Shown piece after piece: positions 1-64,000 of a stretch of DNA of 64,000 nucleotides. The stretch is from the NCBI RefSeq assembly GCF_029846275.1, contig NZ_JARVWS010000001.1, forward strand, positions 620,001 to 684,000. Direction: 5' to 3'. The first letter of the stretch is position 1, and each line of letters starts with the position of its first letter. The notes below the pieces were generated by a model that had not been told where the DNA came from, made no database searches, and was given only the letters and a program-made list of their open reading frames with translations. Both the position numbers and the translations under genes were made by a program. This DNA comes from Nocardioides sp. CER19. GTDB lineage: Bacteria > Actinomycetota > Actinomycetes > Propionibacteriales > Nocardioidaceae.

Positions 1-83
1 GACTGGGCGGGTGCGGAGCAGCGCGCTCGCGAACGGGTCGACGTCCCGAGTTCTCGGTAGTCGGCGTGTCGGGACGCCGCCCG

Positions 84-99
84 GCGGGCTGAGGCCCGC
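84..99. terminator. Possible GC-rich hairpin near left edge
   Basis: A GCGGGC stem, TGAG loop and GCCCGC stem form a perfect 6-bp hairpin with no T-tract. It could end a gene lying left of the window. Nothing else can be supported in bases 1-182. Confidence 0.3.
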
Positions 100-182
100 A
101 TCCTGGGGGCGAGCGACGTCATGAGTCGGGACCGGGACCGTCTCACCTGTGAAAGCGCCCCACCGCAACCGAAAGCACCCCG

Positions 183-347
183 ATGTCGAAGGCAGTCCCC
201 TCGAAGCCGAACCAGCAGCCGGTCCGGCGCAACTACGTCGTCACGACGACCTCGCGCGTTCCCGGCCGCATCGTCATCAAGCCGGACGGCTCCGCCGACC
301 CGGCGGTGGACCGAGCGGACGACGTCGCCGACGGTCCCGAGCTCTGA
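183..347 (+). CDS. Small hypothetical protein, 54 aa
   Basis: This short reading frame encodes a basic N-terminal half (MSKAVPSKPNQQPVRRNYVV) and an acidic C-terminal tail ending DDVADGPEL. About 93 percent of its codons end in G or C, as in the surrounding real genes, which is the main argument that it is coding. There is no clear Shine-Dalgarno sequence and no recognisable domain, membrane segment or signal peptide. It lies 64 bases upstream of tRNA-Ser. I do not recognise a function. Coding status is likely but not certain. Confidence 0.55.
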   Translation: MSKAVPSKPNQQPVRRNYVVTTTSRVPGRIVIKPDGSADPAVDRADDVADGPEL

Positions 348-411
348 GCTCGACCACCACGGCAGCGGTCCGATTTCGTCGGGCACCTCGCTCTCCGGTA
401 GCCTCACCGGC

Positions 412-501
412 GGTGACGTGTCCGAGCGGCCTAAGGAGAACGCCTCGAAAGCGTTTGTGGGCGCAAGTCCACCGAGGGTTCAAATCCCTCCGTCACCGCC
501 A
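412..501 (+). tRNA. tRNA-Ser (anticodon CGA)
   Basis: The acceptor stem GGTGACG pairs with CGTCACC, followed by discriminator G and an encoded CCA end. The anticodon arm AACGC-CTCGAAA-GCGTT gives anticodon CGA, which reads UCG serine codons. The T arm is GAGGG-TTCAAAT-CCCTC. A long variable arm (GTGGGCGCAAGTCCAC) is typical of class II serine tRNAs. It stands alone between a small protein gene and a strong terminator hairpin. Confidence 0.97.
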
Positions 502-507
502 CGCGGA

Positions 508-545
508 ACAGCTCCCGGATCCACACCTGTGGGTCCGGGAGCTGT
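508..545. terminator. Strong hairpin ending tRNA-Ser and the ROK gene
   Basis: ACAGCTCCCGGA at 508-519 pairs perfectly with TCCGGGAGCTGT at 534-545, and the inner CCACA/TGTGG can extend the stem. It starts 7 bases after the tRNA and overlaps the stop codon of the convergent ROK gene, so it probably works in both directions. Confidence 0.85.
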
Positions 546-1702
546 CATTTCGGCCCCGCCGGCAGGCCCGTACGCCGGACCGCCAGCTCGATGGCGCCGC
601 GGAGCTCGGCCAGGGTGCCGAGCGCGGCGGGCGCGACGACGAGCGCGTCGGCCATCGCCGGCAGCGCGTAGCGGCGTACGGCCTCCTCGACGCCCTGCAC
701 GAAGCAGGGGTTCCCGCTGCCCAGGTCGCCGCCGACGATGACAGCGGTCGGGTTGACCAGGTTGCACAGGTCGCTCACGGCGTGGCCGAGCACCCGGCCG
801 GACTCCTGGAGGATGCGGCGCGTGACCGCGTCGGCCGCGTCGCCCAGCGGCACCTCCTCGAGCGGGACGCCGGGGTGCGTGTGCGCGACCTGCTCCAGGA
901 CCGAGGTCATGGAGACGACCGCCTCGAGGCAGCCCCGGTTGCCGCAGCGGCACAGCTCGGAGCGGCCCGCCAGGTTGGTGTGCCCGATCTCCCCGGCCAG
1001 ACCGGTGCCGCCGCGGTAGAGGCGACCGTCGAGCACCAGGCTGGCGCCGATGCCGTGGGCCGCCTTGACGTAGAGGAAGTCGCGGTGGTCCCGGCCTGTC
1101 CCGGCGTACAGCTCGCCCATCGCGCCGAGGGCGGCGTCGTTCTCGACGTGGACGGGTACGCCGACCCGGCGGCCGAGCTCCTGGACGGGTGAGCGACCCA
1201 CCCACCCGGAGAGGATGGTCGGCGACTGCACGAGCCCGGACCGTATGTCGATCGGCCCCGGGATCCCGGCGACGACCGCCTCGATCTCCTCGAGGCCGTG
1301 CTCCCGGCGCAGCCCGGCCAGCAGGTCGGCCGCCGCGTCCATCGCCTCCTCAGCGGCCAGGTCGACGTCCATCTCCACGCGGCGGTCGCCGAGCACGGCG
1401 CCGGTCGTGTCGGCGATCGCGACGTGCAGGTGGTTGTGGCCGAAGTCGATGCCGGCGACGGGTCCACCGTTGGCGCGCAGGCGCGTCCCGGGACGGCCGC
1501 TGCCGGTTCCGGGCCCCTTCGGCGCGGTGTCGGACTCGGTGACGGCCTGGTCGGCGAGCAGGCTCGCGACCGCCGCGTTGACGGCGCTGCGGGACAGGCC
1601 GGACAGGCGGGTCAGGTCGGCGCGGGTGACGCCGCCGCCCGCACGGATGAGACGCAGGAGCTCCTCGCGGGTCCGCTCGCGCGGCGACGGCGTGGTCGGC
1701 AT
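545..1702 (-). CDS. ROK-family transcriptional repressor
   Basis: This 385-residue protein has an N-terminal winged-helix DNA-binding domain (about residues 9-60) and a ROK sugar-kinase-like domain. The ROK domain shows the GIDFG phosphate motif (84-88), the VEND segment (187-190) and a GEIGH...CRCGNRGC zinc site with Cys251, Cys253 and Cys258. Such proteins usually bind a sugar or sugar phosphate and repress a neighbouring sugar gene. It diverges from the secreted GH3 glycosidase gene, its likely target. The start at 1702 is preferred over an upstream in-frame ATG (1753) because a TACAGT -10 box lies 6 bases before it, suggesting a leaderless mRNA, and homology-like sequence begins here. Confidence 0.9.
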   Translation of the reverse strand: MPTTPSPRERTREELLRLIRAGGGVTRADLTRLSGLSRSAVNAAVASLLADQAVTESDTAPKGPGTGSGRPGTRLRANGGPVAGIDFGHNHLHVAIADTTGAVLGDRRVEMDVDLAAEEAMDAAADLLAGLRREHGLEEIEAVVAGIPGPIDIRSGLVQSPTILSGWVGRSPVQELGRRVGVPVHVENDAALGAMGELYAGTGRDHRDFLYVKAAHGIGASLVLDGRLYRGGTGLAGEIGHTNLAGRSELCRCGNRGCLEAVVSMTSVLEQVAHTHPGVPLEEVPLGDAADAVTRRILQESGRVLGHAVSDLCNLVNPTAVIVGGDLGSGNPCFVQGVEEAVRRYALPAMADALVVAPAALGTLAELRGAIELAVRRTGLPAGPK

Positions 1703-1708
1703 CCGCCG

Positions 1709-1714
1709 ACTGTA
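1709..1714 (-). promoter_or_regulatory. -10 box of leaderless ROK gene
   Basis: TACAGT on the minus strand fits TANNNT and lies 6 bases before the ATG at 1702. No good -35 box is seen. Confidence 0.5.
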
Positions 1715-1752
1715 GGGCAGCCCACGGCTCCCGGGCAGCCTTCCTGCCGGCA

Positions 1753-1779
1753 TTTTTACGCACGAAAATGTGCAAAAAA
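1753..1779. promoter_or_regulatory. Candidate ROK operator, AT-rich palindrome
   Basis: TTTTTACGCAC and GTGCAAAAAA form inverted arms around GAAAAT. The AT-rich arms stand out strongly in this GC-rich region and sit between the divergent ROK repressor and GH3 genes. AT-rich palindromes of this kind are typical ROK operators. Assignment to this repressor is inference from position. Confidence 0.55.
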
Positions 1780-1807
1780 GTGAGCCACTGATCTGCCTTT
1801 TGCCCCG

Positions 1808-1837
1808 TTGACGTCACTAAAAGCCGCGCCTTAGCGT
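1808..1837 (+). promoter_or_regulatory. Promoter of the GH3 glycosidase gene
   Basis: TTGACG at 1808-1813 and TAGCGT at 1832-1837 are separated by 18 bases and match -35 and TANNNT -10 boxes. The transcript would carry a leader of about 60 bases with a GAGAGGA ribosome binding site at 1887-1893. Confidence 0.6.
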
Positions 1838-1849
1838 GACTGGCGTCAC
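1836..1849. promoter_or_regulatory. CRP-like palindrome GTGACTGGCGTCAC
   Basis: The sequence fits GTGA-N6-TCAC, the core of CRP/GlxR-type sites, and overlaps the end of the -10 box. Almost the same sequence (GTGACTGGTGTCAC) lies just upstream of the GH13 amylase gene at 39884. Its position near the transcription start would suit a repressor. Confidence 0.5.
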
Positions 1850-1901
1850 GTTCGCTCGGGCGACGCTGATCGCCCATGAGTTGTTCAGAGAGGACGACTC
1901 C

Positions 1902-4900
1902 ATGCGTCAACCTTCACGCCGTGTGCTCACACGCGGACTCGCGGTGCTCGCCACCGGTTGTCTCGGTCTCACCTGTCTCTCCACGGCACACGCCGCCACC
2001 ACCGACCCCGGCGTGTCCCCGTTGGAGGCCGCCAACGCCGCGCTGTCCCAACGGGCCGCCACCGAGGGCATGGTGCTCCTCGAGAACCACGACCACGCAC
2101 TGCCGATGGCCTCGAGCGGCAACGTCGCCGTGTTCGGCGTCGGCGCCTACGTGACCGTCAAGGGCGGCACCGGGTCCGGTGCCGTCAACAACCGCTCGAA
2201 CGTGACGGTCCGCCAGGGCCTGGAGAACGCGGGCTACTCGGTCACCACCAGCCCGGCGTACTGGAACGCGATGACCTCGGCGTTCGACACGAAGTACCCA
2301 CCGAACCCCAACGGCGGCGTCCTCGCCGCCGCGCCCGACTACTCCTCGGTCGAGCAGCCGCTCACCGGCCAGAGCGCCGCTCCGACGGCGCCCACCGACA
2401 CCGCGCTCTTCGTCGTCGCCCGCAACTCCGGCGAGGGCGCCGACCGCAAGTCGGGCCAGGGCGACTACCTGCTCACCGACGCCGAGAGGGGCGACATCGC
2501 GCTGCTCGGCAGGACCTACAAGAAGGTCGTCGTCGTCCTCAACACCGGCGGCGTGATGGACACCGAGTTCTTCAAGGACATCAACGCCGACCCGACCGAG
2601 AAGGACCCCGCCGGCGGGACCGCGCTGGACTCGCTGCTCCTCATGAGCCAGGCCGGCGAGCAGGGCGGTGCCGCGCTCGTGCAGGTGCTCGACGGCGAGG
2701 TCAGCCCGTCGGGCAAGCTCACCGACACGTGGGCGTCGAAGTACTCCTCCTACCCGGCCGCCGCGACGTTCGGCACCGCCGACGGCACGGCCGCCACCGA
2801 GAGCTACAGCGAGGGCGTCTACGTCGGCTACCGCTACTTCGACTCCTTCTACCGGCAGCTCGACGCCGCCCACCCCGAGAGCGTCGTCAACTACCCGTTC
2901 GGCTACGGGCTGTCCTACACCGACTTCGCCATCCGGCCGCTCGGCGTCACCGCCGACATGCACCAGGTCACCGTCAAGGCGCGGGTCACCAACGTCGGCA
3001 AGCGCTACAGCGGCAAGCAGGTCGTCCAGGTCTACGTCTCCGCTCCGCAGACCGGGCTCGACAAGCCCTACCAGGAGCTCAAGGGCTACGTGAAGACCGA
3101 CCGGCTCGCTCCCGGCGCCTCCCAGCGCGTCACGATCCGGATCGACACGTCGTCGCTGGCCTCGTTCGACCAGGCGAAGGCGCAATGGGTGCTCGACAAG
3201 GGCGAGTACGTCGTCCGCGTCGGTGACTCCTCGCGCAACACCCAGGTCGCCGGGCGCCTGGAGCTCGGTGCGACCACGCCGACCGAGCTGGTCGGCCACG
3301 AGCTCGCCGACCAGGCCCCGGCCAGCGAGCTGACCAGCGACCCGGCGAGCTTCTACAGCTACCCGGGCGAGGCCCGGCAGCTCGCCGCCGCCCCGCGGAT
3401 CACGCTGCACGCCCACGGCTTCCACGCCCAGGACGACCGGTCGGCGTACGAGCAGGACGTGCCGGTGGCCACCTCGCTGCCCTACGACGCGGTCGAGCAC
3501 CACCGGCTCTCGAGCATCACGACCTACGTCGACAAGAAGCAGGCCGACTGGGAGGGCACCGGCGCGGCGTACGCGGCCAAGGCCGGTGAGACGGTCAAGA
3601 AGGTCGACGTCGACCGGAGCAGCACGCTCTACGACGTGGCCGCCGGGCGTACCTCGATGGAGCGGTTCGTCGCCGGCCTGAGCGTCACCCAGCTCGCCAA
3701 CATCGTCGAGGGCGCCAATGTCGGAGGCACGACGCCGTCGGCCATCGGCGCGGCCGGCTACACGACCGCCAAGTACGAGAGCCTCGGCATCCCCGGCATG
3801 GCCCTCTCCGACGGACCCGCCGGCCTGCGGCTGACCCAGCAGATCCCGACGACGCCGAAGACCTACCAGTGGGAGACGGCCTGGCCGATCGGCACCATGC
3901 TGGCGCAGACCTGGAACCGCGGGCTGATCCAGCAGGTCGGTGAGGCGGTCGGCAAGGAGATGGTCGAGGCGGGCGTCACGCTGTGGCTCGCGCCCGGCAT
4001 GAACCTGCACCGCGACCCGCTCAACGGCCGCAACTTCGAGTACTACTCGGAGGACCCGGTGATCGCCGGCCTGACCGCCGCGGCGACGACCCTCGGCGTG
4101 CAGAGCAACCGCGGCGTCGGCGTCACGATCAAGCACTTCGCCTTCAACAACCAGGAGACGCAGCGCAGCGGCGGCAACTCGGTCGTCGGTGAGCGTGCGG
4201 CGCGCGAGCTCGAGCTGCGGTCCTTCCAGATCGCCGTCACCACCGCCCAGCCCATGGCGGTCATGAGCTCCTACAACCGGATCAACGGCACCTACGCCGC
4301 CCAGGACTACGACCTGCTCACCGACATCCTGCGGGGCGAGTGGGGCTTCCGGGGCCTGGTGATGTCCGACTGGGGCGGCAGCCACGACGCCACGGCGACG
4401 ATGTACGCCGGCAACGACCTCATCGAGCCCGGCAACGCACCGCAGAACATCATCAACGCGATCAAGAAGCAGGCGCCGACCATCGACGTCGCCGGTCTGC
4501 CCGTCTACACCAGGACGGTCACGCCGACCCGGACGTCGTGGTCGTGGCAGTTCGGCGGCTTCACCCCGTCGGCCACCGGCGCGGAGACGATCTCGACGAC
4601 GGTCGACGGCAGCACCGACCTGAGCAAGGCGCCGGCCTCGGGAACGGCCACGATCGACGCGATCAACAACCTGACGTTCACGGCCGACCCGAAGCTCGCC
4701 ACGGTGAACGACGCCTACGCCTACGTCACGAACCTGCTCGCCGGCAGTGCCCTGACGGCGGCCCAGAAGGCCGCGATCAGCGTCACCGACGTCGTGCACC
4801 AGAACCCGGCCGACAGCAGCAGCCCGGTGACGTCGTACACGGTCGTCATCAAGGGCGGCTACACCGCGACCGGCTACCCGATGCGGCTCGGTGACCTGCA

Positions 4901-5075
4901 GCGCAGCGCGCGGCGGGTCCTCACGATCGCGATGCAGTCGGCGCCGTTCGCGCAGCTGGCCCAGAACCAGGGCCGGCACGTGTCGGTGCGGAGCTATGAC
5001 GACCAGTTCGACCTGCCGGTGCTCGTGGACGCGTCCACGGCGGGTGTCGTCCCCGGGCGGAGGCACGACCGATAG
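1902..5075 (+). CDS. Secreted GH3 glycosidase with swapped domain order
   Basis: This 1057-residue glycoside hydrolase family 3 enzyme probably removes beta-linked glucose or another sugar outside the cell. An N-terminal signal peptide (about residues 1-31) contains SRRVLT, a Tat-like motif, and ends AHA. The usual C-terminal sandwich domain comes first, with the NSGEGAD motif and Glu178 as a candidate acid/base. A fibronectin-III-like domain follows (about 350-450). The barrel domain comes last, with the nucleophile Asp823 in VMSDWGG. This reversed order is known in some GH3 beta-glucosidases. The 1902 start is chosen because the signal peptide begins there and GAGAGGA precedes it. The divergent ROK repressor probably controls it. 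Confidence 0.92.
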   Translation: MRQPSRRVLTRGLAVLATGCLGLTCLSTAHAATTDPGVSPLEAANAALSQRAATEGMVLLENHDHALPMASSGNVAVFGVGAYVTVKGGTGSGAVNNRSNVTVRQGLENAGYSVTTSPAYWNAMTSAFDTKYPPNPNGGVLAAAPDYSSVEQPLTGQSAAPTAPTDTALFVVARNSGEGADRKSGQGDYLLTDAERGDIALLGRTYKKVVVVLNTGGVMDTEFFKDINADPTEKDPAGGTALDSLLLMSQAGEQGGAALVQVLDGEVSPSGKLTDTWASKYSSYPAAATFGTADGTAATESYSEGVYVGYRYFDSFYRQLDAAHPESVVNYPFGYGLSYTDFAIRPLGVTADMHQVTVKARVTNVGKRYSGKQVVQVYVSAPQTGLDKPYQELKGYVKTDRLAPGASQRVTIRIDTSSLASFDQAKAQWVLDKGEYVVRVGDSSRNTQVAGRLELGATTPTELVGHELADQAPASELTSDPASFYSYPGEARQLAAAPRITLHAHGFHAQDDRSAYEQDVPVATSLPYDAVEHHRLSSITTYVDKKQADWEGTGAAYAAKAGETVKKVDVDRSSTLYDVAAGRTSMERFVAGLSVTQLANIVEGANVGGTTPSAIGAAGYTTAKYESLGIPGMALSDGPAGLRLTQQIPTTPKTYQWETAWPIGTMLAQTWNRGLIQQVGEAVGKEMVEAGVTLWLAPGMNLHRDPLNGRNFEYYSEDPVIAGLTAAATTLGVQSNRGVGVTIKHFAFNNQETQRSGGNSVVGERAARELELRSFQIAVTTAQPMAVMSSYNRINGTYAAQDYDLLTDILRGEWGFRGLVMSDWGGSHDATATMYAGNDLIEPGNAPQNIINAIKKQAPTIDVAGLPVYTRTVTPTRTSWSWQFGGFTPSATGAETISTTVDGSTDLSKAPASGTATIDAINNLTFTADPKLATVNDAYAYVTNLLAGSALTAAQKAAISVTDVVHQNPADSSSPVTSYTVVIKGGYTATGYPMRLGDLQRSARRVLTIAMQSAPFAQLAQNQGRHVSVRSYDDQFDLPVLVDASTAGVVPGRRHDR

Positions 5076-5093
5076 GTCGGTCCCTCCCTGGAT

Positions 5094-5124
5094 CCGGGGG
5101 TCTCGGCGGCGCCGAGGCCCCCGG
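5094..5124. terminator. Bidirectional terminator hairpin
   Basis: CCGGGGGTCTCGGC pairs with GCCGAGGCCCCCGG (one G-T pair) around a 3-base loop, between the convergent GH3 and hydrolase genes. Confidence 0.75.
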
Positions 5125-5129
5125 GTCGT

Positions 5130-5993
5130 CTACTCGGCCAGGAAGCCGAGGACCGCGTCGGCCACCTCGTCCGGCGCCTCCTCGGCCTGGTGGTGGCCCG
5201 AGTCGATCACCCGGTGCCGGAGCGGCTGCTCCAGCCACGGCTTCCAGATCGCCGCCGGGTCGCCCTGCAGGTCCAGGTCGTCGTGGGCCGACTCCAGCAG
5301 CAGCGTCGGGCAGGCGACCCGGCGGCCCGCCTCGCGGTCGGCGGCGTCATGGTCGCGGTCGATGCCCAGGCCGGCCCGGTAGTCCTCGCACATCCCGTGC
5401 ACGACGGCCGGGTCGCGCAGCGCCGCCCAGACGTCGGCATGGTTCTCGGCTCCCATCAGCTCCGGCGGGGACGTGCGGTACCACGCGTCCGGGTCGGCGT
5501 TGATCACCCGCTCGGCCGGCTTGTCGGTCTGGCCGAGGAACCACCAGTGCCACCACGCCTCGGCGAACCGCGCGTCGGTCCGCTCGAGGTGCTCGATGAC
5601 GGGCAGCCCGTCCATGACGACCAGGTGCGAGACCCGGTCGGGGTGGTCCATGGCCGTCCGGAACGCGACCAGGGCGCCGCGGTCGTGGCCGACCACGGCG
5701 AACCGGTCGTGACCGAGCCGCGCCATCAGCTCGACGACGTCGCCGGCCATCGCGCGCTTGCTGGACTGGGCGTGGCCGGCCGCGTCGGGCGGCAGCGTCG
5801 AGCCGCCGTACCCGCGGAGGTCGGGGCACACCACGGTGTGCCTCGCGGCGAGCCGCGCCGCCACGGCGTGCCAGGTCGTGTGCGTGCGAGGGTGACCGTG
5901 CAGCAGCACGACCGGGGCCCCCGTGCCGGCGTGCCGGACGCGCAGGGTCACGTCCCCCAGGTCCACCCAGTCCAGGACGAAGCCGTCGAACAT
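5130..5993 (-). CDS. Alpha/beta hydrolase, haloacetate dehalogenase-like
   Basis: This 287-residue cytoplasmic protein has the layout of fluoro/haloacetate dehalogenases and related epoxide hydrolases. It shows HGHPRTH (oxyanion region), DLRGYGGS, the nucleophile motif GHDRG with Asp104 and Arg105, the cap pair His149-Trp150 in WHWWFLGQ, CEDYRAG, and the C-terminal His267. The second carboxylate-binding arginine of true fluoroacetate dehalogenases, three residues after the first (GHDRGGR), is Leu108 here, so dehalogenase activity is doubtful. The start is set by a leaderless -10 box (TAGGCT) 7 bases upstream; longer in-frame extensions are antisense noise. It follows the 6029-7183 hydrolase gene on the same strand. 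Confidence 0.85.
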   Translation of the reverse strand: MFDGFVLDWVDLGDVTLRVRHAGTGAPVVLLHGHPRTHTTWHAVAARLAARHTVVCPDLRGYGGSTLPPDAAGHAQSSKRAMAGDVVELMARLGHDRFAVVGHDRGALVAFRTAMDHPDRVSHLVVMDGLPVIEHLERTDARFAEAWWHWWFLGQTDKPAERVINADPDAWYRTSPPELMGAENHADVWAALRDPAVVHGMCEDYRAGLGIDRDHDAADREAGRRVACPTLLLESAHDDLDLQGDPAAIWKPWLEQPLRHRVIDSGHHQAEEAPDEVADAVLGFLAE

Positions 5994-6000
5994 GGGCCCG

Positions 6001-6006
6001 AGCCTA
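6001..6006 (-). promoter_or_regulatory. -10 box of leaderless hydrolase gene
   Basis: TAGGCT on the minus strand lies 7 bases before the ATG at 5993. Confidence 0.5.
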
Positions 6007-6028
6007 GGGGCGGGCGGGCCTCTGATCG

Positions 6029-7183
6029 TCAACGACCGGTGAAGACGTCCTCGATCCAGTCGGCGGTGAACGCGCCGACGTGGGGGAGGTGGTCGAGGCC
6101 GATGTGCTCGGTCGCGCCCTCCTCCGGGGTGAAGACCCGGAGCTCGCGGCGCGGGCTGTGGACCGCCTGGTCGTAGGACTGGTGCGCGTACTCGACGTTG
6201 ATCTGCCGGTCGTTCGAGCCGTGGGTGATGAGGAACGGGCAGGTGATCTGCTCGACGACGCCGTTGAGGTGGATCGCCTCGGCCGCCTCGATGAACGCGT
6301 CGATGTCGTCGTACCCCCAGACCCACAGCACGTGGTCCCAGTAGTGCGGCACCGGGTTCTCGCCCTCGCGCTCGAGACGCGCCTTCTGCACCTCGCCCCA
6401 GTTGTGGTTGGCGCCCCAGGCGACCGCCAGCGCGAGCCGCTTCTCGAACGCGGCCGCCCGCGGCACGTAGTAGCCGCCGAGCGACCAGCCGACCAGGCCG
6501 ATGCGGGAGTGGTCGACGTCGTCGCGGGTCTCGAGGTAGTCGACGCACGCCGCCGCCCAGTCCTCGGTGGTCACCCGCGCCTTGAGGTCGGCGAACCGCA
6601 GCGCCTCGCCGCTGCCGGGGCAGTCGACCTGCAGCACGGAGATGCCGCGCGCTGCCATCTCGGCAGGCCAGCCGGAGCAGTACATGTGCTCCTTGGTCGA
6701 GTCCAGGCCGTTCCACATGATGACGGTGGGCGCAGGGCTCCCGTCGGGACGCTCCGCGCGGGTGAGGTACGCCGGCAGGATGCCCCCCTCGAACGGCACC
6801 GCGACCCGGGTGGTCGCCGGGTCGACCAGCTCGAACGACTTCTCCATCAGCTCCAGCAGGTGCTGGTAGACGACCTTGCGGCCAGGGTCCTTCGCCGACT
6901 GCATCCGCTCCGCCTGGCACAGGTACGCCGCCGCACGGAAGTACTTCTGCCCGGCAGTGCGCAGGTGGCCGGCCTTCTCGGCCTCGGCCGCCTGCTGCTC
7001 GAGCTGGTCGGCGACCGCCTGCCACGACCGCATGAACTCGGCAGTCCCGACGTCGGAGCCCTGCTTGGCGAGCTCGCGGATCGGGCGGCAGGCGCGGTCC
7101 ACCTCGTCGATCAGGCCGCCGCTGTTGAGCGTGGCGGCGACGCCCAGGTTCCAGATGTAGTTGCCGGGAAAGTACTCGAACAT
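6029..7183 (-). CDS. Alpha/beta hydrolase of the C-C hydrolase / FrsA-like type
   Basis: This 384-residue protein has a helical N-terminal domain (about residues 1-140) and an alpha/beta hydrolase core with GWSLGG (nucleophile Ser234), THGSNDRQI (acid Asp) and a C-terminal GATEHIGLDH (His). The architecture matches 2,6-dihydroxypseudooxynicotine hydrolase, which cuts a C-C bond next to an aromatic ring, and FrsA/DUF1100 esterases. The shared 29-bp element lies just upstream at 7231-7259, and a CACAGT -10-like box stands 6 bases before the ATG. It diverges from the GH1-GH78 operon. A role in cleaving an acylated ring or side chain in the aromatic pathway is inference. Confidence 0.85.
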   Translation of the reverse strand: MFEYFPGNYIWNLGVAATLNSGGLIDEVDRACRPIRELAKQGSDVGTAEFMRSWQAVADQLEQQAAEAEKAGHLRTAGQKYFRAAAYLCQAERMQSAKDPGRKVVYQHLLELMEKSFELVDPATTRVAVPFEGGILPAYLTRAERPDGSPAPTVIMWNGLDSTKEHMYCSGWPAEMAARGISVLQVDCPGSGEALRFADLKARVTTEDWAAACVDYLETRDDVDHSRIGLVGWSLGGYYVPRAAAFEKRLALAVAWGANHNWGEVQKARLEREGENPVPHYWDHVLWVWGYDDIDAFIEAAEAIHLNGVVEQITCPFLITHGSNDRQINVEYAHQSYDQAVHSPRRELRVFTPEEGATEHIGLDHLPHVGAFTADWIEDVFTGR

Positions 7184-7189
7184 GGCTCG

Positions 7190-7195
7190 ACTGTG
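7190..7195 (-). promoter_or_regulatory. Possible -10 box of the C-C hydrolase gene
   Basis: CACAGT on the minus strand lies 6 bases before the ATG at 7183. It is a weak TANNNT match, but it places the 7231-7259 element near -62, the usual position of LysR activation sites. Confidence 0.35.
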
Positions 7196-7230
7196 CCCGC
7201 GGTCACATCAAGGGCGGAACCAGGCAGCGG

Positions 7231-7259
7231 TGATGCTAGGTATCGGCGACCGCTCGTTC
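7231..7259 (-). promoter_or_regulatory. Shared 29-bp regulon element, copy A
   Basis: This element in the GH1/hydrolase divergent region is 25/29 identical to 23652-23680 and 18/29 to 16152-16180. The core on the minus strand is CGCCGATACCTAGCATCA. In all three cases a minus-strand catabolic gene lies downstream in the same orientation. A regulator site, possibly for one of the LysR proteins, is likely. Confidence 0.6.
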
Positions 7260-7292
7260 CGCCCGGCACCGATCTCGCGTTTGCTGGGCCAC

Positions 7293-8555
7293 GTGACCGA
7301 CATCACCTTCCCGCCCGGCTTCCTCTGGGGCGCCGCCGGCTCGGGACACCAGACCGAGGGCGACAACGACAACAGCGACACGTGGTTCGCCGAGCAGGTG
7401 ACCCCGACCGTCTTCGCGGAGCCGTCCGGACCCGCCTGCGACAGCTATCGCCGCTGGCGCGAGGACCTCGACCTGGTCGCCGGCCTCGGCCTCGACGCCT
7501 ACCGGTTCTCGGTCGAGTGGGCACGCGTGGAGCCGGAGGAGGGGGTGTTCTCCGACGAGGCCCTCGACCACTACGAGGCGATCGTCGACGAGTGCCGTGC
7601 TCGCGGGCTGGTGCCGGTCGTGACCTACAACCACTTCACCGCGCCGCACTGGTTCGCGAAGCGAGGCGCCTGGCTCGACCCGGAGGCGCCGGCGTTGTTC
7701 GCCCGCTACTGCGATCGGGTGACCGCGCGCTTCGGGGACCGGATCGGCTTCGCGGTGACCCTCAACGAGCCGGACCTGCCGCGGGTGCTGTCGTGGCTCG
7801 GCCTCCCCGACGTGGTGCGCGACCTCGAGCGGGCGACGCTCGCCGCCGCGAGCGAGGCGGCCGGCGTGCCGGCGTACCGGCTGGGCAACGTGGTGCTGCC
7901 CGAGGAGCTGGCAGCGATGGAGGACGGCCTCGCCGCGGCGCACGCCGCCGGCAAGGCGGCGATCAAGGCCCGCCGTCCCGACCTGCCGGTCGGCTTCTCG
8001 CTGGCGCTGATGGACGACGTCGTCGTCGGCGACGACGCGTCCGTCCGGGACCGCAAGCGGGCCGAGGTCTACCAGCGCTGGCTCGAGCTCGCCCGAGAGG
8101 ACGACTTCCTCGGCGTGCAGAACTACGAGCGGGTGCCCTACGACGGCTCCGGCCAGGTGCGGCCACCGGAGGGAGCGGTGCTCAACCAGATGGGCACCGA
8201 GATCGAGCCGGGGTCGCTGGCCGGCGCGGTGCGCTACGCCCACGCCGTCGCAGGGGTGCCGATCTTCGTGACCGAGCACGGCCTGGCCAGCAACGACGAC
8301 ACGCTGCGCGCCGCGTTCATCGAGCCTGCGCTGACCGGCCTGGGCGAGGCGATCGCCGACGGCGTGCCGGTCCTCGGCTACACGCACTGGACGCTGCTCG
8401 ACAACTTCGAGTGGATCTTCGGCTACGCGTTCCACTACGGCCTGCACGAGGTGGATCGCGCGACGTTCGAGCGGCGCCGCAAGCCCAGCGCCGACGTGTA
8501 CGCCGGCTTCGTGGCCGCCCAGCGGGCCGGCCTGACCGTCCGGGAGCCGGCGTGA
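7293..8555 (+). CDS. GH1 beta-glucosidase (cytoplasmic)
   Basis: This 420-residue family 1 glycosidase has FLWGAAGSGHQTEG at the N-terminus, acid/base Glu159 in TLNEPD and nucleophile Glu328 in VTEHG, plus a late WTLLDNFEW loop that binds the sugar. There is no signal peptide, so it acts inside the cell on imported glycosides. The GTG start at 7293 is chosen because the conserved fold begins three residues later; upstream codons give unrelated sequence. The stop overlaps the GTG of the GH78 gene (GTGA), showing translational coupling. Pairing with an alpha-L-rhamnosidase suggests rhamnosyl-glucoside substrates. Confidence 0.92.
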   Translation: MTDITFPPGFLWGAAGSGHQTEGDNDNSDTWFAEQVTPTVFAEPSGPACDSYRRWREDLDLVAGLGLDAYRFSVEWARVEPEEGVFSDEALDHYEAIVDECRARGLVPVVTYNHFTAPHWFAKRGAWLDPEAPALFARYCDRVTARFGDRIGFAVTLNEPDLPRVLSWLGLPDVVRDLERATLAAASEAAGVPAYRLGNVVLPEELAAMEDGLAAAHAAGKAAIKARRPDLPVGFSLALMDDVVVGDDASVRDRKRAEVYQRWLELAREDDFLGVQNYERVPYDGSGQVRPPEGAVLNQMGTEIEPGSLAGAVRYAHAVAGVPIFVTEHGLASNDDTLRAAFIEPALTGLGEAIADGVPVLGYTHWTLLDNFEWIFGYAFHYGLHEVDRATFERRRKPSADVYAGFVAAQRAGLTVREPA

Positions 8556-11167
8556 GGCCGACCGCCCTGCGTGCCGAGCACCGTGGCGACGCCCTCGGGA
8601 TCGGCGAGCCGAGGCCGCGGCTGTCCTGGCTGCTGCCCGAGGGGGCGGCTCGCCAGGACGCCTACGAGGTCGCCGTCGACGACGCGGTCCTGGAGGTCGG
8701 GAGCGGCGAGCACGCGCTCGTGCCGTGGCCGGCCGAGCCGCTCCGGTCGGGGGAGTCGCGGGTCGTGCGGGTGCGCGCCCGCACCGACCTCGGGTGGTCG
8801 GAGTGGTCGGAGCCGCTGGCCGTCGAGGCCGGGCTGCTGTCCGCCTCGGACTGGGCGACGTCCTGGGTCACCCCGGCGCCGCTCGAGGACGGCGCCCGGG
8901 ACCGGCCGGGCTTCCGGCCGGCGTACCGGCTGCGCGGCGAGGTCGTCGTCGACCGTCCGGTGCGACGCGCACGGCTGCACGTCACCGCGCACGGCATCTA
9001 CGAGCCGTGGCTCGACGGCGAGCGGGTCTCCGACGACGAGCTCACGCCCGGCTACACGGAGTACCTCCGGCGCACGCAGGTGCAGACCTACGACGTCACC
9101 GCCGCGCTCACGCCCGGCCGGCACGTCCTGGGCGCGCTGCTGGCCGACGGGTGGTACCGCGGCCAGGTCGGCCTGACCCGTGCCCACGACCAGTGGGGCG
9201 ACACAACGGCCCTGCTCGCCCAGCTCGTCATCGACCACGAGGACGGGACGCGCACCATCGTGGGTACCGACGCCGCATGGCGGTGCGCGACCTCGCACGT
9301 CCTCGCCGCCGACCTCATCGAGGGCCAGCAGGAGGACCGTCGGCTGGTCGAGCCGGACTGGTGCACGCCGTCGTACGACGCCTCCGGCTGGACCGCGGTG
9401 GCGGTCGACGACCGCGGCTTCGAGATCCTCACCGACACGCCCGCCCCGCCCGTACGGCCGGTCGAGACGCTGCGCCCGGTGTCGGTGCGGCGGTTGCGCG
9501 ACGGCGTGGACGTCGTCGACTTCGGCCGGAACGTCAACGGCCGGGTGCGGCTGAGCGCGCTCGGCCCGGTCGGCACCCGGCTCACCCTCACCCACGGTGA
9601 GGCGCTCGGACCTGACGGTGAAGTCACGATGGACCACCTGGTGCCCAACACGCCTTTCCTGCCCGAGCCGCTCAGCGCCGGCCAGGTGGACGTCGTCGTC
9701 TCGGCCGGGATCGCCGACGACGTCTTCGAGCCGCGCTTCACGACGCACGGGTTCCAGTACGTCCGCGTCGAGGGCCTGCACGAGCCGCTGGCGCCCGGCG
9801 ACATCGCCGCGGTCGTCGTCCACAGCGACCTCGAGGCGCGCGGGACGTTCACGTGCAGCGACGAGCGGCTCGACCGACTGCACGACGCGGCGGTCTGGAG
9901 CTTCCGCGGCAACGCCTGCGACCTGCCGACCGACTGCCCGACCCGCGAGCGGGCCGGCTGGACCGGCGACTGGCAGCTCTACGTGCCGACCGCGTCCTAC
10001 CTCTACGACGTCGACGGGTTCTCCCTCAAGTGGCTGCGCGACGTGGCCGTCGGCCAGTGGGACGACGGCGTGATCGCCTCGATGGCGCCGATCCCGCCGG
10101 TGGAGATGCAGGGCATCCTCCACGAGGTCAACGGCTCGGCCGGCTGGGGCGACGCGGTCGTGCTGGTGCCGCTCGAGCTCTACCGCGAGTACGGCGACAC
10201 CGAGGTGGTCCGCGAGCTGTGGCCGGCCATGGTGCGCTGGCTGGACCGCGTCGAGCAGATGGCCCGCAAGGACCGGCACCCCGAGCGGGTCGCCCGGCAC
10301 CCCGAGCCGCGGCCTCACGACGAGTTCCTCTGGGACACCGGCTTCCACTGGGGGGAGTGGCTCGAGCCGGGCGACGAGCCGACCGACTTCGTCGCCTTCA
10401 TCGAGGCTGACAAGTCGGAGGTCGCGACCGCGTTCTACGCGTGGTCGACCCGGCAGGCGGCGTACCTCGCCTCCGTGCTCGGCCTGGGTGCCGAGGCCGA
10501 GAGGTACGCCGGGCTCAGCCGACGCGTCGCCGACGCGTGGGCGACCGAGTTCGTCGAGGACGGCCACGTCGTGCCGCGTACCCAGGCCAACCTGGTGCGC
10601 GCGCTGGCCTTCGGCCTGCTGCCCGAGGAGCTGCGTCAGCAGGCGGCCGCCGACCTCGCGGCACTGGTACGGGAGTCGGGGGTGCGCGTCGGCACCGGCT
10701 TCCTCGCGACGCCGGACCTGCTGCCGGTGCTGGCCGACCACGGCCATCTCGACCTGGCCTACGAGCTGCTGCTCCAGGAGTCGGAGCCGTCGTGGCTGGC
10801 GATGATCGCGCGCGGGGCGACGACGGTGTGGGAGCGCTGGGACGGGATCGACGCAGACGGCGTGCCGCACGAGTCGCTCAACCACTACTCCAAGGGCGCC
10901 GTCATCTCGTTCCTGCACCGCTACGTCGCCGGGCTGCAGCGCGTCGAGCCGACCTGGCGGCGGTTCCGGGTGCGGCCGCGGCCGGGCGGTGGGCTCACGT
11001 CAGCGTCCACCTCACACCTCACGCCGCACGGGCTGGTGGAGGTGTCGTGGACGTCGTCAGGGGGCTCCGTGGAGCTCGCGGTCACCGTGCCGCCGGGATG
11101 CGTGGCGGAGGTCGTCGGCGCCGACGGGAGCACCACCGAGGTGGGGCCGGGCAGCCACCGGCTCTGA
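8552..11167 (+). CDS. GH78 alpha-L-rhamnosidase (cytoplasmic)
   Basis: This 871-residue enzyme should release terminal alpha-L-rhamnose from plant glycosides. It has the N-terminal Ig-like and beta-sandwich domains of GH78 (about 1-420), then the (alpha/alpha)6 barrel with DCPTRERAGWTGD, giving Asp461, general acid Glu466 and Asp473. The general base is Glu761 in VWERWD. The 5- and 7-residue spacings equal those of Bacillus RhaB (Asp567, Glu572, Asp579). A beta-sandwich C-terminal domain follows. No signal peptide is present. The GTG start overlaps the GH1 stop, so the two enzymes are made together. Confidence 0.95.
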   Translation: MRPTALRAEHRGDALGIGEPRPRLSWLLPEGAARQDAYEVAVDDAVLEVGSGEHALVPWPAEPLRSGESRVVRVRARTDLGWSEWSEPLAVEAGLLSASDWATSWVTPAPLEDGARDRPGFRPAYRLRGEVVVDRPVRRARLHVTAHGIYEPWLDGERVSDDELTPGYTEYLRRTQVQTYDVTAALTPGRHVLGALLADGWYRGQVGLTRAHDQWGDTTALLAQLVIDHEDGTRTIVGTDAAWRCATSHVLAADLIEGQQEDRRLVEPDWCTPSYDASGWTAVAVDDRGFEILTDTPAPPVRPVETLRPVSVRRLRDGVDVVDFGRNVNGRVRLSALGPVGTRLTLTHGEALGPDGEVTMDHLVPNTPFLPEPLSAGQVDVVVSAGIADDVFEPRFTTHGFQYVRVEGLHEPLAPGDIAAVVVHSDLEARGTFTCSDERLDRLHDAAVWSFRGNACDLPTDCPTRERAGWTGDWQLYVPTASYLYDVDGFSLKWLRDVAVGQWDDGVIASMAPIPPVEMQGILHEVNGSAGWGDAVVLVPLELYREYGDTEVVRELWPAMVRWLDRVEQMARKDRHPERVARHPEPRPHDEFLWDTGFHWGEWLEPGDEPTDFVAFIEADKSEVATAFYAWSTRQAAYLASVLGLGAEAERYAGLSRRVADAWATEFVEDGHVVPRTQANLVRALAFGLLPEELRQQAAADLAALVRESGVRVGTGFLATPDLLPVLADHGHLDLAYELLLQESEPSWLAMIARGATTVWERWDGIDADGVPHESLNHYSKGAVISFLHRYVAGLQRVEPTWRRFRVRPRPGGGLTSASTSHLTPHGLVEVSWTSSGGSVELAVTVPPGCVAEVVGADGSTTEVGPGSHRL

Positions 11168-11290
11168 GCGGTGTCGGGCCTCGAAATGAACGGTCACGCC
11201 CCGGTCACCCCTGGCGCCGGGCACGGCCAGCGGAAGATGCTGGGCGCGGGACGCCGAACGGCGCCCTCCAGTCGTCGCGAGGAGGAATGC

Positions 11291-11767
11291 ATGACCATCA
11301 AGGACATCGGGCCCAGCCCGCAGAGCTTCGACCTCGAGAAGGCCACGGTCGAGAACGGCAACTACCGCTCGGTCGCGTGGACGGGCAAGTACCTCCAGCT
11401 CACCCTCATGTCGATCGAGCCCGGTGACGACGTCGGCCTGGAGGCGCACCCCGAGACCGACCAGTTCCTGCGGTTGGACGCCGGCCGCGGCCGGGTGCAG
11501 ATGGGACCGGCCGAGGACCGGCTCGACTTCGAGCAGGAGGTCGAGGACGGCTGGGCGATCTTCGTCCCGGCGGGCACGTGGCACAACGTGACCAACATCG
11601 GCGACGAGCCGATGCGGCTCTACGCCGTCTACGCGCCGGTGCACCACGCGCCCGGCGCCGTGCAGCCGACGGCCGACGACGCGGAGAGCGCCGAGGAGTC
11701 GGGCGCCGACGAGCCGCCGGCCTGGTCGGTCCAGCCCGGGGAGCAGGTCTCGGACGAGCATGCCTGA
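11291..11767 (+). CDS. Cupin-domain protein
   Basis: This 158-residue single-cupin protein has the metal-binding motif region EAHPETDQFLRL and the second motif PAGTWHNVTN, so a metal-bound small barrel is expected. The tail from about residue 125 (PTADDAESAEESGADEPP) is acidic and disordered. The start is fixed by a strong GAGGAGGA site 5 bases before the ATG. It lies 123 bases after GH78 on the same strand and may belong to the same transcript. Such cupins can be dioxygenases, isomerases or sensors; the reaction cannot be told. Confidence 0.85.
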   Translation: MTIKDIGPSPQSFDLEKATVENGNYRSVAWTGKYLQLTLMSIEPGDDVGLEAHPETDQFLRLDAGRGRVQMGPAEDRLDFEQEVEDGWAIFVPAGTWHNVTNIGDEPMRLYAVYAPVHHAPGAVQPTADDAESAEESGADEPPAWSVQPGEQVSDEHA

Positions 11768-11823
11768 CGACGTACGCCGACCCGGCGTGTGCCGAACCCG
11801 CGACATCGCGGCCTCGGCTCGGG

Positions 11824-11829
11824 CAGGAT
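11824..11829 (+). promoter_or_regulatory. -10 box of leaderless membrane protein gene
   Basis: CAGGAT lies 6 bases before the ATG at 11836. Confidence 0.45.
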
Positions 11830-11835
11830 CTGCCC

Positions 11836-12228
11836 ATGTCTGACGAGCTCATCTTCGGCGAGGACCTCCCCTACGAGGAGACCCGGACGCCGTCGCCGTT
11901 CTTCTCGCCGGCGGTGTGCGCGGTCGCCGCGTTCGCCCTCGCCGCGACCGGCCTCCTGGCCCAGAACGCCTTGACCGTGGGCATCTCGACCTTGTTCGGC
12001 CCGCAGTTCGCGTCGAACGACAGCGTGGTCGGCTACTACGTCAGCCTGGGCGCGGGCAGCGTGGTGCAGGCCGTGGTCGCGCTGCTGCTGGCCGTGCGGA
12101 GCTTCCGTTCGGACGTGCGGTGGGAGGCGAACGTCGGTCGGGCCGCCGCCCTGCTCGCCGTCGTCGCGCTGATCGCGGGGGCGGCCACCATCCTGGGGGC
12201 GATCATCCACCAGAGCTCGCTCTCCTGA
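11836..12228 (+). CDS. Small membrane protein with three helices
   Basis: This 130-residue protein has an acidic N-terminus (MSDELIFGEDLPYEE) and three hydrophobic stretches at about residues 26-48, 66-90 and 100-124. A basic loop (RSFRSDVRWEANVGR) between helices two and three suggests a cytoplasmic position. No family is recognised. The ATG is preferred because a CAGGAT -10 box stands 6 bases upstream. Confidence 0.75.
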   Translation: MSDELIFGEDLPYEETRTPSPFFSPAVCAVAAFALAATGLLAQNALTVGISTLFGPQFASNDSVVGYYVSLGAGSVVQAVVALLLAVRSFRSDVRWEANVGRAAALLAVVALIAGAATILGAIIHQSSLS

Positions 12229-12257
12229 CCGCTGACGGCAGCCGGCGGCGCGTCTGA

Positions 12258-12263
12258 CAGGGT
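12258..12263 (+). promoter_or_regulatory. -10 box of leaderless thioesterase gene
   Basis: CAGGGT lies 6 bases before the GTG at 12270. Confidence 0.45.
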
Positions 12264-12269
12264 CGACCC

Positions 12270-13040
12270 GTGCCCTACTTCGAACGGACCGGTCCCACCA
12301 CGTTCAGAGCGACCGAGCACGTGGGCGGTGCGTGGAACACCGACGAGCAGCACATCGCCCCTTCCCTCGGGCTGATGACGCATGCCGTCGAGGCCGACCA
12401 CCGCCGGCGCCGCGACGGCGACGTCCTCGCGGTCTCCCGGCTCTCGTTCGACATCCTCGGGGTGCTGCCGATCGACGAGGTCGACCTCGAGGTGCGGGTG
12501 CTGCGGGCCGGGCGCACGATCGAGCTGGTCGAGGCGGTGCTCAGCCACGCCGGCCGCCCGGCCGTCCTGGTCCGTGCCTGGCTGTTGGCCGAGCGCGACA
12601 CGGCGGCGCTCGCCGGCTCCGACCTGCCGCCCCTGCCCTCCCCGGACGCGATGCCGTGCTGGGACCCGACCGAGGTCTGGCCGGGAGGGTTCATCGCCTC
12701 GGCGCGGCTGCGCCGCGACCAGGAGTCGCCCGGGCGCGCCCGCTACTGGGTCCGCACCGACGTGCCGCTGCTCGACGAGCCGACCAGTCCGCTCGCGAGC
12801 GCGGCCGGCCTGTTCGACATCGCCAACGGCATGACCGTCCGCGTCGCGCCCACCGAGGTGGCCTTCCCCAACGTGGACCTCACCGCACACCTCTTCCGCA
12901 GCCCGCGGCCGGGCTGGCTCGGCTTCGACACCACCGTCAGCTTCGGCCCCGACGGGCGCGGGCTGACGAGCAGCCGGATCCACGACGAGGACGGGCCGGT
13001 CGGCACGCTCGCCCAGACGCTGACGGTCCGGCCCGCCTGA
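12270..13040 (+). CDS. Thioesterase-family protein (double hotdog, TesB-like)
   Basis: This 256-residue protein has two hotdog-like halves (about 10-110 and 130-255). The first contains GAWNTDEQHIAPSLGLMTHAVE and the second AAGLFDIANGM, as in TesB/4HBT_3 acyl-CoA thioesterases of actinobacteria, which hydrolyse or bind acyl-CoA in the cytoplasm. It starts with GTG after a CAGGGT -10 box. It converges on the DksA-type gene; a short CTGATC/GATCAG hairpin at 13037-13052 spans both stops. The acyl substrate is unknown. Confidence 0.85.
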   Translation: MPYFERTGPTTFRATEHVGGAWNTDEQHIAPSLGLMTHAVEADHRRRRDGDVLAVSRLSFDILGVLPIDEVDLEVRVLRAGRTIELVEAVLSHAGRPAVLVRAWLLAERDTAALAGSDLPPLPSPDAMPCWDPTEVWPGGFIASARLRRDQESPGRARYWVRTDVPLLDEPTSPLASAAGLFDIANGMTVRVAPTEVAFPNVDLTAHLFRSPRPGWLGFDTTVSFGPDGRGLTSSRIHDEDGPVGTLAQTLTVRPA

Positions 13041-13048
13041 TCGCGGGA

Positions 13049-13378
13049 TCAGCACACGACGCAGGTACGGGCGGTCGGCCTGACCTCGAGGCGCTCGGGC
13101 GCGATCGGCCGGCCGCAGCGCTCGCAGATCCCGTAGGAGCCTTCGTCGAGCCGGACCAGCGCGGCGTCGATGTCAGCGAGCTGACGCTGCGCCTGCTGGA
13201 CGAGCGTCGCGACCTGCGAGCGCTCGAACGCGATCGTGGCGCCCTCGGGGTCGTGCTCGTCGTCGGCGTTGGTCGCGCGGGACGCCTCGACGATCTCCCG
13301 GAAGTCGCCGGTCAGCTCGGCCAGCCGTCGCTGCGTGCGCCGGCGGTCGGTGAGGAGGCGCTCGCGGATCGGGTCCAT
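13049..13378 (-). CDS. TraR/DksA-type zinc finger protein
   Basis: This 109-residue protein has a long helical N-terminal part (about 1-80) and a C4 zinc finger with Cys85, Cys88, Cys106 and Cys109 (GICERCG...CVVC). It belongs to the DksA/TraR family, which often binds the secondary channel of RNA polymerase. The acidic tip residues of classic DksA cannot be identified with confidence (a DDEHD stretch at 39-43 lies nearby). The ATG at 13378 is chosen because a CAGACT -10 box stands 6 bases before it. Confidence 0.9.
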   Translation of the reverse strand: MDPIRERLLTDRRRTQRRLAELTGDFREIVEASRATNADDEHDPEGATIAFERSQVATLVQQAQRQLADIDAALVRLDEGSYGICERCGRPIAPERLEVRPTARTCVVC

Positions 13379-13384
13379 CCGGCA

Positions 13385-13390
13385 AGTCTG
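13385..13390 (-). promoter_or_regulatory. -10 box of leaderless DksA-type gene
   Basis: CAGACT on the minus strand lies 6 bases before the ATG at 13378. Confidence 0.45.
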
Positions 13391-13413
13391 ACCTGCGGAC
13401 CCTGACGGGCCGG

Positions 13414-13557
13414 TCAGAAGCCGACGACCCCGCGGTGCCCGCCCTCGTGGTCCTCCTTCGAGCACCGTCGGCACCGCAGGTAGTGGGCGGTCCCGTCGTC
13501 CGAGTAGCGCGTGACCCACTTGTGCCAGCCGATCCGGCACCTCAGCGGCTTCCGCAT
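13414..13557 (-). CDS. Small zinc-ribbon-like protein, 47 aa
   Basis: The frame encodes a basic protein beginning MRKPLRCRIGWHKWVTRYSD and ending HRGVVGF. Cys7, His12, Cys29 and Cys32 (CRIGWH...CRRC) form a plausible zinc knuckle or ribbon. Small proteins with an LRC-GWHxW start and a CxxC pair occur in actinobacteria; the function is unknown. It lies 35 bases upstream of the DksA-type gene on the same strand. No strong ribosome binding site is seen. Composition and the cysteine pattern argue strongly that it is translated. Confidence 0.7.
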   Translation of the reverse strand: MRKPLRCRIGWHKWVTRYSDDGTAHYLRCRRCSKEDHEGGHRGVVGF

Positions 13558-13615
13558 CAGCCCATGCTGGCGGACGTGGTGCGGAGGCAGCAAGGGTCGG
13601 CGCCGCTCGCCCGGC

Positions 13616-14410
13616 TCAGGGCAGGATCGAGTCGACGTACCCGCCGTCGACGCGCACCGCCCCGCCCGTCGTCGCGGAGGCGAGCGGCGAGGCGAGGTAG
13701 GTGACGAGGTTCGCGATCTCCTCGGGCTCGATCAGCCGCTGCAGCAGGGACTGCGGGCGGTGGTTCAGCATGAACTCGCGCTGCGCCTCGTCCCAGGGGA
13801 GGTCGCGGTCGACGAGCTGGTAGACGAAGTCCTCGACCCCGCCCGTGTGCGTCGGGCCGGCGATGACGGAGTTGACCGTGACGCCGGTGCCGGCGGCCTC
13901 CTTGGCGAACCCGCGGGACACGGCGAGCAGGGCGGTCTTCGACATGCCGTAGTGGATCATCTCCGCCGGGATGACGACCGCCGAGTCGCTGGCGATGGAG
14001 AGGATCCGGCCCCACCCGCGGCCGGTCATCCGGGGCAGGTGGTGCCGCGTCAGGCGTACGGCGGCCAGGACGTTGACCTCGAAGAAGCGGCGCCACTCCT
14101 CGTCGGTGATCTCCAGCGCGGGGCGCGACTCGAAGATCCCGAGGTTGTTGACCAGGACGTCGACGTCCGGCAGCGCCTCGGTCGCCGCCGCGAAGCCGTC
14201 GTCCGACGCAACGTCGGCGACCACCGGGACGAGCTCGGCGTCGGCGAGCTCCGCGCGGAGCCGGTCGATCGCGCGGTCCACCGAGCCCCCCGACCGGCCG
14301 TTGACGCCGACGCGCGCCCGGGCGGCCGCCAGACCACGGACGATCGCCAGGCCGATGCCCTGGGTGGAGCCGGTGACGAGGGCTGTCCTGCCGGTCAGGT
14401 CGATCCTCAT
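13616..14410 (-). CDS. Short-chain dehydrogenase/reductase
   Basis: This 264-residue NAD(P)-dependent SDR has TGSTQGIG (about 13-20) for cofactor binding, the NNLG motif, and a catalytic Ser...Tyr-x3-Lys (SIASDS...HYGMSK). The C-terminus closes with DGGYVDSILP. Its ATG overlaps the stop of a short upstream frame (ATGA), so it appears to be the last gene of the MBL-cupin operon starting at 16057. The substrate is unknown; oxidation of an alcohol or reduction of a keto group in the aromatic pathway is plausible by context. Confidence 0.92.
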   Translation of the reverse strand: MRIDLTGRTALVTGSTQGIGLAIVRGLAAARARVGVNGRSGGSVDRAIDRLRAELADAELVPVVADVASDDGFAAATEALPDVDVLVNNLGIFESRPALEITDEEWRRFFEVNVLAAVRLTRHHLPRMTGRGWGRILSIASDSAVVIPAEMIHYGMSKTALLAVSRGFAKEAAGTGVTVNSVIAGPTHTGGVEDFVYQLVDRDLPWDEAQREFMLNHRPQSLLQRLIEPEEIANLVTYLASPLASATTGGAVRVDGGYVDSILP

Positions 14411-14583
14411 GCGACGACCGTAGCGGCAGCGGCGTCAGCCCGGATCGACGTCCTCCGGGACAGCGGCCGCATGAACGTCCGCTCGTAGTTCGCGTTCACG
14501 AGCCTGATCCAGGCGGCGGCGAACCGCTCGAACGCCTCGCTCTGCCGGGGATCGATCGTGTCGTGCACGACGGACGTGATCAC
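14407..14583 (-). CDS. Short NIPSNAP-like fragment, 58 aa
   Basis: A GTG-started frame encodes VITSVVHDTIDPRQSEAFER followed by FAAAWIRLVNAN. It resembles the first 40 residues of bacterial NIPSNAP-type ferredoxin-like proteins, which usually continue for 60 more residues (GTHHGYF...). Here the similarity stops and a basic tail ends in a TGA that overlaps the SDR start codon (ATGA). It lies in the MBL-cupin-SDR operon, 17 bases after the cupin stop. It may be a truncated gene kept for translational coupling. An alternative GTG lies at 14592. The family call rests on memory of the pattern. Confidence 0.4.
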   Translation of the reverse strand: MITSVVHDTIDPRQSEAFERFAAAWIRLVNANYERTFMRPLSRRTSIRADAAAATVVA

Positions 14584-14600
14584 GCCGCGCACGCTGGGCC

Positions 14601-15134
14601 TCAGGCCCGTGGGCCTCCGTGCATCAGCCCGGCGAGCCCGCCGGGGAGCGTCTCCACGAGCGAGGCGTCGAAGTCCCCGTCGACGAGGACGAACACGACG
14701 CGGGCCGGCTCGGTGCCGCGGTTGGCCCAGGCGTGGTCGGTGCCGCGCTGGACGACGATGTCGCCGGCGCGCAGGGTGACCTCGGAGTCGTCGAGGATCA
14801 GCGTGATCTCCCCGGAGAGCACGATCCCGTAGTCGATCGAGGCGGTCCGGTGCATCGGTGACTGCAGGCCGCGCTCGTCGAGGTGGCCGGGCTGGAACTC
14901 GTTGACCCGGATCTTCGTGCCACACGGCGGGGGAGGTACGGCGAGCGTGCGCTCCGTCGGCTCGCTCGGCTCGGCCGCCGTGATGCGCGCCGGCGCTCCC
15001 TCGGTGTTCCAGACCTCGTGGAACCCGACCCCGTCCTCGGGGATCTCGCGGCTGACCGGCACCGGGCCGTCCGAGAGGACGACGGAGACACCGGCCGGCG
15101 TGTGGCCGGTGACGACCCGGCGGGGGGCGCTCAT
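14601..15134 (-). CDS. Cupin-domain protein
   Basis: This 177-residue cupin has an N-terminal extension (about 1-85) and a barrel with MHRTASIDYGIVLSGEITLI, RAGDIVVQRGTDHAWANRG and ARVVFVLVDG strands. The histidines in MHRTAS and TDHAW are the likely metal ligands. Similar proteins with this layout are often annotated as cupins of aromatic or flavonoid pathways. The start overlaps the MBL stop codon (ATGA). It could catalyse oxygenation or act as a lyase or isomerase in the pathway; the sequence does not decide. Confidence 0.88.
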   Translation of the reverse strand: MSAPRRVVTGHTPAGVSVVLSDGPVPVSREIPEDGVGFHEVWNTEGAPARITAAEPSEPTERTLAVPPPPCGTKIRVNEFQPGHLDERGLQSPMHRTASIDYGIVLSGEITLILDDSEVTLRAGDIVVQRGTDHAWANRGTEPARVVFVLVDGDFDASLVETLPGGLAGLMHGGPRA

Positions 15135-16057
15135 GCGTGGGTCCCGATCGGGCCGCCGTGCAGGGCCTCCATCTCCGGCCAGAGGTTCGGGATGCTGAGA
15201 CGGAAGGGCGGCTCGTAGTCGGTCAGCTCGACGTAGGCGCGGTGCAGGTTGCACACGACCCGCTCACCCTCGGGCCAGTCGCTGTAGAAGTCGGCCTGGT
15301 GCTTCTGGGCCGCCTCCAGCGGGGTCAGTCCGGCCGCGAACGAGTCGGTGGCGATGGCGGCGAGGCGGTCGACGTAGGTCTCGAGGTCGTCGAGCACGCG
15401 GCCGACCTCGTCGCCGCGGCAGGCCGGCCCGTGGCCCGGCACGAGCACCTCCGGCTCGAGCGCACGCATGCGCTGCAGGGCCGTCCTGAAGCCCCGCATC
15501 GAGCCCTCCATGAAGATCGGGTGGCCGCCGGAGAAGGCCAGGTCGCCGGCGAAGACCACCTTCTGCTCGGGGAGCCACACCGCGACGTCGTTGGTGGAGT
15601 GCGCGGGGCCCATCGTCATCAGCTCGATCGGGAACCCGTCGAGGTGCAGGGTCAGCCGGTCGTCGAAGGTCACGTCCGGCGGGCGGACGACGAGGTCGCC
15701 GTAGTCGGCCTTGAGCTCCCGGGTCGCGGCCAGCCCGGCACGGAGCACGCCCTCCCGGCACAGGTGGTGGCCGACGATCGTGGTCGTCGGCGGCAGGAAG
15801 CCGTTGCCGTAGGTGTGGTCGGGGTGGTGGTGGGTGTTCACCGCGATCTTGGGGTCGCGGGCACCCACGCCGGCGACCTCGGCGAGGAGCGCGCGGTTGC
15901 GCTTCTCGGTGGACGTCGTGTCCACGAGGACGGCGTCCCGCGACGCGTCGGTGATGACGCCGCAGTTGTTGACCATCCAGCCGCCCGCAGGCTGCACGTA
16001 GGCGTAGACGCCCGGTGCGAGCTCCTCCAGGTAGGGCGTCCCGTCGTCCCAGGCCAC
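15131..16057 (-). CDS. Metallo-beta-lactamase-fold hydrolase
   Basis: This 308-residue protein carries THHHPDH with His76, His78, Asp80 and His81, plus later metal ligands in GPAHSTND and PGHGPACRG, so it should bind two metal ions and hydrolyse an ester, lactone or thioester. The GTG at 16057 is preferred over an ATG 18 bases upstream because a perfect AGGAGG lies 4 bases before it. It leads an operon with cupin, NIPSNAP-like fragment and SDR. The shared 29-bp element stands 95 bases upstream. A role as a lactonase in ring degradation is inference. Confidence 0.88.
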   Translation of the reverse strand: MAWDDGTPYLEELAPGVYAYVQPAGGWMVNNCGVITDASRDAVLVDTTSTEKRNRALLAEVAGVGARDPKIAVNTHHHPDHTYGNGFLPPTTTIVGHHLCREGVLRAGLAATRELKADYGDLVVRPPDVTFDDRLTLHLDGFPIELMTMGPAHSTNDVAVWLPEQKVVFAGDLAFSGGHPIFMEGSMRGFRTALQRMRALEPEVLVPGHGPACRGDEVGRVLDDLETYVDRLAAIATDSFAAGLTPLEAAQKHQADFYSDWPEGERVVCNLHRAYVELTDYEPPFRLSIPNLWPEMEALHGGPIGTHA

Positions 16058-16150
16058 AGGTCCTCCTCGCTGCATGGAGACGCGGTGTGCGCCCCATCAC
16101 AGTCAGCCGGATCGCGACGCCAGGAACAAGGTTCCGCGGCATCACCAGGA

Positions 16151-16180
16151 CCGATCACTGGCATCCGTGATCGGCCGTTC
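16151..16180 (-). promoter_or_regulatory. Shared 29-bp regulon element, copy C, with palindrome
   Basis: The 29 bases 16152-16180 match copies A and B at 18 of 29 positions each. This copy also contains a perfect palindrome, CCGATCAC-TGGCATCC-GTGATCGG (16151-16174). It lies 95 bases upstream of the MBL start, close to the 92 bases separating copy B from the transporter lipoprotein start. Confidence 0.5.
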
Positions 16181-16222
16181 CGGGTCGAGTCGGCAGCTGC
16201 CAGACTCCGACGGGTGGCAGGG

Positions 16223-17158
16223 TCAGTCGAGCTCGTCCTCGAGGTCGACGGCGACGTCGTGCAGCAGGTTGCGCAGCCAGACGACCGCCGGGTCCTTCTC
16301 GCGGCGCGGGTGCCAGTGCGCCGCCTCGGTGATCCGGACCGGCTCGACCGGCGTCTCGGCCACGACGAGGTCGAGGATCTCCAGGCACCGGCGCGCGAGC
16401 CGCGACGGGACGAAGGCGCACATGTCGGTGCCGGCGACCGCGAAGGGCAGCGTGAGGAGGCTGGTCACCTGGACGAGCACCGTCCGGTCGGCCAGGCCCT
16501 CGGCCTCCACCGCGAGCTCGAGGGGGCGGCGCCGGTCGCCGGCCGCCGTGAACTCGGCGACCGCGTGCGGCATCCGGCCGAGGTCCTCCAGGCTCAGCGC
16601 CCCGCCGCGGAGCAGGGGATGGCCCTGCGCCACGAGGCAGACCAGGTGGTCGGTGAACACGGGCTGCGTCCGGCCCGGGAACTCGAAGCCGAGCGGCGCC
16701 ACCACCAGGTCACGGCGCATCAGCTGCGTCTCGATCTGGTCGCGGCGTACGTCGAGCGGGTCGAGCGCCAGCGTGCAGCCCGGTGCCTGCTCGGCGAAGA
16801 CGCGGGTGAGCGGGCGGGCGAGCACGGTCATCGCGTACTCGGACATGCTGACCGCGAACCGCTTCGTGCTGGTGGCGGCGTCGAAGTCGCGCTGGTTGCC
16901 GAGCAGCGCCTCGGCGGCCTCGACCGCCTCGGCGACGCGGGGCCGCAGCTGCTCCGCGAGCGGGGACAGCTCGAACCCGCGCCCGGAGCGCACGAGGAGC
17001 TCGTCGTCGAAGTGCTTGCGCAGCCGGGTCAGCGCGCCGCTCATCGCCGGCTGGCTCATCGTCATCCGCTCACCCGCGTGCGTGAGGTTGCGCTCCTCGA
17101 GCAGGGCGTGCAGGGCGAGCAGCAGGTTGGCGTCGACGCCCCGGAGCCGCTCCCTCAC
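16223..17158 (-). CDS. LysR-type regulator of the NodD/NahR group
   Basis: This 311-residue regulator begins with the winged helix-turn-helix DANLLLALHALLEERNLTHA, then SQPAMSGALTRLRKHFDDELLVR, the signature of the NodD/NahR/FdeR branch that senses aromatic compounds such as flavonoids. The remaining part is the periplasmic-binding-like effector domain. The GTG at 17158 is chosen because GAGGAG lies 6 bases upstream; an ATG at 17203 would add poorly conserved residues. It diverges from a paralogous LysR gene at 17248. It lies just upstream of the MBL operon on the same strand. Confidence 0.92.
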   Translation of the reverse strand: MRERLRGVDANLLLALHALLEERNLTHAGERMTMSQPAMSGALTRLRKHFDDELLVRSGRGFELSPLAEQLRPRVAEAVEAAEALLGNQRDFDAATSTKRFAVSMSEYAMTVLARPLTRVFAEQAPGCTLALDPLDVRRDQIETQLMRRDLVVAPLGFEFPGRTQPVFTDHLVCLVAQGHPLLRGGALSLEDLGRMPHAVAEFTAAGDRRRPLELAVEAEGLADRTVLVQVTSLLTLPFAVAGTDMCAFVPSRLARRCLEILDLVVAETPVEPVRITEAAHWHPRREKDPAVVWLRNLLHDVAVDLEDELD

Positions 17159-17180
17159 CCTGCGCTCCTCACCCCTGGCT

Positions 17181-17194
17181 GTGACCGCCGTCAC
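17181..17194. promoter_or_regulatory. Palindrome between divergent LysR genes
   Basis: GTGAC-CGCC-GTCAC is a perfect inverted repeat in the 89-base gap between the two LysR genes. It fits GTGA-N6-TCAC like the sites at 1836 and 39884. It may be a CRP-type or autoregulatory site. Confidence 0.4.
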
Positions 17195-17247
17195 CGGTGG
17201 CATGGGACTCTAGTGCCCGGCACGACGAGACCGAGAGGGGACGGCGC

Positions 17248-18174
17248 ATGGCGCTCGGCGGCACCGACCTCAACCTGCTGCTTCCGCTGAAGGTCCTCCT
17301 CGAGGAGGGCAACGTGACGCGCGCCGGACAGCGCCTCGAGCTCAGCCAGCCGGCGATGAGCGCGGCGCTGGCCCGGCTCCGGCGGCGCTTCGACGACGAG
17401 CTCCTCGTGCGGGCCGGCCGCGACTACGAGCTGACGCCGTTCGCGCGCGACCTGCTGCCCGAGGTGCAGCACGCGGTGCGGCTGATGGGCTCGGCCCTCC
17501 AGCTGGAGGACGAGTTCGACCCGGCGACCAGCCGGCACACGTTCCACCTGACGATGAGCGACTACGCGATCGCCGTGGTGCACGAGCCGCTCGTGCGGCT
17601 GGTCGAGGCCGAGGCGCCGGGCGTGCGGCTCAGCATCGACCACCTCGGCCCGGAGTCGCGGTCGTCGGACCGGCTGCTGCTCGACAACGACGCGGTGATC
17701 GCGCCCATCGGCTTCGGCTTCCCGGGGGAGTCGCGGCCGCTGTGGCGGGACCGGATGGTCGTGCTGGCCGATCGCGGCAACCCCCGACTCGCCGACGGCC
17801 GGCTCACGATGGCCGACCTGGCCGAGCTTCCGCACGCCGTCGCGTCGTTCGGCCCGGGCGTCCTGACCCCCGTCGACCGGGTCTTCGGGGACCACGGCAT
17901 CGATCGGCGCATCGCGCTCCAGGTCTTCGGCTTCCTGCCCCTGCCCTTCGTCATCGAGGGCACGGAGATGGTGGCCGTGGTCCCGGAGCGGCTGGCCCGC
18001 ATGCACCTGCGGGAGGGCGGCACGATCACCGTCGTCGATCCGCCGTTCGGCGAGGTGCTCCTGCCGGAGGGCTACTGGTTCGCGCCGAACCGGATCTCCG
18101 ACCCCGCTCACCGGTGGCTGTTCGACCGGCTCGACGCGGTCGGCGCGGAGCTCGCCGGGCATCAGGCCAGGTAA
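17248..18174 (+). CDS. LysR-type regulator of the NodD/NahR group (paralogue)
   Basis: This 308-residue protein starts with TDLNLLLPLKVLLEEGNVTR and SQPAMSAALARLRRRFDDELLVR, very close to its divergent neighbour. The effector domain (about 95-305) keeps features of aromatic-sensing LysR proteins, for example the MSDYAIAVV segment parallel to MSEYAMTVL in the neighbour. GAGAGGGGA precedes the ATG. Its last 13 bases overlap the 3' end of the convergent FAD oxidase gene. The two regulators may sense different intermediates or work on different promoters of the island. Confidence 0.92.
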   Translation: MALGGTDLNLLLPLKVLLEEGNVTRAGQRLELSQPAMSAALARLRRRFDDELLVRAGRDYELTPFARDLLPEVQHAVRLMGSALQLEDEFDPATSRHTFHLTMSDYAIAVVHEPLVRLVEAEAPGVRLSIDHLGPESRSSDRLLLDNDAVIAPIGFGFPGESRPLWRDRMVVLADRGNPRLADGRLTMADLAELPHAVASFGPGVLTPVDRVFGDHGIDRRIALQVFGFLPLPFVIEGTEMVAVVPERLARMHLREGGTITVVDPPFGEVLLPEGYWFAPNRISDPAHRWLFDRLDAVGAELAGHQAR

Positions 18175-19481
18175 CCGACGAACAGGCAGTCCGGGTCGCG
18201 GTCGGCGTACACCTGCTGGAGCCGGTCCCACGCCGCGTCGGAGAGGAAGCGGTGCCGGCGCCGGCGCAGGTCGCTGTCGCCGAGGTACTGCCCGACCGTG
18301 ACCGGCTCGAGGTCGGCCATCACATCGGCGAGCCACGCCTGGTGGCGCTCGTCGTCGGCGGCGTCCTCCCACAGCACGTACGACGCCAGGTAGATCTCCG
18401 ACTGCACGGAGAACGCCATGTCGGGGAGCTCCCGGAGCGGCGCCATGCCGAACCAGATCGTGAACGCCTTGTCGTTCGGCAGCGTCGTGTAGGCGCGGCG
18501 CATCGCCGGCACCACGTCGGCCGCGGAGCCGGAGAGCCAGGCGTTGTCGACCGCCCAGCGGTGCCCCTCGGGGTTGTCCTCGAGCTGGCGGGCGCGCTGC
18601 TTCTCGGGCGTCGTCGGCTCGTTGTCGATGAGGAGGTTCGCGCGGTCGAGGGCCGGGTTGTCGCGGAACGGCGCCAACGCACGGTCCGCCTCGAGCTCGT
18701 CGTCGACCATGGCCAGCGCGGTGACGAGCAGGACCGGGTCGGGGGAGATCGCGTGGTCGGTCTTGGTGAGCGCGACGATCTCCACGGTGTCGGCGACCGT
18801 GCCGTGGACGTCGTGCAGCCAGGTCATCACCTCGTCGAAGTCCTCCATCCGGAAGCCCTGGACGGTGTGCGCGAAGTGCCGTGGCAGCGGCCGGGTCTGC
18901 AGGTGGAAGCGCGTGACGACCCCCGGGAAGCCGGGACCGGCCCCGCGCGCGGCCCAGTAGAGGTCGCTGTTCTGCGTCGCGTCGGCGCGGACCAGCTCGC
19001 CGGCGGCGGTCACGACGTCCACCGCGACGACGTACTCGGCCGCCCAGCCCCAGCCGCGCGCGTTCCAGCCCTGTCCGCCCTGCAGCAGGAAGCCGCCGAT
19101 GCCCACCGTCGGACAGTGGCCGCCGAGGAAGAACCGACCACGCTCGGCGAGGTAGGGCGCCAGGTCGGCGCCGCCCCGCACGGCCGGCGACGCCGACACG
19201 ATGCCGGTCGCCTCGTCGTAGTCGATCTCCTGCAGGGCGCCGAGGTCGAGGACGAGCGCGTCGTCGCGCACCGACCACTGCGCCCAGCTGTGCCCGCCGG
19301 AGCGGACGGCGACCTGCCAACCGCGCTCACGCGCCAGCCGTACGGCGGCCACCACCTCCGCCTCGGTCTCGGGGCGCACCACCGCGACCGGCTGCCGGTC
19401 GGGCAGCCGGCGGTTGAAGATCCGGTCGACCCGGGCCTCCTCGAAGCCGGCCGACCCGCGCTCGACGAGCGAGCCCGGCAT
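18162..19481 (-). CDS. BBE-type FAD-linked oxidase (VAO family)
   Basis: This 439-residue protein has the PCMH-type FAD domain (about 20-200) with RSGGHSW, whose His64 is the expected 8-alpha flavin link, and GHCPTVGIGG, whose Cys123 matches the second flavin-linking residue of berberine-bridge enzymes. A substrate domain and the C-terminal BBE segment follow, ending near YADRDPDCLFVGYLA. Such enzymes oxidise sugars, alkaloids or phenolics with oxygen; 6-hydroxy-D-nicotine oxidase is a relative. No signal peptide is present. The ATG overlaps the monooxygenase stop by one base (TGATG), so it is the last gene of the transporter-monooxygenase operon. Confidence 0.9.
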   Translation of the reverse strand: MPGSLVERGSAGFEEARVDRIFNRRLPDRQPVAVVRPETEAEVVAAVRLARERGWQVAVRSGGHSWAQWSVRDDALVLDLGALQEIDYDEATGIVSASPAVRGGADLAPYLAERGRFFLGGHCPTVGIGGFLLQGGQGWNARGWGWAAEYVVAVDVVTAAGELVRADATQNSDLYWAARGAGPGFPGVVTRFHLQTRPLPRHFAHTVQGFRMEDFDEVMTWLHDVHGTVADTVEIVALTKTDHAISPDPVLLVTALAMVDDELEADRALAPFRDNPALDRANLLIDNEPTTPEKQRARQLEDNPEGHRWAVDNAWLSGSAADVVPAMRRAYTTLPNDKAFTIWFGMAPLRELPDMAFSVQSEIYLASYVLWEDAADDERHQAWLADVMADLEPVTVGQYLGDSDLRRRRHRFLSDAAWDRLQQVYADRDPDCLFVGYLA

Positions 19482-20662
19482 CAGGCGGGCTCCACCAGCG
19501 CGTGCAGCGTCTGGCCCATGATCCGGCCCGGGTCGGCACCCGGGGTGTCCGGGTGGATCTCCCAGTCGGCCAGCGTGAGGCTGTTGTCGAGCACCATCTT
19601 CACGCGCGGGAAGCGGCGCTCCATGAACGCCGGCAGCACGTCCTCGACGGTGACGGACGGGTCGCCGCTCGTGAGCATCTCGGCCAGAACCACCGCGTCC
19701 TCGGCACACATGGCGGCGCCCTGGGCGATGAGCGGCGGGCAGGCGTGCGCGGCGTCGCCGATGATGATCGAGCGGCCCCGGTGCCACGGCGAGTCGACGC
19801 AGATCGCCTCGATCCACTGATAGTTCACGACCGCGTCGTCGGAGAGGCTGTCACGCACCTCGCCCCAGATCCCGCCGTAGCCCTGGCCACGCTCCTTGAG
19901 CTCCTTGCCGCGTGGGCCCTCGCCGACGAACGAGCGGTCGAGGTTCTCCTCGAGCAGGAACGCGTAGCAGAGGTCCTCGGAGATCGGCGTGTAGCCGGCC
20001 TTGTACTTGGGTCCGCCGTAGTACATCTCCGAGCAGTCCATCTCGGGCGGGCGCTTGGCGACGGTGCGCCAGATGCCCATCCCGACCGGCTTCGGCTCGG
20101 CCTCGATGCCGATCATGCCGCGCACCTTCGACCGGATCCCGTCGGCGCCGACGAGCAGGTCGACCGTCTCGGTGCTGCCGTCGGAGAGGGTCACGGTCAC
20201 CGAGTCGCCGTGGTCGTCGATGGCCGTGAGCGTCGTCCCGAGCCGTACGTCGACCCCGGCCGAGACGACCTCCTCGGCCAGGATGTCGGCGATGTCGCCG
20301 CGGACCGCCCCCATCGTGCCGGGCAGGTCCGGTCCGCCCATCGGCGGCGCGGGGATCTCGGCGATCACGTGCCCGTCGGCCGTCTTGAGCCGCAGGTGGC
20401 TGAACGCGAACCCGCGCTCCGAGAGCTTGTCGTAGATGCCGACCGACCGGAACGCCTTGAGCGCGTTGCCCTGGAGCGTGATGCCGTGCCCGACCCCGCC
20501 GAGGGACTCGCGCAGGTCGACCAGCACCACCTCGACGCCCTTCTGGGCGAGGGCGAGCGAGAGCACGCCGCCGGTGATGCCGCCGCCGACGACGAGGACG
20601 CGGCCGACGGTGTGGGCTTCGGTGTGGGCTTCGGTGTGGGCTTCGGGGCTGGACTGGGACAT
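19481..20662 (-). CDS. FAD-dependent aromatic monooxygenase
   Basis: This 393-residue class A flavoprotein has VGGGITGG (about 25-32) for FAD binding, a DGIRS motif in the middle, and GDAAHACPP with Asp303, all typical of aromatic ring hydroxylases such as salicylate, 3-hydroxybenzoate and 2,6-dihydroxypyridine hydroxylases and FdeE-type flavonoid hydroxylases. It would add a hydroxyl group before ring cleavage. The start at 20662 has AGGAG 8 bases upstream. The first 18 residues contain a threefold EAHT repeat and look disordered. It sits between the transporter ATPase and the BBE-type oxidase. Confidence 0.92.
   Translation of the reverse strand: MSQSSPEAHTEAHTEAHTVGRVLVVGGGITGGVLSLALAQKGVEVVLVDLRESLGGVGHGITLQGNALKAFRSVGIYDKLSERGFAFSHLRLKTADGHVIAEIPAPPMGGPDLPGTMGAVRGDIADILAEEVVSAGVDVRLGTTLTAIDDHGDSVTVTLSDGSTETVDLLVGADGIRSKVRGMIGIEAEPKPVGMGIWRTVAKRPPEMDCSEMYYGGPKYKAGYTPISEDLCYAFLLEENLDRSFVGEGPRGKELKERGQGYGGIWGEVRDSLSDDAVVNYQWIEAICVDSPWHRGRSIIIGDAAHACPPLIAQGAAMCAEDAVVLAEMLTSGDPSVTVEDVLPAFMERRFPRVKMVLDNSLTLADWEIHPDTPGADPGRIMGQTLHALVEPA
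20610..20645. repeat. 12-bp tandem repeat, three copies, in monooxygenase N-terminus
   Basis: GTGTGGGCTTCG is repeated three times without change, encoding EAHT three times on the minus strand. The unit length keeps the frame, so copy changes would only alter the length of the N-terminal tail. Confidence 0.9.
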
Positions 20663-20703
20663 GTCAAAACTCCTGGAGCGGGTGCGAAGCGGAAGAGGAG
20701 GGG

Positions 20704-21480
20704 TCACGCGGCGAACATCGACGGCCGCGAGCCGGTGATCCAGCCGACGACGTGGTCGCGGTCGGCGCCGGCGGTCGGCAGGTCGGCGACCTTCCGGCCG
20801 CGGTTGAGGATGACCAGCCGGTCGGCGACCTCGTAGCAGAGCGGCAGGTCGTGGGTGACCACGACGATCGCGATGCCCTGGTCGGCCATCCGGCGGATGA
20901 GGCCCTCGACGTTCTTGGTCTGCTCGTAGCCCAGGGCGGCGGTCGGCTCGTCGAGCAGCAGGACGCCCTGCGACTCGCCGTTGACGCGGATCGCGCTGCG
21001 GGCCAGCGCCACGACCTGGCGCTGGCCGCCCGAGAGCATCTCCACGGGACGCGTCATGGGGGCGGTGCGGACGCCGAGCCGGTCGAGCTCGCGCTCTGAG
21101 CTGCGCCGCATGGCCTTGCGGTCGACGAAGCCGAGCCAGCCGAGGGCGCCCTTGCGCAGCGTCTCCTGGCCGAGGTTGAGGTTGGTCGCGATGTCCTGCG
21201 CGTCGACGAGGGACAGGTCCTGGTAGACCATCTGGATCCCGGCCGCGGCGGCGTCCCGCGGTGCGCTGAACGTCTGAGCCTGGCCCTGCACGCGGATGCT
21301 GCCGTGCGAGGGCTGGTGGGCGCCCGACATCACCTTCAGCAGCGTCGACTTGCCGGCGCCGTTGTCACCGAGCAGACCGACGACCTCGCCGGGCTTCACG
21401 TGGAAGTCGATGCCGTCGAGTGCGCGGACGAATCCGTAGTGCATCTCGATGCCCGAGAGCTCCAGGGCGGGTGTGGTCAT
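20704..21480 (-). CDS. CUT2-type ABC transporter ATPase (single domain)
   Basis: This 258-residue ATPase has Walker A GDNGAGKST (38-46), Q-loop VYQDLS, signature LSGGQ (149-153) and Walker B LLLDEP (174-179). It resembles half of RbsA; the usual ribose-type ATPases are twice as long, but single-domain forms are known in FrcA-type transporters. It follows the permease gene by 2 bases and precedes the FAD monooxygenase by 41 bases. With the permease and lipoprotein it should import a sugar-like or glycoside substrate. Confidence 0.93.
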   Translation of the reverse strand: MTTPALELSGIEMHYGFVRALDGIDFHVKPGEVVGLLGDNGAGKSTLLKVMSGAHQPSHGSIRVQGQAQTFSAPRDAAAAGIQMVYQDLSLVDAQDIATNLNLGQETLRKGALGWLGFVDRKAMRRSSERELDRLGVRTAPMTRPVEMLSGGQRQVVALARSAIRVNGESQGVLLLDEPTAALGYEQTKNVEGLIRRMADQGIAIVVVTHDLPLCYEVADRLVILNRGRKVADLPTAGADRDHVVGWITGSRPSMFAA

Positions 21481-21482
21481 GG

Positions 21483-22556
21483 TCAGACCTTCTTCTGGTG
21501 GACGGAGAGGTTCGCGGCCATCAGCCGCTCGGAGACCGAGGCCTGGATCAGCCGCTCGAGCATGAGCGAGCCGAGCAGCAGCACGCCGGTGCACACGGTC
21601 GCCCAGTAGGGCTGGATGCCGCGGATGGTGAGGCCGTTGCTGATGGTGGCGAGGATGAGCGCGCCCACCAGGACGCGGGGGAGGCTGCCTCGACCGCCGG
21701 TGAGGGCGACGCCCGCGAGCGCCACCGCGGTGAGGGCGTTGAAGATGATCTGGGGGCTGGCCTGCGGGCTGGCCTCGGTGACGACGGCGGTGCTGACCAG
21801 GCCGCCGATCGCGGCGAGCACACCAGAGATCACGAAGCCGAGCACCGTGTAGCGGTTGCTGCTGATGCCCGCCCGTCGTACGGCCTCCGCGTTGCCGCCG
21901 ACCGCCATCAGCCGGATGCCGTCGCGCGTGCGGGTGAGGAAGACGGTACCGACGAGGAAGACGAGCGCGACGATGTAGACCGGCGCCGGGACGCCGACGT
22001 AGCGGTGGGTGCCCATGAACTCGAGCTGGTTGAGGCCGGGGAACGTGTAGCCGCCCGCGATGACCGCCGCCAGGCCGGAGAGGACCGACAGCGAGCCGAT
22101 CGTGACGATGATCGGGTTGAAGCCGCGCAGCGCGATGAGCCCGTTGGCGATGCCGACGACGACGCCGCACGCGAGGCCGGCGGTCAGGCCGACCCAGGTC
22201 GGGGACCCGTGGGTCAGCAGCCAGCCGCAGACGCAGCTGGCGAATGCCGCCGTCCCGGGCAGCGACAGGTCGAGGACCCCGGTCATGATCCCGATGCCGA
22301 CCCCGGCAGCGAAGAGCGCGGTGAGCGCGCCCGCGTTGGCGATCAGCAGGCCGTTGTCGACGGTGAAGAAGTAGGGCGAGCACCAGAACGCGAAGACGAG
22401 GATCAAGAGCCCCCACAGCACGAAGATGCCGCGGTCACGGAGGAAGACGAGGACGGAGACTGCGCGGGGCATGGCCTCGACGTGGGAGGAGCCGGCGGGG
22501 GCCGGCGCCGCGCCGGGGGTGGCCCCGGCGGCGGTCGCCTCTGAGTTGGTGGTCAC
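21483..22556 (-). CDS. CUT2-type ABC transporter permease (RbsC-like)
   Basis: This 357-residue permease has an Ala/Pro-rich cytoplasmic N-terminus (about 1-35) and eight to ten membrane helices. It carries the RbsC-type segments LSLPGTAAFASCVCGWLL and RGFNPIIVTIGSLSVLSGLA, and the RTRDGIRLMAVGGNAEAVRRAGI cytoplasmic loop that meets the ATPase. The GTG start lies 5 bases after the lipoprotein stop. A sugar or glycoside passes through it; the operon partners point to an aromatic glycoside. Confidence 0.92.
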   Translation of the reverse strand: MTTNSEATAAGATPGAAPAPAGSSHVEAMPRAVSVLVFLRDRGIFVLWGLLILVFAFWCSPYFFTVDNGLLIANAGALTALFAAGVGIGIMTGVLDLSLPGTAAFASCVCGWLLTHGSPTWVGLTAGLACGVVVGIANGLIALRGFNPIIVTIGSLSVLSGLAAVIAGGYTFPGLNQLEFMGTHRYVGVPAPVYIVALVFLVGTVFLTRTRDGIRLMAVGGNAEAVRRAGISSNRYTVLGFVISGVLAAIGGLVSTAVVTEASPQASPQIIFNALTAVALAGVALTGGRGSLPRVLVGALILATISNGLTIRGIQPYWATVCTGVLLLGSLMLERLIQASVSERLMAANLSVHQKKV

Positions 22557-22561
22557 GGTGC

Positions 22562-23560
22562 TCAACTTCCGGCCTTCACGACCTTCTGCGGCGTGGTCAG
22601 CTGCACACCCGTCGCCTTGGGGTCCTCGATCATCTTCAGGAGCGTGTCGACGTTCTGCGTCATGTCCTGGGCGAACTGGAGCGCGACCACCGCGTAGATG
22701 TCGCCGCTCTTGGCCGCGGCCAGCGCCTCGTCGTTGCCGCCGGTCTCGGTGATGCACGGGACCTTCTTGCCAGCGGCCTTGAAGGCGCCGATGGTGCCGA
22801 GCGCGCCCTCGTCGTTCTGCGCGAAGACGGCGTTGATGCCGGGGTGGCCCTGCAGGGCGTTGCCGACGTCGGTCTGCGCGCCGCTGCGGTCCTTGATCGT
22901 GATGGTGCTGACGATCTTCGCGTCGGGCGCGGTCTTGGCGAGGGTCTCCTTGACCGCGTTCTCGTAGTCGGCCTTGCCGGCGGTGCCGGCCTGGGACTCG
23001 CCGAAGAGCACCTCCGCCTTGCCGCCGAGCTTCTCGTTGATGCAGTTGCCGAGCTCGGTGCCGGCGGACACGCCCTCGGCCTTGTAGTCGATGGTCGCGA
23101 AGGAGACGCCGGGGACCAGTCCGGAGAGCCCGTAGTCGCTGGGGACACCGTTGAGGACGAGCGGCACTCCCTTCGACTGGGCCTGCTTCACCAGCGCCGA
23201 CGCAGCCGACGGCTGGACCATGATCCCCCAGCCCGCGGCGGCGCGGCCGGACTCGACGACGCTCTGCAGGTCGGTCACCTGCTTCTGCGGGTCGAGGTTG
23301 GGGTCCTGGACGATGACGCTGTAGCCCTTGGACTTGGCGTAGGCCTGGATGCCCTCGGAGAGCTGCTTCATCGCGGGGATCTGCAGCGCCAGGGGCGAGA
23401 ACACGAGGGTCTTGTTGCTGGAGCCAGAGCCCGAGCCGGCGTCGCTGCCGGCGGCGGGCTGGGTCGAGCCACCGCACGCGGACAGCGTCACGAGGCCGGT
23501 GACGGCGACGGCGGCGAGGACAGCCGCGCCGCGGCGCTTCGGCATGGAACGGGTTGTCAT
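22562..23560 (-). CDS. Sugar-type substrate-binding lipoprotein (CUT2)
   Basis: This 332-residue lipoprotein has a signal peptide with lipobox LSAC (lipidated Cys29), a Gly/Ser linker, and a two-lobed periplasmic-binding type 1 fold like RbsB (Peripla_BP_4): QIPAMKQLSEGIQAYAKSKG, VFAQNDEGALGTIGAFKAAG. It captures the transported ligand at the cell surface. It is the first gene of the operon; AGGAGAA precedes the ATG. The shared 29-bp element lies 92 bases upstream, in the 221-base divergent region with the catabolic operon. Confidence 0.92.
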   Translation of the reverse strand: MTTRSMPKRRGAAVLAAVAVTGLVTLSACGGSTQPAAGSDAGSGSGSSNKTLVFSPLALQIPAMKQLSEGIQAYAKSKGYSVIVQDPNLDPQKQVTDLQSVVESGRAAAGWGIMVQPSAASALVKQAQSKGVPLVLNGVPSDYGLSGLVPGVSFATIDYKAEGVSAGTELGNCINEKLGGKAEVLFGESQAGTAGKADYENAVKETLAKTAPDAKIVSTITIKDRSGAQTDVGNALQGHPGINAVFAQNDEGALGTIGAFKAAGKKVPCITETGGNDEALAAAKSGDIYAVVALQFAQDMTQNVDTLLKMIEDPKATGVQLTTPQKVVKAGS

Positions 23561-23651
23561 GAGTTCTCCTGCGGGTCGGAGGCGGCAGGCGCCTCTGTGG
23601 TGTCGGTCACAGGAAACCCGCGGTTCAGGGAAGCCGGAACCCCGATCGGGC

Positions 23652-23680
23652 TGATGCCAGGCATCGGCGCCCGCTCTTTC
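23652..23680 (-). promoter_or_regulatory. Shared 29-bp regulon element, copy B
   Basis: This copy is 25/29 identical to copy A at 7231. It contains GATGCC-A-GGCATC, a perfect palindrome (23653-23665). It lies between the divergent transporter operon and ring-cleavage operon, 102 bases before the plus-strand start at 23782 and 92 before the minus-strand start at 23560. A TAGCGT -10-like box for the plus strand follows at 23702-23707. Confidence 0.6.
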
Positions 23681-23781
23681 TCCGGGCTCCTCGCGCAGAC
23701 CTAGCGTGAGACCGCCATCACACCGGGACGTGCCTCCGCACGGGCCCGCCCCGACACCACTGCACCCCGCGAGGAGCCCTC

Positions 23782-24072
23782 ATGGCCTACGTCGTCAGCG
23801 CCACCTGGACCGCCCAGCCCGGCAAGGAGGACGTCGTCCGCGACGCGATCGAGAAGCTGACCCCGCCGTCCCGGATGGAGCCCGGCAACCGCTTCTACCA
23901 GGCCTTCCAGGACCCGGCCGAGCCGCTCGTCTTCCGTCTCTTCGAGATCTACGACGACGAGGAGGCCTACCTCGCCCACGGCGCGTCCGAGCACTTCGCC
24001 GAGTACGGCCACGGCCAGGCGATCCCCGTCCTCGCGAACCGCGAGCGGGCCTTCTACGAGACGATCGGCTGA
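23782..24072 (+). CDS. ABM-type putative quinol monooxygenase or isomerase
   Basis: This 96-residue protein is a single ferredoxin-like ABM domain (antibiotic biosynthesis monooxygenase family), with VVSATWTAQPGKEDVVRDAI at the start and a conserved FRLFEIYDDEEAYLAHGAS helix-strand segment. Family members oxidise quinols without cofactor or act as small isomerases and chaperones. GAGGAG lies 7 bases before the ATG. It is the first gene of the ring-cleavage operon. Its step in the pathway is not visible from sequence. Confidence 0.85.
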   Translation: MAYVVSATWTAQPGKEDVVRDAIEKLTPPSRMEPGNRFYQAFQDPAEPLVFRLFEIYDDEEAYLAHGASEHFAEYGHGQAIPVLANRERAFYETIG

Positions 24073-24077
24073 GCCCG

Positions 24078-25076
24078 ATGAGACTGGCCGCCTTCCGTCG
24101 TACCGACGACCCGGACGGCACCCGCCGCGTCGGGCTGGTCGTCGGCGACGGCTCGGGCTGGTGGCTGCACCCGTTCGCCGAGGGCACCGACCTGGTCGCC
24201 CTGCTCGCCGCCGATCCCGCCGACCGCGAGGCGGCGGCCGACGCCGCCGCCCAGGGCGACGGGCTGCAGCCCGGCGACGTCGTGCTCCTGCCGCCGGTCC
24301 AGCCGGTCTCGATGCGCGACTTCCTCACCTTCGAGGCGCACGTCGACGGCATGGAGCGCGGGCACGGCAACCCGGGCCCGCCGGCGGAGTGGTACGACGC
24401 CCCCGTCTTCCTCTTCATGGCGCCGCACGCCGTCACCGGCGCGTACGACGACGTCGCGATGCCGCCCGACACCGAGCGCCTCGACTTCGAGCTGGAGATC
24501 GCCGCGCTCATCTGCCGCGACGTCCGCAACGTCACGCCCGAGGAGGCTCGCGCTGCCATCGGCGGCTACTGCGTCATGAACGACTGGTCGGCGCGCGACG
24601 TGCAGGGCAAGGAGATGCTGCTCAAGCTCGGCCCGTCCAAGGGCAAGGACTTCGCCACCACGATCGGCCCGTGGGTCGTCACCGCCGACGAGCTCGACGA
24701 CTGCCGCGACGCCGACGACTTCCTCGACCTGGAGATGACGGTCAAGGTCAACGACCAGCTCGTGGGCGCCGACCGGTCCGGGCACATGGGGTGGTCCTTC
24801 GAGCAGCTCGTCTCCCACGCGTCCCGCGCGTCGTGGGTCAAGGCCGGCGAGGTGCTCGCGTCCGGCACCTGTGCGTCCGGCTCGCTCGCCGAGTCGTGGG
24901 GCCGCAACGGGTCCCTGACGCCGCCGCCACTCAAGATCGGCGATGTCGTCGAGATGTCGATCGAGCGGCTCGGCACGATCCGCAACGTCGTCGCACCCGT
25001 GGAGGACACCGTCGCGGCGGTCGCGCCGGCCCGGCGACGCGACCGAGCGGGCACCCGCTGGGAGGCATCGGCATGA
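24078..25076 (+). CDS. Fumarylacetoacetate hydrolase family protein, 332 aa
   Basis: The C-terminal FAA domain (about 75-310) has the metal ligand pair in LDFELEI (Glu138 and Glu140) and Asp174 in NDWSARD. The GPSKGKDFATTIGPW and SGTCASGSLAE loops are typical of the family. Enzymes of this kind hydrolyse C-C bonds of diketo acids or hydrate and decarboxylate meta-cleavage products. A second family member closes the operon at 29380. Its TGA overlaps the ALDH start (ATGA). A role after ring opening is inferred; FdeD-like proteins in flavonoid degradation belong to this family. Confidence 0.92.
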   Translation: MRLAAFRRTDDPDGTRRVGLVVGDGSGWWLHPFAEGTDLVALLAADPADREAAADAAAQGDGLQPGDVVLLPPVQPVSMRDFLTFEAHVDGMERGHGNPGPPAEWYDAPVFLFMAPHAVTGAYDDVAMPPDTERLDFELEIAALICRDVRNVTPEEARAAIGGYCVMNDWSARDVQGKEMLLKLGPSKGKDFATTIGPWVVTADELDDCRDADDFLDLEMTVKVNDQLVGADRSGHMGWSFEQLVSHASRASWVKAGEVLASGTCASGSLAESWGRNGSLTPPPLKIGDVVEMSIERLGTIRNVVAPVEDTVAAVAPARRRDRAGTRWEASA

Positions 25077-26449
25077 CCACCGTCATCACACGGAACCCGG
25101 CGACCGGCGAGGTGCTCGCCAGCTACGACGCCCACGACGAGGCCGGCGTGGAGGGCGCACTCGCCGAGGCCCACGCGGCGTCGCTGGTCTGGCGGGACAC
25201 CCCGCTCGACGAGCGGCTCGCGCTGCTGCGCGGCGTCGGCAAGCTGCTCACCGAGCGCCGCGAGGCGTACGCCGCGCTGATCACCGCCGAGATGGGCAAG
25301 CCGATCACCGAGGCGCTCGGCGAGGTCGACAAGTGCGCGTGGAACTGCGAGGTCGTCGCCGACCTCGCCCCGGGCTGGCTCGCCGACCACGAGGTCGCGT
25401 CGGGCGCGTCCCGCTCCTGGCTCTCCTACGAGCCGGTGGGCGTCGTCTTCGCGGTCATGCCCTGGAACTTCCCGTTCTGGCAGGTCCTCCGCTTCGCCTG
25501 TGCTGCGCTCGCCGCCGGGAACGCCGGGCTGCTCAAGCACAGCCCGGACGTGACGGGCTGCGCGCTGGCGATCGAGGAGCTCTTCGAGGACGCGGGTGCT
25601 CCGGCCGGCCTCTTCCGGAGCCTCGTCGTCGCGGCGGGGGACGTACCCGAGGTCTCCCGCCGCGTCGTCGAGGACCCCCGGGTCGCCGCCGTGACGCTGA
25701 CCGGCAGCGAGCGTGCCGGGTCGTCGGTCGCGGCGGCCGCCGGTGCGGCCATCAAGAAGTCGGTGCTGGAGCTCGGCGGCTCCGACCCGTTCGTCGTCCT
25801 CGCCGACGCCGATGTGGCCGCCGCCGCCGCGACGGCGGTCAGGGCACGGTTCAACAACGGCGGCCAGAGCTGCGTGTGCGCCAAGCGCTTCATCGTCCAC
25901 GAGGACGTCGCCGACGAGTTCCTCGAGCGGTTCGTCGAGGGCGTGGCGATGCTCCGGGTCGGTGACCCGACCGACCCGGCGACCACCATCGGGCCGATGG
26001 CCCGCGCCGACCTGCGCGACGGCATCGTCGACCAGGTCGACCGCAGCGTCGAGCAGGGCGCGCGGCTCGTCGTCGGCGGTCGGGCGATCGACGGGCCCGG
26101 GTGCTACGTCGAGCCGACCGTGCTCGACGGCGTGGAGCCCGGGATGACCGCCTTCGTCGAGGAGACGTTCGGACCGGTCGCCGCCGTGACCCGTGCCCGC
26201 GACGACGAGCACGCCGTCGCCCTCGCCAACGACACCACGTTCGGGCTCGGCGCCTCGGTCTGGGGCAGTGACGAGCACGCGCTCGAGGTCGGCAGGCGGA
26301 TCCGCTCGGGCGCCCTCTTCGTCAACACGATGGTCGCCTCGGACCCCCGGCTGCCGTTCGGCGGCACCGGCCGCAGCGGCTACGGCCGCGAGCTGTCGGC
26401 CGAGGGCGTCCGTGAGTTCACCAACGTCCGCACCGTGGTGGTGGCCTGA
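25073..26449 (+). CDS. NAD(P)-dependent aldehyde dehydrogenase
   Basis: This 458-residue ALDH has the PWNFPFWQ substrate/cofactor loop, general base Glu233 in LELGGSDP and catalytic Cys267 in GGQSCVCAKR, with the late EETFGPVAAV and PFGGTGRSGYGRE motifs. The sequence resembles succinate-semialdehyde dehydrogenases (GabD2-like). It probably oxidises a semialdehyde or aromatic aldehyde made in the pathway. ATG overlaps the preceding stop by four bases, and its stop overlaps the next ATG by one base. Confidence 0.93.
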   Translation: MTTVITRNPATGEVLASYDAHDEAGVEGALAEAHAASLVWRDTPLDERLALLRGVGKLLTERREAYAALITAEMGKPITEALGEVDKCAWNCEVVADLAPGWLADHEVASGASRSWLSYEPVGVVFAVMPWNFPFWQVLRFACAALAAGNAGLLKHSPDVTGCALAIEELFEDAGAPAGLFRSLVVAAGDVPEVSRRVVEDPRVAAVTLTGSERAGSSVAAAAGAAIKKSVLELGGSDPFVVLADADVAAAAATAVRARFNNGGQSCVCAKRFIVHEDVADEFLERFVEGVAMLRVGDPTDPATTIGPMARADLRDGIVDQVDRSVEQGARLVVGGRAIDGPGCYVEPTVLDGVEPGMTAFVEETFGPVAAVTRARDDEHAVALANDTTFGLGASVWGSDEHALEVGRRIRSGALFVNTMVASDPRLPFGGTGRSGYGRELSAEGVREFTNVRTVVVA

Positions 26450-26880
26450 TGCGCCTGGACCACGTCGGCCTCAACGTCGCCGACCTCGAGGCCATGACGG
26501 CTTGGTACGGCAAGGCGCTCGACCTGGCGGTCGAGCTCGAGTTCGCGCTCGACCCTGCCGTTGTCGGAGCCGACTTCCGAGGCGCGATGCTGCGCTCGTC
26601 CGAGGGCTGGCGGCTCGAGCTGCTCTCCCGGCCGAAGAGCCGGCCGGGGCTGCAGGCCTCGAGCCCGGTCGAGGCCGCGCTCACCCGCGGCTTCGGGCAC
26701 GTCGCGCTCGACGTGCCCGACGTCGACGCGACGTACGACGCCCTCATCGGTGCTGGCGCCGGCGAGCGGATGTCGCCGCGCCCGTCGCCGGAGCCCGGCG
26801 TCCGGATGGCCTACGTCGCCGACCCCGAGGGCAACCTCGTCGAGCTGCTCGACCGGACCGCCACGGGAGCGGCACGATGA
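26449..26880 (+). CDS. VOC-family (glyoxalase/dioxygenase-fold) protein
   Basis: This 143-residue protein has one pair of beta-alpha-beta-beta-beta modules: MRLDHVGLNVADLEAMTAWY and a second half with FGHVALDVPDVDATYDALI and ADPEGNLVELLDR. Candidate metal ligands are His5, Glu in LELLS, His in GHVAL and Glu in NLVELL. The protein may be an isomerase, lyase or a lone-domain dioxygenase. Start and stop overlap both neighbours (TGATG, ATGA), so it is part of the operon. Confidence 0.88.
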   Translation: MRLDHVGLNVADLEAMTAWYGKALDLAVELEFALDPAVVGADFRGAMLRSSEGWRLELLSRPKSRPGLQASSPVEAALTRGFGHVALDVPDVDATYDALIGAGAGERMSPRPSPEPGVRMAYVADPEGNLVELLDRTATGAAR

Positions 26881-27644
26881 CCGGCCGCCTCGCCGGCAAG
26901 GTCGCTCTCATCACCGGCATCGGCGGCGGCATGGGCCGCGAGGCGGCGCGCAGGTTCGCCGCCGAGGGTGCCGTCGTCGTGGGCTGCGACCTCGACGCCG
27001 ACGGCCTCGAGGAGACCGTCGCCCTGGTCCGGTCCGAGGGTGGCGAGATCACCGGCGACGCGCCCGTCGACGCGGGCGACGCCGCGGCGGTCGAGGGCTG
27101 GATCCACACCGCGGCGCAGGCCCACGGCGCGATCGACATCCTCTACAACAACGCCTCGATCCAGCGCTTCGGCGCGATCGACGAGATCTCGGTGGAGGAC
27201 TGGGACTTCGCGATCGACATGGAGCTCAACCTCGTGTTCTACGCGGTCCGGGCGGCCTGGAAGCACCTGAAGCAGCGCGGCGGCGTGATCGTGAACATCG
27301 GCTCCATCGCCGGCACCCGCGGCGTGGAGTTCATGCCCCAGAACGCCCACGGCGCCGCCAAGGCCGGCGTCATCAACCTGACCCAGCAGCTCGCGGTCGA
27401 GGGCGGTCCCCACGGCATCCGCGCGGTCTGCATCTCGCCCGGGTTCATCCAGACCCCCGCGACGACGTTCCTCGTGGACGACCCGCCGGCGCCCCTGAAG
27501 GCCACGTGGGACCGGATCCCGCTGCGGCGGGTCGGACGACCGGACGACGTCGTCAACGCCGCGGTGTTCCTCGCCTCCGAGGAGGCCTCGTGGATCCCCG
27601 GCATCAATCTCGTCATCGACGGCGGCGGCTCGGTCCTCGGCTGA
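26877..27644 (+). CDS. SDR-family protein with Tyr-to-His change in active site
   Basis: This 255-residue SDR has TGIGGGMG for the nucleotide, a YNNAS motif, and a C-terminal DGGGS close. In the active site, where the family has Tyr-x3-Lys, the sequence reads NAHGAAK, so the tyrosine is a histidine. The preceding Ser (NIGSIAG) is present but two residues further away than usual. The enzyme may use another proton donor, or act as a non-redox lyase or binding protein. Both ends are tightly coupled in the operon. Confidence 0.88.
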   Translation: MTGRLAGKVALITGIGGGMGREAARRFAAEGAVVVGCDLDADGLEETVALVRSEGGEITGDAPVDAGDAAAVEGWIHTAAQAHGAIDILYNNASIQRFGAIDEISVEDWDFAIDMELNLVFYAVRAAWKHLKQRGGVIVNIGSIAGTRGVEFMPQNAHGAAKAGVINLTQQLAVEGGPHGIRAVCISPGFIQTPATTFLVDDPPAPLKATWDRIPLRRVGRPDDVVNAAVFLASEEASWIPGINLVIDGGGSVLG

Positions 27645-27672
27645 CCGCCTCACCACCCAGAAGGAAGAAGTC

Positions 27673-28623
27673 ATGAGCAGCCACCTCAACGAGCACGGCA
27701 TCACCCACCTGCGGCACGTCGACCTGGCGGTCCCGGACTACGAGACCCAGCGCTCGTTCTACAAGGACACCTGGGGCCTCACCGAGGTCGGCACCGACGG
27801 CGACCTGTCCTACCTGGCGGCCGAGGGGTCGCCGGAGCAGTACGTCATCCGGCTGCGCAAGTCGGGGGAGAAGCGGCTCGACCTGATCTCGTTCGGCGCC
27901 GAGAGCACCGGGGCGGTCGACGCGCTGGCCCAGAAGCTGGGCAGCCGGGGCATCCAGCTGGTCGGCGAGCCGGACAAGCTCCAGACCGCCGGCGGTGGCT
28001 ACGGCTTCCGCTTCTTCGACATCGACGGCCGCACCATCGAGATCAGCACCGAAGTCGACACCCGGCCCTACCGCGCCATCGAGGAGGGCGAGGCGATCCC
28101 GGTGCGCATCTCGCACGCCGTGATGAACAGCAACGACCCGAACCGGACGCGGGACTTCTACGCCGATGTGCTCGGCTTCAAGCTCTCCGACACGCTCTGG
28201 GGCGAGCACATGGGCGAGATGATGCACTTCCTGCGGTGCAACGACTGGCACCACAGTCTCGCGATCGCCCGCGGCCCGCACACCGCTGTCCACCACGTCT
28301 CCTTCGAGATGCGCGGCCTCGACGAGTACATGCGCGGCACCGGCCGCGTCATGCGGGCCGGCATCAAAAAGATCTGGGGCCCGGGCCGGCACCTGGCCGG
28401 CAACAACACCTTCACCTACTTCCTCGACCCCAGCGGCAACACGATGGAGTACACGACCGAGCTGGAGCGGATCGAGACCGACCAGTGGCACCCGGCCGTC
28501 CACGACATCGCCGACCCCAACGTGCAGGACCAGTGGGGCACGGCCGACCCGATGAGCGAGTTCATCGCCCGCGACTCCTTCAACGACCCCGACCACGGCG
28601 TCTTCGTCGCCCCGCCGGTCTGA
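27673..28623 (+). CDS. Extradiol ring-cleavage dioxygenase (type I, VOC fold)
   Basis: This 316-residue protein has the two-domain layout of BphC and catechol 2,3-dioxygenases. Iron ligands are His148 (RISHAVMNS), His207 or His208 (AVHHVSF) and Glu259 (NTMEYTTE), at nearly the same positions as in BphC. It should open a catechol-type ring beside the two hydroxyls. GAAGGAAGAAG provides a ribosome binding site 28 bases after the SDR stop. It is the central ring-opening enzyme of the operon; FdeC of flavonoid A-ring cleavage belongs to the same fold. Confidence 0.93.
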   Translation: MSSHLNEHGITHLRHVDLAVPDYETQRSFYKDTWGLTEVGTDGDLSYLAAEGSPEQYVIRLRKSGEKRLDLISFGAESTGAVDALAQKLGSRGIQLVGEPDKLQTAGGGYGFRFFDIDGRTIEISTEVDTRPYRAIEEGEAIPVRISHAVMNSNDPNRTRDFYADVLGFKLSDTLWGEHMGEMMHFLRCNDWHHSLAIARGPHTAVHHVSFEMRGLDEYMRGTGRVMRAGIKKIWGPGRHLAGNNTFTYFLDPSGNTMEYTTELERIETDQWHPAVHDIADPNVQDQWGTADPMSEFIARDSFNDPDHGVFVAPPV

Positions 28624-28624
28624 G

Positions 28625-29383
28625 ATGAGGCTGCAGGACAAGGTCGTCGTCGTCACGGGCGCCGCCCGCGGCCAGGGCGCGGAGGAGGTCGGCGCCCTGG
28701 CTGCCGAGGGTGCGTACGTCGTCGCGACCGACGTGCTCGACTTCGAGCCGTCCGTCCGGGCGGGCGAGCGGGTGGTCGAGCGGCACCTGGACGTGACGGA
28801 CGCCGCCGGCTGGGCCGAGCTGGCCGCGGAGCTGCGCGACCGGCACGGCCGGGTCGACGCGCTCGTCAACAATGCGGGGGTCGCGGCCCGGGAGCGGCTG
28901 CCGCACGTCTCCCTCGACGCGTGGCAGCGCACGTTCGACATCAACGTCACCGGGCCGATGCTCGGCATCCAGGCGCTGGTGCCCCTGATGCCGGCCGGGT
29001 CCAGCATCGTCAACATCTGCTCGGTGGCGGCGATGTCCGGCCACGCGGCCGCGGCGTACACGGCGAGCAAGTGGGCGCTGCGCGGGCTCACCCGCAGCGC
29101 GTCGCTCGAGCTCGGTGAGCGCGGCATCCGCGTCAACGCGGTGATGCCGGGTCTGGTGGACACCCCGCTGATGGCCTCGGCGTCCCCGGCGTTCTTCGCC
29201 GCCGCGCTGGCCGAGATCCCGCTCGGTCGCGTCGGCGTGCCGGCCGACATCGCCCCGACGATCGTCTTCCTCTGCTCTGATGACTCGGCCTACTACAGCG
29301 GCGCCGAGCTCGTCGTCGACGGCGGGCTGACGGCGCACGTGTCCCACAAGCGCATCGCCGACGCCACGAGGCCCGGCCGATGA
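28625..29383 (+). CDS. Short-chain dehydrogenase/reductase
   Basis: This 252-residue SDR has VVTGAARGQG (about 8-17), NNAG, and the active-site Ser (ICSVAAMSG) with Tyr-x3-Lys in AAYTASK, so all catalytic residues are present. The cofactor loop has Asp (VATDVLD), favouring NAD over NADP. It starts 1 base after the dioxygenase stop, and its stop overlaps the FAA gene start (ATGA). It probably handles a hydroxy or keto intermediate. Confidence 0.93.
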   Translation: MRLQDKVVVVTGAARGQGAEEVGALAAEGAYVVATDVLDFEPSVRAGERVVERHLDVTDAAGWAELAAELRDRHGRVDALVNNAGVAARERLPHVSLDAWQRTFDINVTGPMLGIQALVPLMPAGSSIVNICSVAAMSGHAAAAYTASKWALRGLTRSASLELGERGIRVNAVMPGLVDTPLMASASPAFFAAALAEIPLGRVGVPADIAPTIVFLCSDDSAYYSGAELVVDGGLTAHVSHKRIADATRPGR

Positions 29384-30264
29384 GGCTGGCCACGCTGCGG
29401 CAGGGCGCCGCCGTGATCGACGGCGGGTCGGCGTACCTGCTCCCGCTGCCGCTCGGCGAGGTCGTCGCGCTCGGGCTCGAGCGCGCGCTCGACCTGGGCG
29501 CCGAGGCGCTGCGCGCAGAGCCGCTCCCGTTCGAGCCGGCGGACCTGTGCCTGCCCTACCGGCCGCCCGCCATCCGCGACTTCGTCACGTTCGAGAGCCA
29601 CGTGGAGGGCGTGCGGCGCAGCGTCGACGGCGCGTCGGGTGTGCCGGAGGCGTGGTACGACGCACCGACGTTCTACTTCACGAACCCGCACGCGCTCTAC
29701 GGCCCCGGCGAGGACGCCCCGCGGCCGGCCGCGTCTCGAGCACTCGACTTCGAGCTCGAGGTGGCGGCCGTGCTGGGTCGCGGCGGCTCGTCGCTCTCGG
29801 TCGAGGACTCCGCGGCCGCGATCTTCGGCTACACCATCCTCAACGACTGGTCGGCCCGCGACCTGCAGTCCCGGGAGATGAAGGTCGGCCTCGGGCCGGC
29901 GAAGGGCAAGGACTTCGCGACCTCGATCGGCCCCTGGATCGTCACCGCCGACGAGGTCGCGGCCCACCACGACGTGGACGGGTTCCTCGACCTGGACTGC
30001 CGCGTGCTCGTCAACGGCGAGACGGTCGGCCGGGACCGCCTGAGCCACATGCGGTGGACGTTCGCCGAGATGGTCGCCTATGCCTCGCGTGACTCGGTCG
30101 TGGTGGCGGGCGACCTGCTGGCGTCGGGGACGACCGGTGGGGGCGGCTGCCTGGCCGAGCTCTGGGGTCGCCGCGGCGAGCAGACGCCGCCGCCGCTCGA
30201 GCCGGGCGACGAGGTTCGCATCGAGGTGGAGGCGCTGGGCGTCCTCAGCGCACGCGTGCGCTGA
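29380..30264 (+). CDS. Fumarylacetoacetate hydrolase family protein, 294 aa
   Basis: This shorter paralogue of the 24078 protein keeps LDFELEVAAVL (two metal Glu) and ILNDWSARD, plus GPAKGKDFATSIGPW and SGTTGGGG. The first FAA gene has about 38 more residues, mainly near the N-terminus and as a C-terminal tail. The two genes frame most of the operon, suggesting two successive hydrolytic or hydration/decarboxylation steps. It is the last gene of the unit; no strong terminator is seen before the PadR gene. Confidence 0.92.
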   Translation: MRLATLRQGAAVIDGGSAYLLPLPLGEVVALGLERALDLGAEALRAEPLPFEPADLCLPYRPPAIRDFVTFESHVEGVRRSVDGASGVPEAWYDAPTFYFTNPHALYGPGEDAPRPAASRALDFELEVAAVLGRGGSSLSVEDSAAAIFGYTILNDWSARDLQSREMKVGLGPAKGKDFATSIGPWIVTADEVAAHHDVDGFLDLDCRVLVNGETVGRDRLSHMRWTFAEMVAYASRDSVVVAGDLLASGTTGGGGCLAELWGRRGEQTPPPLEPGDEVRIEVEALGVLSARVR

Positions 30265-30292
30265 TCCGCTGCTCCGAGGGCTTGCGCCTCCG

Positions 30293-30330
30293 ACGGATAA
30301 CCGTTATACCTAGAGATAACGGTTATCCGT
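30293..30330. promoter_or_regulatory. PadR operator: two ATAAC(C/G)GTTAT palindromes
   Basis: ACGGATAACCGTTAT and its exact complement in reverse flank an 8-base spacer. Each arm itself contains an 11-base palindrome, ATAACSGTTAT, with centres 19 bases apart (30302 and 30321), so two dimers could bind on nearly the same helix face. It abuts the AGGAGG site of the PadR gene, which suggests autorepression of the whole exporter operon. Confidence 0.85.
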
Positions 30331-30340
30331 AGGAGGCGCG

Positions 30341-30865
30341 ATGCGACAGGAAGTGGTGCTGGCGCTGCTGGCGAAGGAGCCCTCGCACGGGTACGAGCTG
30401 CGCGGCCGGCTGCGGCGCGCCCTCGGCCCGCTGGGGGACGCGATGAATGCGGGCCAGGTCTACGTCGCCCTGACCCGGCTGGAGAAGGCCGGGCTGGTGA
30501 CGGCCGAACGGGCGGGAGCCGCCGACCAGCAGGACCGCAAGACCTACGTCCTCACCGCCGACGGCCACCAGCGGGTCTCCGAGTGGCTGTCCGAGGTGGA
30601 CTGGCCGCGTCCCGACCTGGCGGAGTTCCACCTCAAGCTGGTCGCCGCCGCCGGGACCGGGCTGGCCGACCCGATCACCATCGTGGACACCCAGCGCCGC
30701 GAGCTGCTGCGGCGGTTGAGGGAGGCCGAGCGTGCGGCGATGGCCGAGCCCGACGGCTCGGACGCCGCCCTGTTGTTGGAGGGCATCGCGCTGCGCCTGC
30801 AGGCCGACCTGCGCTGGTTGGAGGAGTGCGAGCGGAGCTGGAGCGAGCGAGGGAGCAGATCGTGA
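30341..30865 (+). CDS. PadR-family transcriptional regulator
   Basis: This 174-residue regulator has a winged helix domain (about 1-85; VVLALLAKEPSHGYELRGRL, YVALTRLEKAGLV) and a C-terminal helical dimerisation domain. AGGAGG lies 5 bases before the ATG. The operator upstream marks it as self-regulating. Its stop overlaps the GTG of the ABC ATPase (GTGA), so it controls an FtsX-type exporter, as is common for PadR proteins that sense antibiotics or other small molecules. Confidence 0.93.
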   Translation: MRQEVVLALLAKEPSHGYELRGRLRRALGPLGDAMNAGQVYVALTRLEKAGLVTAERAGAADQQDRKTYVLTADGHQRVSEWLSEVDWPRPDLAEFHLKLVAAAGTGLADPITIVDTQRRELLRRLREAERAAMAEPDGSDAALLLEGIALRLQADLRWLEECERSWSERGSRS

Positions 30866-31611
30866 TCGAGATGGCTGACGCGCCGGTGGTGTGCGCTCGA
30901 GAGCTGCGCCGGGACTACGGCAAGGGTGAGGGACTGGTCCGCGCGGTCGACGGGGTCGACCTCGAGGTGGCCGCCGGCGAGACGGTGGCCGTCATGGGTC
31001 CGAGCGGCTGCGGGAAGTCCACGCTCCTCCACCTGCTGGGCGGCCTCGACCGCCCCTCGGCCGGCGAGGTGTGGCTGGCCGGCCGGCGGATCGACACCGT
31101 CGGCGAGAAGGCCGTGGCGCGGCTGCGGCGCGGCGCCGTCGGGTTCGTCTTCCAGGCCTTCCACCTCATGGACGAGCTGACGGCCGTCGAGAACGTCGAG
31201 CTGTCGGCGCTGCTCGCCGGCCGGTCGCCGCGCGCGGCCCGGCGCCGGGCGCTCGACCTGCTCGAGCAGGTCGGGCTGGCCGACCGGGCGGGGTTCCTGC
31301 CCACGGCGCTGTCCGGCGGCCAGCGGCAGCGGGTGGCGATCGCCCGGGCGCTGAGCAACGAGCCGGTCGTCGTACTCGCTGACGAGCCCACGGGCAACCT
31401 CGACACCGCGGCGACGCTGGACGTGCTCCGGCTCTTCGAGAGCCTGCACGAGGCGGGCCAGACGCTCGTGATCGTCACCCACGACTCACGGATCGCGGCG
31501 ACCGCCGACCGCCTCATCACGATGAGGGACGGCCGGTTCGTCGACGAGACCAGGCTGACCGGGGGCACGACCGGGCGCTCGCTCGGCGCGCTGGCCGGGC
31601 TGGAGGGCTGA
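30862..31611 (+). CDS. ABC transporter ATPase (LolD/MacB type)
   Basis: This 249-residue ATPase has Walker A GPSGCGKST, Q-loop FVFQAFHLMDELT, signature LSGGQRQR and Walker B VVLADEPTGNLD, the pattern of LolD/MacB-type ATPases that work with FtsX-like permeases. The GTG at 30862 is chosen because it overlaps the PadR stop and follows GAGGGAG; an ATG three codons later is possible. The permease gene begins 4 bases after its stop. Confidence 0.93.
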   Translation: MIEMADAPVVCARELRRDYGKGEGLVRAVDGVDLEVAAGETVAVMGPSGCGKSTLLHLLGGLDRPSAGEVWLAGRRIDTVGEKAVARLRRGAVGFVFQAFHLMDELTAVENVELSALLAGRSPRAARRRALDLLEQVGLADRAGFLPTALSGGQRQRVAIARALSNEPVVVLADEPTGNLDTAATLDVLRLFESLHEAGQTLVIVTHDSRIAATADRLITMRDGRFVDETRLTGGTTGRSLGALAGLEG

Positions 31612-31614
31612 CCG

Positions 31615-33456
31615 ATGGGCCGGGTCGTGCTGGTCCTCCGCCTCGCGGTGCGCGACGTACGACGACGGCCGGTCGAGGCCGCCCTGCTGCTGGTCGCCAT
31701 CATGGCGGCCACCACCACCCTGTCGCTGGGTCTGGTCCTGCGCCAGGCCGCTGGCGATCCCTACCAGGCGACCCGGCGCGCCACGGCCGGGGCCGACGTG
31801 GTCGCGAGCGTCGCCCCGCTGCCGTCCGGGACGCAGGCGCGGCCGGCCGACGTCGCCGGCCTGACCGCGCTGACCGGCCAGAAGGGCGTCGTCGCCCACA
31901 GCGGCCCCTACCCCGTCGCCCGCACGTCCGCCGAGGCGCACGGGCGCACGGTGGCCGTGACCGCGGAGGGTCGCGACACCACCTCGGCCTCGGTCGACCA
32001 GCCGAAGGTGCTCCACGGGAGCTGGGTCCGGCCGGGCACCGTGGTGGTCGAGGCAGCCCTCGCCGATGCGCTCGGGGTCCGTCCCGGTGACCGGATCACG
32101 ATCGCCGGACGTCGGTTCCAGATCGGCGGCGTCGCGGTCACCGCGGCAATGCTGCCCTACCCGGAGGCCTTCGACTACGGCGTGCAGCCGACCATGGCCC
32201 AGGTGAAGGACCGTGGGCTGGTCTGGCTGACCCAGGCCGACGCCCGGCGCCTGTCGGCCCCCGCGGACCTGTCCTACGTCCTGAACCTCAAGCTCGCCGA
32301 CCCCGCCGCGGCGATGCAGTTCGTCGACGCCCTCGAGCCGGACCCGTCCGGGTCCCCCACGAGTGGCGCGCAGTCAGTGCCGCTGCTGATGCTGGAGCCG
32401 TGGCAGGTGACGCGGGACAACGCGAGCATCCTGGCGCGGAACGCCCAGCGTGTGCTGGTCGCCGGCGGCTCGTTGCTCGGCCTGCTCGCGGTGGCGAGCG
32501 TGGCGGTGCTGGTCGGCGGCCGGATGGCCGACCAGACCCGCCGGGTCGGGCTCCTCAAGGCGGTCGGTGGGACGCCCGGCCTGGTCGCCGCCGTCCTGCT
32601 CGCCGAGCACGTCGGCGTCGCCGTGCTGGCAGCGGCCGGCGGGCTGGCCCTGGGCTGGCTGGTCGCTCCGATCGTGGCCGAGCCGACCGCCGGGCTCATC
32701 GGCAGCGCCGGGACGCCGCCGCTCACGATGGCCACCGTCGGCCTCGTCACGGCCGTGGCCGTTGCCGTGGCGGTCGTCGCCACGCTCGTCCCGGCGGTGC
32801 GCGCGGCACGGACGAGCACGGTCGTCGCACTGGCCGACGCGGCCCGGCCGCCCCGGCGTACGGCGTGGCTGATCACCCTCTCGGCACGGATGCCCGCACC
32901 CCTGCTCCTCGCCCTGCGCTTGGCCGGGCGCCGGCCCCGCCGGCTCGTCCTCGCGGTCATGAGCCTGGCGGTCGCCGTCACCGGCCTGGTCGCCGCCCTG
33001 GCGCTCAAGGCCCAGCTGTCGACCTCGAACTTCGCCAGCACGGCGGGGCTCAACCACGCGCGGACCGAGCGGCTGGGCGACGTCCTGCTCCTCATCAGCG
33101 TCATGCTGATCGCGCTCGCCGCGGTCAACACGATCGTCATCACATGGGCCACCGTGCTCGACGCCCGGCACGCCTCGGCGCTGGCCCGCGCCCTCGGCGT
33201 GACCCCTCAGCAGGTGACGGCGGCGCTGTCGGCGGCGCAGCTGCTGCCGGCGCTGGTCGGGGCGCTCCTCGGCATCCCCGCGGGCCTGGCCCTGGTCGCC
33301 GCCGTGGACCCCGACAGCACCGTCGACCCGCCGCTGTGGCAGCTGCTGGCGGTCGTCCCGGTGACCGGTCTCGTGGTCGCCGGTCTCACCGCGGTCCCGG
33401 CGCTCCTCGGCGCCCGCAGGCCGCCCGCGCCGGTCCTGCAGGCCGAGCACGCCTGA
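31615..33456 (+). CDS. FtsX-like ABC permease
   Basis: This 613-residue membrane protein has an N-terminal helix, a large extracytoplasmic domain (about 45-270), then two blocks of FtsX-like helices (about 280-400 and 440-600). The segment QTRRVGLLKAVGGTPGLVAAVLLAEH is the conserved first FtsX motif, and ARHASALARALGVTPQQVTAAL its second copy. With the ATPase it should form a transporter for export of a peptide, lipid or antibiotic, or a mechanotransmitter. The ligand is unknown. Confidence 0.92.
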   Translation: MGRVVLVLRLAVRDVRRRPVEAALLLVAIMAATTTLSLGLVLRQAAGDPYQATRRATAGADVVASVAPLPSGTQARPADVAGLTALTGQKGVVAHSGPYPVARTSAEAHGRTVAVTAEGRDTTSASVDQPKVLHGSWVRPGTVVVEAALADALGVRPGDRITIAGRRFQIGGVAVTAAMLPYPEAFDYGVQPTMAQVKDRGLVWLTQADARRLSAPADLSYVLNLKLADPAAAMQFVDALEPDPSGSPTSGAQSVPLLMLEPWQVTRDNASILARNAQRVLVAGGSLLGLLAVASVAVLVGGRMADQTRRVGLLKAVGGTPGLVAAVLLAEHVGVAVLAAAGGLALGWLVAPIVAEPTAGLIGSAGTPPLTMATVGLVTAVAVAVAVVATLVPAVRAARTSTVVALADAARPPRRTAWLITLSARMPAPLLLALRLAGRRPRRLVLAVMSLAVAVTGLVAALALKAQLSTSNFASTAGLNHARTERLGDVLLLISVMLIALAAVNTIVITWATVLDARHASALARALGVTPQQVTAALSAAQLLPALVGALLGIPAGLALVAAVDPDSTVDPPLWQLLAVVPVTGLVVAGLTAVPALLGARRPPAPVLQAEHA

Positions 33457-33493
33457 CCCGCTGAGGGCGTCGGCGGCGACCGGCTCTGGCAAA

Positions 33494-33518
33494 TTGCTGT
33501 GCGAAGAACGCGCAGCAA
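33494..33518 (+). terminator. Possible terminator of the PadR-ABC operon
   Basis: TTGCTGTGCG and CGCGCAGCAA pair (one G-T) around an AAGAA loop. No T-tract follows. Confidence 0.45.
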
Positions 33519-33590
33519 CGGGCCTCGCGTGCCGATGATGCCCCCAGGTGCCGAAGGATCGGCGCCGAGCAGGTCTCACGGAGGAGCCAC

Positions 33591-35033
33591 GTGGAAGCGC
33601 GTCATCGTCTCGGGAAGGAACCGCGGGCCGAAGAGTCCCCGCGGTCGCGCGGGCTGCTGTCGCGCCTGGTCGGACGTGCCGAGCCGGACCCGCCCCCGCA
33701 CGAGTCGGTCGAGCGCCTGGACGCCGCCGAGTCGGACCGCGACGTGGATCCGCTGACCGGGCTCGTGGAGTACGACCCTGTCGACGCCACGCTCCTCGAC
33801 GGCTTCACCAAGGCCGTGCTCGTGGTCGAGGTCGACAGCTATCTGATGACCAGCCACGTGGTCGGTGTCGAGGCCGGCGAGGTGCTGATCGTCGAGGCCG
33901 CCGAGCGGGTCAAGCAGGCGGCCGCGGCCGTCGACGGTCGGGTACGCCGGATGAGCGGGCCGCACTTCCTCGTGCTGGTGCCGATCGCCGACGAGTCCGA
34001 CCTCCAGGACTTCGCCAGCCGTCTGGCGCTGGTCAACGACCGACCGGCCACCAGCGACGGTGGCGCCCTCACCGTCGGGATCGCGATGGCGCCCCGCGAC
34101 GGCGTCGACGTACCTGCTCTCATCCGCGCCGGCATGGTCGCCGTCGCCTACGGGCGCCGCGAGCACCCGGGCAGCGCGGTGTTCTTCGAGCCCGAGATGG
34201 CCGAGGAGGCGTGGGACCGCTTCACCGTCGGCCGGGCCCTCCGCACCGCCATCGACCGCCGCGAGATCACCCTGGTCTACCAGCCCCAGCTCGACCTGGC
34301 CACGGGCGCCGTGGTCGGCGTCGAGGTGCTGGCCCGCTGGACGGACGGCGCCCATGGACCGATCTCGCCGATGCGGTTCGTGCGCGTGGCCGACCAGCTC
34401 GGCCTGGCTCGAGCGCTGGACCGACTCGTCTTCGAGATGGCGATCGAGCAGCTGGCCGCCTGGGACGAGGAGGGCATCCACCTGCCGCGGATGTCGATCA
34501 ACGTCTCGCCGGACACGCTGCGCGCCGGCCGGGTCCCGCAGGCGGTCGCCGAGACGATGCGGCGCCACGGGATCGAGCCGCGTCGCATCACGGTCGAGCT
34601 CATCGAGAGCCGGCTGCTCGATGCCGACGCCGGCCTCGACGCGCTGCGCACGCTGCGCGACCTCGGCTTCCGGGTCAGCCTCGACGACTTCGGCACGGGG
34701 TACGCGTCCTTCGGCCAGCTCGTCACGCTCCCCATCGACGAGCTGAAGATCGACAGGTCGTTCCTCTCCGACTCCGACGACCCGGTCACCAGCGGCGCCG
34801 TCGTCGCGGCGATCGTGCGGGTCGGTCAGACGCTCGGGCTCAACGTCGTCGCCGAGGGCATCGAGCGGGTCGACCAGCAGGAGCTGCTCCGCACGCTGCG
34901 CTGCCCGGTCGGCCAGGGCTACCTGTACTCCCACCCGCTCACGGCGGAGGAGCTGGTCGACTGGCTCATGCAGACCGGGGGCGCCGTACCACTGCCGGAC
35001 CGCGAGAAGACGGCCGACGCCGCCGCGTCCTGA
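33591..35033 (+). CDS. EAL-domain c-di-GMP phosphodiesterase with degenerate GGDEF
   Basis: This 480-residue cytoplasmic protein has a degenerate GGDEF-like domain (about 50-210; no GGDEF site remains) and an EAL domain (about 220-470). The EAL motif reads EVLARW with Glu245, and the other catalytic motifs INVSP, VELIES, DDFGTGYASF, KIDRSF, AEGIE and QGY are intact, so hydrolysis of c-di-GMP is likely. GTG start follows GGAGGAG by 7 bases. No membrane helices are present. It is a single gene in its transcript. Confidence 0.9.
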   Translation: MEARHRLGKEPRAEESPRSRGLLSRLVGRAEPDPPPHESVERLDAAESDRDVDPLTGLVEYDPVDATLLDGFTKAVLVVEVDSYLMTSHVVGVEAGEVLIVEAAERVKQAAAAVDGRVRRMSGPHFLVLVPIADESDLQDFASRLALVNDRPATSDGGALTVGIAMAPRDGVDVPALIRAGMVAVAYGRREHPGSAVFFEPEMAEEAWDRFTVGRALRTAIDRREITLVYQPQLDLATGAVVGVEVLARWTDGAHGPISPMRFVRVADQLGLARALDRLVFEMAIEQLAAWDEEGIHLPRMSINVSPDTLRAGRVPQAVAETMRRHGIEPRRITVELIESRLLDADAGLDALRTLRDLGFRVSLDDFGTGYASFGQLVTLPIDELKIDRSFLSDSDDPVTSGAVVAAIVRVGQTLGLNVVAEGIERVDQQELLRTLRCPVGQGYLYSHPLTAEELVDWLMQTGGAVPLPDREKTADAAAS

Positions 35034-35042
35034 CGGGCGCGG

Positions 35043-36653
35043 TCAGCTCGCCTCACCGGCGGATCCGCCGCCGGCGATCCGCCCCAACGCCCTGACCCGG
35101 TGGTGGGCGAGGGCGGCGCGAGCGGCGTTCATGCCGGGGGCGCCGTGGACGCCGCCGCCCGGGTGGGCCGAGGCCGATCCGAGGTAGAGACCGCGGATCC
35201 CCGTCTCGGCGCGACCGGCGCCGGGGACGGGGCGGAAGACCAGCTGCTGGTGCAGCTGGGCGGTGCCGCCGTTGATCGCGCCGCCGACGAGGTTGGCGTC
35301 CTGCTCCTCGAACTGACGGGGGCCGAGCACCCGGCGTGCGACGACCCGGCCGCCGAAGCCGGGCGCGAGCCGTTCGAGACGGTCCTGCATCCGGTCGGCG
35401 AACCGCTCGCACTCGGCGCTGTCCCAGCGTCCGGTCAGGCCGTCGTCGCCGGCGTCGCGCTCGACCACCTGGGGGACGTGCGCGTAGGACCACAAGGACT
35501 CGGTGCCCGCGGGGGAGCGCGTCGGGTCGGTCGTCGTCATCTGCCCCACCAGCAGGAAGGGGCGGTCCGGGACGGTACGGCCGGTGATCTGCTCCGAGGT
35601 CCGGCTGAGCTCGTCGACGGAGTCGGCGACGTGGACGGTGCCCGGCGCGCGGTCGGGCGGCGTACGCCACGGGACGGGGCCCGACAGCGCCCAGTCGACC
35701 TTCACGGTGCCCGGGTCGAGCTGGAAGCCCCGCATCCCCTGGCGGACCCGGGTCGGCAGGTCCTCGTCCTGGACGAGGCCGCCGAAGAGTCGTGGTGCGA
35801 CCACGTCGGCGATCACGACCGGGCTGGCGATGCGCTCCCCGTCGGCGGTCCGGACGGCCGTGACGTGGCGCCCGTCCACCTCGATCCGGGTGACCTCGGC
35901 GCCGCACCGCACCTCGCCGCCGCGGCTGCGCAGACGCTGGGTGAGGGCGGCGGCCAGCTGGCCGGCGCCGCCTTCCGGCACGGGGAAGCCGACGGTCTGG
36001 CCGAGCATCGTCATGAGGATCCCGAAGAGGCCGGAGCCCGGGGCCGACATCGGGATGTCCGCGTGCCCGGCGTTGCCGGTCAGCATGAGCCGCGCACCCT
36101 CGCCGCGGAAGCGCAGCCGGACCAGGTCGGACGCCGGCATGAGCAGGTCGCGCACCAGGCCGAGCCCACCGGCGCCCGGCAGCCGGAGCAGGGCGCCCAG
36201 TCCGCGGCGGACCGGCGGGAACGGGGTGAGCAGGGCACCGACGATGTGGTCGCCCAGCTTGTCCCACTGCGCGCAGAGCTCGAGCCAGGCCTCGCCGTCC
36301 CCGGCCGCGAACGCGTCGAGGCTGGCGGCGGTGAGCTCACGGTCGCGGTCGAGAACCGCCCAGCCCCGGTCGGGCACGTGGTGGCCGACCACGGCGGGCG
36401 CGTGCCGCCAGGTCAGCCCGTGCTCCTCCAGGGCGAGGGCCCGGATGCTGGGGGAGGCGGCCGCCAGCGGGTAGAACGAGCTGAACGTGTCGTGCACGTA
36501 GTCGGCGTGCACGTCCCGGCTGCTGCGGACCGCTCCACCGGGCTCGGGTTGCGCCTCCAGGACGAGGACCGACCAGCCCGCGTCGACGAGGTGGTTCGCG
36601 GCGACCAGGCCGTTGGGCCCGGCGCCGACGACGACCGCGTCGTAGGTCGTCAC
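35043..36653 (-). CDS. Phytoene-desaturase-like FAD oxidoreductase
   Basis: This 536-residue flavoprotein has VVVGAGPNGLVAANHL at the N-terminus (Rossmann FAD site), EAQPEPGGAVRS, and a C-terminal GLYLGSASAHPGGGVHGAPGMNAA, all typical of the CrtI-like NAD(P)/FAD oxidoreductases. Related actinobacterial proteins act on carotenoids or unknown lipids. The GTG start overlaps the stop of the SRPBCC gene (GTGA). No other carotenoid genes are in the window, so the substrate is uncertain. Confidence 0.88.
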   Translation of the reverse strand: MTTYDAVVVGAGPNGLVAANHLVDAGWSVLVLEAQPEPGGAVRSSRDVHADYVHDTFSSFYPLAAASPSIRALALEEHGLTWRHAPAVVGHHVPDRGWAVLDRDRELTAASLDAFAAGDGEAWLELCAQWDKLGDHIVGALLTPFPPVRRGLGALLRLPGAGGLGLVRDLLMPASDLVRLRFRGEGARLMLTGNAGHADIPMSAPGSGLFGILMTMLGQTVGFPVPEGGAGQLAAALTQRLRSRGGEVRCGAEVTRIEVDGRHVTAVRTADGERIASPVVIADVVAPRLFGGLVQDEDLPTRVRQGMRGFQLDPGTVKVDWALSGPVPWRTPPDRAPGTVHVADSVDELSRTSEQITGRTVPDRPFLLVGQMTTTDPTRSPAGTESLWSYAHVPQVVERDAGDDGLTGRWDSAECERFADRMQDRLERLAPGFGGRVVARRVLGPRQFEEQDANLVGGAINGGTAQLHQQLVFRPVPGAGRAETGIRGLYLGSASAHPGGGVHGAPGMNAARAALAHHRVRALGRIAGGGSAGEAS

Positions 36654-37084
36654 GCCCGCCCCTCGGCCAACATGGCCAGCCGCTTCAGCGTCTCGAGGTT
36701 GCGCACGTGCAGCGCACCCGCGCGCAGCGGCCGGGGCAGCAGGCCACCGGGGCCGTGGGTGAGGTCCTCCTCGATCTCGATCTCGGTGTCCTCGCCGCTG
36801 GGACGCAGCGTCAGCACGACCCGCGCCTCGCCGAGCGGCCAGGCGCGTGCCTGCAGCTCGAGACGCTTGCCGGGATCGCAGGCCAGCGACTCGGTGTGGT
36901 CGTCGATGACCACCGGCCAGACGCCGACGGAGTGGTGGAGTCGGGATCCGGGCTCCGGCCACGTGTCGTCGACACCGCGGATCCGGCAGGCCCCCACGAC
37001 CCACAGCGGGAAGAGCCAGCCGTCGGCCAGCACCTTCCACACGTCGTCCGCACTGGCGGCTGCGGTCCATGTCGTCACTGCCAT
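36650..37084 (-). CDS. SRPBCC-fold (polyketide cyclase/START-like) protein
   Basis: This 144-residue protein has the helix-grip pattern: ASADDVWKVLADGWLFPLW, a DDTWPEPGSRLHHS turn, VVIDDHTESLACDPGKRLEL strands and a long C-terminal helix. It should bind a hydrophobic ligand. The start at 37084 excludes an N-terminal extension that lacks conservation. It is translationally coupled to the CrtI-like gene, suggesting shared ligand handling. Confidence 0.85.
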   Translation of the reverse strand: MAVTTWTAAASADDVWKVLADGWLFPLWVVGACRIRGVDDTWPEPGSRLHHSVGVWPVVIDDHTESLACDPGKRLELQARAWPLGEARVVLTLRPSGEDTEIEIEEDLTHGPGGLLPRPLRAGALHVRNLETLKRLAMLAEGRA

Positions 37085-37122
37085 GACGCCCGGTGTCCGG
37101 CGGGGCCTGCGGGAAACCTCGG

Positions 37123-39867
37123 CTAGCCCGCCGGCGCCACCGAGGGCACGTGCGTCACCTGGTTCCACGTGAACGTGTAGGTGCCGCCGCCGGCCGGGAC
37201 GTGGAGCGCGATGTTGTCGCCCCCGCCACCGGCGCCGTAGCTCACCGTCCAGGAGTCATCGATCGCGACCTTCCACTGCCAGTCGCCGGCCGGCACGGCG
37301 AAGGTCCCGTGCCACAGCCCGTCGCCGGGGTCGAAGGCCAGGTGGGTCGCCGCGCATGCCGGCTGCCAGTCGCCCGGGCAGCCCAGCTCGGACTGGAGGT
37401 CGCCGGCCACGGTCACCGAGCGGACCGCGGGCGTTGGCGGCGCCGTCCGCACGGTGACGGGGGCGCTGGTCACGTCGGCGGTGCCGGGCTCACGGAGGAT
37501 CGCGCGGTAGGCGACCGACGTCCCGAGCGGCAGGGCGGAGACGTCGTCGGTGGCCGTGTACGCCGGCGCGGAGTCGTCGGTCCGGAGGCTGGTCCACGCG
37601 CCGCCCGCGACGCTGCGCTGGAACTCCACCGACTGGCCCGGCCGCTCCGGGTCGACCGCCGCGGAGACGGTGACCGGGTCGAGGGCGGTGACGGTGCCAC
37701 CGTCGGTCGGTGCCGTGACCTTGACCGAGGGCGAGGGGACGGCGGTCGAGCGCACCGACGACGCGCGGGTGTGCCCCGCGTCGTCGCGTACGGCGGCCCG
37801 GTAGCTGACCGGCGTACCGGGAGCGAGGGCCGAGGTGTCGTGGAAGACCTGGTAGGGAGCCGAGTCGTCGACGCCGACCGTCCGCCACGCGCCGTTGCCG
37901 ACCCGCGCCTGGAAGGTCACCTCGTAGAACGAGTCGCCGCCCACGCTCGCCGACACGTGCATCCGCCCGCGCGACTCGGCGGCGGGCTGCGGTGCGGCGA
38001 GGCCGATCGTGGGCGCCCCCTTCGACCGGGGGATGCGGTCGGGCGAGGCGTAGACCGCCGTCGACAGGCCGGGCAGCGTCACGGCGACGTCCCCGGCGCG
38101 CGAGGAGGTCAGCCGCGCCGGCCCGGTGCCGTAGAGGCGCTTGAACGAGCGGGCCCAGGTGGGCACGGACGCGGAGGCGGCCGACTCGCTGTTGTTGAGG
38201 ACGACGAGGTACTCCTTCTGCTCGCGCCGATCGATGCGCGAGAACGCGAAGAGGCCCGGTCCCTTCGAGGCGTAGCGGACCTGCTCGGCACCGTTGCGCA
38301 GCGCCGGGTGGGCCTTCGTGAGGCTCTCGAGGTCGGTGATGGCGCGGTAGAGCGGGTGGGTCGGGTCGTAGTTGTCGCTGGCCGCCGTGCGGTCGGTCCC
38401 GATCTGGTCGTCGGTGCGGTACTCGTCGACCTTCGAGGCGAACATCGTCTGGCGCGCGGACTGGTCGCCACCCAGGCCGGCGAAACCCTGCTCGTCGCCG
38501 TAGTAGACGACCGGCTGGCCGCGGGAGAGGAACAGCAGCTGGTGGGCCAGCTCGTCACGCCTGAGCAGCTCGTCGTCCGTCGCGCCCGGGTTGTCGGTCT
38601 TCAGGAAGTAGCCGATCCGGCCCATGTCGTGGTTGCCGAGGAAGGTGGGCAGCTCGTAGACGTTCGAGTCCGCGTCGGTGTACCAGTCGTCGTTGGCGAA
38701 GAAGCTCGCCAGTCGCTGGTTGTCGAGGCTCTTGGAGGCGAACCCGCGCGCCGCGTCCTGGAACGGGAAGTCGAGGACGGCCTGCATCTTGTCCGTGGTC
38801 GTGTAGTGCGACGTGAAGGCCTTCGTCGACGCGTCCGACCCGTCGAGGGCGACCTCGCCGAACATGAAGAAGTCCGGGTTGCCCTGACGGGCGGCCTCGC
38901 GCTGCAGCGCGGGGCCGAAGCCTTGCCAGAAGGCGTCGTCGACGTGCTTCATCGTGTCGATCCGGAACCCGTCGATGCCGAAGTCGTCGACCCAGGTCTT
39001 GTAGATGTCGGTCATCCCGTTGCGGACCCGCGGGTTCTCGGTGAAGAGGTCGTCGAGACCGAAGAAGTCGCCGTACTGGCTGTCCTCGCCGGTGAAGGTC
39101 GTGTTGCCGCGGTTGTGGTAGAGCGTCACGTCGTTGAGCCACTCGGGCTTCTTGAGGTGCTGCTCGTCCGGGTCGAGGACCGGCGTGTAGGGGAACGACA
39201 CCGCCGGGTCGAGCGCCGGGAACGGGTTCGGGTAGTCACGGTCGTCGAACGGCGTACCGGCGGCGGTGCGGTAGGGGCTGACGTCCTTGGAGACGTACGC
39301 CGGCCGGGCGCCCTGCTGGTAGCCGATGACGTCGGCCGTGTGGTTGGTGATGATGTCGAAGAAGACCTTGATCCCCTTCTGGTGGGCGGCCGCGACCAGG
39401 TCGCTCAGGTCCTGGTTCGTCCCGAGGTGCGGGTCGACCTGGGTGAAGTCGGTGATCCAGTAGCCGTGGTAGCCGGCCGACGGGCCGTCCTCGAGCTGGA
39501 CGGCCTTGTTCTTGAAGATCGGGGTCAGCCAGATGGCGTTGGTCCCGAGCCCCTTGATGTAGTCCAGCTTGCCCGTGAGGCCCTTGAGGTCGCCGCCGTT
39601 GTAGAACCCCTTGCTCGTCGGGTCGAAGCCGCTGACCAGCCGGTCGTCGCCGAGGCCGCCGGTGTCGTTGGCGGTGTCGCCGTTGGCGAAGCGGTCGCCC
39701 ATCACGAAGTAGAACCGGCTGTCGGTCAGCCCGCTGCGCAGCGAGTGACCGGCGAAGGACCCGTCCCGGCTCTGGGGGGACGGCTCCTGGTGCCCGGCGA
39801 CGGCGGGTGCGGCGTACGCCGCGAGGGCGAGCGCGAGACCGAGGGCGGGTACGACGCGACGCAGCAT
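37123..39867 (-). CDS. Secreted GH13 alpha-amylase with Ig-like and X25 modules
   Basis: This 914-residue enzyme has a signal peptide (about 1-24, ending AVA), a GH13 barrel with nucleophile Asp304 (DGFRID), acid/base Glu338 (MFGEVA) and Asp414 (FLGNHD), and a beta C-domain. Two Ig/Fn3-like modules follow (about 600-800), and a C-terminal X25-type starch module (about 820-910; WQPACAATHL, GTFAVPAGDWQWKVAIDDSW) like those of pullulanases. It degrades starch or related glucans outside the cell. GGGAGGC precedes the ATG. The CRP-like palindrome at 39884 overlaps the likely start of transcription. Confidence 0.92.
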   Translation of the reverse strand: MLRRVVPALGLALALAAYAAPAVAGHQEPSPQSRDGSFAGHSLRSGLTDSRFYFVMGDRFANGDTANDTGGLGDDRLVSGFDPTSKGFYNGGDLKGLTGKLDYIKGLGTNAIWLTPIFKNKAVQLEDGPSAGYHGYWITDFTQVDPHLGTNQDLSDLVAAAHQKGIKVFFDIITNHTADVIGYQQGARPAYVSKDVSPYRTAAGTPFDDRDYPNPFPALDPAVSFPYTPVLDPDEQHLKKPEWLNDVTLYHNRGNTTFTGEDSQYGDFFGLDDLFTENPRVRNGMTDIYKTWVDDFGIDGFRIDTMKHVDDAFWQGFGPALQREAARQGNPDFFMFGEVALDGSDASTKAFTSHYTTTDKMQAVLDFPFQDAARGFASKSLDNQRLASFFANDDWYTDADSNVYELPTFLGNHDMGRIGYFLKTDNPGATDDELLRRDELAHQLLFLSRGQPVVYYGDEQGFAGLGGDQSARQTMFASKVDEYRTDDQIGTDRTAASDNYDPTHPLYRAITDLESLTKAHPALRNGAEQVRYASKGPGLFAFSRIDRREQKEYLVVLNNSESAASASVPTWARSFKRLYGTGPARLTSSRAGDVAVTLPGLSTAVYASPDRIPRSKGAPTIGLAAPQPAAESRGRMHVSASVGGDSFYEVTFQARVGNGAWRTVGVDDSAPYQVFHDTSALAPGTPVSYRAAVRDDAGHTRASSVRSTAVPSPSVKVTAPTDGGTVTALDPVTVSAAVDPERPGQSVEFQRSVAGGAWTSLRTDDSAPAYTATDDVSALPLGTSVAYRAILREPGTADVTSAPVTVRTAPPTPAVRSVTVAGDLQSELGCPGDWQPACAATHLAFDPGDGLWHGTFAVPAGDWQWKVAIDDSWTVSYGAGGGGDNIALHVPAGGGTYTFTWNQVTHVPSVAPAG

Positions 39868-39883
39868 TCATGCCTCCCGAGAA

Positions 39884-39897
39884 GTGACTGGTGTCAC
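39884..39897. promoter_or_regulatory. CRP-like palindrome GTGACTGGTGTCAC
   Basis: The site fits GTGA-N6-TCAC and differs by one base from the site at 1836 before the GH3 gene. It lies about 17 bases upstream of the amylase start codon, just before the ribosome binding site. Confidence 0.5.
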
Positions 39898-39955
39898 AGG
39901 TGGGATGAACCTAGGGCCGCGCGCGGTGGTCTGGCAAGGAGGTCCCGGCGGGCTC

Positions 39956-40204
39956 TCAGGCTCGGTGGCGGCCGCGCGCCTCGACGCGGGGGCGCAGCTC
40001 GGCGGCCGCATCGGGCCACCGCTCCTCGAGCTCGGCGAGCGCCTCGGTCAGCACGGCCGCGTCCAGGACCTCGGGGTGATCGGCGGAGGTGAAGAGGAGC
40101 GTCTCGATCGATTCGACGAGGGCGTGGAAGTCGTCGGCCTCGGCACGCTCGGACCGGGAGTCTCGGGACTGCGGCCGCGGCACGAGCAGTGCGAGAGCGT
40201 TCAT
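39956..40204 (-). CDS. Hypothetical acidic protein, 82 aa
   Basis: The sequence is rich in Glu, Asp and Ala and predicted mostly helical (DDFHALVESIETLLFTSADH, LTEALAELEERWPDAAAEL). There is no signal peptide or known motif. About 90 percent of codons end in G or C, supporting translation. It lies 58 bases downstream of the fructosamine kinase gene on the same strand. The function is unknown. Confidence 0.65.
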   Translation of the reverse strand: MNALALLVPRPQSRDSRSERAEADDFHALVESIETLLFTSADHPEVLDAAVLTEALAELEERWPDAAAELRPRVEARGRHRA

Positions 40205-40262
40205 GCTGGCCCAACGACGGCGCTCGCGACGGCGTTACGTGCGGGCGGCAGTGAAGTTCGCC

Positions 40263-41126
40263 TCAGCCGCTGGACACGAAGCGGGCGGCGAGGGTGGCCG
40301 CCCGGGCGCCGTACCCCTGCCCGAAGAGCGCCGCGTGCACGAGCAGCGGGAAGAGCTGGTGCAGCGCGATCCGCTCCTCCCAGCCGTCCCCGAGCGGGTG
40401 CGTCTCCTCGTAGGCGTCGATCACCCGCTCGAGCTGGGGCAGGCCGAAGAGGGCGAGCATCGCCAGGTCCATCTCGCGGTGGCCGCAGTAGGCCGCCGGG
40501 TCGATCACCCACGCGCGGCCGTCGGTGCCCCAGATGACGTTGCCGTTCCACAGGTCGCCGTGGAGCCGGGCCGGCGGCTCGTCGGGGACGAGGTCGGCAA
40601 GGCGGGGTACGACGGCCTCGATCGTGCGGGCGTGGTCGTCGTCGATCGCGCCACGGTCGTGCGCGAGCTTGAGGTAGGGCAGCAGCCGGCGGGTGGCGTA
40701 GAACTCGGGCCAGGTCGGCGCCGGCCGGTTGGGCAGCGGGAGCGTGCCGATGAAGCCGTCGGTGTCCAGGCCGTAGCCGTCGCACGGGTGCCGGTGGGCC
40801 GAGGCCAGGGCCCGGCCGAGCGCCTCGGCGCCCTCGCCGGACGGCTTGCCCGGCTCGATCCAGCGCAGGATCACGCAGTCCTCGGCGGCGGCGAGCAGGT
40901 CCGGGACGGGGAGGCCGACCTCGGCCAGCCAGGCCAGCCCACGTGCCTCCGCCGGGAAGAAGCCCTGGGGCGGGTGGGGCAGCGTCTTCATCAGCGCGAC
41001 GCTGCCGTCGTTGAGGCGCAGCTTGGTCGCGCGGGCGACGTCGCCGCCGGCGACGGGCGAGGTGGCGACGACCGGTGTGCCGAGGAGCTCCTCAGCACGA
41101 CGCGACACCACCGAGGCCCGGCTCAC
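40263..41126 (-). CDS. Fructosamine kinase family protein
   Basis: This 287-residue protein has an APH-like fold with the catalytic loop LHGDLWNGN and metal motif IDPAAYCGHREMDLAM. Family members phosphorylate sugars attached to protein amines (deglycation); an aminoglycoside-like or metabolite kinase role is also possible. The GTG start overlaps the stop of the phosphatase gene (GTGA). Lys47 (MKTLP) is a candidate nucleotide-binding residue. Confidence 0.9.
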   Translation of the reverse strand: MSRASVVSRRAEELLGTPVVATSPVAGGDVARATKLRLNDGSVALMKTLPHPPQGFFPAEARGLAWLAEVGLPVPDLLAAAEDCVILRWIEPGKPSGEGAEALGRALASAHRHPCDGYGLDTDGFIGTLPLPNRPAPTWPEFYATRRLLPYLKLAHDRGAIDDDHARTIEAVVPRLADLVPDEPPARLHGDLWNGNVIWGTDGRAWVIDPAAYCGHREMDLAMLALFGLPQLERVIDAYEETHPLGDGWEERIALHQLFPLLVHAALFGQGYGARAATLAARFVSSG

Positions 41127-41605
41127 TGGTCGCGCAGCTCCTCGACCAACGCGTCGGCGGTCCGCTCCACCATCGCCAGCACCTCCTCGAAACCTTCGTC
41201 GCCACCGTAGTAGGGGTCCGGTACCTCGCCACCGGTGCCCACGGGGTCGAAGTCCCGGAAGAGCCGGACGCGGTCGCTGCGGCCGCCCAGGTCGCGCAGG
41301 TTGCTCTCGTCCATGGCGAGGACCAGGTCGAAGGTGTCGAGCCAGTCCGGGCTGACCTGCTGGGCGCGGTGCCGACTCGGGTCGTAGCCGTGCTCCCGCA
41401 ACGTGGCGGCTGCCCGCTCGTCCATCGGGTGGCCGACGTGCCAGTCGCCGGTGCCGGCACTGCGCACCTCGACGCCGTCCCGCCCGGCCAGCCGCTCCTG
41501 CAGCCGCTGCTGCAGCACCACGTCGGCCATCGGGGACCGGCAGATGTTGCCGAGGCAGACCAGCGCGACGGCGTACCTCCCCTCGACCCGCGGGGCAGGG
41601 ATCAC
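41123..41605 (-). CDS. Low-molecular-weight protein tyrosine phosphatase
   Basis: This 160-residue enzyme has the P-loop CLGNICRSP with nucleophile Cys17 and Arg23, and the general acid Asp in VPDPYYGG. It dephosphorylates protein tyrosine, or a sugar phosphate. The GTG start overlaps the holin-family stop, and its own stop overlaps the kinase GTG, so three genes form one unit (41985-40263). Pairing with a fructosamine kinase is a known arrangement in bacteria. Confidence 0.93.
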   Translation of the reverse strand: MIPAPRVEGRYAVALVCLGNICRSPMADVVLQQRLQERLAGRDGVEVRSAGTGDWHVGHPMDERAAATLREHGYDPSRHRAQQVSPDWLDTFDLVLAMDESNLRDLGGRSDRVRLFRDFDPVGTGGEVPDPYYGGDEGFEEVLAMVERTADALVEELRDQ

Positions 41606-41985
41606 TGGTCGAAGACCTTGTCGACGAACCACTCGACGATCGTGATGACGATGGCGCCGCCGACCGCCGGCCAGAACCCGGTCACCTCGAAGCCGATGCC
41701 GAGCTTGCCGGCCAGCCAGCCGGTGAGCAGGAGCATCGCGGCATTGATGACCAGCAGGAACAGCCCGAGCGTCAGGATCACGACCGGCAGGCTGAGGATC
41801 GTGAGCACCGGCTTCACCAGCGCGCTGACGATGCCGAGGATGAGCGCGACCCCGAGCAGCGGCAGCAGCTTGTGCTTGACCTCCTCCATGCCCTGCGTCG
41901 GCCCGGTGAACTTGATCCCGTCGATCAGCCACGCGGCCACCGCCAGCGCGACGGCATTGCTGAGCAGCCAGCCGATGAACCTCAC
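41602..41985 (-). CDS. Phage-holin superfamily IV-like membrane protein
   Basis: This 127-residue protein has four predicted membrane helices (about 5-22, 43-62, 66-90, 100-122), in the pattern of the widespread actinobacterial phage-holin family (DUF360-like): GIVSALVKPVLTILSLPVVI and LGLFLLVINAAML. It is most likely a chromosomal membrane protein unrelated to phage lysis. GTG starts the gene. It heads the operon with the phosphatase and kinase. Confidence 0.85.
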   Translation of the reverse strand: MRFIGWLLSNAVALAVAAWLIDGIKFTGPTQGMEEVKHKLLPLLGVALILGIVSALVKPVLTILSLPVVILTLGLFLLVINAAMLLLTGWLAGKLGIGFEVTGFWPAVGGAIVITIVEWFVDKVFDQ

Positions 41986-42062
41986 ATCGGTCAGTCAAGC
42001 ACAGCGGCTGTGGGGTGCCGGCGAGCGCGCCGCCGGGCTACATCGGCTTGGACCCCGCCCCC

Positions 42063-42068
42063 TAGGGT
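42063..42068 (+). promoter_or_regulatory. -10 box of leaderless VanZ gene
   Basis: TAGGGT lies 7 bases before the GTG at 42076. Confidence 0.5.
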
Positions 42069-42075
42069 CGGTGCC

Positions 42076-42645
42076 GTGTTCCCGTTCGGCGGCGTCTCGA
42101 TCATGCTGCTCGGCGCCGTGGTCTCGGGCGTGGCCCTGGCCACGGCGGCGCTGGTCGCCACCCGGCGACTGGGGTGGCGGGCGGCGTGGGCGACGGCGGC
42201 ACTGCTGTGGTCGCTGACCGTGATCGGGCTGGTCACCCTCATCCCGGCGTACGGCGCCCCGGGGATCGTCCCCGCCGAGGGACGTCTCGAGACCTGCTCG
42301 TGGGACATCGGCGGGCCGGCGCCGCAGGGGTTCTGGATCTTCGCCAGCGGTCAGCGGCTGCTCAACACGCTGCTCTTCGTGCCGTCCGGCGTGCTGCTGG
42401 TCGTGGTGGCGACGCGCTGGCGGCATGCCTGGATCACGATCCCGCTCGGCCTCGTCGTCCTCGCGGCGTACTCGGCCGGCATCGAGTGGACCCAGCTCGT
42501 GCTGGCCCGCATCGACCGGGCCTGCGACGTCACGGACCTCATCGAGAACGCGACCGGCGCCGTCATCGGCGTCCTCCTGGGCCTGCTGCTCCTCGCCGCT
42601 CGCCGCCTGATGCGGCCCACCCGCCGGCGGGACCTCCTACGCTGA
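42076..42645 (+). CDS. VanZ-family membrane protein
   Basis: This 189-residue protein has four to five helices and the VanZ-like pattern NTLLFVPSGVLL, AYSAGIEWTQLVL and CDVTDLIENATGAVIG. VanZ homologues are linked with teicoplanin resistance in some Firmicutes but are common membrane proteins of unknown role in actinobacteria. GTG follows a TAGGGT -10 box by 7 bases, so the gene is probably leaderless. Confidence 0.9.
   Translation: MFPFGGVSIMLLGAVVSGVALATAALVATRRLGWRAAWATAALLWSLTVIGLVTLIPAYGAPGIVPAEGRLETCSWDIGGPAPQGFWIFASGQRLLNTLLFVPSGVLLVVVATRWRHAWITIPLGLVVLAAYSAGIEWTQLVLARIDRACDVTDLIENATGAVIGVLLGLLLLAARRLMRPTRRRDLLR
42638..42643 (+). promoter_or_regulatory. -10 box of leaderless aminotransferase gene
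   Basis: TACGCT lies inside the end of the VanZ gene, 7 bases before the GTG at 42651. Confidence 0.45.
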
Positions 42646-42650
42646 CCCCC

Positions 42651-43712
42651 GTGACAGGTCCGCAACCCCGCCCGAGCGTCGCCGCCATGCCGGCCTACGT
42701 CGCCGGCAAGCCCGCCGCAGCCGACGCCTTCAAGCTCTCGTCCAACGAGAACCCCTACCCGCCGCTTCCCGGCGTCCTCGAGGCCGCGGTGACCGCGGCG
42801 GCGTCGATGAACCGCTACCCCGACATGGGCAACACCGCGCTCTACGCCGCCCTCGCCGAGACCTACGGCGTCCCGGTGACCGACCTGGCGGTCGCGACGG
42901 GCTCCACCGGGCTCATCTACGGGCTGCTGAGCGCGTTCTGCGAGCCGGGCGACGAGGTCGTCTACGCGTGGCGCTCCTTCGAGGCCTATCCGATCGCCGT
43001 CCTCGCGGCCGGCGCCTCGTCGGTCCAGGTGCCCACCACCGCCGACGGCCGCCACGACCTCGACGCGATCGCGGCGGCGATCGGGCCGCGGACGAAGGTC
43101 GTGCTGCTGTGCAGCCCCAACAACCCCACGGGCCCTGCGCTCACCCAGACCGAGGTCGACGCGTTCCTCGCCCGCGTGCCCGACGACGTGCTGGTGCTGC
43201 TGGACGAGGCCTACATCGAGTTCGTCCGCATCGGGGACCCGGTGGACGGGGTCGCGACCTACCGCCGGCACGACAACGTCGCGGTGCTGCGCACGTTCTC
43301 CAAGGCCTACGGCATGGCCGGCTTCCGGGTCGGCTACTGCATCGCCCCGACGTCGGTCGCCGCCGCGCTGCGGGCGGTGACGCTCCCCTTCGGCGTCAAC
43401 CTGGTCGCGCAGGCGGCCGCGGTGGCCTCGCTGCAGGCGCGGCCCGAGCTGGAGGAGCGGGTCGAGGCGCTCGTCGCCGAGCGCACCCGCGTGGTGGAGG
43501 CGGTCCGGGCGGCCGGTTGGAAGATCCCTGATGCTCAGGGCAACTTCGTCTGGTTCGACCTCGACGGTGACCGGATCCCGGCGTTCGTCGAGGCGGCCGA
43601 GGCGGCCGGCATCACCGTCCGCCCGCTCGGCACCGACGGCGTGCGGGTCTCGATCGGGGAGCCGGAGGGCAACGACCGCCTCGTCCGGCTTGCGGAGTCC
43701 TTCCCCCACTGA
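42651..43712 (+). CDS. HisC-like aminotransferase (histidinol-phosphate/aromatic)
   Basis: This 353-residue PLP enzyme of fold type I has LSSNENPYPP, SPNNPTGP, DEAYIEF and FSKAYGMAGFRVGY with PLP-binding Lys218. In actinobacteria this branch includes histidinol-phosphate aminotransferase and the phenylalanine aminotransferase Pat. It is not next to other his genes, so an aromatic amino acid role (Pat-like) may fit better. GTG is preferred, 7 bases after TACGCT. Confidence 0.9.
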   Translation: MTGPQPRPSVAAMPAYVAGKPAAADAFKLSSNENPYPPLPGVLEAAVTAAASMNRYPDMGNTALYAALAETYGVPVTDLAVATGSTGLIYGLLSAFCEPGDEVVYAWRSFEAYPIAVLAAGASSVQVPTTADGRHDLDAIAAAIGPRTKVVLLCSPNNPTGPALTQTEVDAFLARVPDDVLVLLDEAYIEFVRIGDPVDGVATYRRHDNVAVLRTFSKAYGMAGFRVGYCIAPTSVAAALRAVTLPFGVNLVAQAAAVASLQARPELEERVEALVAERTRVVEAVRAAGWKIPDAQGNFVWFDLDGDRIPAFVEAAEAAGITVRPLGTDGVRVSIGEPEGNDRLVRLAESFPH

Positions 43713-43774
43713 GCCGGCCACTGAGCCCCCCACTGACGCCTCGAGCCGACGGCGTCCCCGGAGCGCTCCGTGGA

Positions 43775-43780
43775 TACCGT
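43775..43780 (+). promoter_or_regulatory. -10 box of leaderless quinone reductase-like gene
   Basis: TACCGT lies 7 bases before the ATG at 43788, favouring that start over the ATG-like GTG/ATG codons upstream. Confidence 0.5.
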
Positions 43781-43787
43781 GACGAGC

Positions 43788-44750
43788 ATGAGCGACGACC
43801 TCACGCCGACGTACGTCGAGAAGGGCGAGGACTTCGACCGCGACATGCGGTATATCCCCGACCGGATCACCAAGGACGCCCAGGTGCCGGAGCGCGGCCC
43901 GGCGACCGTCCCGCTGTGGCCGGTCGAGCCGGGGCGCTACCGGCTGATCGCCGCGAAGGCCTGCCCGTGGGCCAACCGGTCGATCATCGTGCGCCAGCTG
44001 CTCGGCCTCGAGGACGTCATCTCGCTCGGCCTGGCCGGCCCCACCCACGACCGGCGTAGCTGGACCTTCGACCTCGACCCCGACGGTCGGGACCCGGTGC
44101 TCGGCATCGAGCGGCTGCAGGAGGCCTACTTCGAGCGCTACCCCGAGTACCCGCGCGGCATCACCGTCCCCGCGATCGTCGACGTGCCGACCGGGCAGGT
44201 CGTCACCAACGACTTCCCGTGGATCACCCACGACCTGTTCTTCGAGTGGAAGGACTTCCACAAGGCCGACGCGCCGGACCTGTGGCCCGAGGCCGTGCGC
44301 GAGGAGATGGACCAGGTGATGGAGCGCATCTTCACCGAGGTCAACAACGGCGTCTACCGCTGCGGCTTCGCCGGCTCGCAGGAGGCGTACGACGCCGCCT
44401 ACACGCGCCTGTGGGACGCGATGGACTGGCTGGAGGCGCGCCTCGCCGACCGCCGCTACCTCATGGGCGACTCGATCACCGAGGCCGACGTACGGCTCTT
44501 CACCACCCTCGCGCGGTTCGACGCGGTCTACCACGGGCACTTCAAGTGCAACCGCAACAAGCTGACCGAGATGCCGGTGCTGTGGGCCTACGCGCGCGAC
44601 CTCTTCCAGACACCCGGGTTCGGGGAGAACACCGACTTCGACCAGATCAAGCGTCACTACTACGTCGTCCACACCGACATCAACCCGTCCGGGATCGTCC
44701 CGCAGGGCCCGGACGAGTCGGTCTGGCTGGAGCCGCACGGGCGCGCCTGA
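43788..44750 (+). CDS. Glutathionyl-hydroquinone reductase-like GST (ECM4/YqjG type)
   Basis: This 320-residue protein has a thioredoxin-like domain with the catalytic Cys59 in KACPWANR and a helical GST domain (about 150-300; TLARFDAVYHGHFKCN). Xi-class GSTs reduce glutathionyl-hydroquinones. As actinobacteria use mycothiol, the natural thiol may be mycothiol, which is inference. The 43788 start is preferred because of the TACCGT -10 box; an in-frame start 18 bases upstream is less likely. Confidence 0.9.
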   Translation: MSDDLTPTYVEKGEDFDRDMRYIPDRITKDAQVPERGPATVPLWPVEPGRYRLIAAKACPWANRSIIVRQLLGLEDVISLGLAGPTHDRRSWTFDLDPDGRDPVLGIERLQEAYFERYPEYPRGITVPAIVDVPTGQVVTNDFPWITHDLFFEWKDFHKADAPDLWPEAVREEMDQVMERIFTEVNNGVYRCGFAGSQEAYDAAYTRLWDAMDWLEARLADRRYLMGDSITEADVRLFTTLARFDAVYHGHFKCNRNKLTEMPVLWAYARDLFQTPGFGENTDFDQIKRHYYVVHTDINPSGIVPQGPDESVWLEPHGRA

Positions 44751-44806
44751 CGACGCCGTGGGACACCCTGCGACGCCCTGCGGACGCCGCGCGTGGTTGA
44801 TTCGGT

Positions 44807-44820
44807 CTACCCAGAGGTAG
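44807..44820. promoter_or_regulatory. Palindrome upstream of 2-oxoacid dehydrogenase operon
   Basis: CTACC-CAGA-GGTAG lies about 135 bases before the E1 alpha start, in a 202-base gap. A TTGATT -35-like sequence precedes it. It may be an operator. Nothing else is seen in this gap except the AGGAGAG ribosome binding site near 44940. Confidence 0.4.
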
Positions 44821-44952
44821 CGGGTACGTTGGCGTCAGCCCGGCTGTGGGCCAGGTCACACGCGCCGCACCACCCCCGCGCGCGTGGACCGTCTGGAGTG
44901 CGGTGGGTCCGGTGACCCCGGCAGACCGCCCGAGGTGTGAGGAGAGCGCGCC

Positions 44953-46050
44953 GTGCCCGACGTGGACTTCGTGCAGCTGCTGACCCCCGAAGGAGAGCGG
45001 GTCGAGCACCCTGACTACTCCTTCACCGGGGACGACGAGACCGTCCGTGGTCTCTACCGCGACATGGTGCTGACGCGCCGCCTCGACGTGGAGGCGACCG
45101 CGCTGCAGCGCCACGGTGAGCTGGGCATCTGGGCCCAGCTGCTCGGCCAGGAGGCCGCGCAGATCGGCGCCGGACGGGCGCTGCGCCAGCAGGACTACGT
45201 CTTCCCGACCTACCGCGAGCACGGCGTCGCCTGGTGCCGCGGCGTCGACCCGCTGAGGCTGCTCGGCCTCTTCCGCGGCGTCGACTTCGGCGGGTGGAAC
45301 CCGTCCGACCACAACTTCAACCTCTACACGATCGTGATCGGCGCGCAGACGCTGCACGCCACCGGCTACGCCATGGGCGTGCAGCGCGACGGTGTCGTCG
45401 GCACCGGCGACCCCGACCGCGACACCGCCGTCGTCGCCCACCTCGGCGACGGTGCGACCTCGCAGGGCGACGTCAACGAGGCGTTCGTCTTCGCCGCGTC
45501 CTACCAGGCGCCGGTCGTCTTCTTCTGCCAGAACAACCAGTGGGCGATCTCCGAGCCGACGACCCGCCAGTCGGTCATCCCGCTCTACCGCCGGGCCGAC
45601 GGCTTCGGCTTCCCGGGCATCCGGGTCGACGGCAACGACGTCCTCGCGACGTACGCCGTCATGCAGTCGGCCCTGCAGCGGGCCCGTGACGGCGGTGGCC
45701 CCACGTTGGTGGAGGCCTACACCTACCGGATGGGCGCCCACACCACGACCGACGACCCGACCCGCTACCGCCACTCCGACGAGGTCGAGCACTGGAAGCT
45801 GCGCGACCCGATCGCCCGCGTCGAGGCGCACCTGCGCCGCAACGGGCTCGCCGACGGCGAGTTCTTCGAGCAGGTGGCGCGCGAGGCCGAGGAGCTCGGC
45901 GTCCACCTGCGCGAGGGCTGCCGCCAGCTGCCGGAGCCGGTCGTGACCGACCTGTTCGACCGGGTCTACACCGAGATCTCGCCGGAGCTCGCCGACCAGC
46001 GCGACGAGTTCGCCGACTACGTCGGCTCGTTCGAGGAGGCAGTGCGATGA
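44953..46050 (+). CDS. 2-oxoacid dehydrogenase E1 alpha (TPP-dependent)
   Basis: This 365-residue subunit has the TPP-binding GDGATSQGDVNEAFVFAASY...NN motif and FPTYREHG. It belongs to the branched-chain 2-oxoacid (Bkd) or pyruvate E1 alpha-type proteins of actinobacteria and decarboxylates the oxoacid with E1 beta. GTG start follows GAGGAGAG. The stop overlaps the E1 beta start (ATGA). Which oxoacid is used is not visible; the branched-chain type is favoured by the separate alpha/beta/E2 layout. Confidence 0.92.
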   Translation: MPDVDFVQLLTPEGERVEHPDYSFTGDDETVRGLYRDMVLTRRLDVEATALQRHGELGIWAQLLGQEAAQIGAGRALRQQDYVFPTYREHGVAWCRGVDPLRLLGLFRGVDFGGWNPSDHNFNLYTIVIGAQTLHATGYAMGVQRDGVVGTGDPDRDTAVVAHLGDGATSQGDVNEAFVFAASYQAPVVFFCQNNQWAISEPTTRQSVIPLYRRADGFGFPGIRVDGNDVLATYAVMQSALQRARDGGGPTLVEAYTYRMGAHTTTDDPTRYRHSDEVEHWKLRDPIARVEAHLRRNGLADGEFFEQVAREAEELGVHLREGCRQLPEPVVTDLFDRVYTEISPELADQRDEFADYVGSFEEAVR

Positions 46051-47030
46051 CCACGATGAAGCTCACGCTCGCCAAGGCCCTCAACGCGGGGCTCCGCAAG
46101 GCGATGGAGGACGACCCGAAGGTCGTCCTGATGGGTGAGGACATCGGCCGGCTCGGCGGCGTCTTCCGCGTCACCGACGGGCTGCAGAAGGACTTCGGCG
46201 AGGACCGGGTCGTCGACTCGCCGCTGGCCGAGTCCGGCATCGTCGGCACCGCCGTCGGCATGGCCCTGCGCGGCTACAAGCCCGTCGTCGAGATCCAGTT
46301 CGACGGCTTCGTCTACCCCGCCTACGACCAGATCGTCACCCAGGTCGCCAAGTTCCACTTCCGCTCCGGCGGGCGGATCCCGATGCCGATGGTCATCCGG
46401 ATCCCCTTCGGCGGCGGCATCGGCGCCGTGGAGCACCACAGCGAGTCGCCGGAGGCGCAGTTCGCGCACACCCCCGGCCTCAAGGTCGTGGCCTGCTCCA
46501 ACCCGGCGGACGCCTATTGGATGATCCAGCAGGCGATCGCCTCGCCCGACCCGGTGATCTTCCTCGAGCCGAAGCGGCAGTACCACGCCGGCGCCGTCGA
46601 GGTGGACCTCGACGCCACGCCCGACCCGCTCTTCACCTCGAAGGTCGCCCGCGAGGGCGACGACGTCACGGTCTGCGCCTATGGCCCGACGGTCGGCGTC
46701 GCCCTCCGTGCCGCCGACGCCGCGGCCGGCGAGGGCCGCTCGCTCGAGGTCATCGACCTGCGCACCCTCTCCCCGCTCGACCTCGGTCCCGTCGAGGAGT
46801 CCGTACGTCGCACCGGCCGCTGCCTCGTCGTCCACGAGGCGCACGTCAACCTCGGCGTCGGTGCGGAGGTGGCCGCGCGGCTCACCGAGTCGTGCTTCTA
46901 CTCCCTCGAAGCGCCCGTGCTGCGCGTCGGCGGGCTCGACACGCCCTACCCGCCCGCCCGGGCCGAGCACCAGTGGCTGCCCGACCTCGACCGTGTTCTC
47001 GACGCCGTGGACAGGAGCTTTGCGTGGTGA
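46047..47030 (+). CDS. 2-oxoacid dehydrogenase E1 beta
   Basis: This 327-residue transketolase-like subunit has VLMGEDIGRLGGVFRVTDGL, DSPLAESGIVGTAVG, EIQFDGFVYPAYDQI and the HHSESPEAQFAHTPGL loop, typical of Bkd/PDH E1 beta. It completes the TPP site with E1 alpha. ATGA overlap with E1 alpha and TGA next to E2 GTG show an operon. Confidence 0.94.
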   Translation: MTTMKLTLAKALNAGLRKAMEDDPKVVLMGEDIGRLGGVFRVTDGLQKDFGEDRVVDSPLAESGIVGTAVGMALRGYKPVVEIQFDGFVYPAYDQIVTQVAKFHFRSGGRIPMPMVIRIPFGGGIGAVEHHSESPEAQFAHTPGLKVVACSNPADAYWMIQQAIASPDPVIFLEPKRQYHAGAVEVDLDATPDPLFTSKVAREGDDVTVCAYGPTVGVALRAADAAAGEGRSLEVIDLRTLSPLDLGPVEESVRRTGRCLVVHEAHVNLGVGAEVAARLTESCFYSLEAPVLRVGGLDTPYPPARAEHQWLPDLDRVLDAVDRSFAW

Positions 47031-48364
47031 CGACGACTGCCCAGGAGTTCAAGCTCCCCGACGTCGGCGAGGGTCTCGTCGAGGCCGAGCTGGTCTCGTG
47101 GCGGGTCGCCGTCGGCGACACGGTGCAGGTCAACGACATCGTCTGCGAGATCGAGACCGCGAAGTCGGTCGTCGAGCTCCCCTCGCCCTACGCCGGCATC
47201 GTCGAGGCGATCCTGGTCGAGGTGGGCACCAACGTCGAGGTCGGCACCCCGATCATCCGGATCGGCAGCGGCGCCCAGCCGAGCGAGTTCGTTCCCGCCG
47301 CTGCGGCGCACACCTCTGCGGACACCTCGTCGGCCGCCGAGGAACCCGCGAGCGACTCGCCCGGGACGCTCGTCGGCTACGGACCCCGCGAGGCGGCGAC
47401 GCAGCGGCGCGCCCGGCGTGCGTCCTCGGCGCGGGCGGGGGGCCAGCAGGCCGCCGCGTCGGGCCCCGTGCTCGCCAAGCCGCCGGTGCGGCTGGCCGCG
47501 CGCGAGGCGGGCATCGACCTGCGGACGGTCACCCCGACCGGCCCGAACGGCGACGTCACCCGCGAGGACCTCGCCGGTGCCGGAGGTCGAGGAGCGAGCG
47601 AGGTCGGTGGTCGAGGAGCGAGCGCCAGCGAGCGCATCGAGGCCCCACCCGTCGTCTACACCGGCCGGGTCACCCGCGAGCCGATCAAGGGCGTGCGCAA
47701 GATGATGGGCCAGGCCATGGCGGCCAGCGCCTTCACCGTTCCGCACGTGACCATCTGGACGACCGTGGACGTCACCGAGACGACGCGTCTGGTCGCGCGG
47801 CTCAAGCAGGACCCGGCGTACGCCGGCGTGCGGGTCAGCCCGCTGCTCGTGCTGGCCCGCGCCTGCGTCGAGGCGCTGCGCACGCACCCGCTGCTCAACG
47901 CGGTGTGGGACGAGCCTGCCCAGGAGGTCGTGCTGCGCCACTACGTCAACCTCGGTGTCGCCGCCGCGACACCGCGCGGCCTGGTCGTGCCCAACATCAA
48001 GGACGCCGACCTGATGAGCGGCCCCGATCTCGGCCGGGCGATCAACGGCCTGACCGACGTCGCCCGCGAGGGGAAGACACAGCCCGCCGAGCAGCAGGGC
48101 GGGACGTTCACGATCACGAACGTCGGCCCGTTCGGCATGGAGGGCGGCACGCCCATCATCAATCCCGGCGAGTCCGCGATCCTGTGCTTCGGCGCGGTGT
48201 CGAAGCGGCCGTGGGTCGTGTCGGCCGACGGGGAGGATCGGCTGGCGGTGCGCGACGTCTGCACGCTGGCGCTGAGCTTCGACCACCGTCACATCGACGG
48301 GGCCACCGGGTCGGCCTTCCTGGCCGACGTCGCCGCCGCGATGCGCGACGGCATCAGCCCCTGA
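47024..48364 (+). CDS. 2-oxoacid dehydrogenase E2 (lipoyl acyltransferase)
   Basis: This 446-residue E2 has one lipoyl domain (about 1-80) with lipoylated Lys47 (EIETAKSVVE), a linker, a peripheral subunit-binding domain (about 145-185; LAKPPVRLAAREAGIDL), and a catalytic domain with FDHRHIDG. AGGAG lies 6 bases before the GTG at 47024; the next codon is a second possible GTG. A dispersed DNA repeat has been built into the linker after the binding domain (GGRGASEVGGRGASASER). No E3 gene is present nearby. Confidence 0.93.
   Translation: MVTTTAQEFKLPDVGEGLVEAELVSWRVAVGDTVQVNDIVCEIETAKSVVELPSPYAGIVEAILVEVGTNVEVGTPIIRIGSGAQPSEFVPAAAAHTSADTSSAAEEPASDSPGTLVGYGPREAATQRRARRASSARAGGQQAAASGPVLAKPPVRLAAREAGIDLRTVTPTGPNGDVTREDLAGAGGRGASEVGGRGASASERIEAPPVVYTGRVTREPIKGVRKMMGQAMAASAFTVPHVTIWTTVDVTETTRLVARLKQDPAYAGVRVSPLLVLARACVEALRTHPLLNAVWDEPAQEVVLRHYVNLGVAAATPRGLVVPNIKDADLMSGPDLGRAINGLTDVAREGKTQPAEQQGGTFTITNVGPFGMEGGTPIINPGESAILCFGAVSKRPWVVSADGEDRLAVRDVCTLALSFDHRHIDGATGSAFLADVAAAMRDGISP
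47585..47645. repeat. Dispersed repeat inside the E2 linker
   Basis: GGTCGAGGAGCGAGCG occurs at 47585-47600 and again at 47609-47624, followed by GCCAGCGAGCGCATCGAGGC. The 24-base step keeps the frame. The same GGTCGAG(G/T)AGCGAGCGCCAGCGAGCG family is seen on the other strand at 49241-49339. Confidence 0.75.
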
Positions 48365-48410
48365 CGGCGCTCAGCCGATCGGAGTGGCTCTCGCTCCGAG
48401 GCCGGGGTGC

Positions 48411-48464
48411 GGGGGTGTCGCTGCGCAGGCGGCACGGCCCGGCGGTTACACCGCTGCGACCCCC
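48411..48464. terminator. Possible bidirectional terminator after E2
   Basis: GGGGGTGTCGC can pair with GCGACCCCC, enclosing a second hairpin GCGGT-TAC-ACCGC. It lies between the convergent E2 and carboxyltransferase genes. No T-tract. Confidence 0.4.
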
Positions 48465-48473
48465 ACCACGCCC

Positions 48474-50060
48474 TCAGGCGTACCGCGCCGCCCGGGCGGC
48501 CGGCGATCCCGGCCCGGCGGCCAGCAGGGCGGCCAGCTCGGCCTCGATCACCCCACCGACCCGGTGGCAGAACTCGTCCGGCTCGTCGGCGGCGTCGGGC
48601 AGCTCGGGGATGATCCGGTCGACGATGCCGCGCCCGGCGAGGTCGACCGCGAGCACGTGCTGGGCACGGGCCATGTCGGCGGCGTGGGTCGTGTCGCCGT
48701 GGACGATCGCCGAGGCGCCCTCCGGCGGCAGCGGCGAGAGCCACGCGTGCTGGGTCGCGACGACCCGGTCCGCGGGGAGGAACGCCAGCGCGCCGCCGCC
48801 GTTGCCCTCGCCGAGCATGAGGCACAGGGTCGGCGCCTGCACCCGCACGAGGCCGTCGATGCAGCGGGCGATCTCGCCGGCCAGGCCGCCGTTCTCGGCC
48901 TCCGGCGAGAGCGCGGCCCCGCGGGTGTCGATGACGGTGAGCACCGGGAGGCCGAGGTCCTCGGCGAGCCGCAGCCCGCGCTGGGCCTCGCGCAGCGCCT
49001 GCGGGCCGAACGCCTGCTGCGCCTGCTCGCGCCGGTCCTGCGCCAGCAGCACGCACGGCGCGTCGCCGAACCGCGCCAGCGCGATGATGAGCGCGGGGTC
49101 GCGCTCGCCCTGCCCCGTGCCATTCAGCGGTACGACGTCAGCGGCCGCGGTCTTCAGCAGCCGGCGCACCCCGGGCCGGTCCGCGCGGCGCGAGCGGGTG
49201 ACCGCGTCCCAGGTCTCGATCGCCGGGGTCTCGATACGCTCGCTGGCGCTCGCTACTCGACCATCGAAGGCACCGCTGGCGCTCGCTACTCGACCATCGA
49301 AGGCATCGCTGGCGCTCGCTCCTCGACCATCGAACGCCTCGCTGGTCGAAGGGCCTGAGTCGCTGGGCGAGGGCGTATCGAGACGGGGACGGCTCTGGAG
49401 GATCGTGAGCGCCCGGTCGAGGATCCCGGCGATCTGCTCGGGCGGCAGGACGGCGTCGATGATGCCGTGCGAGTAGAGGTTCTCCGCGACCTGCACGCCG
49501 GCGGGGAACGGGTGGTCGTTGAGCAGCTCGAACACCTTCGGCCCGAGGAAGCCGAGCAGGGCGCCGGGCTCGCCGACCGTGACGTGCCCGAGCGAGCCCC
49601 ACGAGGCCATCACCCCGCCGGTGGTCGGGTGGCGCAGGTAGACGAGGTAGGGCAGGCCGGCCGCCTTGTGCGCCGAGACCGCCTCGGTGATCCGCACCAT
49701 CTGGACGAACGCCGGGGTGCCCTCCTGCATGCGGGTGCCGCCCGAGGCGGGCGCGGCCAGCAGCGGGAGCCCGTCGGCGGTCGCCCGCTTCACGGCCGCG
49801 ACCAGCCGGTCGGCGGCGTCGCGGCCGATCGAGCCGGCGAGGAACCGGAACTCGCTGACCAGGACGGCCACCCGGCGGCCGAGCATCGTGCCCTCGCCGG
49901 TGAGGACCGACTCGTCGACGCCGGTCCTCTCCTCGGCCGCCTGCAGCTCGGCGACGTACGACTCGGAGAACCCGGCTCTGGCGGGCGGGGTGTCCCAGGA
50001 GATCCAGGAGCCGTCGTCGAGGACCAGGTCGATGAGCTCGCGCGCGGTCAGTCGAGGCAT
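48474..50060 (-). CDS. Fused acyl-CoA carboxyltransferase (AccD-AccA type)
   Basis: This 528-residue carboxyltransferase joins a beta-like (about 1-225; ASGGTRMQEGTPAFVQM, HPTTGGVMASWGSLGHV) and an alpha-like half (about 275-528; GEGNGGGALAFLPADRV). It would transfer carboxyl groups from biotin carrier protein to acetyl-CoA or another acyl-CoA. Between the halves lies an 11-residue repeat (FDGRVASASGA and relatives, three copies) encoded by the DNA repeat at 49241-49339. It converges on the E2 gene. The biotin partners are not in the window. Confidence 0.9.
   Translation of the reverse strand: MPRLTARELIDLVLDDGSWISWDTPPARAGFSESYVAELQAAEERTGVDESVLTGEGTMLGRRVAVLVSEFRFLAGSIGRDAADRLVAAVKRATADGLPLLAAPASGGTRMQEGTPAFVQMVRITEAVSAHKAAGLPYLVYLRHPTTGGVMASWGSLGHVTVGEPGALLGFLGPKVFELLNDHPFPAGVQVAENLYSHGIIDAVLPPEQIAGILDRALTILQSRPRLDTPSPSDSGPSTSEAFDGRGASASDAFDGRVASASGAFDGRVASASERIETPAIETWDAVTRSRRADRPGVRRLLKTAAADVVPLNGTGQGERDPALIIALARFGDAPCVLLAQDRREQAQQAFGPQALREAQRGLRLAEDLGLPVLTVIDTRGAALSPEAENGGLAGEIARCIDGLVRVQAPTLCLMLGEGNGGGALAFLPADRVVATQHAWLSPLPPEGASAIVHGDTTHAADMARAQHVLAVDLAGRGIVDRIIPELPDAADEPDEFCHRVGGVIEAELAALLAAGPGSPAARAARYA
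49241..49339. repeat. Three 33-bp tandem repeats inside the carboxyltransferase gene
   Basis: Units start at 49241, 49274 and 49307 with CGCTGGCGCTCGCTACTCGA (last copy CGCTCCTCGA). Each encodes 11 residues in frame, forming a linker between the two halves. The unit is the reverse complement of the repeat in the E2 gene 1.6 kb away. Confidence 0.85.
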
Positions 50061-50070
50061 GGCGCCGAGG

Positions 50071-51522
50071 TTACCGAGGAGTAGTCGGGCTCATCAGCCA
50101 CTGCTGGAAGAAGGAGGACAGGTCGCGTCCCGTCCGCTGCTCGATCCAGCGCAGGTAGTCGTCGCGTCCCGTGGAGCGCTCCGCGCGGGCCGCCGGCCAG
50201 GCGCGGACCATGCTCCAGAAAGCGTCGTCGCCGATCATCGTGCGGAGCCGCTGCCACATGAACGCCGGGCCGAAGTAGACGTTGAGCTCGGCGAAGCGGT
50301 CCCGCTTGTAGTTGCCCGGCGGACCGTCCGCGCGCCGCGCCCGCCTCTCCTCGCCGGCCCAGCTCGAGAGCGAGTCGCCGGGGGGCAGCTTCCAGTCCTC
50401 GTCCTGCCAGGTGGTCTGGAGATACATGGCCATGCCCTCGTTCATCCACACGTCGCGCCAGTCCGACGGGGTCACCTCGTCGCCGTACCACTGGTGCGCC
50501 ATCTCGTGGACGAGCACGTCGGGGCCGACCGTCTCCGGGTCGTTGCCGAGCGTGATCATCGTCTGCGTCTCCATCCCGCTGCTGCTGTCGACGATCACGA
50601 ACCCGAGCGAGTCGAACGGGTAGGGCCCGAGCCGCTTCTCGAGCCAGTCGAGCAGGGCCGGCGCCCGCTGGAGGTTGCGGAGCAGCTCGGTGTCCCCGAC
50701 AGGGGTCCAGTAGGAGATCGGGACGCCGCTGGAGCTGGTCGCCGTCGTCTCCTGGTAGCGACCCACCGCGAGCGTGACCAGGTACGCCGCCGCCGGCTCG
50801 TCGAGGTGCCAGCTGGTCTCCGTGCGGCCGTCGTCGGTCGACCGGTGCGTGAGCTTGCCGTTGCTGACGCCGACCATGGGGGAGGGCGCGTCGACACTCA
50901 CGTCGTAGCGCGCCTTGTCGGAGGGCTGGTCGTTGACGGCGTACCACGTGAACGCGCCGTAGGGCTCCTGCATCGTCCACAGGCCGCCGTCCGGCTCGAC
51001 GGTGAGCCCGAGGGTCTCGGTGTCCGGACGGTTGGTCGGAGCGGGCGTCGGCGTCGGCGTGCCGGAGTAGTCGAGGACGAGCGTGTAGGCGTGGTCGGCG
51101 ACGACGTCCTGCTGGACGACGAGGTCCTTGCCGGGATGCGTGAACCGCACGCGCCTGCCGTCGAGCGTCACCGCGGTGGGCCTCATCTCGGCGGCCAGGT
51201 CGAGCTGGACGTGGTCGGCGGTGGTGGTCGCGCGGAAGAGGAGCTGCTCGTGACCGGTCAGCACCTTCGCCTCCGGGTCCCAGGAGACGTCGAGCGCGTA
51301 GTGCAGCGCGTCCACCCCGGGATCGCCCACCTCCGGGTAGACGGAGTCCTCGACGGGGGTGGAGCGCGCGTCGGCGTACGCCGCCGGGTCGGGGTTCGCG
51401 GTGACGACCGAGTGCGTGCCCGATCGCTGCCCCGACCGGTCGCTGCCGCCGTCGCAGCCCGCCAGTCCGGCCAGCCCGGGCACCAGCGCCACCGCCAGGG
51501 CGGCGACGACGACGCGTCTCAT
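50071..51522 (-). CDS. M1-family metallopeptidase, lipoprotein
   Basis: This 483-residue protein has a lipoprotein signal (lipobox LAGC, Cys23), an N-terminal beta domain, and a catalytic domain with HEMAH (His339, His343) and Glu362 in WMNEG, the M1 gluzincin zinc site HExxH-x18-E. The exopeptidase GxMEN motif is read as SSGMETQ, so Asn is replaced by Thr in GMET. The ATG overlaps the ECF sigma stop codon (ATGA), so it is cotranslated with the sigma factor. It ends shortly after the catalytic domain and lacks the long helical C-domain of aminopeptidase N. Confidence 0.9.
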   Translation of the reverse strand: MRRVVVAALAVALVPGLAGLAGCDGGSDRSGQRSGTHSVVTANPDPAAYADARSTPVEDSVYPEVGDPGVDALHYALDVSWDPEAKVLTGHEQLLFRATTTADHVQLDLAAEMRPTAVTLDGRRVRFTHPGKDLVVQQDVVADHAYTLVLDYSGTPTPTPAPTNRPDTETLGLTVEPDGGLWTMQEPYGAFTWYAVNDQPSDKARYDVSVDAPSPMVGVSNGKLTHRSTDDGRTETSWHLDEPAAAYLVTLAVGRYQETTATSSSGVPISYWTPVGDTELLRNLQRAPALLDWLEKRLGPYPFDSLGFVIVDSSSGMETQTMITLGNDPETVGPDVLVHEMAHQWYGDEVTPSDWRDVWMNEGMAMYLQTTWQDEDWKLPPGDSLSSWAGEERRARRADGPPGNYKRDRFAELNVYFGPAFMWQRLRTMIGDDAFWSMVRAWPAARAERSTGRDDYLRWIEQRTGRDLSSFFQQWLMSPTTPR

Positions 51523-52070
51523 GACTGCTCGCGGAGCAGCGGACGGGCAAGCCTCCGGCCGTGGTGGATGTTGGCCTTCACCGTGCCGAGGGGGACGCCG
51601 AGCAGCGTCGCGATCTCCTCGTAGGGAAGCTCGTAGACGTCGCGCAGGAGCAGCGGCTCGACGTACTGCGGATGGTCGCGCTCGAGCCGCTCCATCGCCT
51701 CCAGCAGATCGAGCCGGGTGCCGGCGATGACCGAGGTGGTGCGCGGGTCGGGTCGGTCGAGCGCGCCGTGCTCGCCGGGATCGGCGGCGACCGCCTGGTT
51801 GCGCATCCGCCGGTAGGTGGTGCGCGCGGAGTTGAGGGCGACGACGTGCATCCACGTGGTGAAGCGTCCGTGACCGTTCCAGCTGCCGAGCTTGTTGGCG
51901 ACGTTGAGCAGCGCCTCCTGGCAGGCGTCCTCGGCGTCCGGGAGGTAGGGGAGCACGCCCCGGCAGACGCTCAGGGCCCGCGGTCGGACGGCGCCGAGCA
52001 GCTGCTCGAGCGCGTCCCGGTCGCCGGCCCTGGCCCGCCGGGCGAGCTCGTCGATGTCGTCGGGAGTCAT
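51519..52070 (-). CDS. ECF-type RNA polymerase sigma factor
   Basis: This 183-residue sigma factor has region 2 (about 20-90; DAEDACQEALLNVANKLGSW, FTTWMHVVALNSART) and region 4 (about 120-180; LLRDVYELPYEEIATLLGVP, GTVKANIHHGRRLARPLL). It directs polymerase to specific promoters. There is no neighbouring anti-sigma gene; the coupled M1 lipoprotein follows, and a Ser/Thr kinase diverges. Regulation by phosphorylation is a possibility known for some ECF groups, here only inference. Confidence 0.93.
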   Translation of the reverse strand: MTPDDIDELARRARAGDRDALEQLLGAVRPRALSVCRGVLPYLPDAEDACQEALLNVANKLGSWNGHGRFTTWMHVVALNSARTTYRRMRNQAVAADPGEHGALDRPDPRTTSVIAGTRLDLLEAMERLERDHPQYVEPLLLRDVYELPYEEIATLLGVPLGTVKANIHHGRRLARPLLREQS

Positions 52071-52117
52071 CCCGGTTGTTCCCCCTGTCGTCCGGCTCCG
52101 GATGCCATCATGCCTGC

Positions 52118-53674
52118 ATGCCCGCCGCCGTGCCCTTCGATCGCGTCGGGCGCTACGCCGTGCGGCGCCGGATCGGCTCGGGCAGCTTCGCGACGGTCTG
52201 GCTCGGCTATGACGCGCAGCTCGACTCGGCGGTTGCGATCAAGGTGCTCGCCGACAACTGGACGCTCGACGACCAGGTCCGCCGGCGGTTCGTCGAGGAG
52301 GGCCGTTTCCTGCGACGGGTCGACTCGCCGCACGTCGTGTCCGTGCACGACGCCGGCGAGCTCGAGGACGGCCGGCCCTACCTCGTCATGACGTACGCCG
52401 ACCAGGGCAGCCTGGCCGACCGGCTGCCCGACGGGCTCCCGCCCGGTCAGGCCCTCGCCGTCGTCCGCCAGGTCGCCGACGGGCTGCAGGCCCTGCACGA
52501 CCGCGACGTGCTGCACCGCGACGTCAAGCCGGGCAACGTGCTCTTCAAGACCTCCGGCCCGGGGGCGCGGGCGATGCTCGGCGACCTCGGGCTGGGCAAG
52601 TCGCTGGACCTGTCCTCCCGGCTCACGGTCGTGGCCGGGACGCCGCTGTTCGTCGCACCCGAGCAGGCGGCGGCGGAGTCGCCCGACGCGCGTGCCGACC
52701 AGTACTCCCTGGCGGCGCTGGCCTTCCTGCTGCTGGCCGGCGAGCCGCCGTACGACCACGGGAGCCTGCAGGCGGCCGCCGACCCCGGCCCGGCGCCCTC
52801 GCTGCCGGAAGGGTTCGGCGCCGAGGCCGACGCCGTGGTCAGGCGCGCGCTGGCCCGCGACCCCGAGGAGCGGTGGCCGTCGGTCACGGCGTTCGCGGAC
52901 GCACTCGTCGGCGCGCTGCCCGAGGTGCGCCTCGAGCCGGTCGCCGCGGTGCCGGGCTCCTCGCCGGTCGAGCCGGTCGAGACCCAGCCGTCACCCGATC
53001 CGGGACCGTCGACGGTTGACCACGCACCGCCGACCGCGCGCTTCGCGCCGGCCGCCCAGGTCGAGCCGCTCGAGCCGGTCGACACCTCACCTCCACCCGA
53101 AGCCGCGATCGGATCGGTCGATGACTCACCGCCGATGCCGCCCCGCCGCCGATGGCTGCGCTGGACCGTCGCGGCGGTCGTGGCGGTGCTCGTCGGCGGC
53201 GTCGCGGGCTGGGCGGTGGAGCGCCGGCTCGCCGGCGACCGGACGATCGACGACGTCGAGGGTGCGCTGTCGGTCACCGTGCCGGACGGGTGGGACCGGT
53301 TCGTCGCCCGGGACGGCTGGCAGCCCCCGGCGGGCGCGGGGGACGCGACCTCCTACCCGGCGCTGTCGGTCGGGACCCGGTCGGGCTGGGCCACCCACGC
53401 CGGGCAGGGCGTGTTCGTCGGCCTCCTGCCCGGCACCCGGCTGCCGGTGAAGGTCCCGCAGCACCCCGAGTGCCGGGCGTCGGGCGAACCGCTGCCCGAC
53501 CGCACCGCGGCCGGCGAGCAGATGGTCACCGTGTCGTTCACCGGCTGTCCCGGCGTGGTGGTGGAGCGGGTCGTCCAGGTGACCGAGAACCGCCTGCTCT
53601 GGGTGCAGATCAAGGCCGACTCCCCGGTCACGGCCAACACCGTCCTGGACGACGTACACGTGCACGGGCTCTGA
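52118..53674 (+). CDS. Membrane-anchored Ser/Thr protein kinase
   Basis: This 518-residue protein has a kinase domain (about 9-270) with glycine loop GSGSFATVW, Lys42 (AIKVL), Asp135 in HRDVKPGNVL, DLG instead of DFG (LGDLGLGK), and APEQ. A Pro-rich segment (about 280-345) leads to one membrane helix (about 347-369) and an extracytoplasmic domain (about 370-518) with two cysteines (PECRAS, FTGCPG) that may pair. The ATG at 52118 is chosen because the kinase fold begins soon after. It diverges from the ECF sigma gene with only 47 bases between. Confidence 0.92.
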   Translation: MPAAVPFDRVGRYAVRRRIGSGSFATVWLGYDAQLDSAVAIKVLADNWTLDDQVRRRFVEEGRFLRRVDSPHVVSVHDAGELEDGRPYLVMTYADQGSLADRLPDGLPPGQALAVVRQVADGLQALHDRDVLHRDVKPGNVLFKTSGPGARAMLGDLGLGKSLDLSSRLTVVAGTPLFVAPEQAAAESPDARADQYSLAALAFLLLAGEPPYDHGSLQAAADPGPAPSLPEGFGAEADAVVRRALARDPEERWPSVTAFADALVGALPEVRLEPVAAVPGSSPVEPVETQPSPDPGPSTVDHAPPTARFAPAAQVEPLEPVDTSPPPEAAIGSVDDSPPMPPRRRWLRWTVAAVVAVLVGGVAGWAVERRLAGDRTIDDVEGALSVTVPDGWDRFVARDGWQPPAGAGDATSYPALSVGTRSGWATHAGQGVFVGLLPGTRLPVKVPQHPECRASGEPLPDRTAAGEQMVTVSFTGCPGVVVERVVQVTENRLLWVQIKADSPVTANTVLDDVHVHGL

Positions 53675-53719
53675 CGCCTCCCGCGCCCACCCGCGCCGGA
53701 AACCGGTCGACACCGCCGA

Positions 53720-53725
53720 TACGCT
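53720..53725 (+). promoter_or_regulatory. -10 box of leaderless ABC-F gene
   Basis: TACGCT lies 7 bases before the GTG at 53733. Confidence 0.5.
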
Positions 53726-53732
53726 CGACCGA

Positions 53733-55379
<1,647 letters not shown>

Positions 55380-55451
55380 CCCGGCGTCCCTGACCTCTCG
55401 AACGCCGCCGCCGCATGTCGGGGTCGGAAGGGTCAGGCGCCCGCGGGGTGG

Positions 55452-56111
55452 TCACCGAAGCCTGAAGCTCGCGGAGACCCTCGAGAGCAGGTCGGCGAGT
55501 CCCGCCCGGTCCCGCTCGCGGCCGGCGACCGACATCTCCACGCCGGCCTCGTCCTCGCCCGGCTGGGTGATCCAGTGGAAGGTGTTGTAGCGCAGCGTGT
55601 TGGAGCTCGGCACGCGGTAGGTGAACCCGAGGGTGTCGGAGGTCTCCGTCACGACGGTGAAGTCGGCGTAGGCGTCCGGGCTCGCCGCCAGCGCCGCCTT
55701 CTTGGCCGCGACCATCTCGGCCGGCGTCTGGTGGGTGTTGACGAGCTTCACCCGCACGCTGAACCCGCCGACGGTGGGCTCGTCGGGTGGGCGCCAGCGG
55801 TACTCGTTGGCCAGGAGGTTCTCGTCGGCGCCGTAGCGCTTCCACCTGCTGGGCACCGCGTAGTCCCAGGTGAACGCCCCGTGACCGAGCGTCTGCGGCT
55901 GGTAGGTCAGCCCCGCCGGCAGCGCGGGGTAGTCGATGTCCTGCGCGGGCGGCGTCGAGGGGTCGACGGGCAGCTCCGGCTGAGCCGGGACGGGCGTCGC
56001 GACCGCCGTGCGGTGCTCGCCGGGGCCCGTGACGGAGGCGATCGCGAAGCCTCCGACGGCAGCCACCAGCCCGGTGACGACCAGCACGCCCCACCTCGTG
56101 CGCGTCCCCAT
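55452..56111 (-). CDS. Membrane-anchored hypothetical protein
   Basis: This 219-residue protein starts with an uncleaved or signal helix (about 8-28; WGVLVVTGLVAAVGGFAIA), a Pro-rich stretch, and an extracytoplasmic domain of unknown family with AFTWDYAVPSRWKRYG and NTFHWITQPGEDEAG. The start at 56111 has TACGGT 6 bases upstream and excludes an extension over the divergent gene. It ends near a weak hairpin after the ABC-F gene. Confidence 0.75.
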   Translation of the reverse strand: MGTRTRWGVLVVTGLVAAVGGFAIASVTGPGEHRTAVATPVPAQPELPVDPSTPPAQDIDYPALPAGLTYQPQTLGHGAFTWDYAVPSRWKRYGADENLLANEYRWRPPDEPTVGGFSVRVKLVNTHQTPAEMVAAKKAALAASPDAYADFTVVTETSDTLGFTYRVPSSNTLRYNTFHWITQPGEDEAGVEMSVAGRERDRAGLADLLSRVSASFRLR

Positions 56112-56117
56112 GGGCAA

Positions 56118-56123
56118 ACCGTA
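56118..56123 (-). promoter_or_regulatory. -10 box of leaderless hypothetical gene, overlapping the opposite start region
   Basis: TACGGT on the minus strand lies 6 bases before the ATG at 56111. On the plus strand the same bases form part of TAGATG upstream of the amidohydrolase start, so both promoters share a 25-base gap. Confidence 0.45.
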
Positions 56124-56136
56124 GATGATGTGCGCC

Positions 56137-57579
56137 ATGTCCGACCTGCTCGTGCGTGCCGCCCGTGTCGTGCCTCTCGACGGGGAGCCGTACGCCGAGC
56201 CGGTCGACGTGCTCGTGCGGTCGGGTGCCGTGGCCGCCGTGGGCCGCGAGCTCCCCGACGCCGGGGTGCCGGAGATCGACGCCGACGGCCGCTGGCTGGT
56301 CCCGGGACTGTGGGACGCGCACGTGCACCTCGGGCAGTGGGCGATCGCCTCCCGCCGCCTGGACCTGTCCGCGGCCCGCACGCCGGAGGAGGCGCTGGCC
56401 GTCGTGGCGCGCGCCGTCGACGCCGGGCGCCCGGTCGTCGGGATGGGTCACCGTGCCGGCACGTGGTCGCGTCCGGTCACGGTCGCGGAGCTGGACGCGG
56501 TCAGCGGATCCGTCCCGGTCGTGCTGGTCAACAGCGACTGCCACCACGGCTGGCTCAACACCGCGGGACTGGACGCGCTCGGCCTGGCGCGCCGCGACGA
56601 GGTGGTCAGCGAGGGGGAGTGGTTCGACGCCTACCCGCGGCTGACGGCGCTGGTCGGCGGACCGACCGTCGACGACTACCAGCGGGTGCTGGCGCGCGCC
56701 GCGTCGCGCGGCGTGGTGGGCGTCGTCGACTTCGAGTTCGGGGCGCCATGGACCGACTGGGCATCGCGCTGGGACGAGGGGTGCGACCTGCTGCGGGTGC
56801 GCTGGTCGGCGTACGCCGACACGCTGGACGCCGCCCTGGCCGCCGGCCTCCGCACCGGCGCCGAGCTGGCCCCCGGATTGAGCGTCGGGTCGCTCAAGAT
56901 CATCAGCGACGGCTCGCTCGGCACGCGCACCGCGTGGTGCTGCGAGCCCTACGCCGACACCGGCGGCCACGGCGCGCCCAACCAGTCCGCCGCGGAGCTC
57001 CACGACCTGCTCACCCGCGGGACCGCGAACGGCTTCACCGTGGCGACCCACGCGATCGGCGACCGGGCGCTGGCCGAGGCCCTCGCCGTCTACGCCGCCA
57101 CCGGCGCCGCCGGGTCGATCGAGCACGCCCAGCTGGTGACGCGCGACGCCGTCGCCGACCTGGCCAGGCTGGGCCTCACCGCCAGCGTGCAGCCGGCCCA
57201 CCTCCTCGACGACCGCACGACGTCCGAACGGGTCTGGCCCGGACGCGGGGAGCGGTCGTTCGCGCTGCGCTGGCTGCGCGACGCCGGGGTCCCGATCGCG
57301 CTCGGCTCGGACGCTCCCGTCGCGCCGCTCGACCCCTGGTTGGCCATCTCGGCCGCCGTCCACCGGGGCGACCCGGCCGACGAGCCGTGGCACCCCGAGC
57401 AGGCGCTCTCGACCGGGGAGGCGCTGTCCGCCTCGGTCGACGGCCGGCGTACCCGCGTCGGCGAGCCCGGCGACCTGGTCCTCCTCGACGCCGACCCCCT
57501 GGCCGCCTCCCCGGCCGCCCTCCGCGACCTGTCGGCTGCGCTCACGGTGGTCGGCGGGCGGGTCGTCTGGGGCAGGTAA
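56137..57579 (+). CDS. YtcJ-like amidohydrolase
   Basis: This 480-residue metal hydrolase has the DAHVHLGQW motif of the amidohydrolase superfamily, a SDCHHGW segment, THAIGDRA (metal His), EHAQLV and GSDAPVAPLDP with the catalytic Asp. The N- and C-terminal strands form the small beta domain. YtcJ-type enzymes hydrolyse amides or formamide-like bonds; the substrate is unknown. Three in-frame ATGs (56125, 56128, 56137) compete; 56137 fits a short or leaderless mRNA best. It converges on the SGNH hydrolase gene. Confidence 0.88.
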   Translation: MSDLLVRAARVVPLDGEPYAEPVDVLVRSGAVAAVGRELPDAGVPEIDADGRWLVPGLWDAHVHLGQWAIASRRLDLSAARTPEEALAVVARAVDAGRPVVGMGHRAGTWSRPVTVAELDAVSGSVPVVLVNSDCHHGWLNTAGLDALGLARRDEVVSEGEWFDAYPRLTALVGGPTVDDYQRVLARAASRGVVGVVDFEFGAPWTDWASRWDEGCDLLRVRWSAYADTLDAALAAGLRTGAELAPGLSVGSLKIISDGSLGTRTAWCCEPYADTGGHGAPNQSAAELHDLLTRGTANGFTVATHAIGDRALAEALAVYAATGAAGSIEHAQLVTRDAVADLARLGLTASVQPAHLLDDRTTSERVWPGRGERSFALRWLRDAGVPIALGSDAPVAPLDPWLAISAAVHRGDPADEPWHPEQALSTGEALSASVDGRRTRVGEPGDLVLLDADPLAASPAALRDLSAALTVVGGRVVWGR

Positions 57580-57643
57580 CCGTCGGTGCGGTCATCTTCC
57601 TGGACCTTGCAGCGGTCGGGAAGATGGCCTAACCGACGGTTAC
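57576..57643. terminator. Large inverted repeat holding both convergent stop codons
   Basis: GTAACCGTCGGT (57576-57587) pairs with ACCGACGGTTAC (57632-57643), and CATCTTCC (57593-57600) pairs with GGAAGATG (57619-57626) around an 18-base loop. The TAA stop codons of both convergent genes lie at equal positions within the outer arms. It should work as a bidirectional terminator, and could also be a small insertion. Confidence 0.8.
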
Positions 57644-58566
57644 ATGACCGCCGCCTCCACCAGCCGCGCCACCGCCGCCTGCTCAGCGGCGAAGGGGTGG
57701 AACGGCGCGGCGCCCGGACCGGAGAGGTCGTTGATCCACGGGTCGGCGGCGCAGAGGTCGTGGCCGGCAGAGGCGGTCCAGACGTCGACGTACGTCGCCC
57801 GAGTGGCCGTGGCGGCCCGCCGGACCGCCTCGGTGAGACCCCGGTTGACCTGCCGCCCCTGGGGGTCGCCCACGTTCGCAAGCGGCCGCTGGGCGCACCT
57901 GCCTCCCGCGGGGGCGACCTGCGGATAGCCGATCAGCAGCACCCGCGCCGCCGGCGCCTTCGTCCGCACGGCCCGGACGACGGCGACCAGGTTGCGCTCG
58001 ATCCCGTCGAGGACCGACGGGACACCGGACCCGAACGAGGAGCAGGCCGCCCGCTCGTTCGACTGACGCGCCAGGCAGGAGACCAGCAGGTTGTGGAACA
58101 GGTCCTCGTCGTTGCCGCCGAGCCCGATCGTCACCAGGTCGGTGTCGCGGGTGACCGCGTCGAGCTGGGGTGCGATGCGGTCGAGCTGCGGATGCCGCAC
58201 GTCGCTCGTGTCGGCGCCGCTGCAGCTGACGTCGACCAGCCGCGCGACCGGCAGCGCAGCGGCGAGCAGGTGCGGGTAGTTGCCACTCGACCGCAGGCAG
58301 CCGTCGTCGGACTGCTCCCCGGGCACGCCGGGCGCGGCGGTGTAGGAGTCGCCGATCGCGACGTAGCGCGTGAACCGCGGCGCGGCGGCAGGCGACCCCG
58401 CCGATCCCGAAGACGACGGCGGGACCGGTGCCGGCGTCGGACCGTCCGCCGACGCGCGGCCGTGATGGGCCGAGCAACCGCACAGGACGAGCACGGCCAG
58501 CAGGGCCAGGGCGAGCGGACCCGCCAGGTGCCGCCGCCGATGAGCGACGAGGGAGCGGCCGGGCAT
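57640..58566 (-). CDS. SGNH/GDSL hydrolase lipoprotein
   Basis: This 308-residue protein has a lipoprotein signal (LCGC, Cys31), a Pro/Ser linker and an SGNH domain (about 65-308): GDSYT with nucleophile Ser74, SCSGAD, GGND, and a late DLCAADPWIND...HPF block with catalytic Asp and His. It resembles secreted actinobacterial lipases/esterases of the SGNH class (Streptomyces and Mycobacterium types). The ATG at 58566 has TACGGT 7 bases upstream. It diverges from the CDF gene. Confidence 0.88.
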   Translation of the reverse strand: MPGRSLVAHRRRHLAGPLALALLAVLVLCGCSAHHGRASADGPTPAPVPPSSSGSAGSPAAAPRFTRYVAIGDSYTAAPGVPGEQSDDGCLRSSGNYPHLLAAALPVARLVDVSCSGADTSDVRHPQLDRIAPQLDAVTRDTDLVTIGLGGNDEDLFHNLLVSCLARQSNERAACSSFGSGVPSVLDGIERNLVAVVRAVRTKAPAARVLLIGYPQVAPAGGRCAQRPLANVGDPQGRQVNRGLTEAVRRAATATRATYVDVWTASAGHDLCAADPWINDLSGPGAAPFHPFAAEQAAVARLVEAAVM

Positions 58567-58573
58567 GCTCCCC

Positions 58574-58579
58574 ACCGTA
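58574..58579 (-). promoter_or_regulatory. -10 box of leaderless SGNH hydrolase gene
   Basis: TACGGT on the minus strand lies 7 bases before the ATG at 58566. Confidence 0.5.
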
Positions 58580-58624
58580 GAGGGCGGGCGGATGCGCGGG
58601 ACGTCGGCGGGATACGGGTCCGGC

Positions 58625-59587
58625 GTGGACAGCCAGGACACCTCTCAGACGTCGGGCGGCGGTGAGTCGCTCCTCACCGTCATCGTCGCGCTGACCGCCA
58701 ACGGCCTGCTGGCGATCGCCAAGTCCGCCGCGGCGATCCTCACCGGCTCGGCCGCCATGGTCGCCGAGGCCGCGCACTCCTGGGCCGACACGGGGAACGA
58801 GTTCTTCCTCATCCTCGCCGAGCGGCGCGGCGGCCGCCCGCGCGACGAGGCGCACCCGCGCGGCTACGGCCAGGCGACCTACATCTGGTCGCTCGTCGCC
58901 GCCTTCGGACTCTTCTCCGCCGGCGCGATGGTCTCGATCTGGCACGGCGTCACCGACCTGCTCCACCCGTCCCACGAGGAGTCGTCGACGTTCATCGCCA
59001 ACTACGTCGTCCTGGCCCTTGCGCTGGCCCTCGAGGGCACGTCGTTCCTGCAGGCCACCCGGCAGGTCCGCGGCGCCGCCAAGCGGCTCCGCCTGCACCC
59101 GCTGCGCTACGTCGACCGCACCTCCAACCCGACCGTCCGGGCGGTCTTCCTCGAGGACCTCGCCGCCCTGATCGGCATCGCGCTGGCCGCGGCCGGCATC
59201 GGGTTGCACCAGCTCACCGGCGAGGCGGCGTACGACGCGATCGGCTCCATCCTCATCGGCCTCCTGCTCGCCGTGGTGGCCGTCTTCCTCATGCGACGCA
59301 ACATGGAGTACCTCATGGGGGAGGCGCTCGACCCGGGTCTGCGCCAGCAGGTCCTCGGCCGGATGCTCGCCCACCCGCAGATCGACCGGATCACCTACCT
59401 CCACGTCGAGTACGTCGGCCCGCAGCGGCTGTTCGTGGTGGCCGCCGTCGACCTGGTCGGCGACGACGTGGAGTCCCATCTGGCGCTGCGACTGCGGACG
59501 GTCGAGGCCGACATCGAGACCGACGACCTGATCGAGGACGCGATCCTCACCCTGGCGCCTCCGGACGAGCCGGCGCTGACCGGCTGA
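58625..59587 (+). CDS. Cation diffusion facilitator (CDF) transporter
   Basis: This 320-residue protein has six helices and CDF signature residues: TGSAAMVAEAAHSWADTGNEF in helix 2, and a second metal helix with FLEDLAALIGIAL (Glu-Asp). The C-terminal cytoplasmic ferredoxin-like domain spans about 215-300. It exports zinc, iron or manganese in exchange for protons. GTG at 58625 is the preferred start (TACGGG box 6 bases before); ATG at 58592 is possible. No metal regulator is adjacent. Confidence 0.88.
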   Translation: MDSQDTSQTSGGGESLLTVIVALTANGLLAIAKSAAAILTGSAAMVAEAAHSWADTGNEFFLILAERRGGRPRDEAHPRGYGQATYIWSLVAAFGLFSAGAMVSIWHGVTDLLHPSHEESSTFIANYVVLALALALEGTSFLQATRQVRGAAKRLRLHPLRYVDRTSNPTVRAVFLEDLAALIGIALAAAGIGLHQLTGEAAYDAIGSILIGLLLAVVAVFLMRRNMEYLMGEALDPGLRQQVLGRMLAHPQIDRITYLHVEYVGPQRLFVVAAVDLVGDDVESHLALRLRTVEADIETDDLIEDAILTLAPPDEPALTG

Positions 59588-59620
59588 GTGCCCCGGATCA
59601 CAAAATCTTCGGCGAACCGC

Positions 59621-59652
59621 TTGACGCAGGATTAGTTAATCCGGTGAACTAA
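59621..59652 (+). promoter_or_regulatory. Promoter and nested palindromes of the second ROK gene
   Basis: TTGACG (59621-59626) is the -35 box; TGAACT (59645-59650) is a weak -10 box, 7 bases before the ATG, so the mRNA is probably leaderless. GGATTA-GT-TAATCC (59629-59642) and TTAGTT/AACTAA (59632-59652) are overlapping inverted repeats in the spacer and -10. This is the likely ROK operator, allowing self-repression. Confidence 0.6.
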
Positions 59653-59657
59653 CAAAC

Positions 59658-60791
59658 ATGTCACCGTCTCCGGTCGGGCGTCCCCTGCGGCCCCGCGGCA
59701 AGCTCCTCCAGGAGGACGCGCGCCGACACCACCGCGCGCTGCTCCTCCAGGAGCTGTTCCGTGGGGGCCCGGCGAGCCGGGCGGACCTGGCGCGGAGCAC
59801 CGGCCTGACCCGGGTCACCGTGTCCGACCTGGTCGCGGAGCTGGCCGGGGAGGGCCTGCTCGAGGAGCTCGGCGCGCCGGCCGAGACCCGCGTCGGCAAG
59901 CCGCCGACGCTCGTGGGGGTGCTGTCGGACGCCACCCACATCGTCGCGATCGACCTCAGCCCCGACGACCGGATGCGCGGTGCGATCGTCAACCTCGGCG
60001 GCGAGGTGAAGGCGCGTCACGAGCTGGCCCTGGCCGGTGCGACCGGCGTCGACGCGGTCGCGCTGCTCCACCGCCTGGCCACCGAGCTGATCGCCCTCAC
60101 CGACCGCCCGATCCTCGGCGTCGGCGTCGGCAGCCCCGGCGTCGTCGACGCGGCGGGCACGGTCGTCGACGCGCCCAACCTGGGCTGGTCGGACGAGCCG
60201 CTCGCCGACGGGCTCCGGAAGGCGCTCGGGCTGCCGGTCTACGTCGCCAACGACGCCAACACCGCCGTGCTCGGCGAGCACACCTTCGGCGAGGGCAACA
60301 CCGACGGCGGGCTCATGCTCCTCCGGGTCGGCATCGGTGTCGGTGCGGGCCTGGTCCTCGGCGGGGCACTGCTGCACGGCCACCGCGCGGCGGCCGGCGA
60401 GATCGGCCACGTCGTCGTCGACCCCGACGGCGAGCGGTGCGCCTGCGGCCGGGTCGGCTGCCTCGAGACCCTGCTCGCCGCCCCGCGGTTGCGGCAGGCG
60501 ATGGCGGCCGACGAGGCGGGGGCCGACGCGGTGCTGCGTCGGGCCGGCGAGCAGCTGGGCGCCGTACTCGCCCCCGTCGTCGGCACCCTCAACCTCCACG
60601 AGGTCGTCCTGGCCGGACCCGCCGAGCTGCTCGACGGCACGCTGCGCGAGGCCGTCGACGCCACCATCCGGGCGCGGACGATGCCCGTCAGCGGCGACCA
60701 CCTGGTCGTCCGCACCTCGACCCTCGGCGACGACGTCGTGCTGTCCGGAGCGGCAGTGCTCGTCCTCGCCGGAGAGCTCGGCGTCTCCTAG
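59658..60791 (+). CDS. ROK-family transcriptional repressor
   Basis: This 377-residue regulator has a winged helix (about 24-75; ALLLQELFRGGPASRADLARS, TRVTVSDLVAELAGEGLL) and a ROK domain with GVGSPGVVD, ANDANTAVLGE and GEIGHVVVDPDGERCACGRVGC (zinc ligands His251, Cys261, Cys263, Cys268). It heads the CUT1 sugar transporter genes and is likely induced by the transported sugar. A terminator-like hairpin (60791-60814) separates it from the binding protein gene. Confidence 0.92.
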   Translation: MSPSPVGRPLRPRGKLLQEDARRHHRALLLQELFRGGPASRADLARSTGLTRVTVSDLVAELAGEGLLEELGAPAETRVGKPPTLVGVLSDATHIVAIDLSPDDRMRGAIVNLGGEVKARHELALAGATGVDAVALLHRLATELIALTDRPILGVGVGSPGVVDAAGTVVDAPNLGWSDEPLADGLRKALGLPVYVANDANTAVLGEHTFGEGNTDGGLMLLRVGIGVGAGLVLGGALLHGHRAAAGEIGHVVVDPDGERCACGRVGCLETLLAAPRLRQAMAADEAGADAVLRRAGEQLGAVLAPVVGTLNLHEVVLAGPAELLDGTLREAVDATIRARTMPVSGDHLVVRTSTLGDDVVLSGAAVLVLAGELGVS

Positions 60792-60814
60792 CCGAGTCCC
60801 CAGACCGACTCGGC
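60791..60814 (+). terminator. Hairpin between ROK and sugar-binding protein genes
   Basis: GCCGAGTC-CCCAGACC-GACTCGGC is a perfect 8-bp stem overlapping the ROK stop codon. It may end the ROK transcript or attenuate readthrough. Confidence 0.6.
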
Positions 60815-60863
60815 CCTCGAGTCGCCACCCCGAAACACCCCATGGAATGAGAGGAACACTGCG

Positions 60864-62153
60864 GTGCGCATGAAGAAGACACTCGCGGTCGCAGCGGTCG
60901 GGGCGATGCTCGCCCTCAGTGCGTGCGGCAGCAGCGACGGCTCGAGCAACGACAAGAGCGCCGACAGCGGCAGCAAGACCGCCGACATCCGCGTCTGGCT
61001 CAACGGGGCCGACACCCCCGACGACGCCCGCGCCTGGCTGAAGAAGACGTTCGAGGAGCAGAACCCGGGCTCCACGCTGACCATCGAGCAGCAGGAGTGG
61101 GACGGCCTGGTCGAGAAGCTGACCACCGCGCTCTCGAGCGACAAGGAGACGCCCGACGTCGTCGAGGTCGGCAACACCCAGGCCCCGACCTTCACCACCG
61201 CCGGCGCCTTCAGCGACCTGACCGACAACCTCTCGGACCTCGGCGGCGACGACCTGCTCAAGGGCTTCGTCGACGGCGCCACGATCGACGGCAAGACGTT
61301 CGCCGTCCCCTACTACGCGGGCTCGACCTACGTCTTCTACCGCAAGGACCTCTTCAAGAAGGCCGGCATCTCCGCCGTCCCGATCACGACCGACGAGTTC
61401 GTGGACGACGCCATCAAGCTGAAGAAGGCCAACCCGACCCCGAAGAACTTCTCGGGGTTCTGGCTGCCCGGCCAGGACTGGCGCGACGGCGCCGCGTTCC
61501 TCTGGAACACCGGCGGCGACTTCGCGGTCAAGGACGGCGACAGCTGGAAGGGCGCCCTCTCCTCGCCGGCGTCGCAGGAGGGCCTCGCCACGGTCCAGAA
61601 GATCTTCAAGCAGGCCAGTGGCGCGCCCGCCGATGCCACCGAGGCCGACCCCGTCACCCCGTTCTGCGCGGGCGAGATCGGCATGATGGTGCGCCCCGGC
61701 TGGGTCAAGGGCATGCTCGAGGACGCCAAGACCGGCTGCCCCGACATCGCCAAGAACCTGGGCGTCTTCCCGGTCCCGGGCGCCGACGGCCAGCCCGCGC
61801 CGGTGCTCCTGGGTGGCTCGGACCTCGGGATCTCGGCCAAGTCCCAGCACCAGGGCCTGGCCGAGAAGGCGCTCGCCCTCATGCTGAGCGAGGACTACCA
61901 GTCGATCCTCGCCCACCACGGTCTCACCCCGGCGAAGAACTCGCTGTCGTCCAAGCTCGGCTCGGACGAGTACGCGCAGGCCACCATCGCCGCGGCCAGC
62001 AACGCCAAGCTGACCCCGGCCGCCGCCAACTGGGCGCTCATCGAGGGTGACCGCACCCTCGAGGACCTGTTCTCCCAGATCGCGCAGGGTGGCGACCTCG
62101 CGTCCCTCGCCGACAAGGCCGACAGCCACATCGCCGAGGTCCTCAACAAGTAG
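60864..62153 (+). CDS. Extracellular sugar-binding lipoprotein (CUT1)
   Basis: This 429-residue protein has a lipobox (LSAC, Cys21) and a type 1 solute-binding fold (MalE-like): IRVWLNGADTPDDARAWLKK, VVEVGNTQAPTFTTAGAF, FAVPYYAGSTYVFYRKDLFK and PVLLGGSDLGIS. It delivers an oligosaccharide or sugar to the permeases downstream. The GTG start has GAGGAA 7-8 bases upstream; an ATG two codons later has worse spacing. A repeat hairpin separates it from the first permease. Confidence 0.93.
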   Translation: MRMKKTLAVAAVGAMLALSACGSSDGSSNDKSADSGSKTADIRVWLNGADTPDDARAWLKKTFEEQNPGSTLTIEQQEWDGLVEKLTTALSSDKETPDVVEVGNTQAPTFTTAGAFSDLTDNLSDLGGDDLLKGFVDGATIDGKTFAVPYYAGSTYVFYRKDLFKKAGISAVPITTDEFVDDAIKLKKANPTPKNFSGFWLPGQDWRDGAAFLWNTGGDFAVKDGDSWKGALSSPASQEGLATVQKIFKQASGAPADATEADPVTPFCAGEIGMMVRPGWVKGMLEDAKTGCPDIAKNLGVFPVPGADGQPAPVLLGGSDLGISAKSQHQGLAEKALALMLSEDYQSILAHHGLTPAKNSLSSKLGSDEYAQATIAAASNAKLTPAAANWALIEGDRTLEDLFSQIAQGGDLASLADKADSHIAEVLNK

Positions 62154-62162
62154 TCGCGCGTC

Positions 62163-62247
62163 GGGCCTGGTCTCGAGACGCCCTCGCCTAGCGGCTCGGG
62201 CTGCTCGACCAGCGATCGCTCGCTGGTCACACATCGAGACCAGGCCC
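62163..62247. repeat. Inverted repeat between binding-protein and permease genes
   Basis: GGGCCTGGTCTCGA (62163-62176) pairs perfectly with TCGAGACCAGGCCC (62234-62247). The inside contains GCTCGACCAGCGATCGCTCG, related to the dispersed repeat family seen at 47585 and 49241. It may reduce permease expression relative to the binding protein by stabilising the upstream mRNA or stopping transcription. Confidence 0.75.
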
Positions 62248-62294
62248 GCGCCATGCCCGCCGCGACCTCTCCTGAACCGACGACTGGAACCGCC

Positions 62295-63254
62295 ATGACC
62301 ACCACCCAGGAAGTCCTCCCCGCGGAGACGAGCACGCCGGTGAGCAGTGGGCCGGAGCGACGACGCCGCAGCGTCAACGCCCTGCCCTACGGCCTGCTCG
62401 TTCCTGCCACCGCCGCCCTGGCCCTCGCGCTGGGCTACCCGCTCGTACGGCAGGTCGTCCTGTCCTTCCAGGACTTCGGCCTCGCCCAGCAGTTCGGCAA
62501 GCCCCCGGAGTGGGTGGGCCTGCAGAACTACCGCGAGCTGGTCACCGACTCCTACCTGTGGAAGGTCGTCCTCCGGTCCGTCCTCTTCTGCCTCGCCAAC
62601 GCCGCGCTGACCGCGTGCCTCGGGCTCGCCGTCGCGCTGCTCATGATGCGGATGTCGAAGGTGGTCAGGATCGCGGTCCAGGCGGGCCTGCTGCTCGCCT
62701 GGGCGATGCCGGTGGTCGCGTCGATGACGGTGTGGACGTTCCTCTTCGACACCCAGTACGGCATCGTCAACTGGCTGCTCACCCACCTCGGCCTCGACTT
62801 CGACGGTCACGCCTGGCTCCTGCACCCGATGTCGTTCTTCGGGGTCGCCACGGTGATCGTGGTGTGGATGAGCGTCCCGTTCGTCGCGTTCACGATGTAC
62901 GCCGCCCTCACGCAGGTGCCGGAGGAGCTCGTCGAGGCCGCCGAGATCGACGGCGCGACGGGCGGGCAGCGGTTCCGGCACGTCGTACTGCCGACGATCC
63001 GGCCGGTCCTCTACGTCGTCCTGCTGCTGCAGATCATCTGGGACCTGCGCGTCTTCACCCAGATCTTCAACCTGCAGAAGGCGGGCGGCGTCACCGAGCA
63101 GACCAACCTGCTCGGCACGTTCATCTACCGGCAGGGCGTCGGCGGAGGCCACTTCGGCCTCGCCTCGGCGGCCGCCATGTTCATGCTCGCGCTGGCGGTC
63201 GTCATGACGGCTCCCTACGTGCGGCTCATGCTCAAGCAGGAGAAGGAGGCCTGA
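62295..63254 (+). CDS. CUT1 sugar ABC permease (MalF-like)
   Basis: This 319-residue permease has a cytoplasmic N-terminus, six helices and the EAA loop EELVEAAEIDGATGGQRFRHVVLPTIRP, which meets the ATPase. GLQNYRELVTDSYLWKVV is the usual segment before the core. It pairs with the 63256 permease. The start at 62295 is preferred over an upstream ATG because upstream codons overlap the repeat region. The next gene begins 1 base after its stop. Confidence 0.93.
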   Translation: MTTTQEVLPAETSTPVSSGPERRRRSVNALPYGLLVPATAALALALGYPLVRQVVLSFQDFGLAQQFGKPPEWVGLQNYRELVTDSYLWKVVLRSVLFCLANAALTACLGLAVALLMMRMSKVVRIAVQAGLLLAWAMPVVASMTVWTFLFDTQYGIVNWLLTHLGLDFDGHAWLLHPMSFFGVATVIVVWMSVPFVAFTMYAALTQVPEELVEAAEIDGATGGQRFRHVVLPTIRPVLYVVLLLQIIWDLRVFTQIFNLQKAGGVTEQTNLLGTFIYRQGVGGGHFGLASAAAMFMLALAVVMTAPYVRLMLKQEKEA

Positions 63255-63255
63255 G

Positions 63256-64000
63256 ATGGCGAACCGTGTCAGTCCCGCCGGCAGGCTCGGCGCCAACCTC
63301 GCCGGGATCGCGATCTTCCTGGTCTGCGCGTTCCCGGTCTACTGGATGGTCAACAACTCCTTCCTGCCGCGGAACAAGATCCGCAACCCCGACCCGACCT
63401 GGGTGCCCTTCGGCGGCACGCTCGCCAACTACCGCCGGGTCCTGACCGGCGGCCGCATCTGGGACGCCCTGTCGATGTCGCTGATGGTCACCCTGGCGAC
63501 GGTGCTCATCTCGCTGGTCTTCGCGTTCCTCGCGGCCGTCGCGGTGACCCGCTTCCGCTTCCGCGGCCGGATCTCGTTCATCCTCGCGCTGCTGGTGATC
63601 CAGATGATCCCGGTCGAGGGGCTGTTCATCTCCCAGTACAAGATGCTCGAGGGCTTCGGCCTCCTCAACACCGTCGTCGGCCTCACCATCGTGTACGTCG
63701 CCAACGTCCTGCCCTTCACGATCTGGACGCTGCGCGGCTTCGTGGCGGGGGTGCCCTACGAGCTGGAGGAGGCGGCGATGATCGACGGCTGCTCGCGGAT
63801 GCAGGCGTTCTTCCGCGTCACCTTCCCGCTCCTCGCGCCCGGCCTGGTGGCGACCGGCGTCTTCGGCTTCCTGCAGGCCTGGAACGAGTTCACCCTCGCC
63901 GTCGTGGTGATGACCCGGGAGTCGAAGCAGACGCTCCCGGTGTGGCTGTCGGTCTTCACCGACTCCCAGAAGGGCGTGGACTGGGGAGCGGTCCTCGCCG
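63256..64000 (+). CDS. CUT1 sugar ABC permease (MalG-like), partial
   Basis: The 248 complete codons seen cover nearly all of a MalG-type permease: an N-terminal helix ending FPVYWMVNNSF, the ANYRRVL segment, several helices and the EAA loop ELEEAAMIDGCSRMQAFFRVTFPLLAPG, then QAWNEFTLAVVVM. The gene runs off the window end about 30 residues before the usual C-terminus. No ATPase gene is present in the window, as in many actinobacterial CUT1 systems that share an MsiK-type ATPase. Confidence 0.92.
   Translation, partial: MANRVSPAGRLGANLAGIAIFLVCAFPVYWMVNNSFLPRNKIRNPDPTWVPFGGTLANYRRVLTGGRIWDALSMSLMVTLATVLISLVFAFLAAVAVTRFRFRGRISFILALLVIQMIPVEGLFISQYKMLEGFGLLNTVVGLTIVYVANVLPFTIWTLRGFVAGVPYELEEAAMIDGCSRMQAFFRVTFPLLAPGLVATGVFGFLQAWNEFTLAVVVMTRESKQTLPVWLSVFTDSQKGVDWGAVLA

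Follow-up and report, generated by a model that had tools for sequence, protein, structure and literature searches.

A shared repeat in two convergent genes

Within the window, by which we mean the whole 64-kb stretch of DNA analysed, two neighbouring and convergent genes carry the same 36-nt repeat. The first, on the + strand (47024..48364), encodes the dihydrolipoyl acyltransferase (E2) of a 2-oxoacid dehydrogenase, in which Pfam places Biotin_lipoyl at residues 8-80, E3_binding at 149-183 and 2-oxoacid_dh at 215-440; residues ~187-207, in the linker between the E3-binding and catalytic domains, are encoded by the repeat. This linker contains a truncated copy, recognised in the sequence as a 24-nt unit (47585..47608, +; GGRGASEV), and a full 36-nt copy (47609..47644, +; a pattern match with 3 mismatches) that encodes GGRGASASERIEA / GRGASASERIEA. 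The second gene, on the - strand (48474..50060), encodes a fused AccD-AccA-type carboxyltransferase according to NCBIfam and Pfam (Carboxyl_trans/ACCA), with accD at residues 13-233 and AccA_sub at 294-525 in the numbering of the slightly longer open reading frame that was scanned, and the repeat lies between its two domains. A full copy identical to the consensus at 36/36 positions in the pattern match (49227..49262, -; GRVASASERIET) is accompanied in the sequence by two truncated copies at 33-nt spacing (49274..49295, -, FDGRVASASGA; 49306..49328, -, FDGRGASASDA), so that the three read FDGRGASASDA-FDGRVASASGA-FDGRVASASERIET in the order of translation. An inverted partner element, GGTCGAAGGGCCTGAGTCGCTGGGCGAGGGCGTATCGAGAC on the + strand (49344..49384), is read as RLDTPSPSDSGPSTS from the - strand; the same inverted pairing occurs at many other loci, and with this partner included the repeat-derived part of the AccD-AccA linker amounts to ~158 nt (52 aa).

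The preliminary description had placed one repeat in the linkers of both adjacent genes, and copies are indeed present in each. It had also given them opposite orientations, which holds for the chromosome strands; gene-wise, both have the same orientation and frame, the direct copies yielding GRGASASERIE in E2 and GRVASASERIET in the carboxyltransferase. Its three carboxyltransferase copies are one full and two truncated; the inverted partner at 49344-49384 had been overlooked. In an AlphaFold model of the carboxyltransferase built from 46 sequences (mean pLDDT 79), residues 235-276 have a pLDDT of ~30-35, below 50, between domains modelled mostly at good confidence, and the linker is accordingly predicted to be disordered. 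A pattern search found no further copies in the 64-kb window beyond those of E2 and the carboxyltransferase. A known RNA family was ruled out by the lack of any Rfam covariance-model match up to E 0.5 across 47000-50100.

The repeat unit and its dispersal

The unit (GGTCGAGTAGCGAGCGCCAGCGAGCGTATCGAGACC, 36 nt) starts with GGTCGAG and ends with GAGACC, with a conserved YCGNT directly 5' and a sharp 3' edge, beyond which the bases show no clear consensus. Its length is exactly 12 codons, and five of its six frames are open. Genome copy numbers come from pattern searches: the 26-nt core, at <=3 mismatches, has 50 matches on four contigs of the 4.69 Mb genome (28 forward, 22 reverse), and because the reversed pattern gave 0 matches in the same genome, the repeat is not a product of chance. 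The genome-wide count, which had been proposed from the window, shows it to be dispersed both within and between genes. Local slippage or tandem duplication alone could produce the tandem 33-nt units of the carboxyltransferase (ACC) and the 24-nt units of E2, but it gives no account of dispersal over four contigs or of one unit in unrelated genes, and is highly improbable. As a complete explanation it is refuted by this dispersal; the tandem truncated copies, which it likely does explain, probably arose later through local duplication.

A gapped pattern retrieves 63 palindromic family members, with many +/- pairs less than 150 nt apart, and the repeat often lies beside an inverted partner to form BIME-like dimers. 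Hence we find what characterizes REP/BIME sequences, a dispersed palindrome of 20-40 nt in tens of copies that frequently forms inverted dimers. In longer variants, the arms are unlike in sequence yet complementary by eye (GCCCTCGC/GCGAGGGC, GCCGTCGC/GCGACGGC, GCCACC/GGTGGC). Compared with shuffled sequences, the z score of folding is -5.35 for an inverted pair and -1.23 for a lone 36-nt unit, a weak hairpin that does no better than many of the shuffles; good folding is restricted to inverted dimers and the longer variants. An automatic consensus fold of these longer variants gave no information, since their stems were disrupted by the way gaps were placed.

The short palindrome, the inverted dimers and the GTAG, GGAG or GCAG within the unit are what one would expect of REP elements in the classic sense, mobilised by a RAYT tyrosine transposase. 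However, the tetranucleotide is internal, with 6 nt separating it from the unit's end, and its second base varies; neither GTAG nor CGTC is found at the unit terminus. Furthermore, a PF01797 (Y1_Tnp) profile search had no hit in 144 Nocardioides genomes, that of the window species included, whereas 5 of 14 control genomes were positive. There is no recognisable Y1/RAYT transposase to act as the mobilising enzyme; RAYT-driven spread was dropped on the absence of PF01797 from the 144 genomes, and we consider it unlikely.

In-frame insertions in conserved genes

The coding frame on either side of 51 repeat clusters of the window species (genome G000) was determined with a codon-usage model for which the window served as training set and in which the repeat peptide itself was not used. 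Approximately 22 of the 51 clusters are read through. The ACC cluster was missed by this automatic test because of its extra tandem copies; once it and the terminal insertions are added, the total of in-gene or gene-end sites is ~27. The carriers are roughly two dozen genes, essential ones among them, and those with NCBIfam names are IleS, Fpg, KdpB, HrpA, CobN, a CobI-CobJ fusion, the error-prone DnaE2, NuoE, NuoG, NuoJ, IcmF and PaaA. Matches above the NCBIfam cut-off include IleS, KdpB, CobN, HrpA, NuoE/G/J, Fpg, IcmF and PaaA, among others, while those of PabB and a glycosyltransferase fall below it. Several unrelated conserved protein genes are therefore interrupted in frame, as by Rickettsia palindromic elements (RPE).

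Judging from the gene sequences, the predicted proteins are lengthened by a scattered repeat in flexible or surface parts. When Fpg is aligned with PDB 1l1t, which we take to be B. stearothermophilus MutM, its insert lies between residues 102 and 105 of the latter, and the IleS insert is in a region with gaps in the alignment to a solved cytoplasmic isoleucyl-tRNA synthetase. Flexible linkers, the targets named in the preliminary description, are hit, but so are loops in conserved domains (Fpg, IleS, KdpB, HrpA) and N- and C-termini. Its reading of a repeat family that extends proteins is supported as largely right, and understated the case.

Two regions of the genome carry several insertions. 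In one nuo (complex I) operon, NuoE, NuoG and NuoJ all have an in-frame repeat (C2:95646, C2:98932-99072 and C2:101949-102092; loci L026, L045 and L013), which in NuoE and NuoJ forms a C-terminal tail directly before the next gene. CobN has three separate in-frame insertions (C3:479765, 480503-480595 and 481556-481660; L031), and the CobI-CobJ fusion, ~18 kb away, has a fourth, a local clustering.

Empty, shared and refilled sites in relatives

The window species sits in Nocardioides near N. terrae, and comparison with sister species, a check suggested at the outset, finds the same linkers without the repeat or with different repeats. At the ACC linker, N. terrae has no repeat (L108), N. turkmenicus and N. 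luteus JCM 3358 have GRAASASERVET, and others of the N. luteus clade have DASADGSDASAD, derived from an unrelated 21-nt repeat. The E2 linker contains other variants of the repeat in several species and in both orientations (L162, L166, L136, L137, L177 and L178; genomes G107 and G088). Junction searches extended the comparison to 19 further sites in three relatives, of which one or more gave no match for KdpB and for part of the CobN sites. IleS of the sister species G006 is shorter by a net 36 nt and has no repeat, and the IleS and Fpg sites are without it in G067/G102, although just one of the empty sites is clean. Sites empty in relatives, another property of RPE-like insertions, thus comprise IleS (G006), Fpg (G067, G102) and ACC (N. 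terrae). Insertions in an acyl-CoA dehydrogenase and a hydantoinase-like protein are shared with relatives; DnaE2, PabB, NuoG and Fpg have different repeats at one site, and in IcmF the repeat occupies comparable positions in two species that are only distantly related.

Any match at all was found in 47 of 144 Nocardioides genomes, with 0 to about 39 copies, and a class-wide draw gave matches in 2 of 114 genera, the second one from another family. In other Nocardioides (G099, G054, G061, G039, G072 and G109; L274-L333) most sampled copies look intergenic, compared with about half of the clusters coding in the window species, and the high coding fraction is therefore particular to the window clade. 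Genomes from another family of the class (G424, G236 and G340; family f37, genus g63) contain the 36-mer unchanged, which suggests that it was transferred horizontally or is very strongly conserved as DNA.

Reading frame and the encoded peptide

Where the repeat lies in a gene, it is read almost always in the same way. In the set obtained without the peptide signature, ~19 of 22 sites of the window species are read as GRVASASERIET and 2 as the reverse-strand phase-0 peptide GLDTLAGARYST or a variant, so that 21 of 22 are in phase 0 in either orientation [binomial probability against five open frames ~4e-11 for the GRVASASERIET frame and ~6e-8 for phase 0, from tallies made by hand from the cluster table with the ACC site added, and assuming independent insertions]. 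Among ~60 clusters sampled in other species few are coding, and the in-frame cases are phase 0 in 7 of 7, two of which were picked for their proximity to E2; in the sister genome G006, every in-frame case gives GRVASASERIET or a peptide very near to it. A hydrophilic peptide would also come from a second open frame (SSSERQRAYRD), of which no clear use is seen, and the preference for one frame hence exceeds simple tolerance.

Consequently, we have to consider that insertion is targeted to codon phase, with the machinery preferring a DNA context found at codon boundaries in GC-rich genes, so that the bias would be mechanistic and not selective. The ~19 of 22 sites in the GRVASASERIET frame, the 21 of 22 in phase 0 and the uniform phase 0 of in-frame cases in G006 and the other species agree with this, but the bases 3' of the unit lack a clear consensus and purifying selection would also yield a frame bias; we give phase-targeting a limited chance, no better than one in several. 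An equally tentative extension would be a selfish orphan element that propagates only in step with the codon phase, either through insertion at codon boundaries or because the 12-codon palindrome has been shaped so that one of its frames does no harm; such an element would build and rebuild inter-domain linkers across Nocardioides lineages.

Selection could also act on the protein, with linker peptides conserved and the similarity in DNA a by-product. In its favour, the peptide is hydrophilic and linker-like. Against this, the same DNA is also found between genes, orthologous linkers differ across species, and nonsynonymous differences are not depleted: relative to the consensus, the 24 coding copies of the window species have 23 nonsynonymous and 7 synonymous differences, with 11 of 24 identical, and the 19 other copies have 32 and 19 by the same count, small numbers that include polymorphic positions of subfamilies. 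Because of this lack of depletion, the peptide does not look conserved. The same peptide maintained through different codons, which had been named as the result that would overturn a DNA-level reading, was not seen; the linkers are unconserved even within Nocardioides, and where a repeat-like peptide recurs in relatives, repeat-like DNA accompanies it. Protein-level conservation was dropped on the differing sister linkers and the undepleted nonsynonymous changes, and can hardly be the explanation.

A probable spread through Nocardioides genomes

The explanation that best accounts for these data, and which we consider very probable, is that Nocardioides genomes are being colonised by a palindromic element of REP/BIME-like type that is non-autonomous, with purifying selection sparing in-frame insertions at permissive sites. 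The element would insert at many places, randomly, and selection would spare those insertions that keep the frame, bring in no stops and lie in disordered linkers, surface loops or termini. Random insertion followed by purifying selection would thus lead to the same permissive sites being hit repeatedly, in other species and by unrelated repeat families. Since the copies diverge, the encoded peptide would appear to be tolerated ballast with no selected function.

A functional BIME-type DNA site, such as a nucleoid, gyrase or recombination signal, may instead be under selection at the DNA level and merely tolerated in genes. Copies that are highly identical in DNA, the 36-mer shared with another family and genus of the class, and the BIME-like pairing all speak for such a site, but with just 47 of 144 Nocardioides genomes matching, at 0 to ~39 copies, and no marked strand bias (28 versus 22), we regard it as rather unlikely, if somewhat less so than movement by RAYT.

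Relation to known palindromic elements

The kind of phenomenon is already known, and its closest precedents are Rickettsia palindromic elements and intragenic REPs. RPEs were reportedly described by Ogata in 2000 and in later work. They are dispersed palindromic repeats of 105-146 bp, inserted in frame in conserved protein genes and confined to the AT-rich, obligate intracellular Rickettsia (PMC2229807, PMC10969869). The Nocardioides repeat is likewise a dispersed palindrome, in frame in conserved genes and without a known dedicated transposase; it differs in its 36-nt unit, its GC-rich free-living soil actinobacterial host and its frequent inverted dimers, and by description (length, composition) is set apart from RPE-1 to RPE-10.

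The other precedent is the intragenic GTAG- and CGTC-tagged REPs of Di Nocera 2013, palindromes of 20-40 bp that form inverted dimers and encode 20-30 aa in frame in DnaE2, tRNA synthetases, RNA helicases and DNA repair genes, with one case, recB, of different REPs at roughly one site (PMC3733652). The short palindrome, the inverted dimers and the in-frame insertion are shared, and the target classes, partly identical, are strikingly similar. However, the Nocardioides element has no terminal GTAG or CGTC tag and its genus no RAYT, and for these reasons we keep it outside the GTAG/CGTC REP superfamilies, although it works like them. A word search of that article's text for Actinobacteria or Nocardioides gave no match. 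REP/BIME sequences of the E. coli type are also short palindromes in inverted pairs and mosaics, but they are essentially intergenic and RAYT-linked, whereas about half of the sites are coding in the window species. ERIC, YPAL and Correia MITEs with ORFs, at 100-200 bp with terminal inverted repeats (PMC2229807), are likewise small mobile repeats in frame in some genes, and are set apart by description. Among the articles searched, nothing relevant turned up for a described Nocardioides repeat or for the repeat sequence, the one 8-mer match being due to chance.

What looks new is the phylum, the strict choice of frame and the re-occupation of the same linkers. In-frame palindromes, reviewed mainly for Rickettsia and proteobacteria, are hereby extended to Actinobacteria. 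With the same linkers and loops empty or filled by different repeats in sister species, they offer a natural replicated experiment on protein insertions from parasitic DNA, in which the essential IleS and the DNA repair enzyme Fpg are included. Such insertions are also length variants that may mislead alignments and domain annotation.

Other repeats at linkers and gene ends

A second repeat, GTGACGCTTCGGCCGACG, is 18-21 nt long, palindromic and tandem, has as many as 92 copies in a single genome of the N. luteus/albus clade (seen in G011, G113, G039 and G072; loci from L334 on) and also encodes a protein linker. The 21-nt repeat has 72 copies in G011, 92 in G113 and 76 in G039, and zero in G000, G006 and G099. 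At the end of NuoE, a palindrome (GGTTTCGACGAGCTCAACC; L026, ~1560-1580) directly follows the 36-nt repeat and may itself be another short repeat. In the sister species G006, the linker of HrpA (L227) contains a different palindrome, CCAAGGGGTC...GACCCCTTGG, possibly from a third repeat family.
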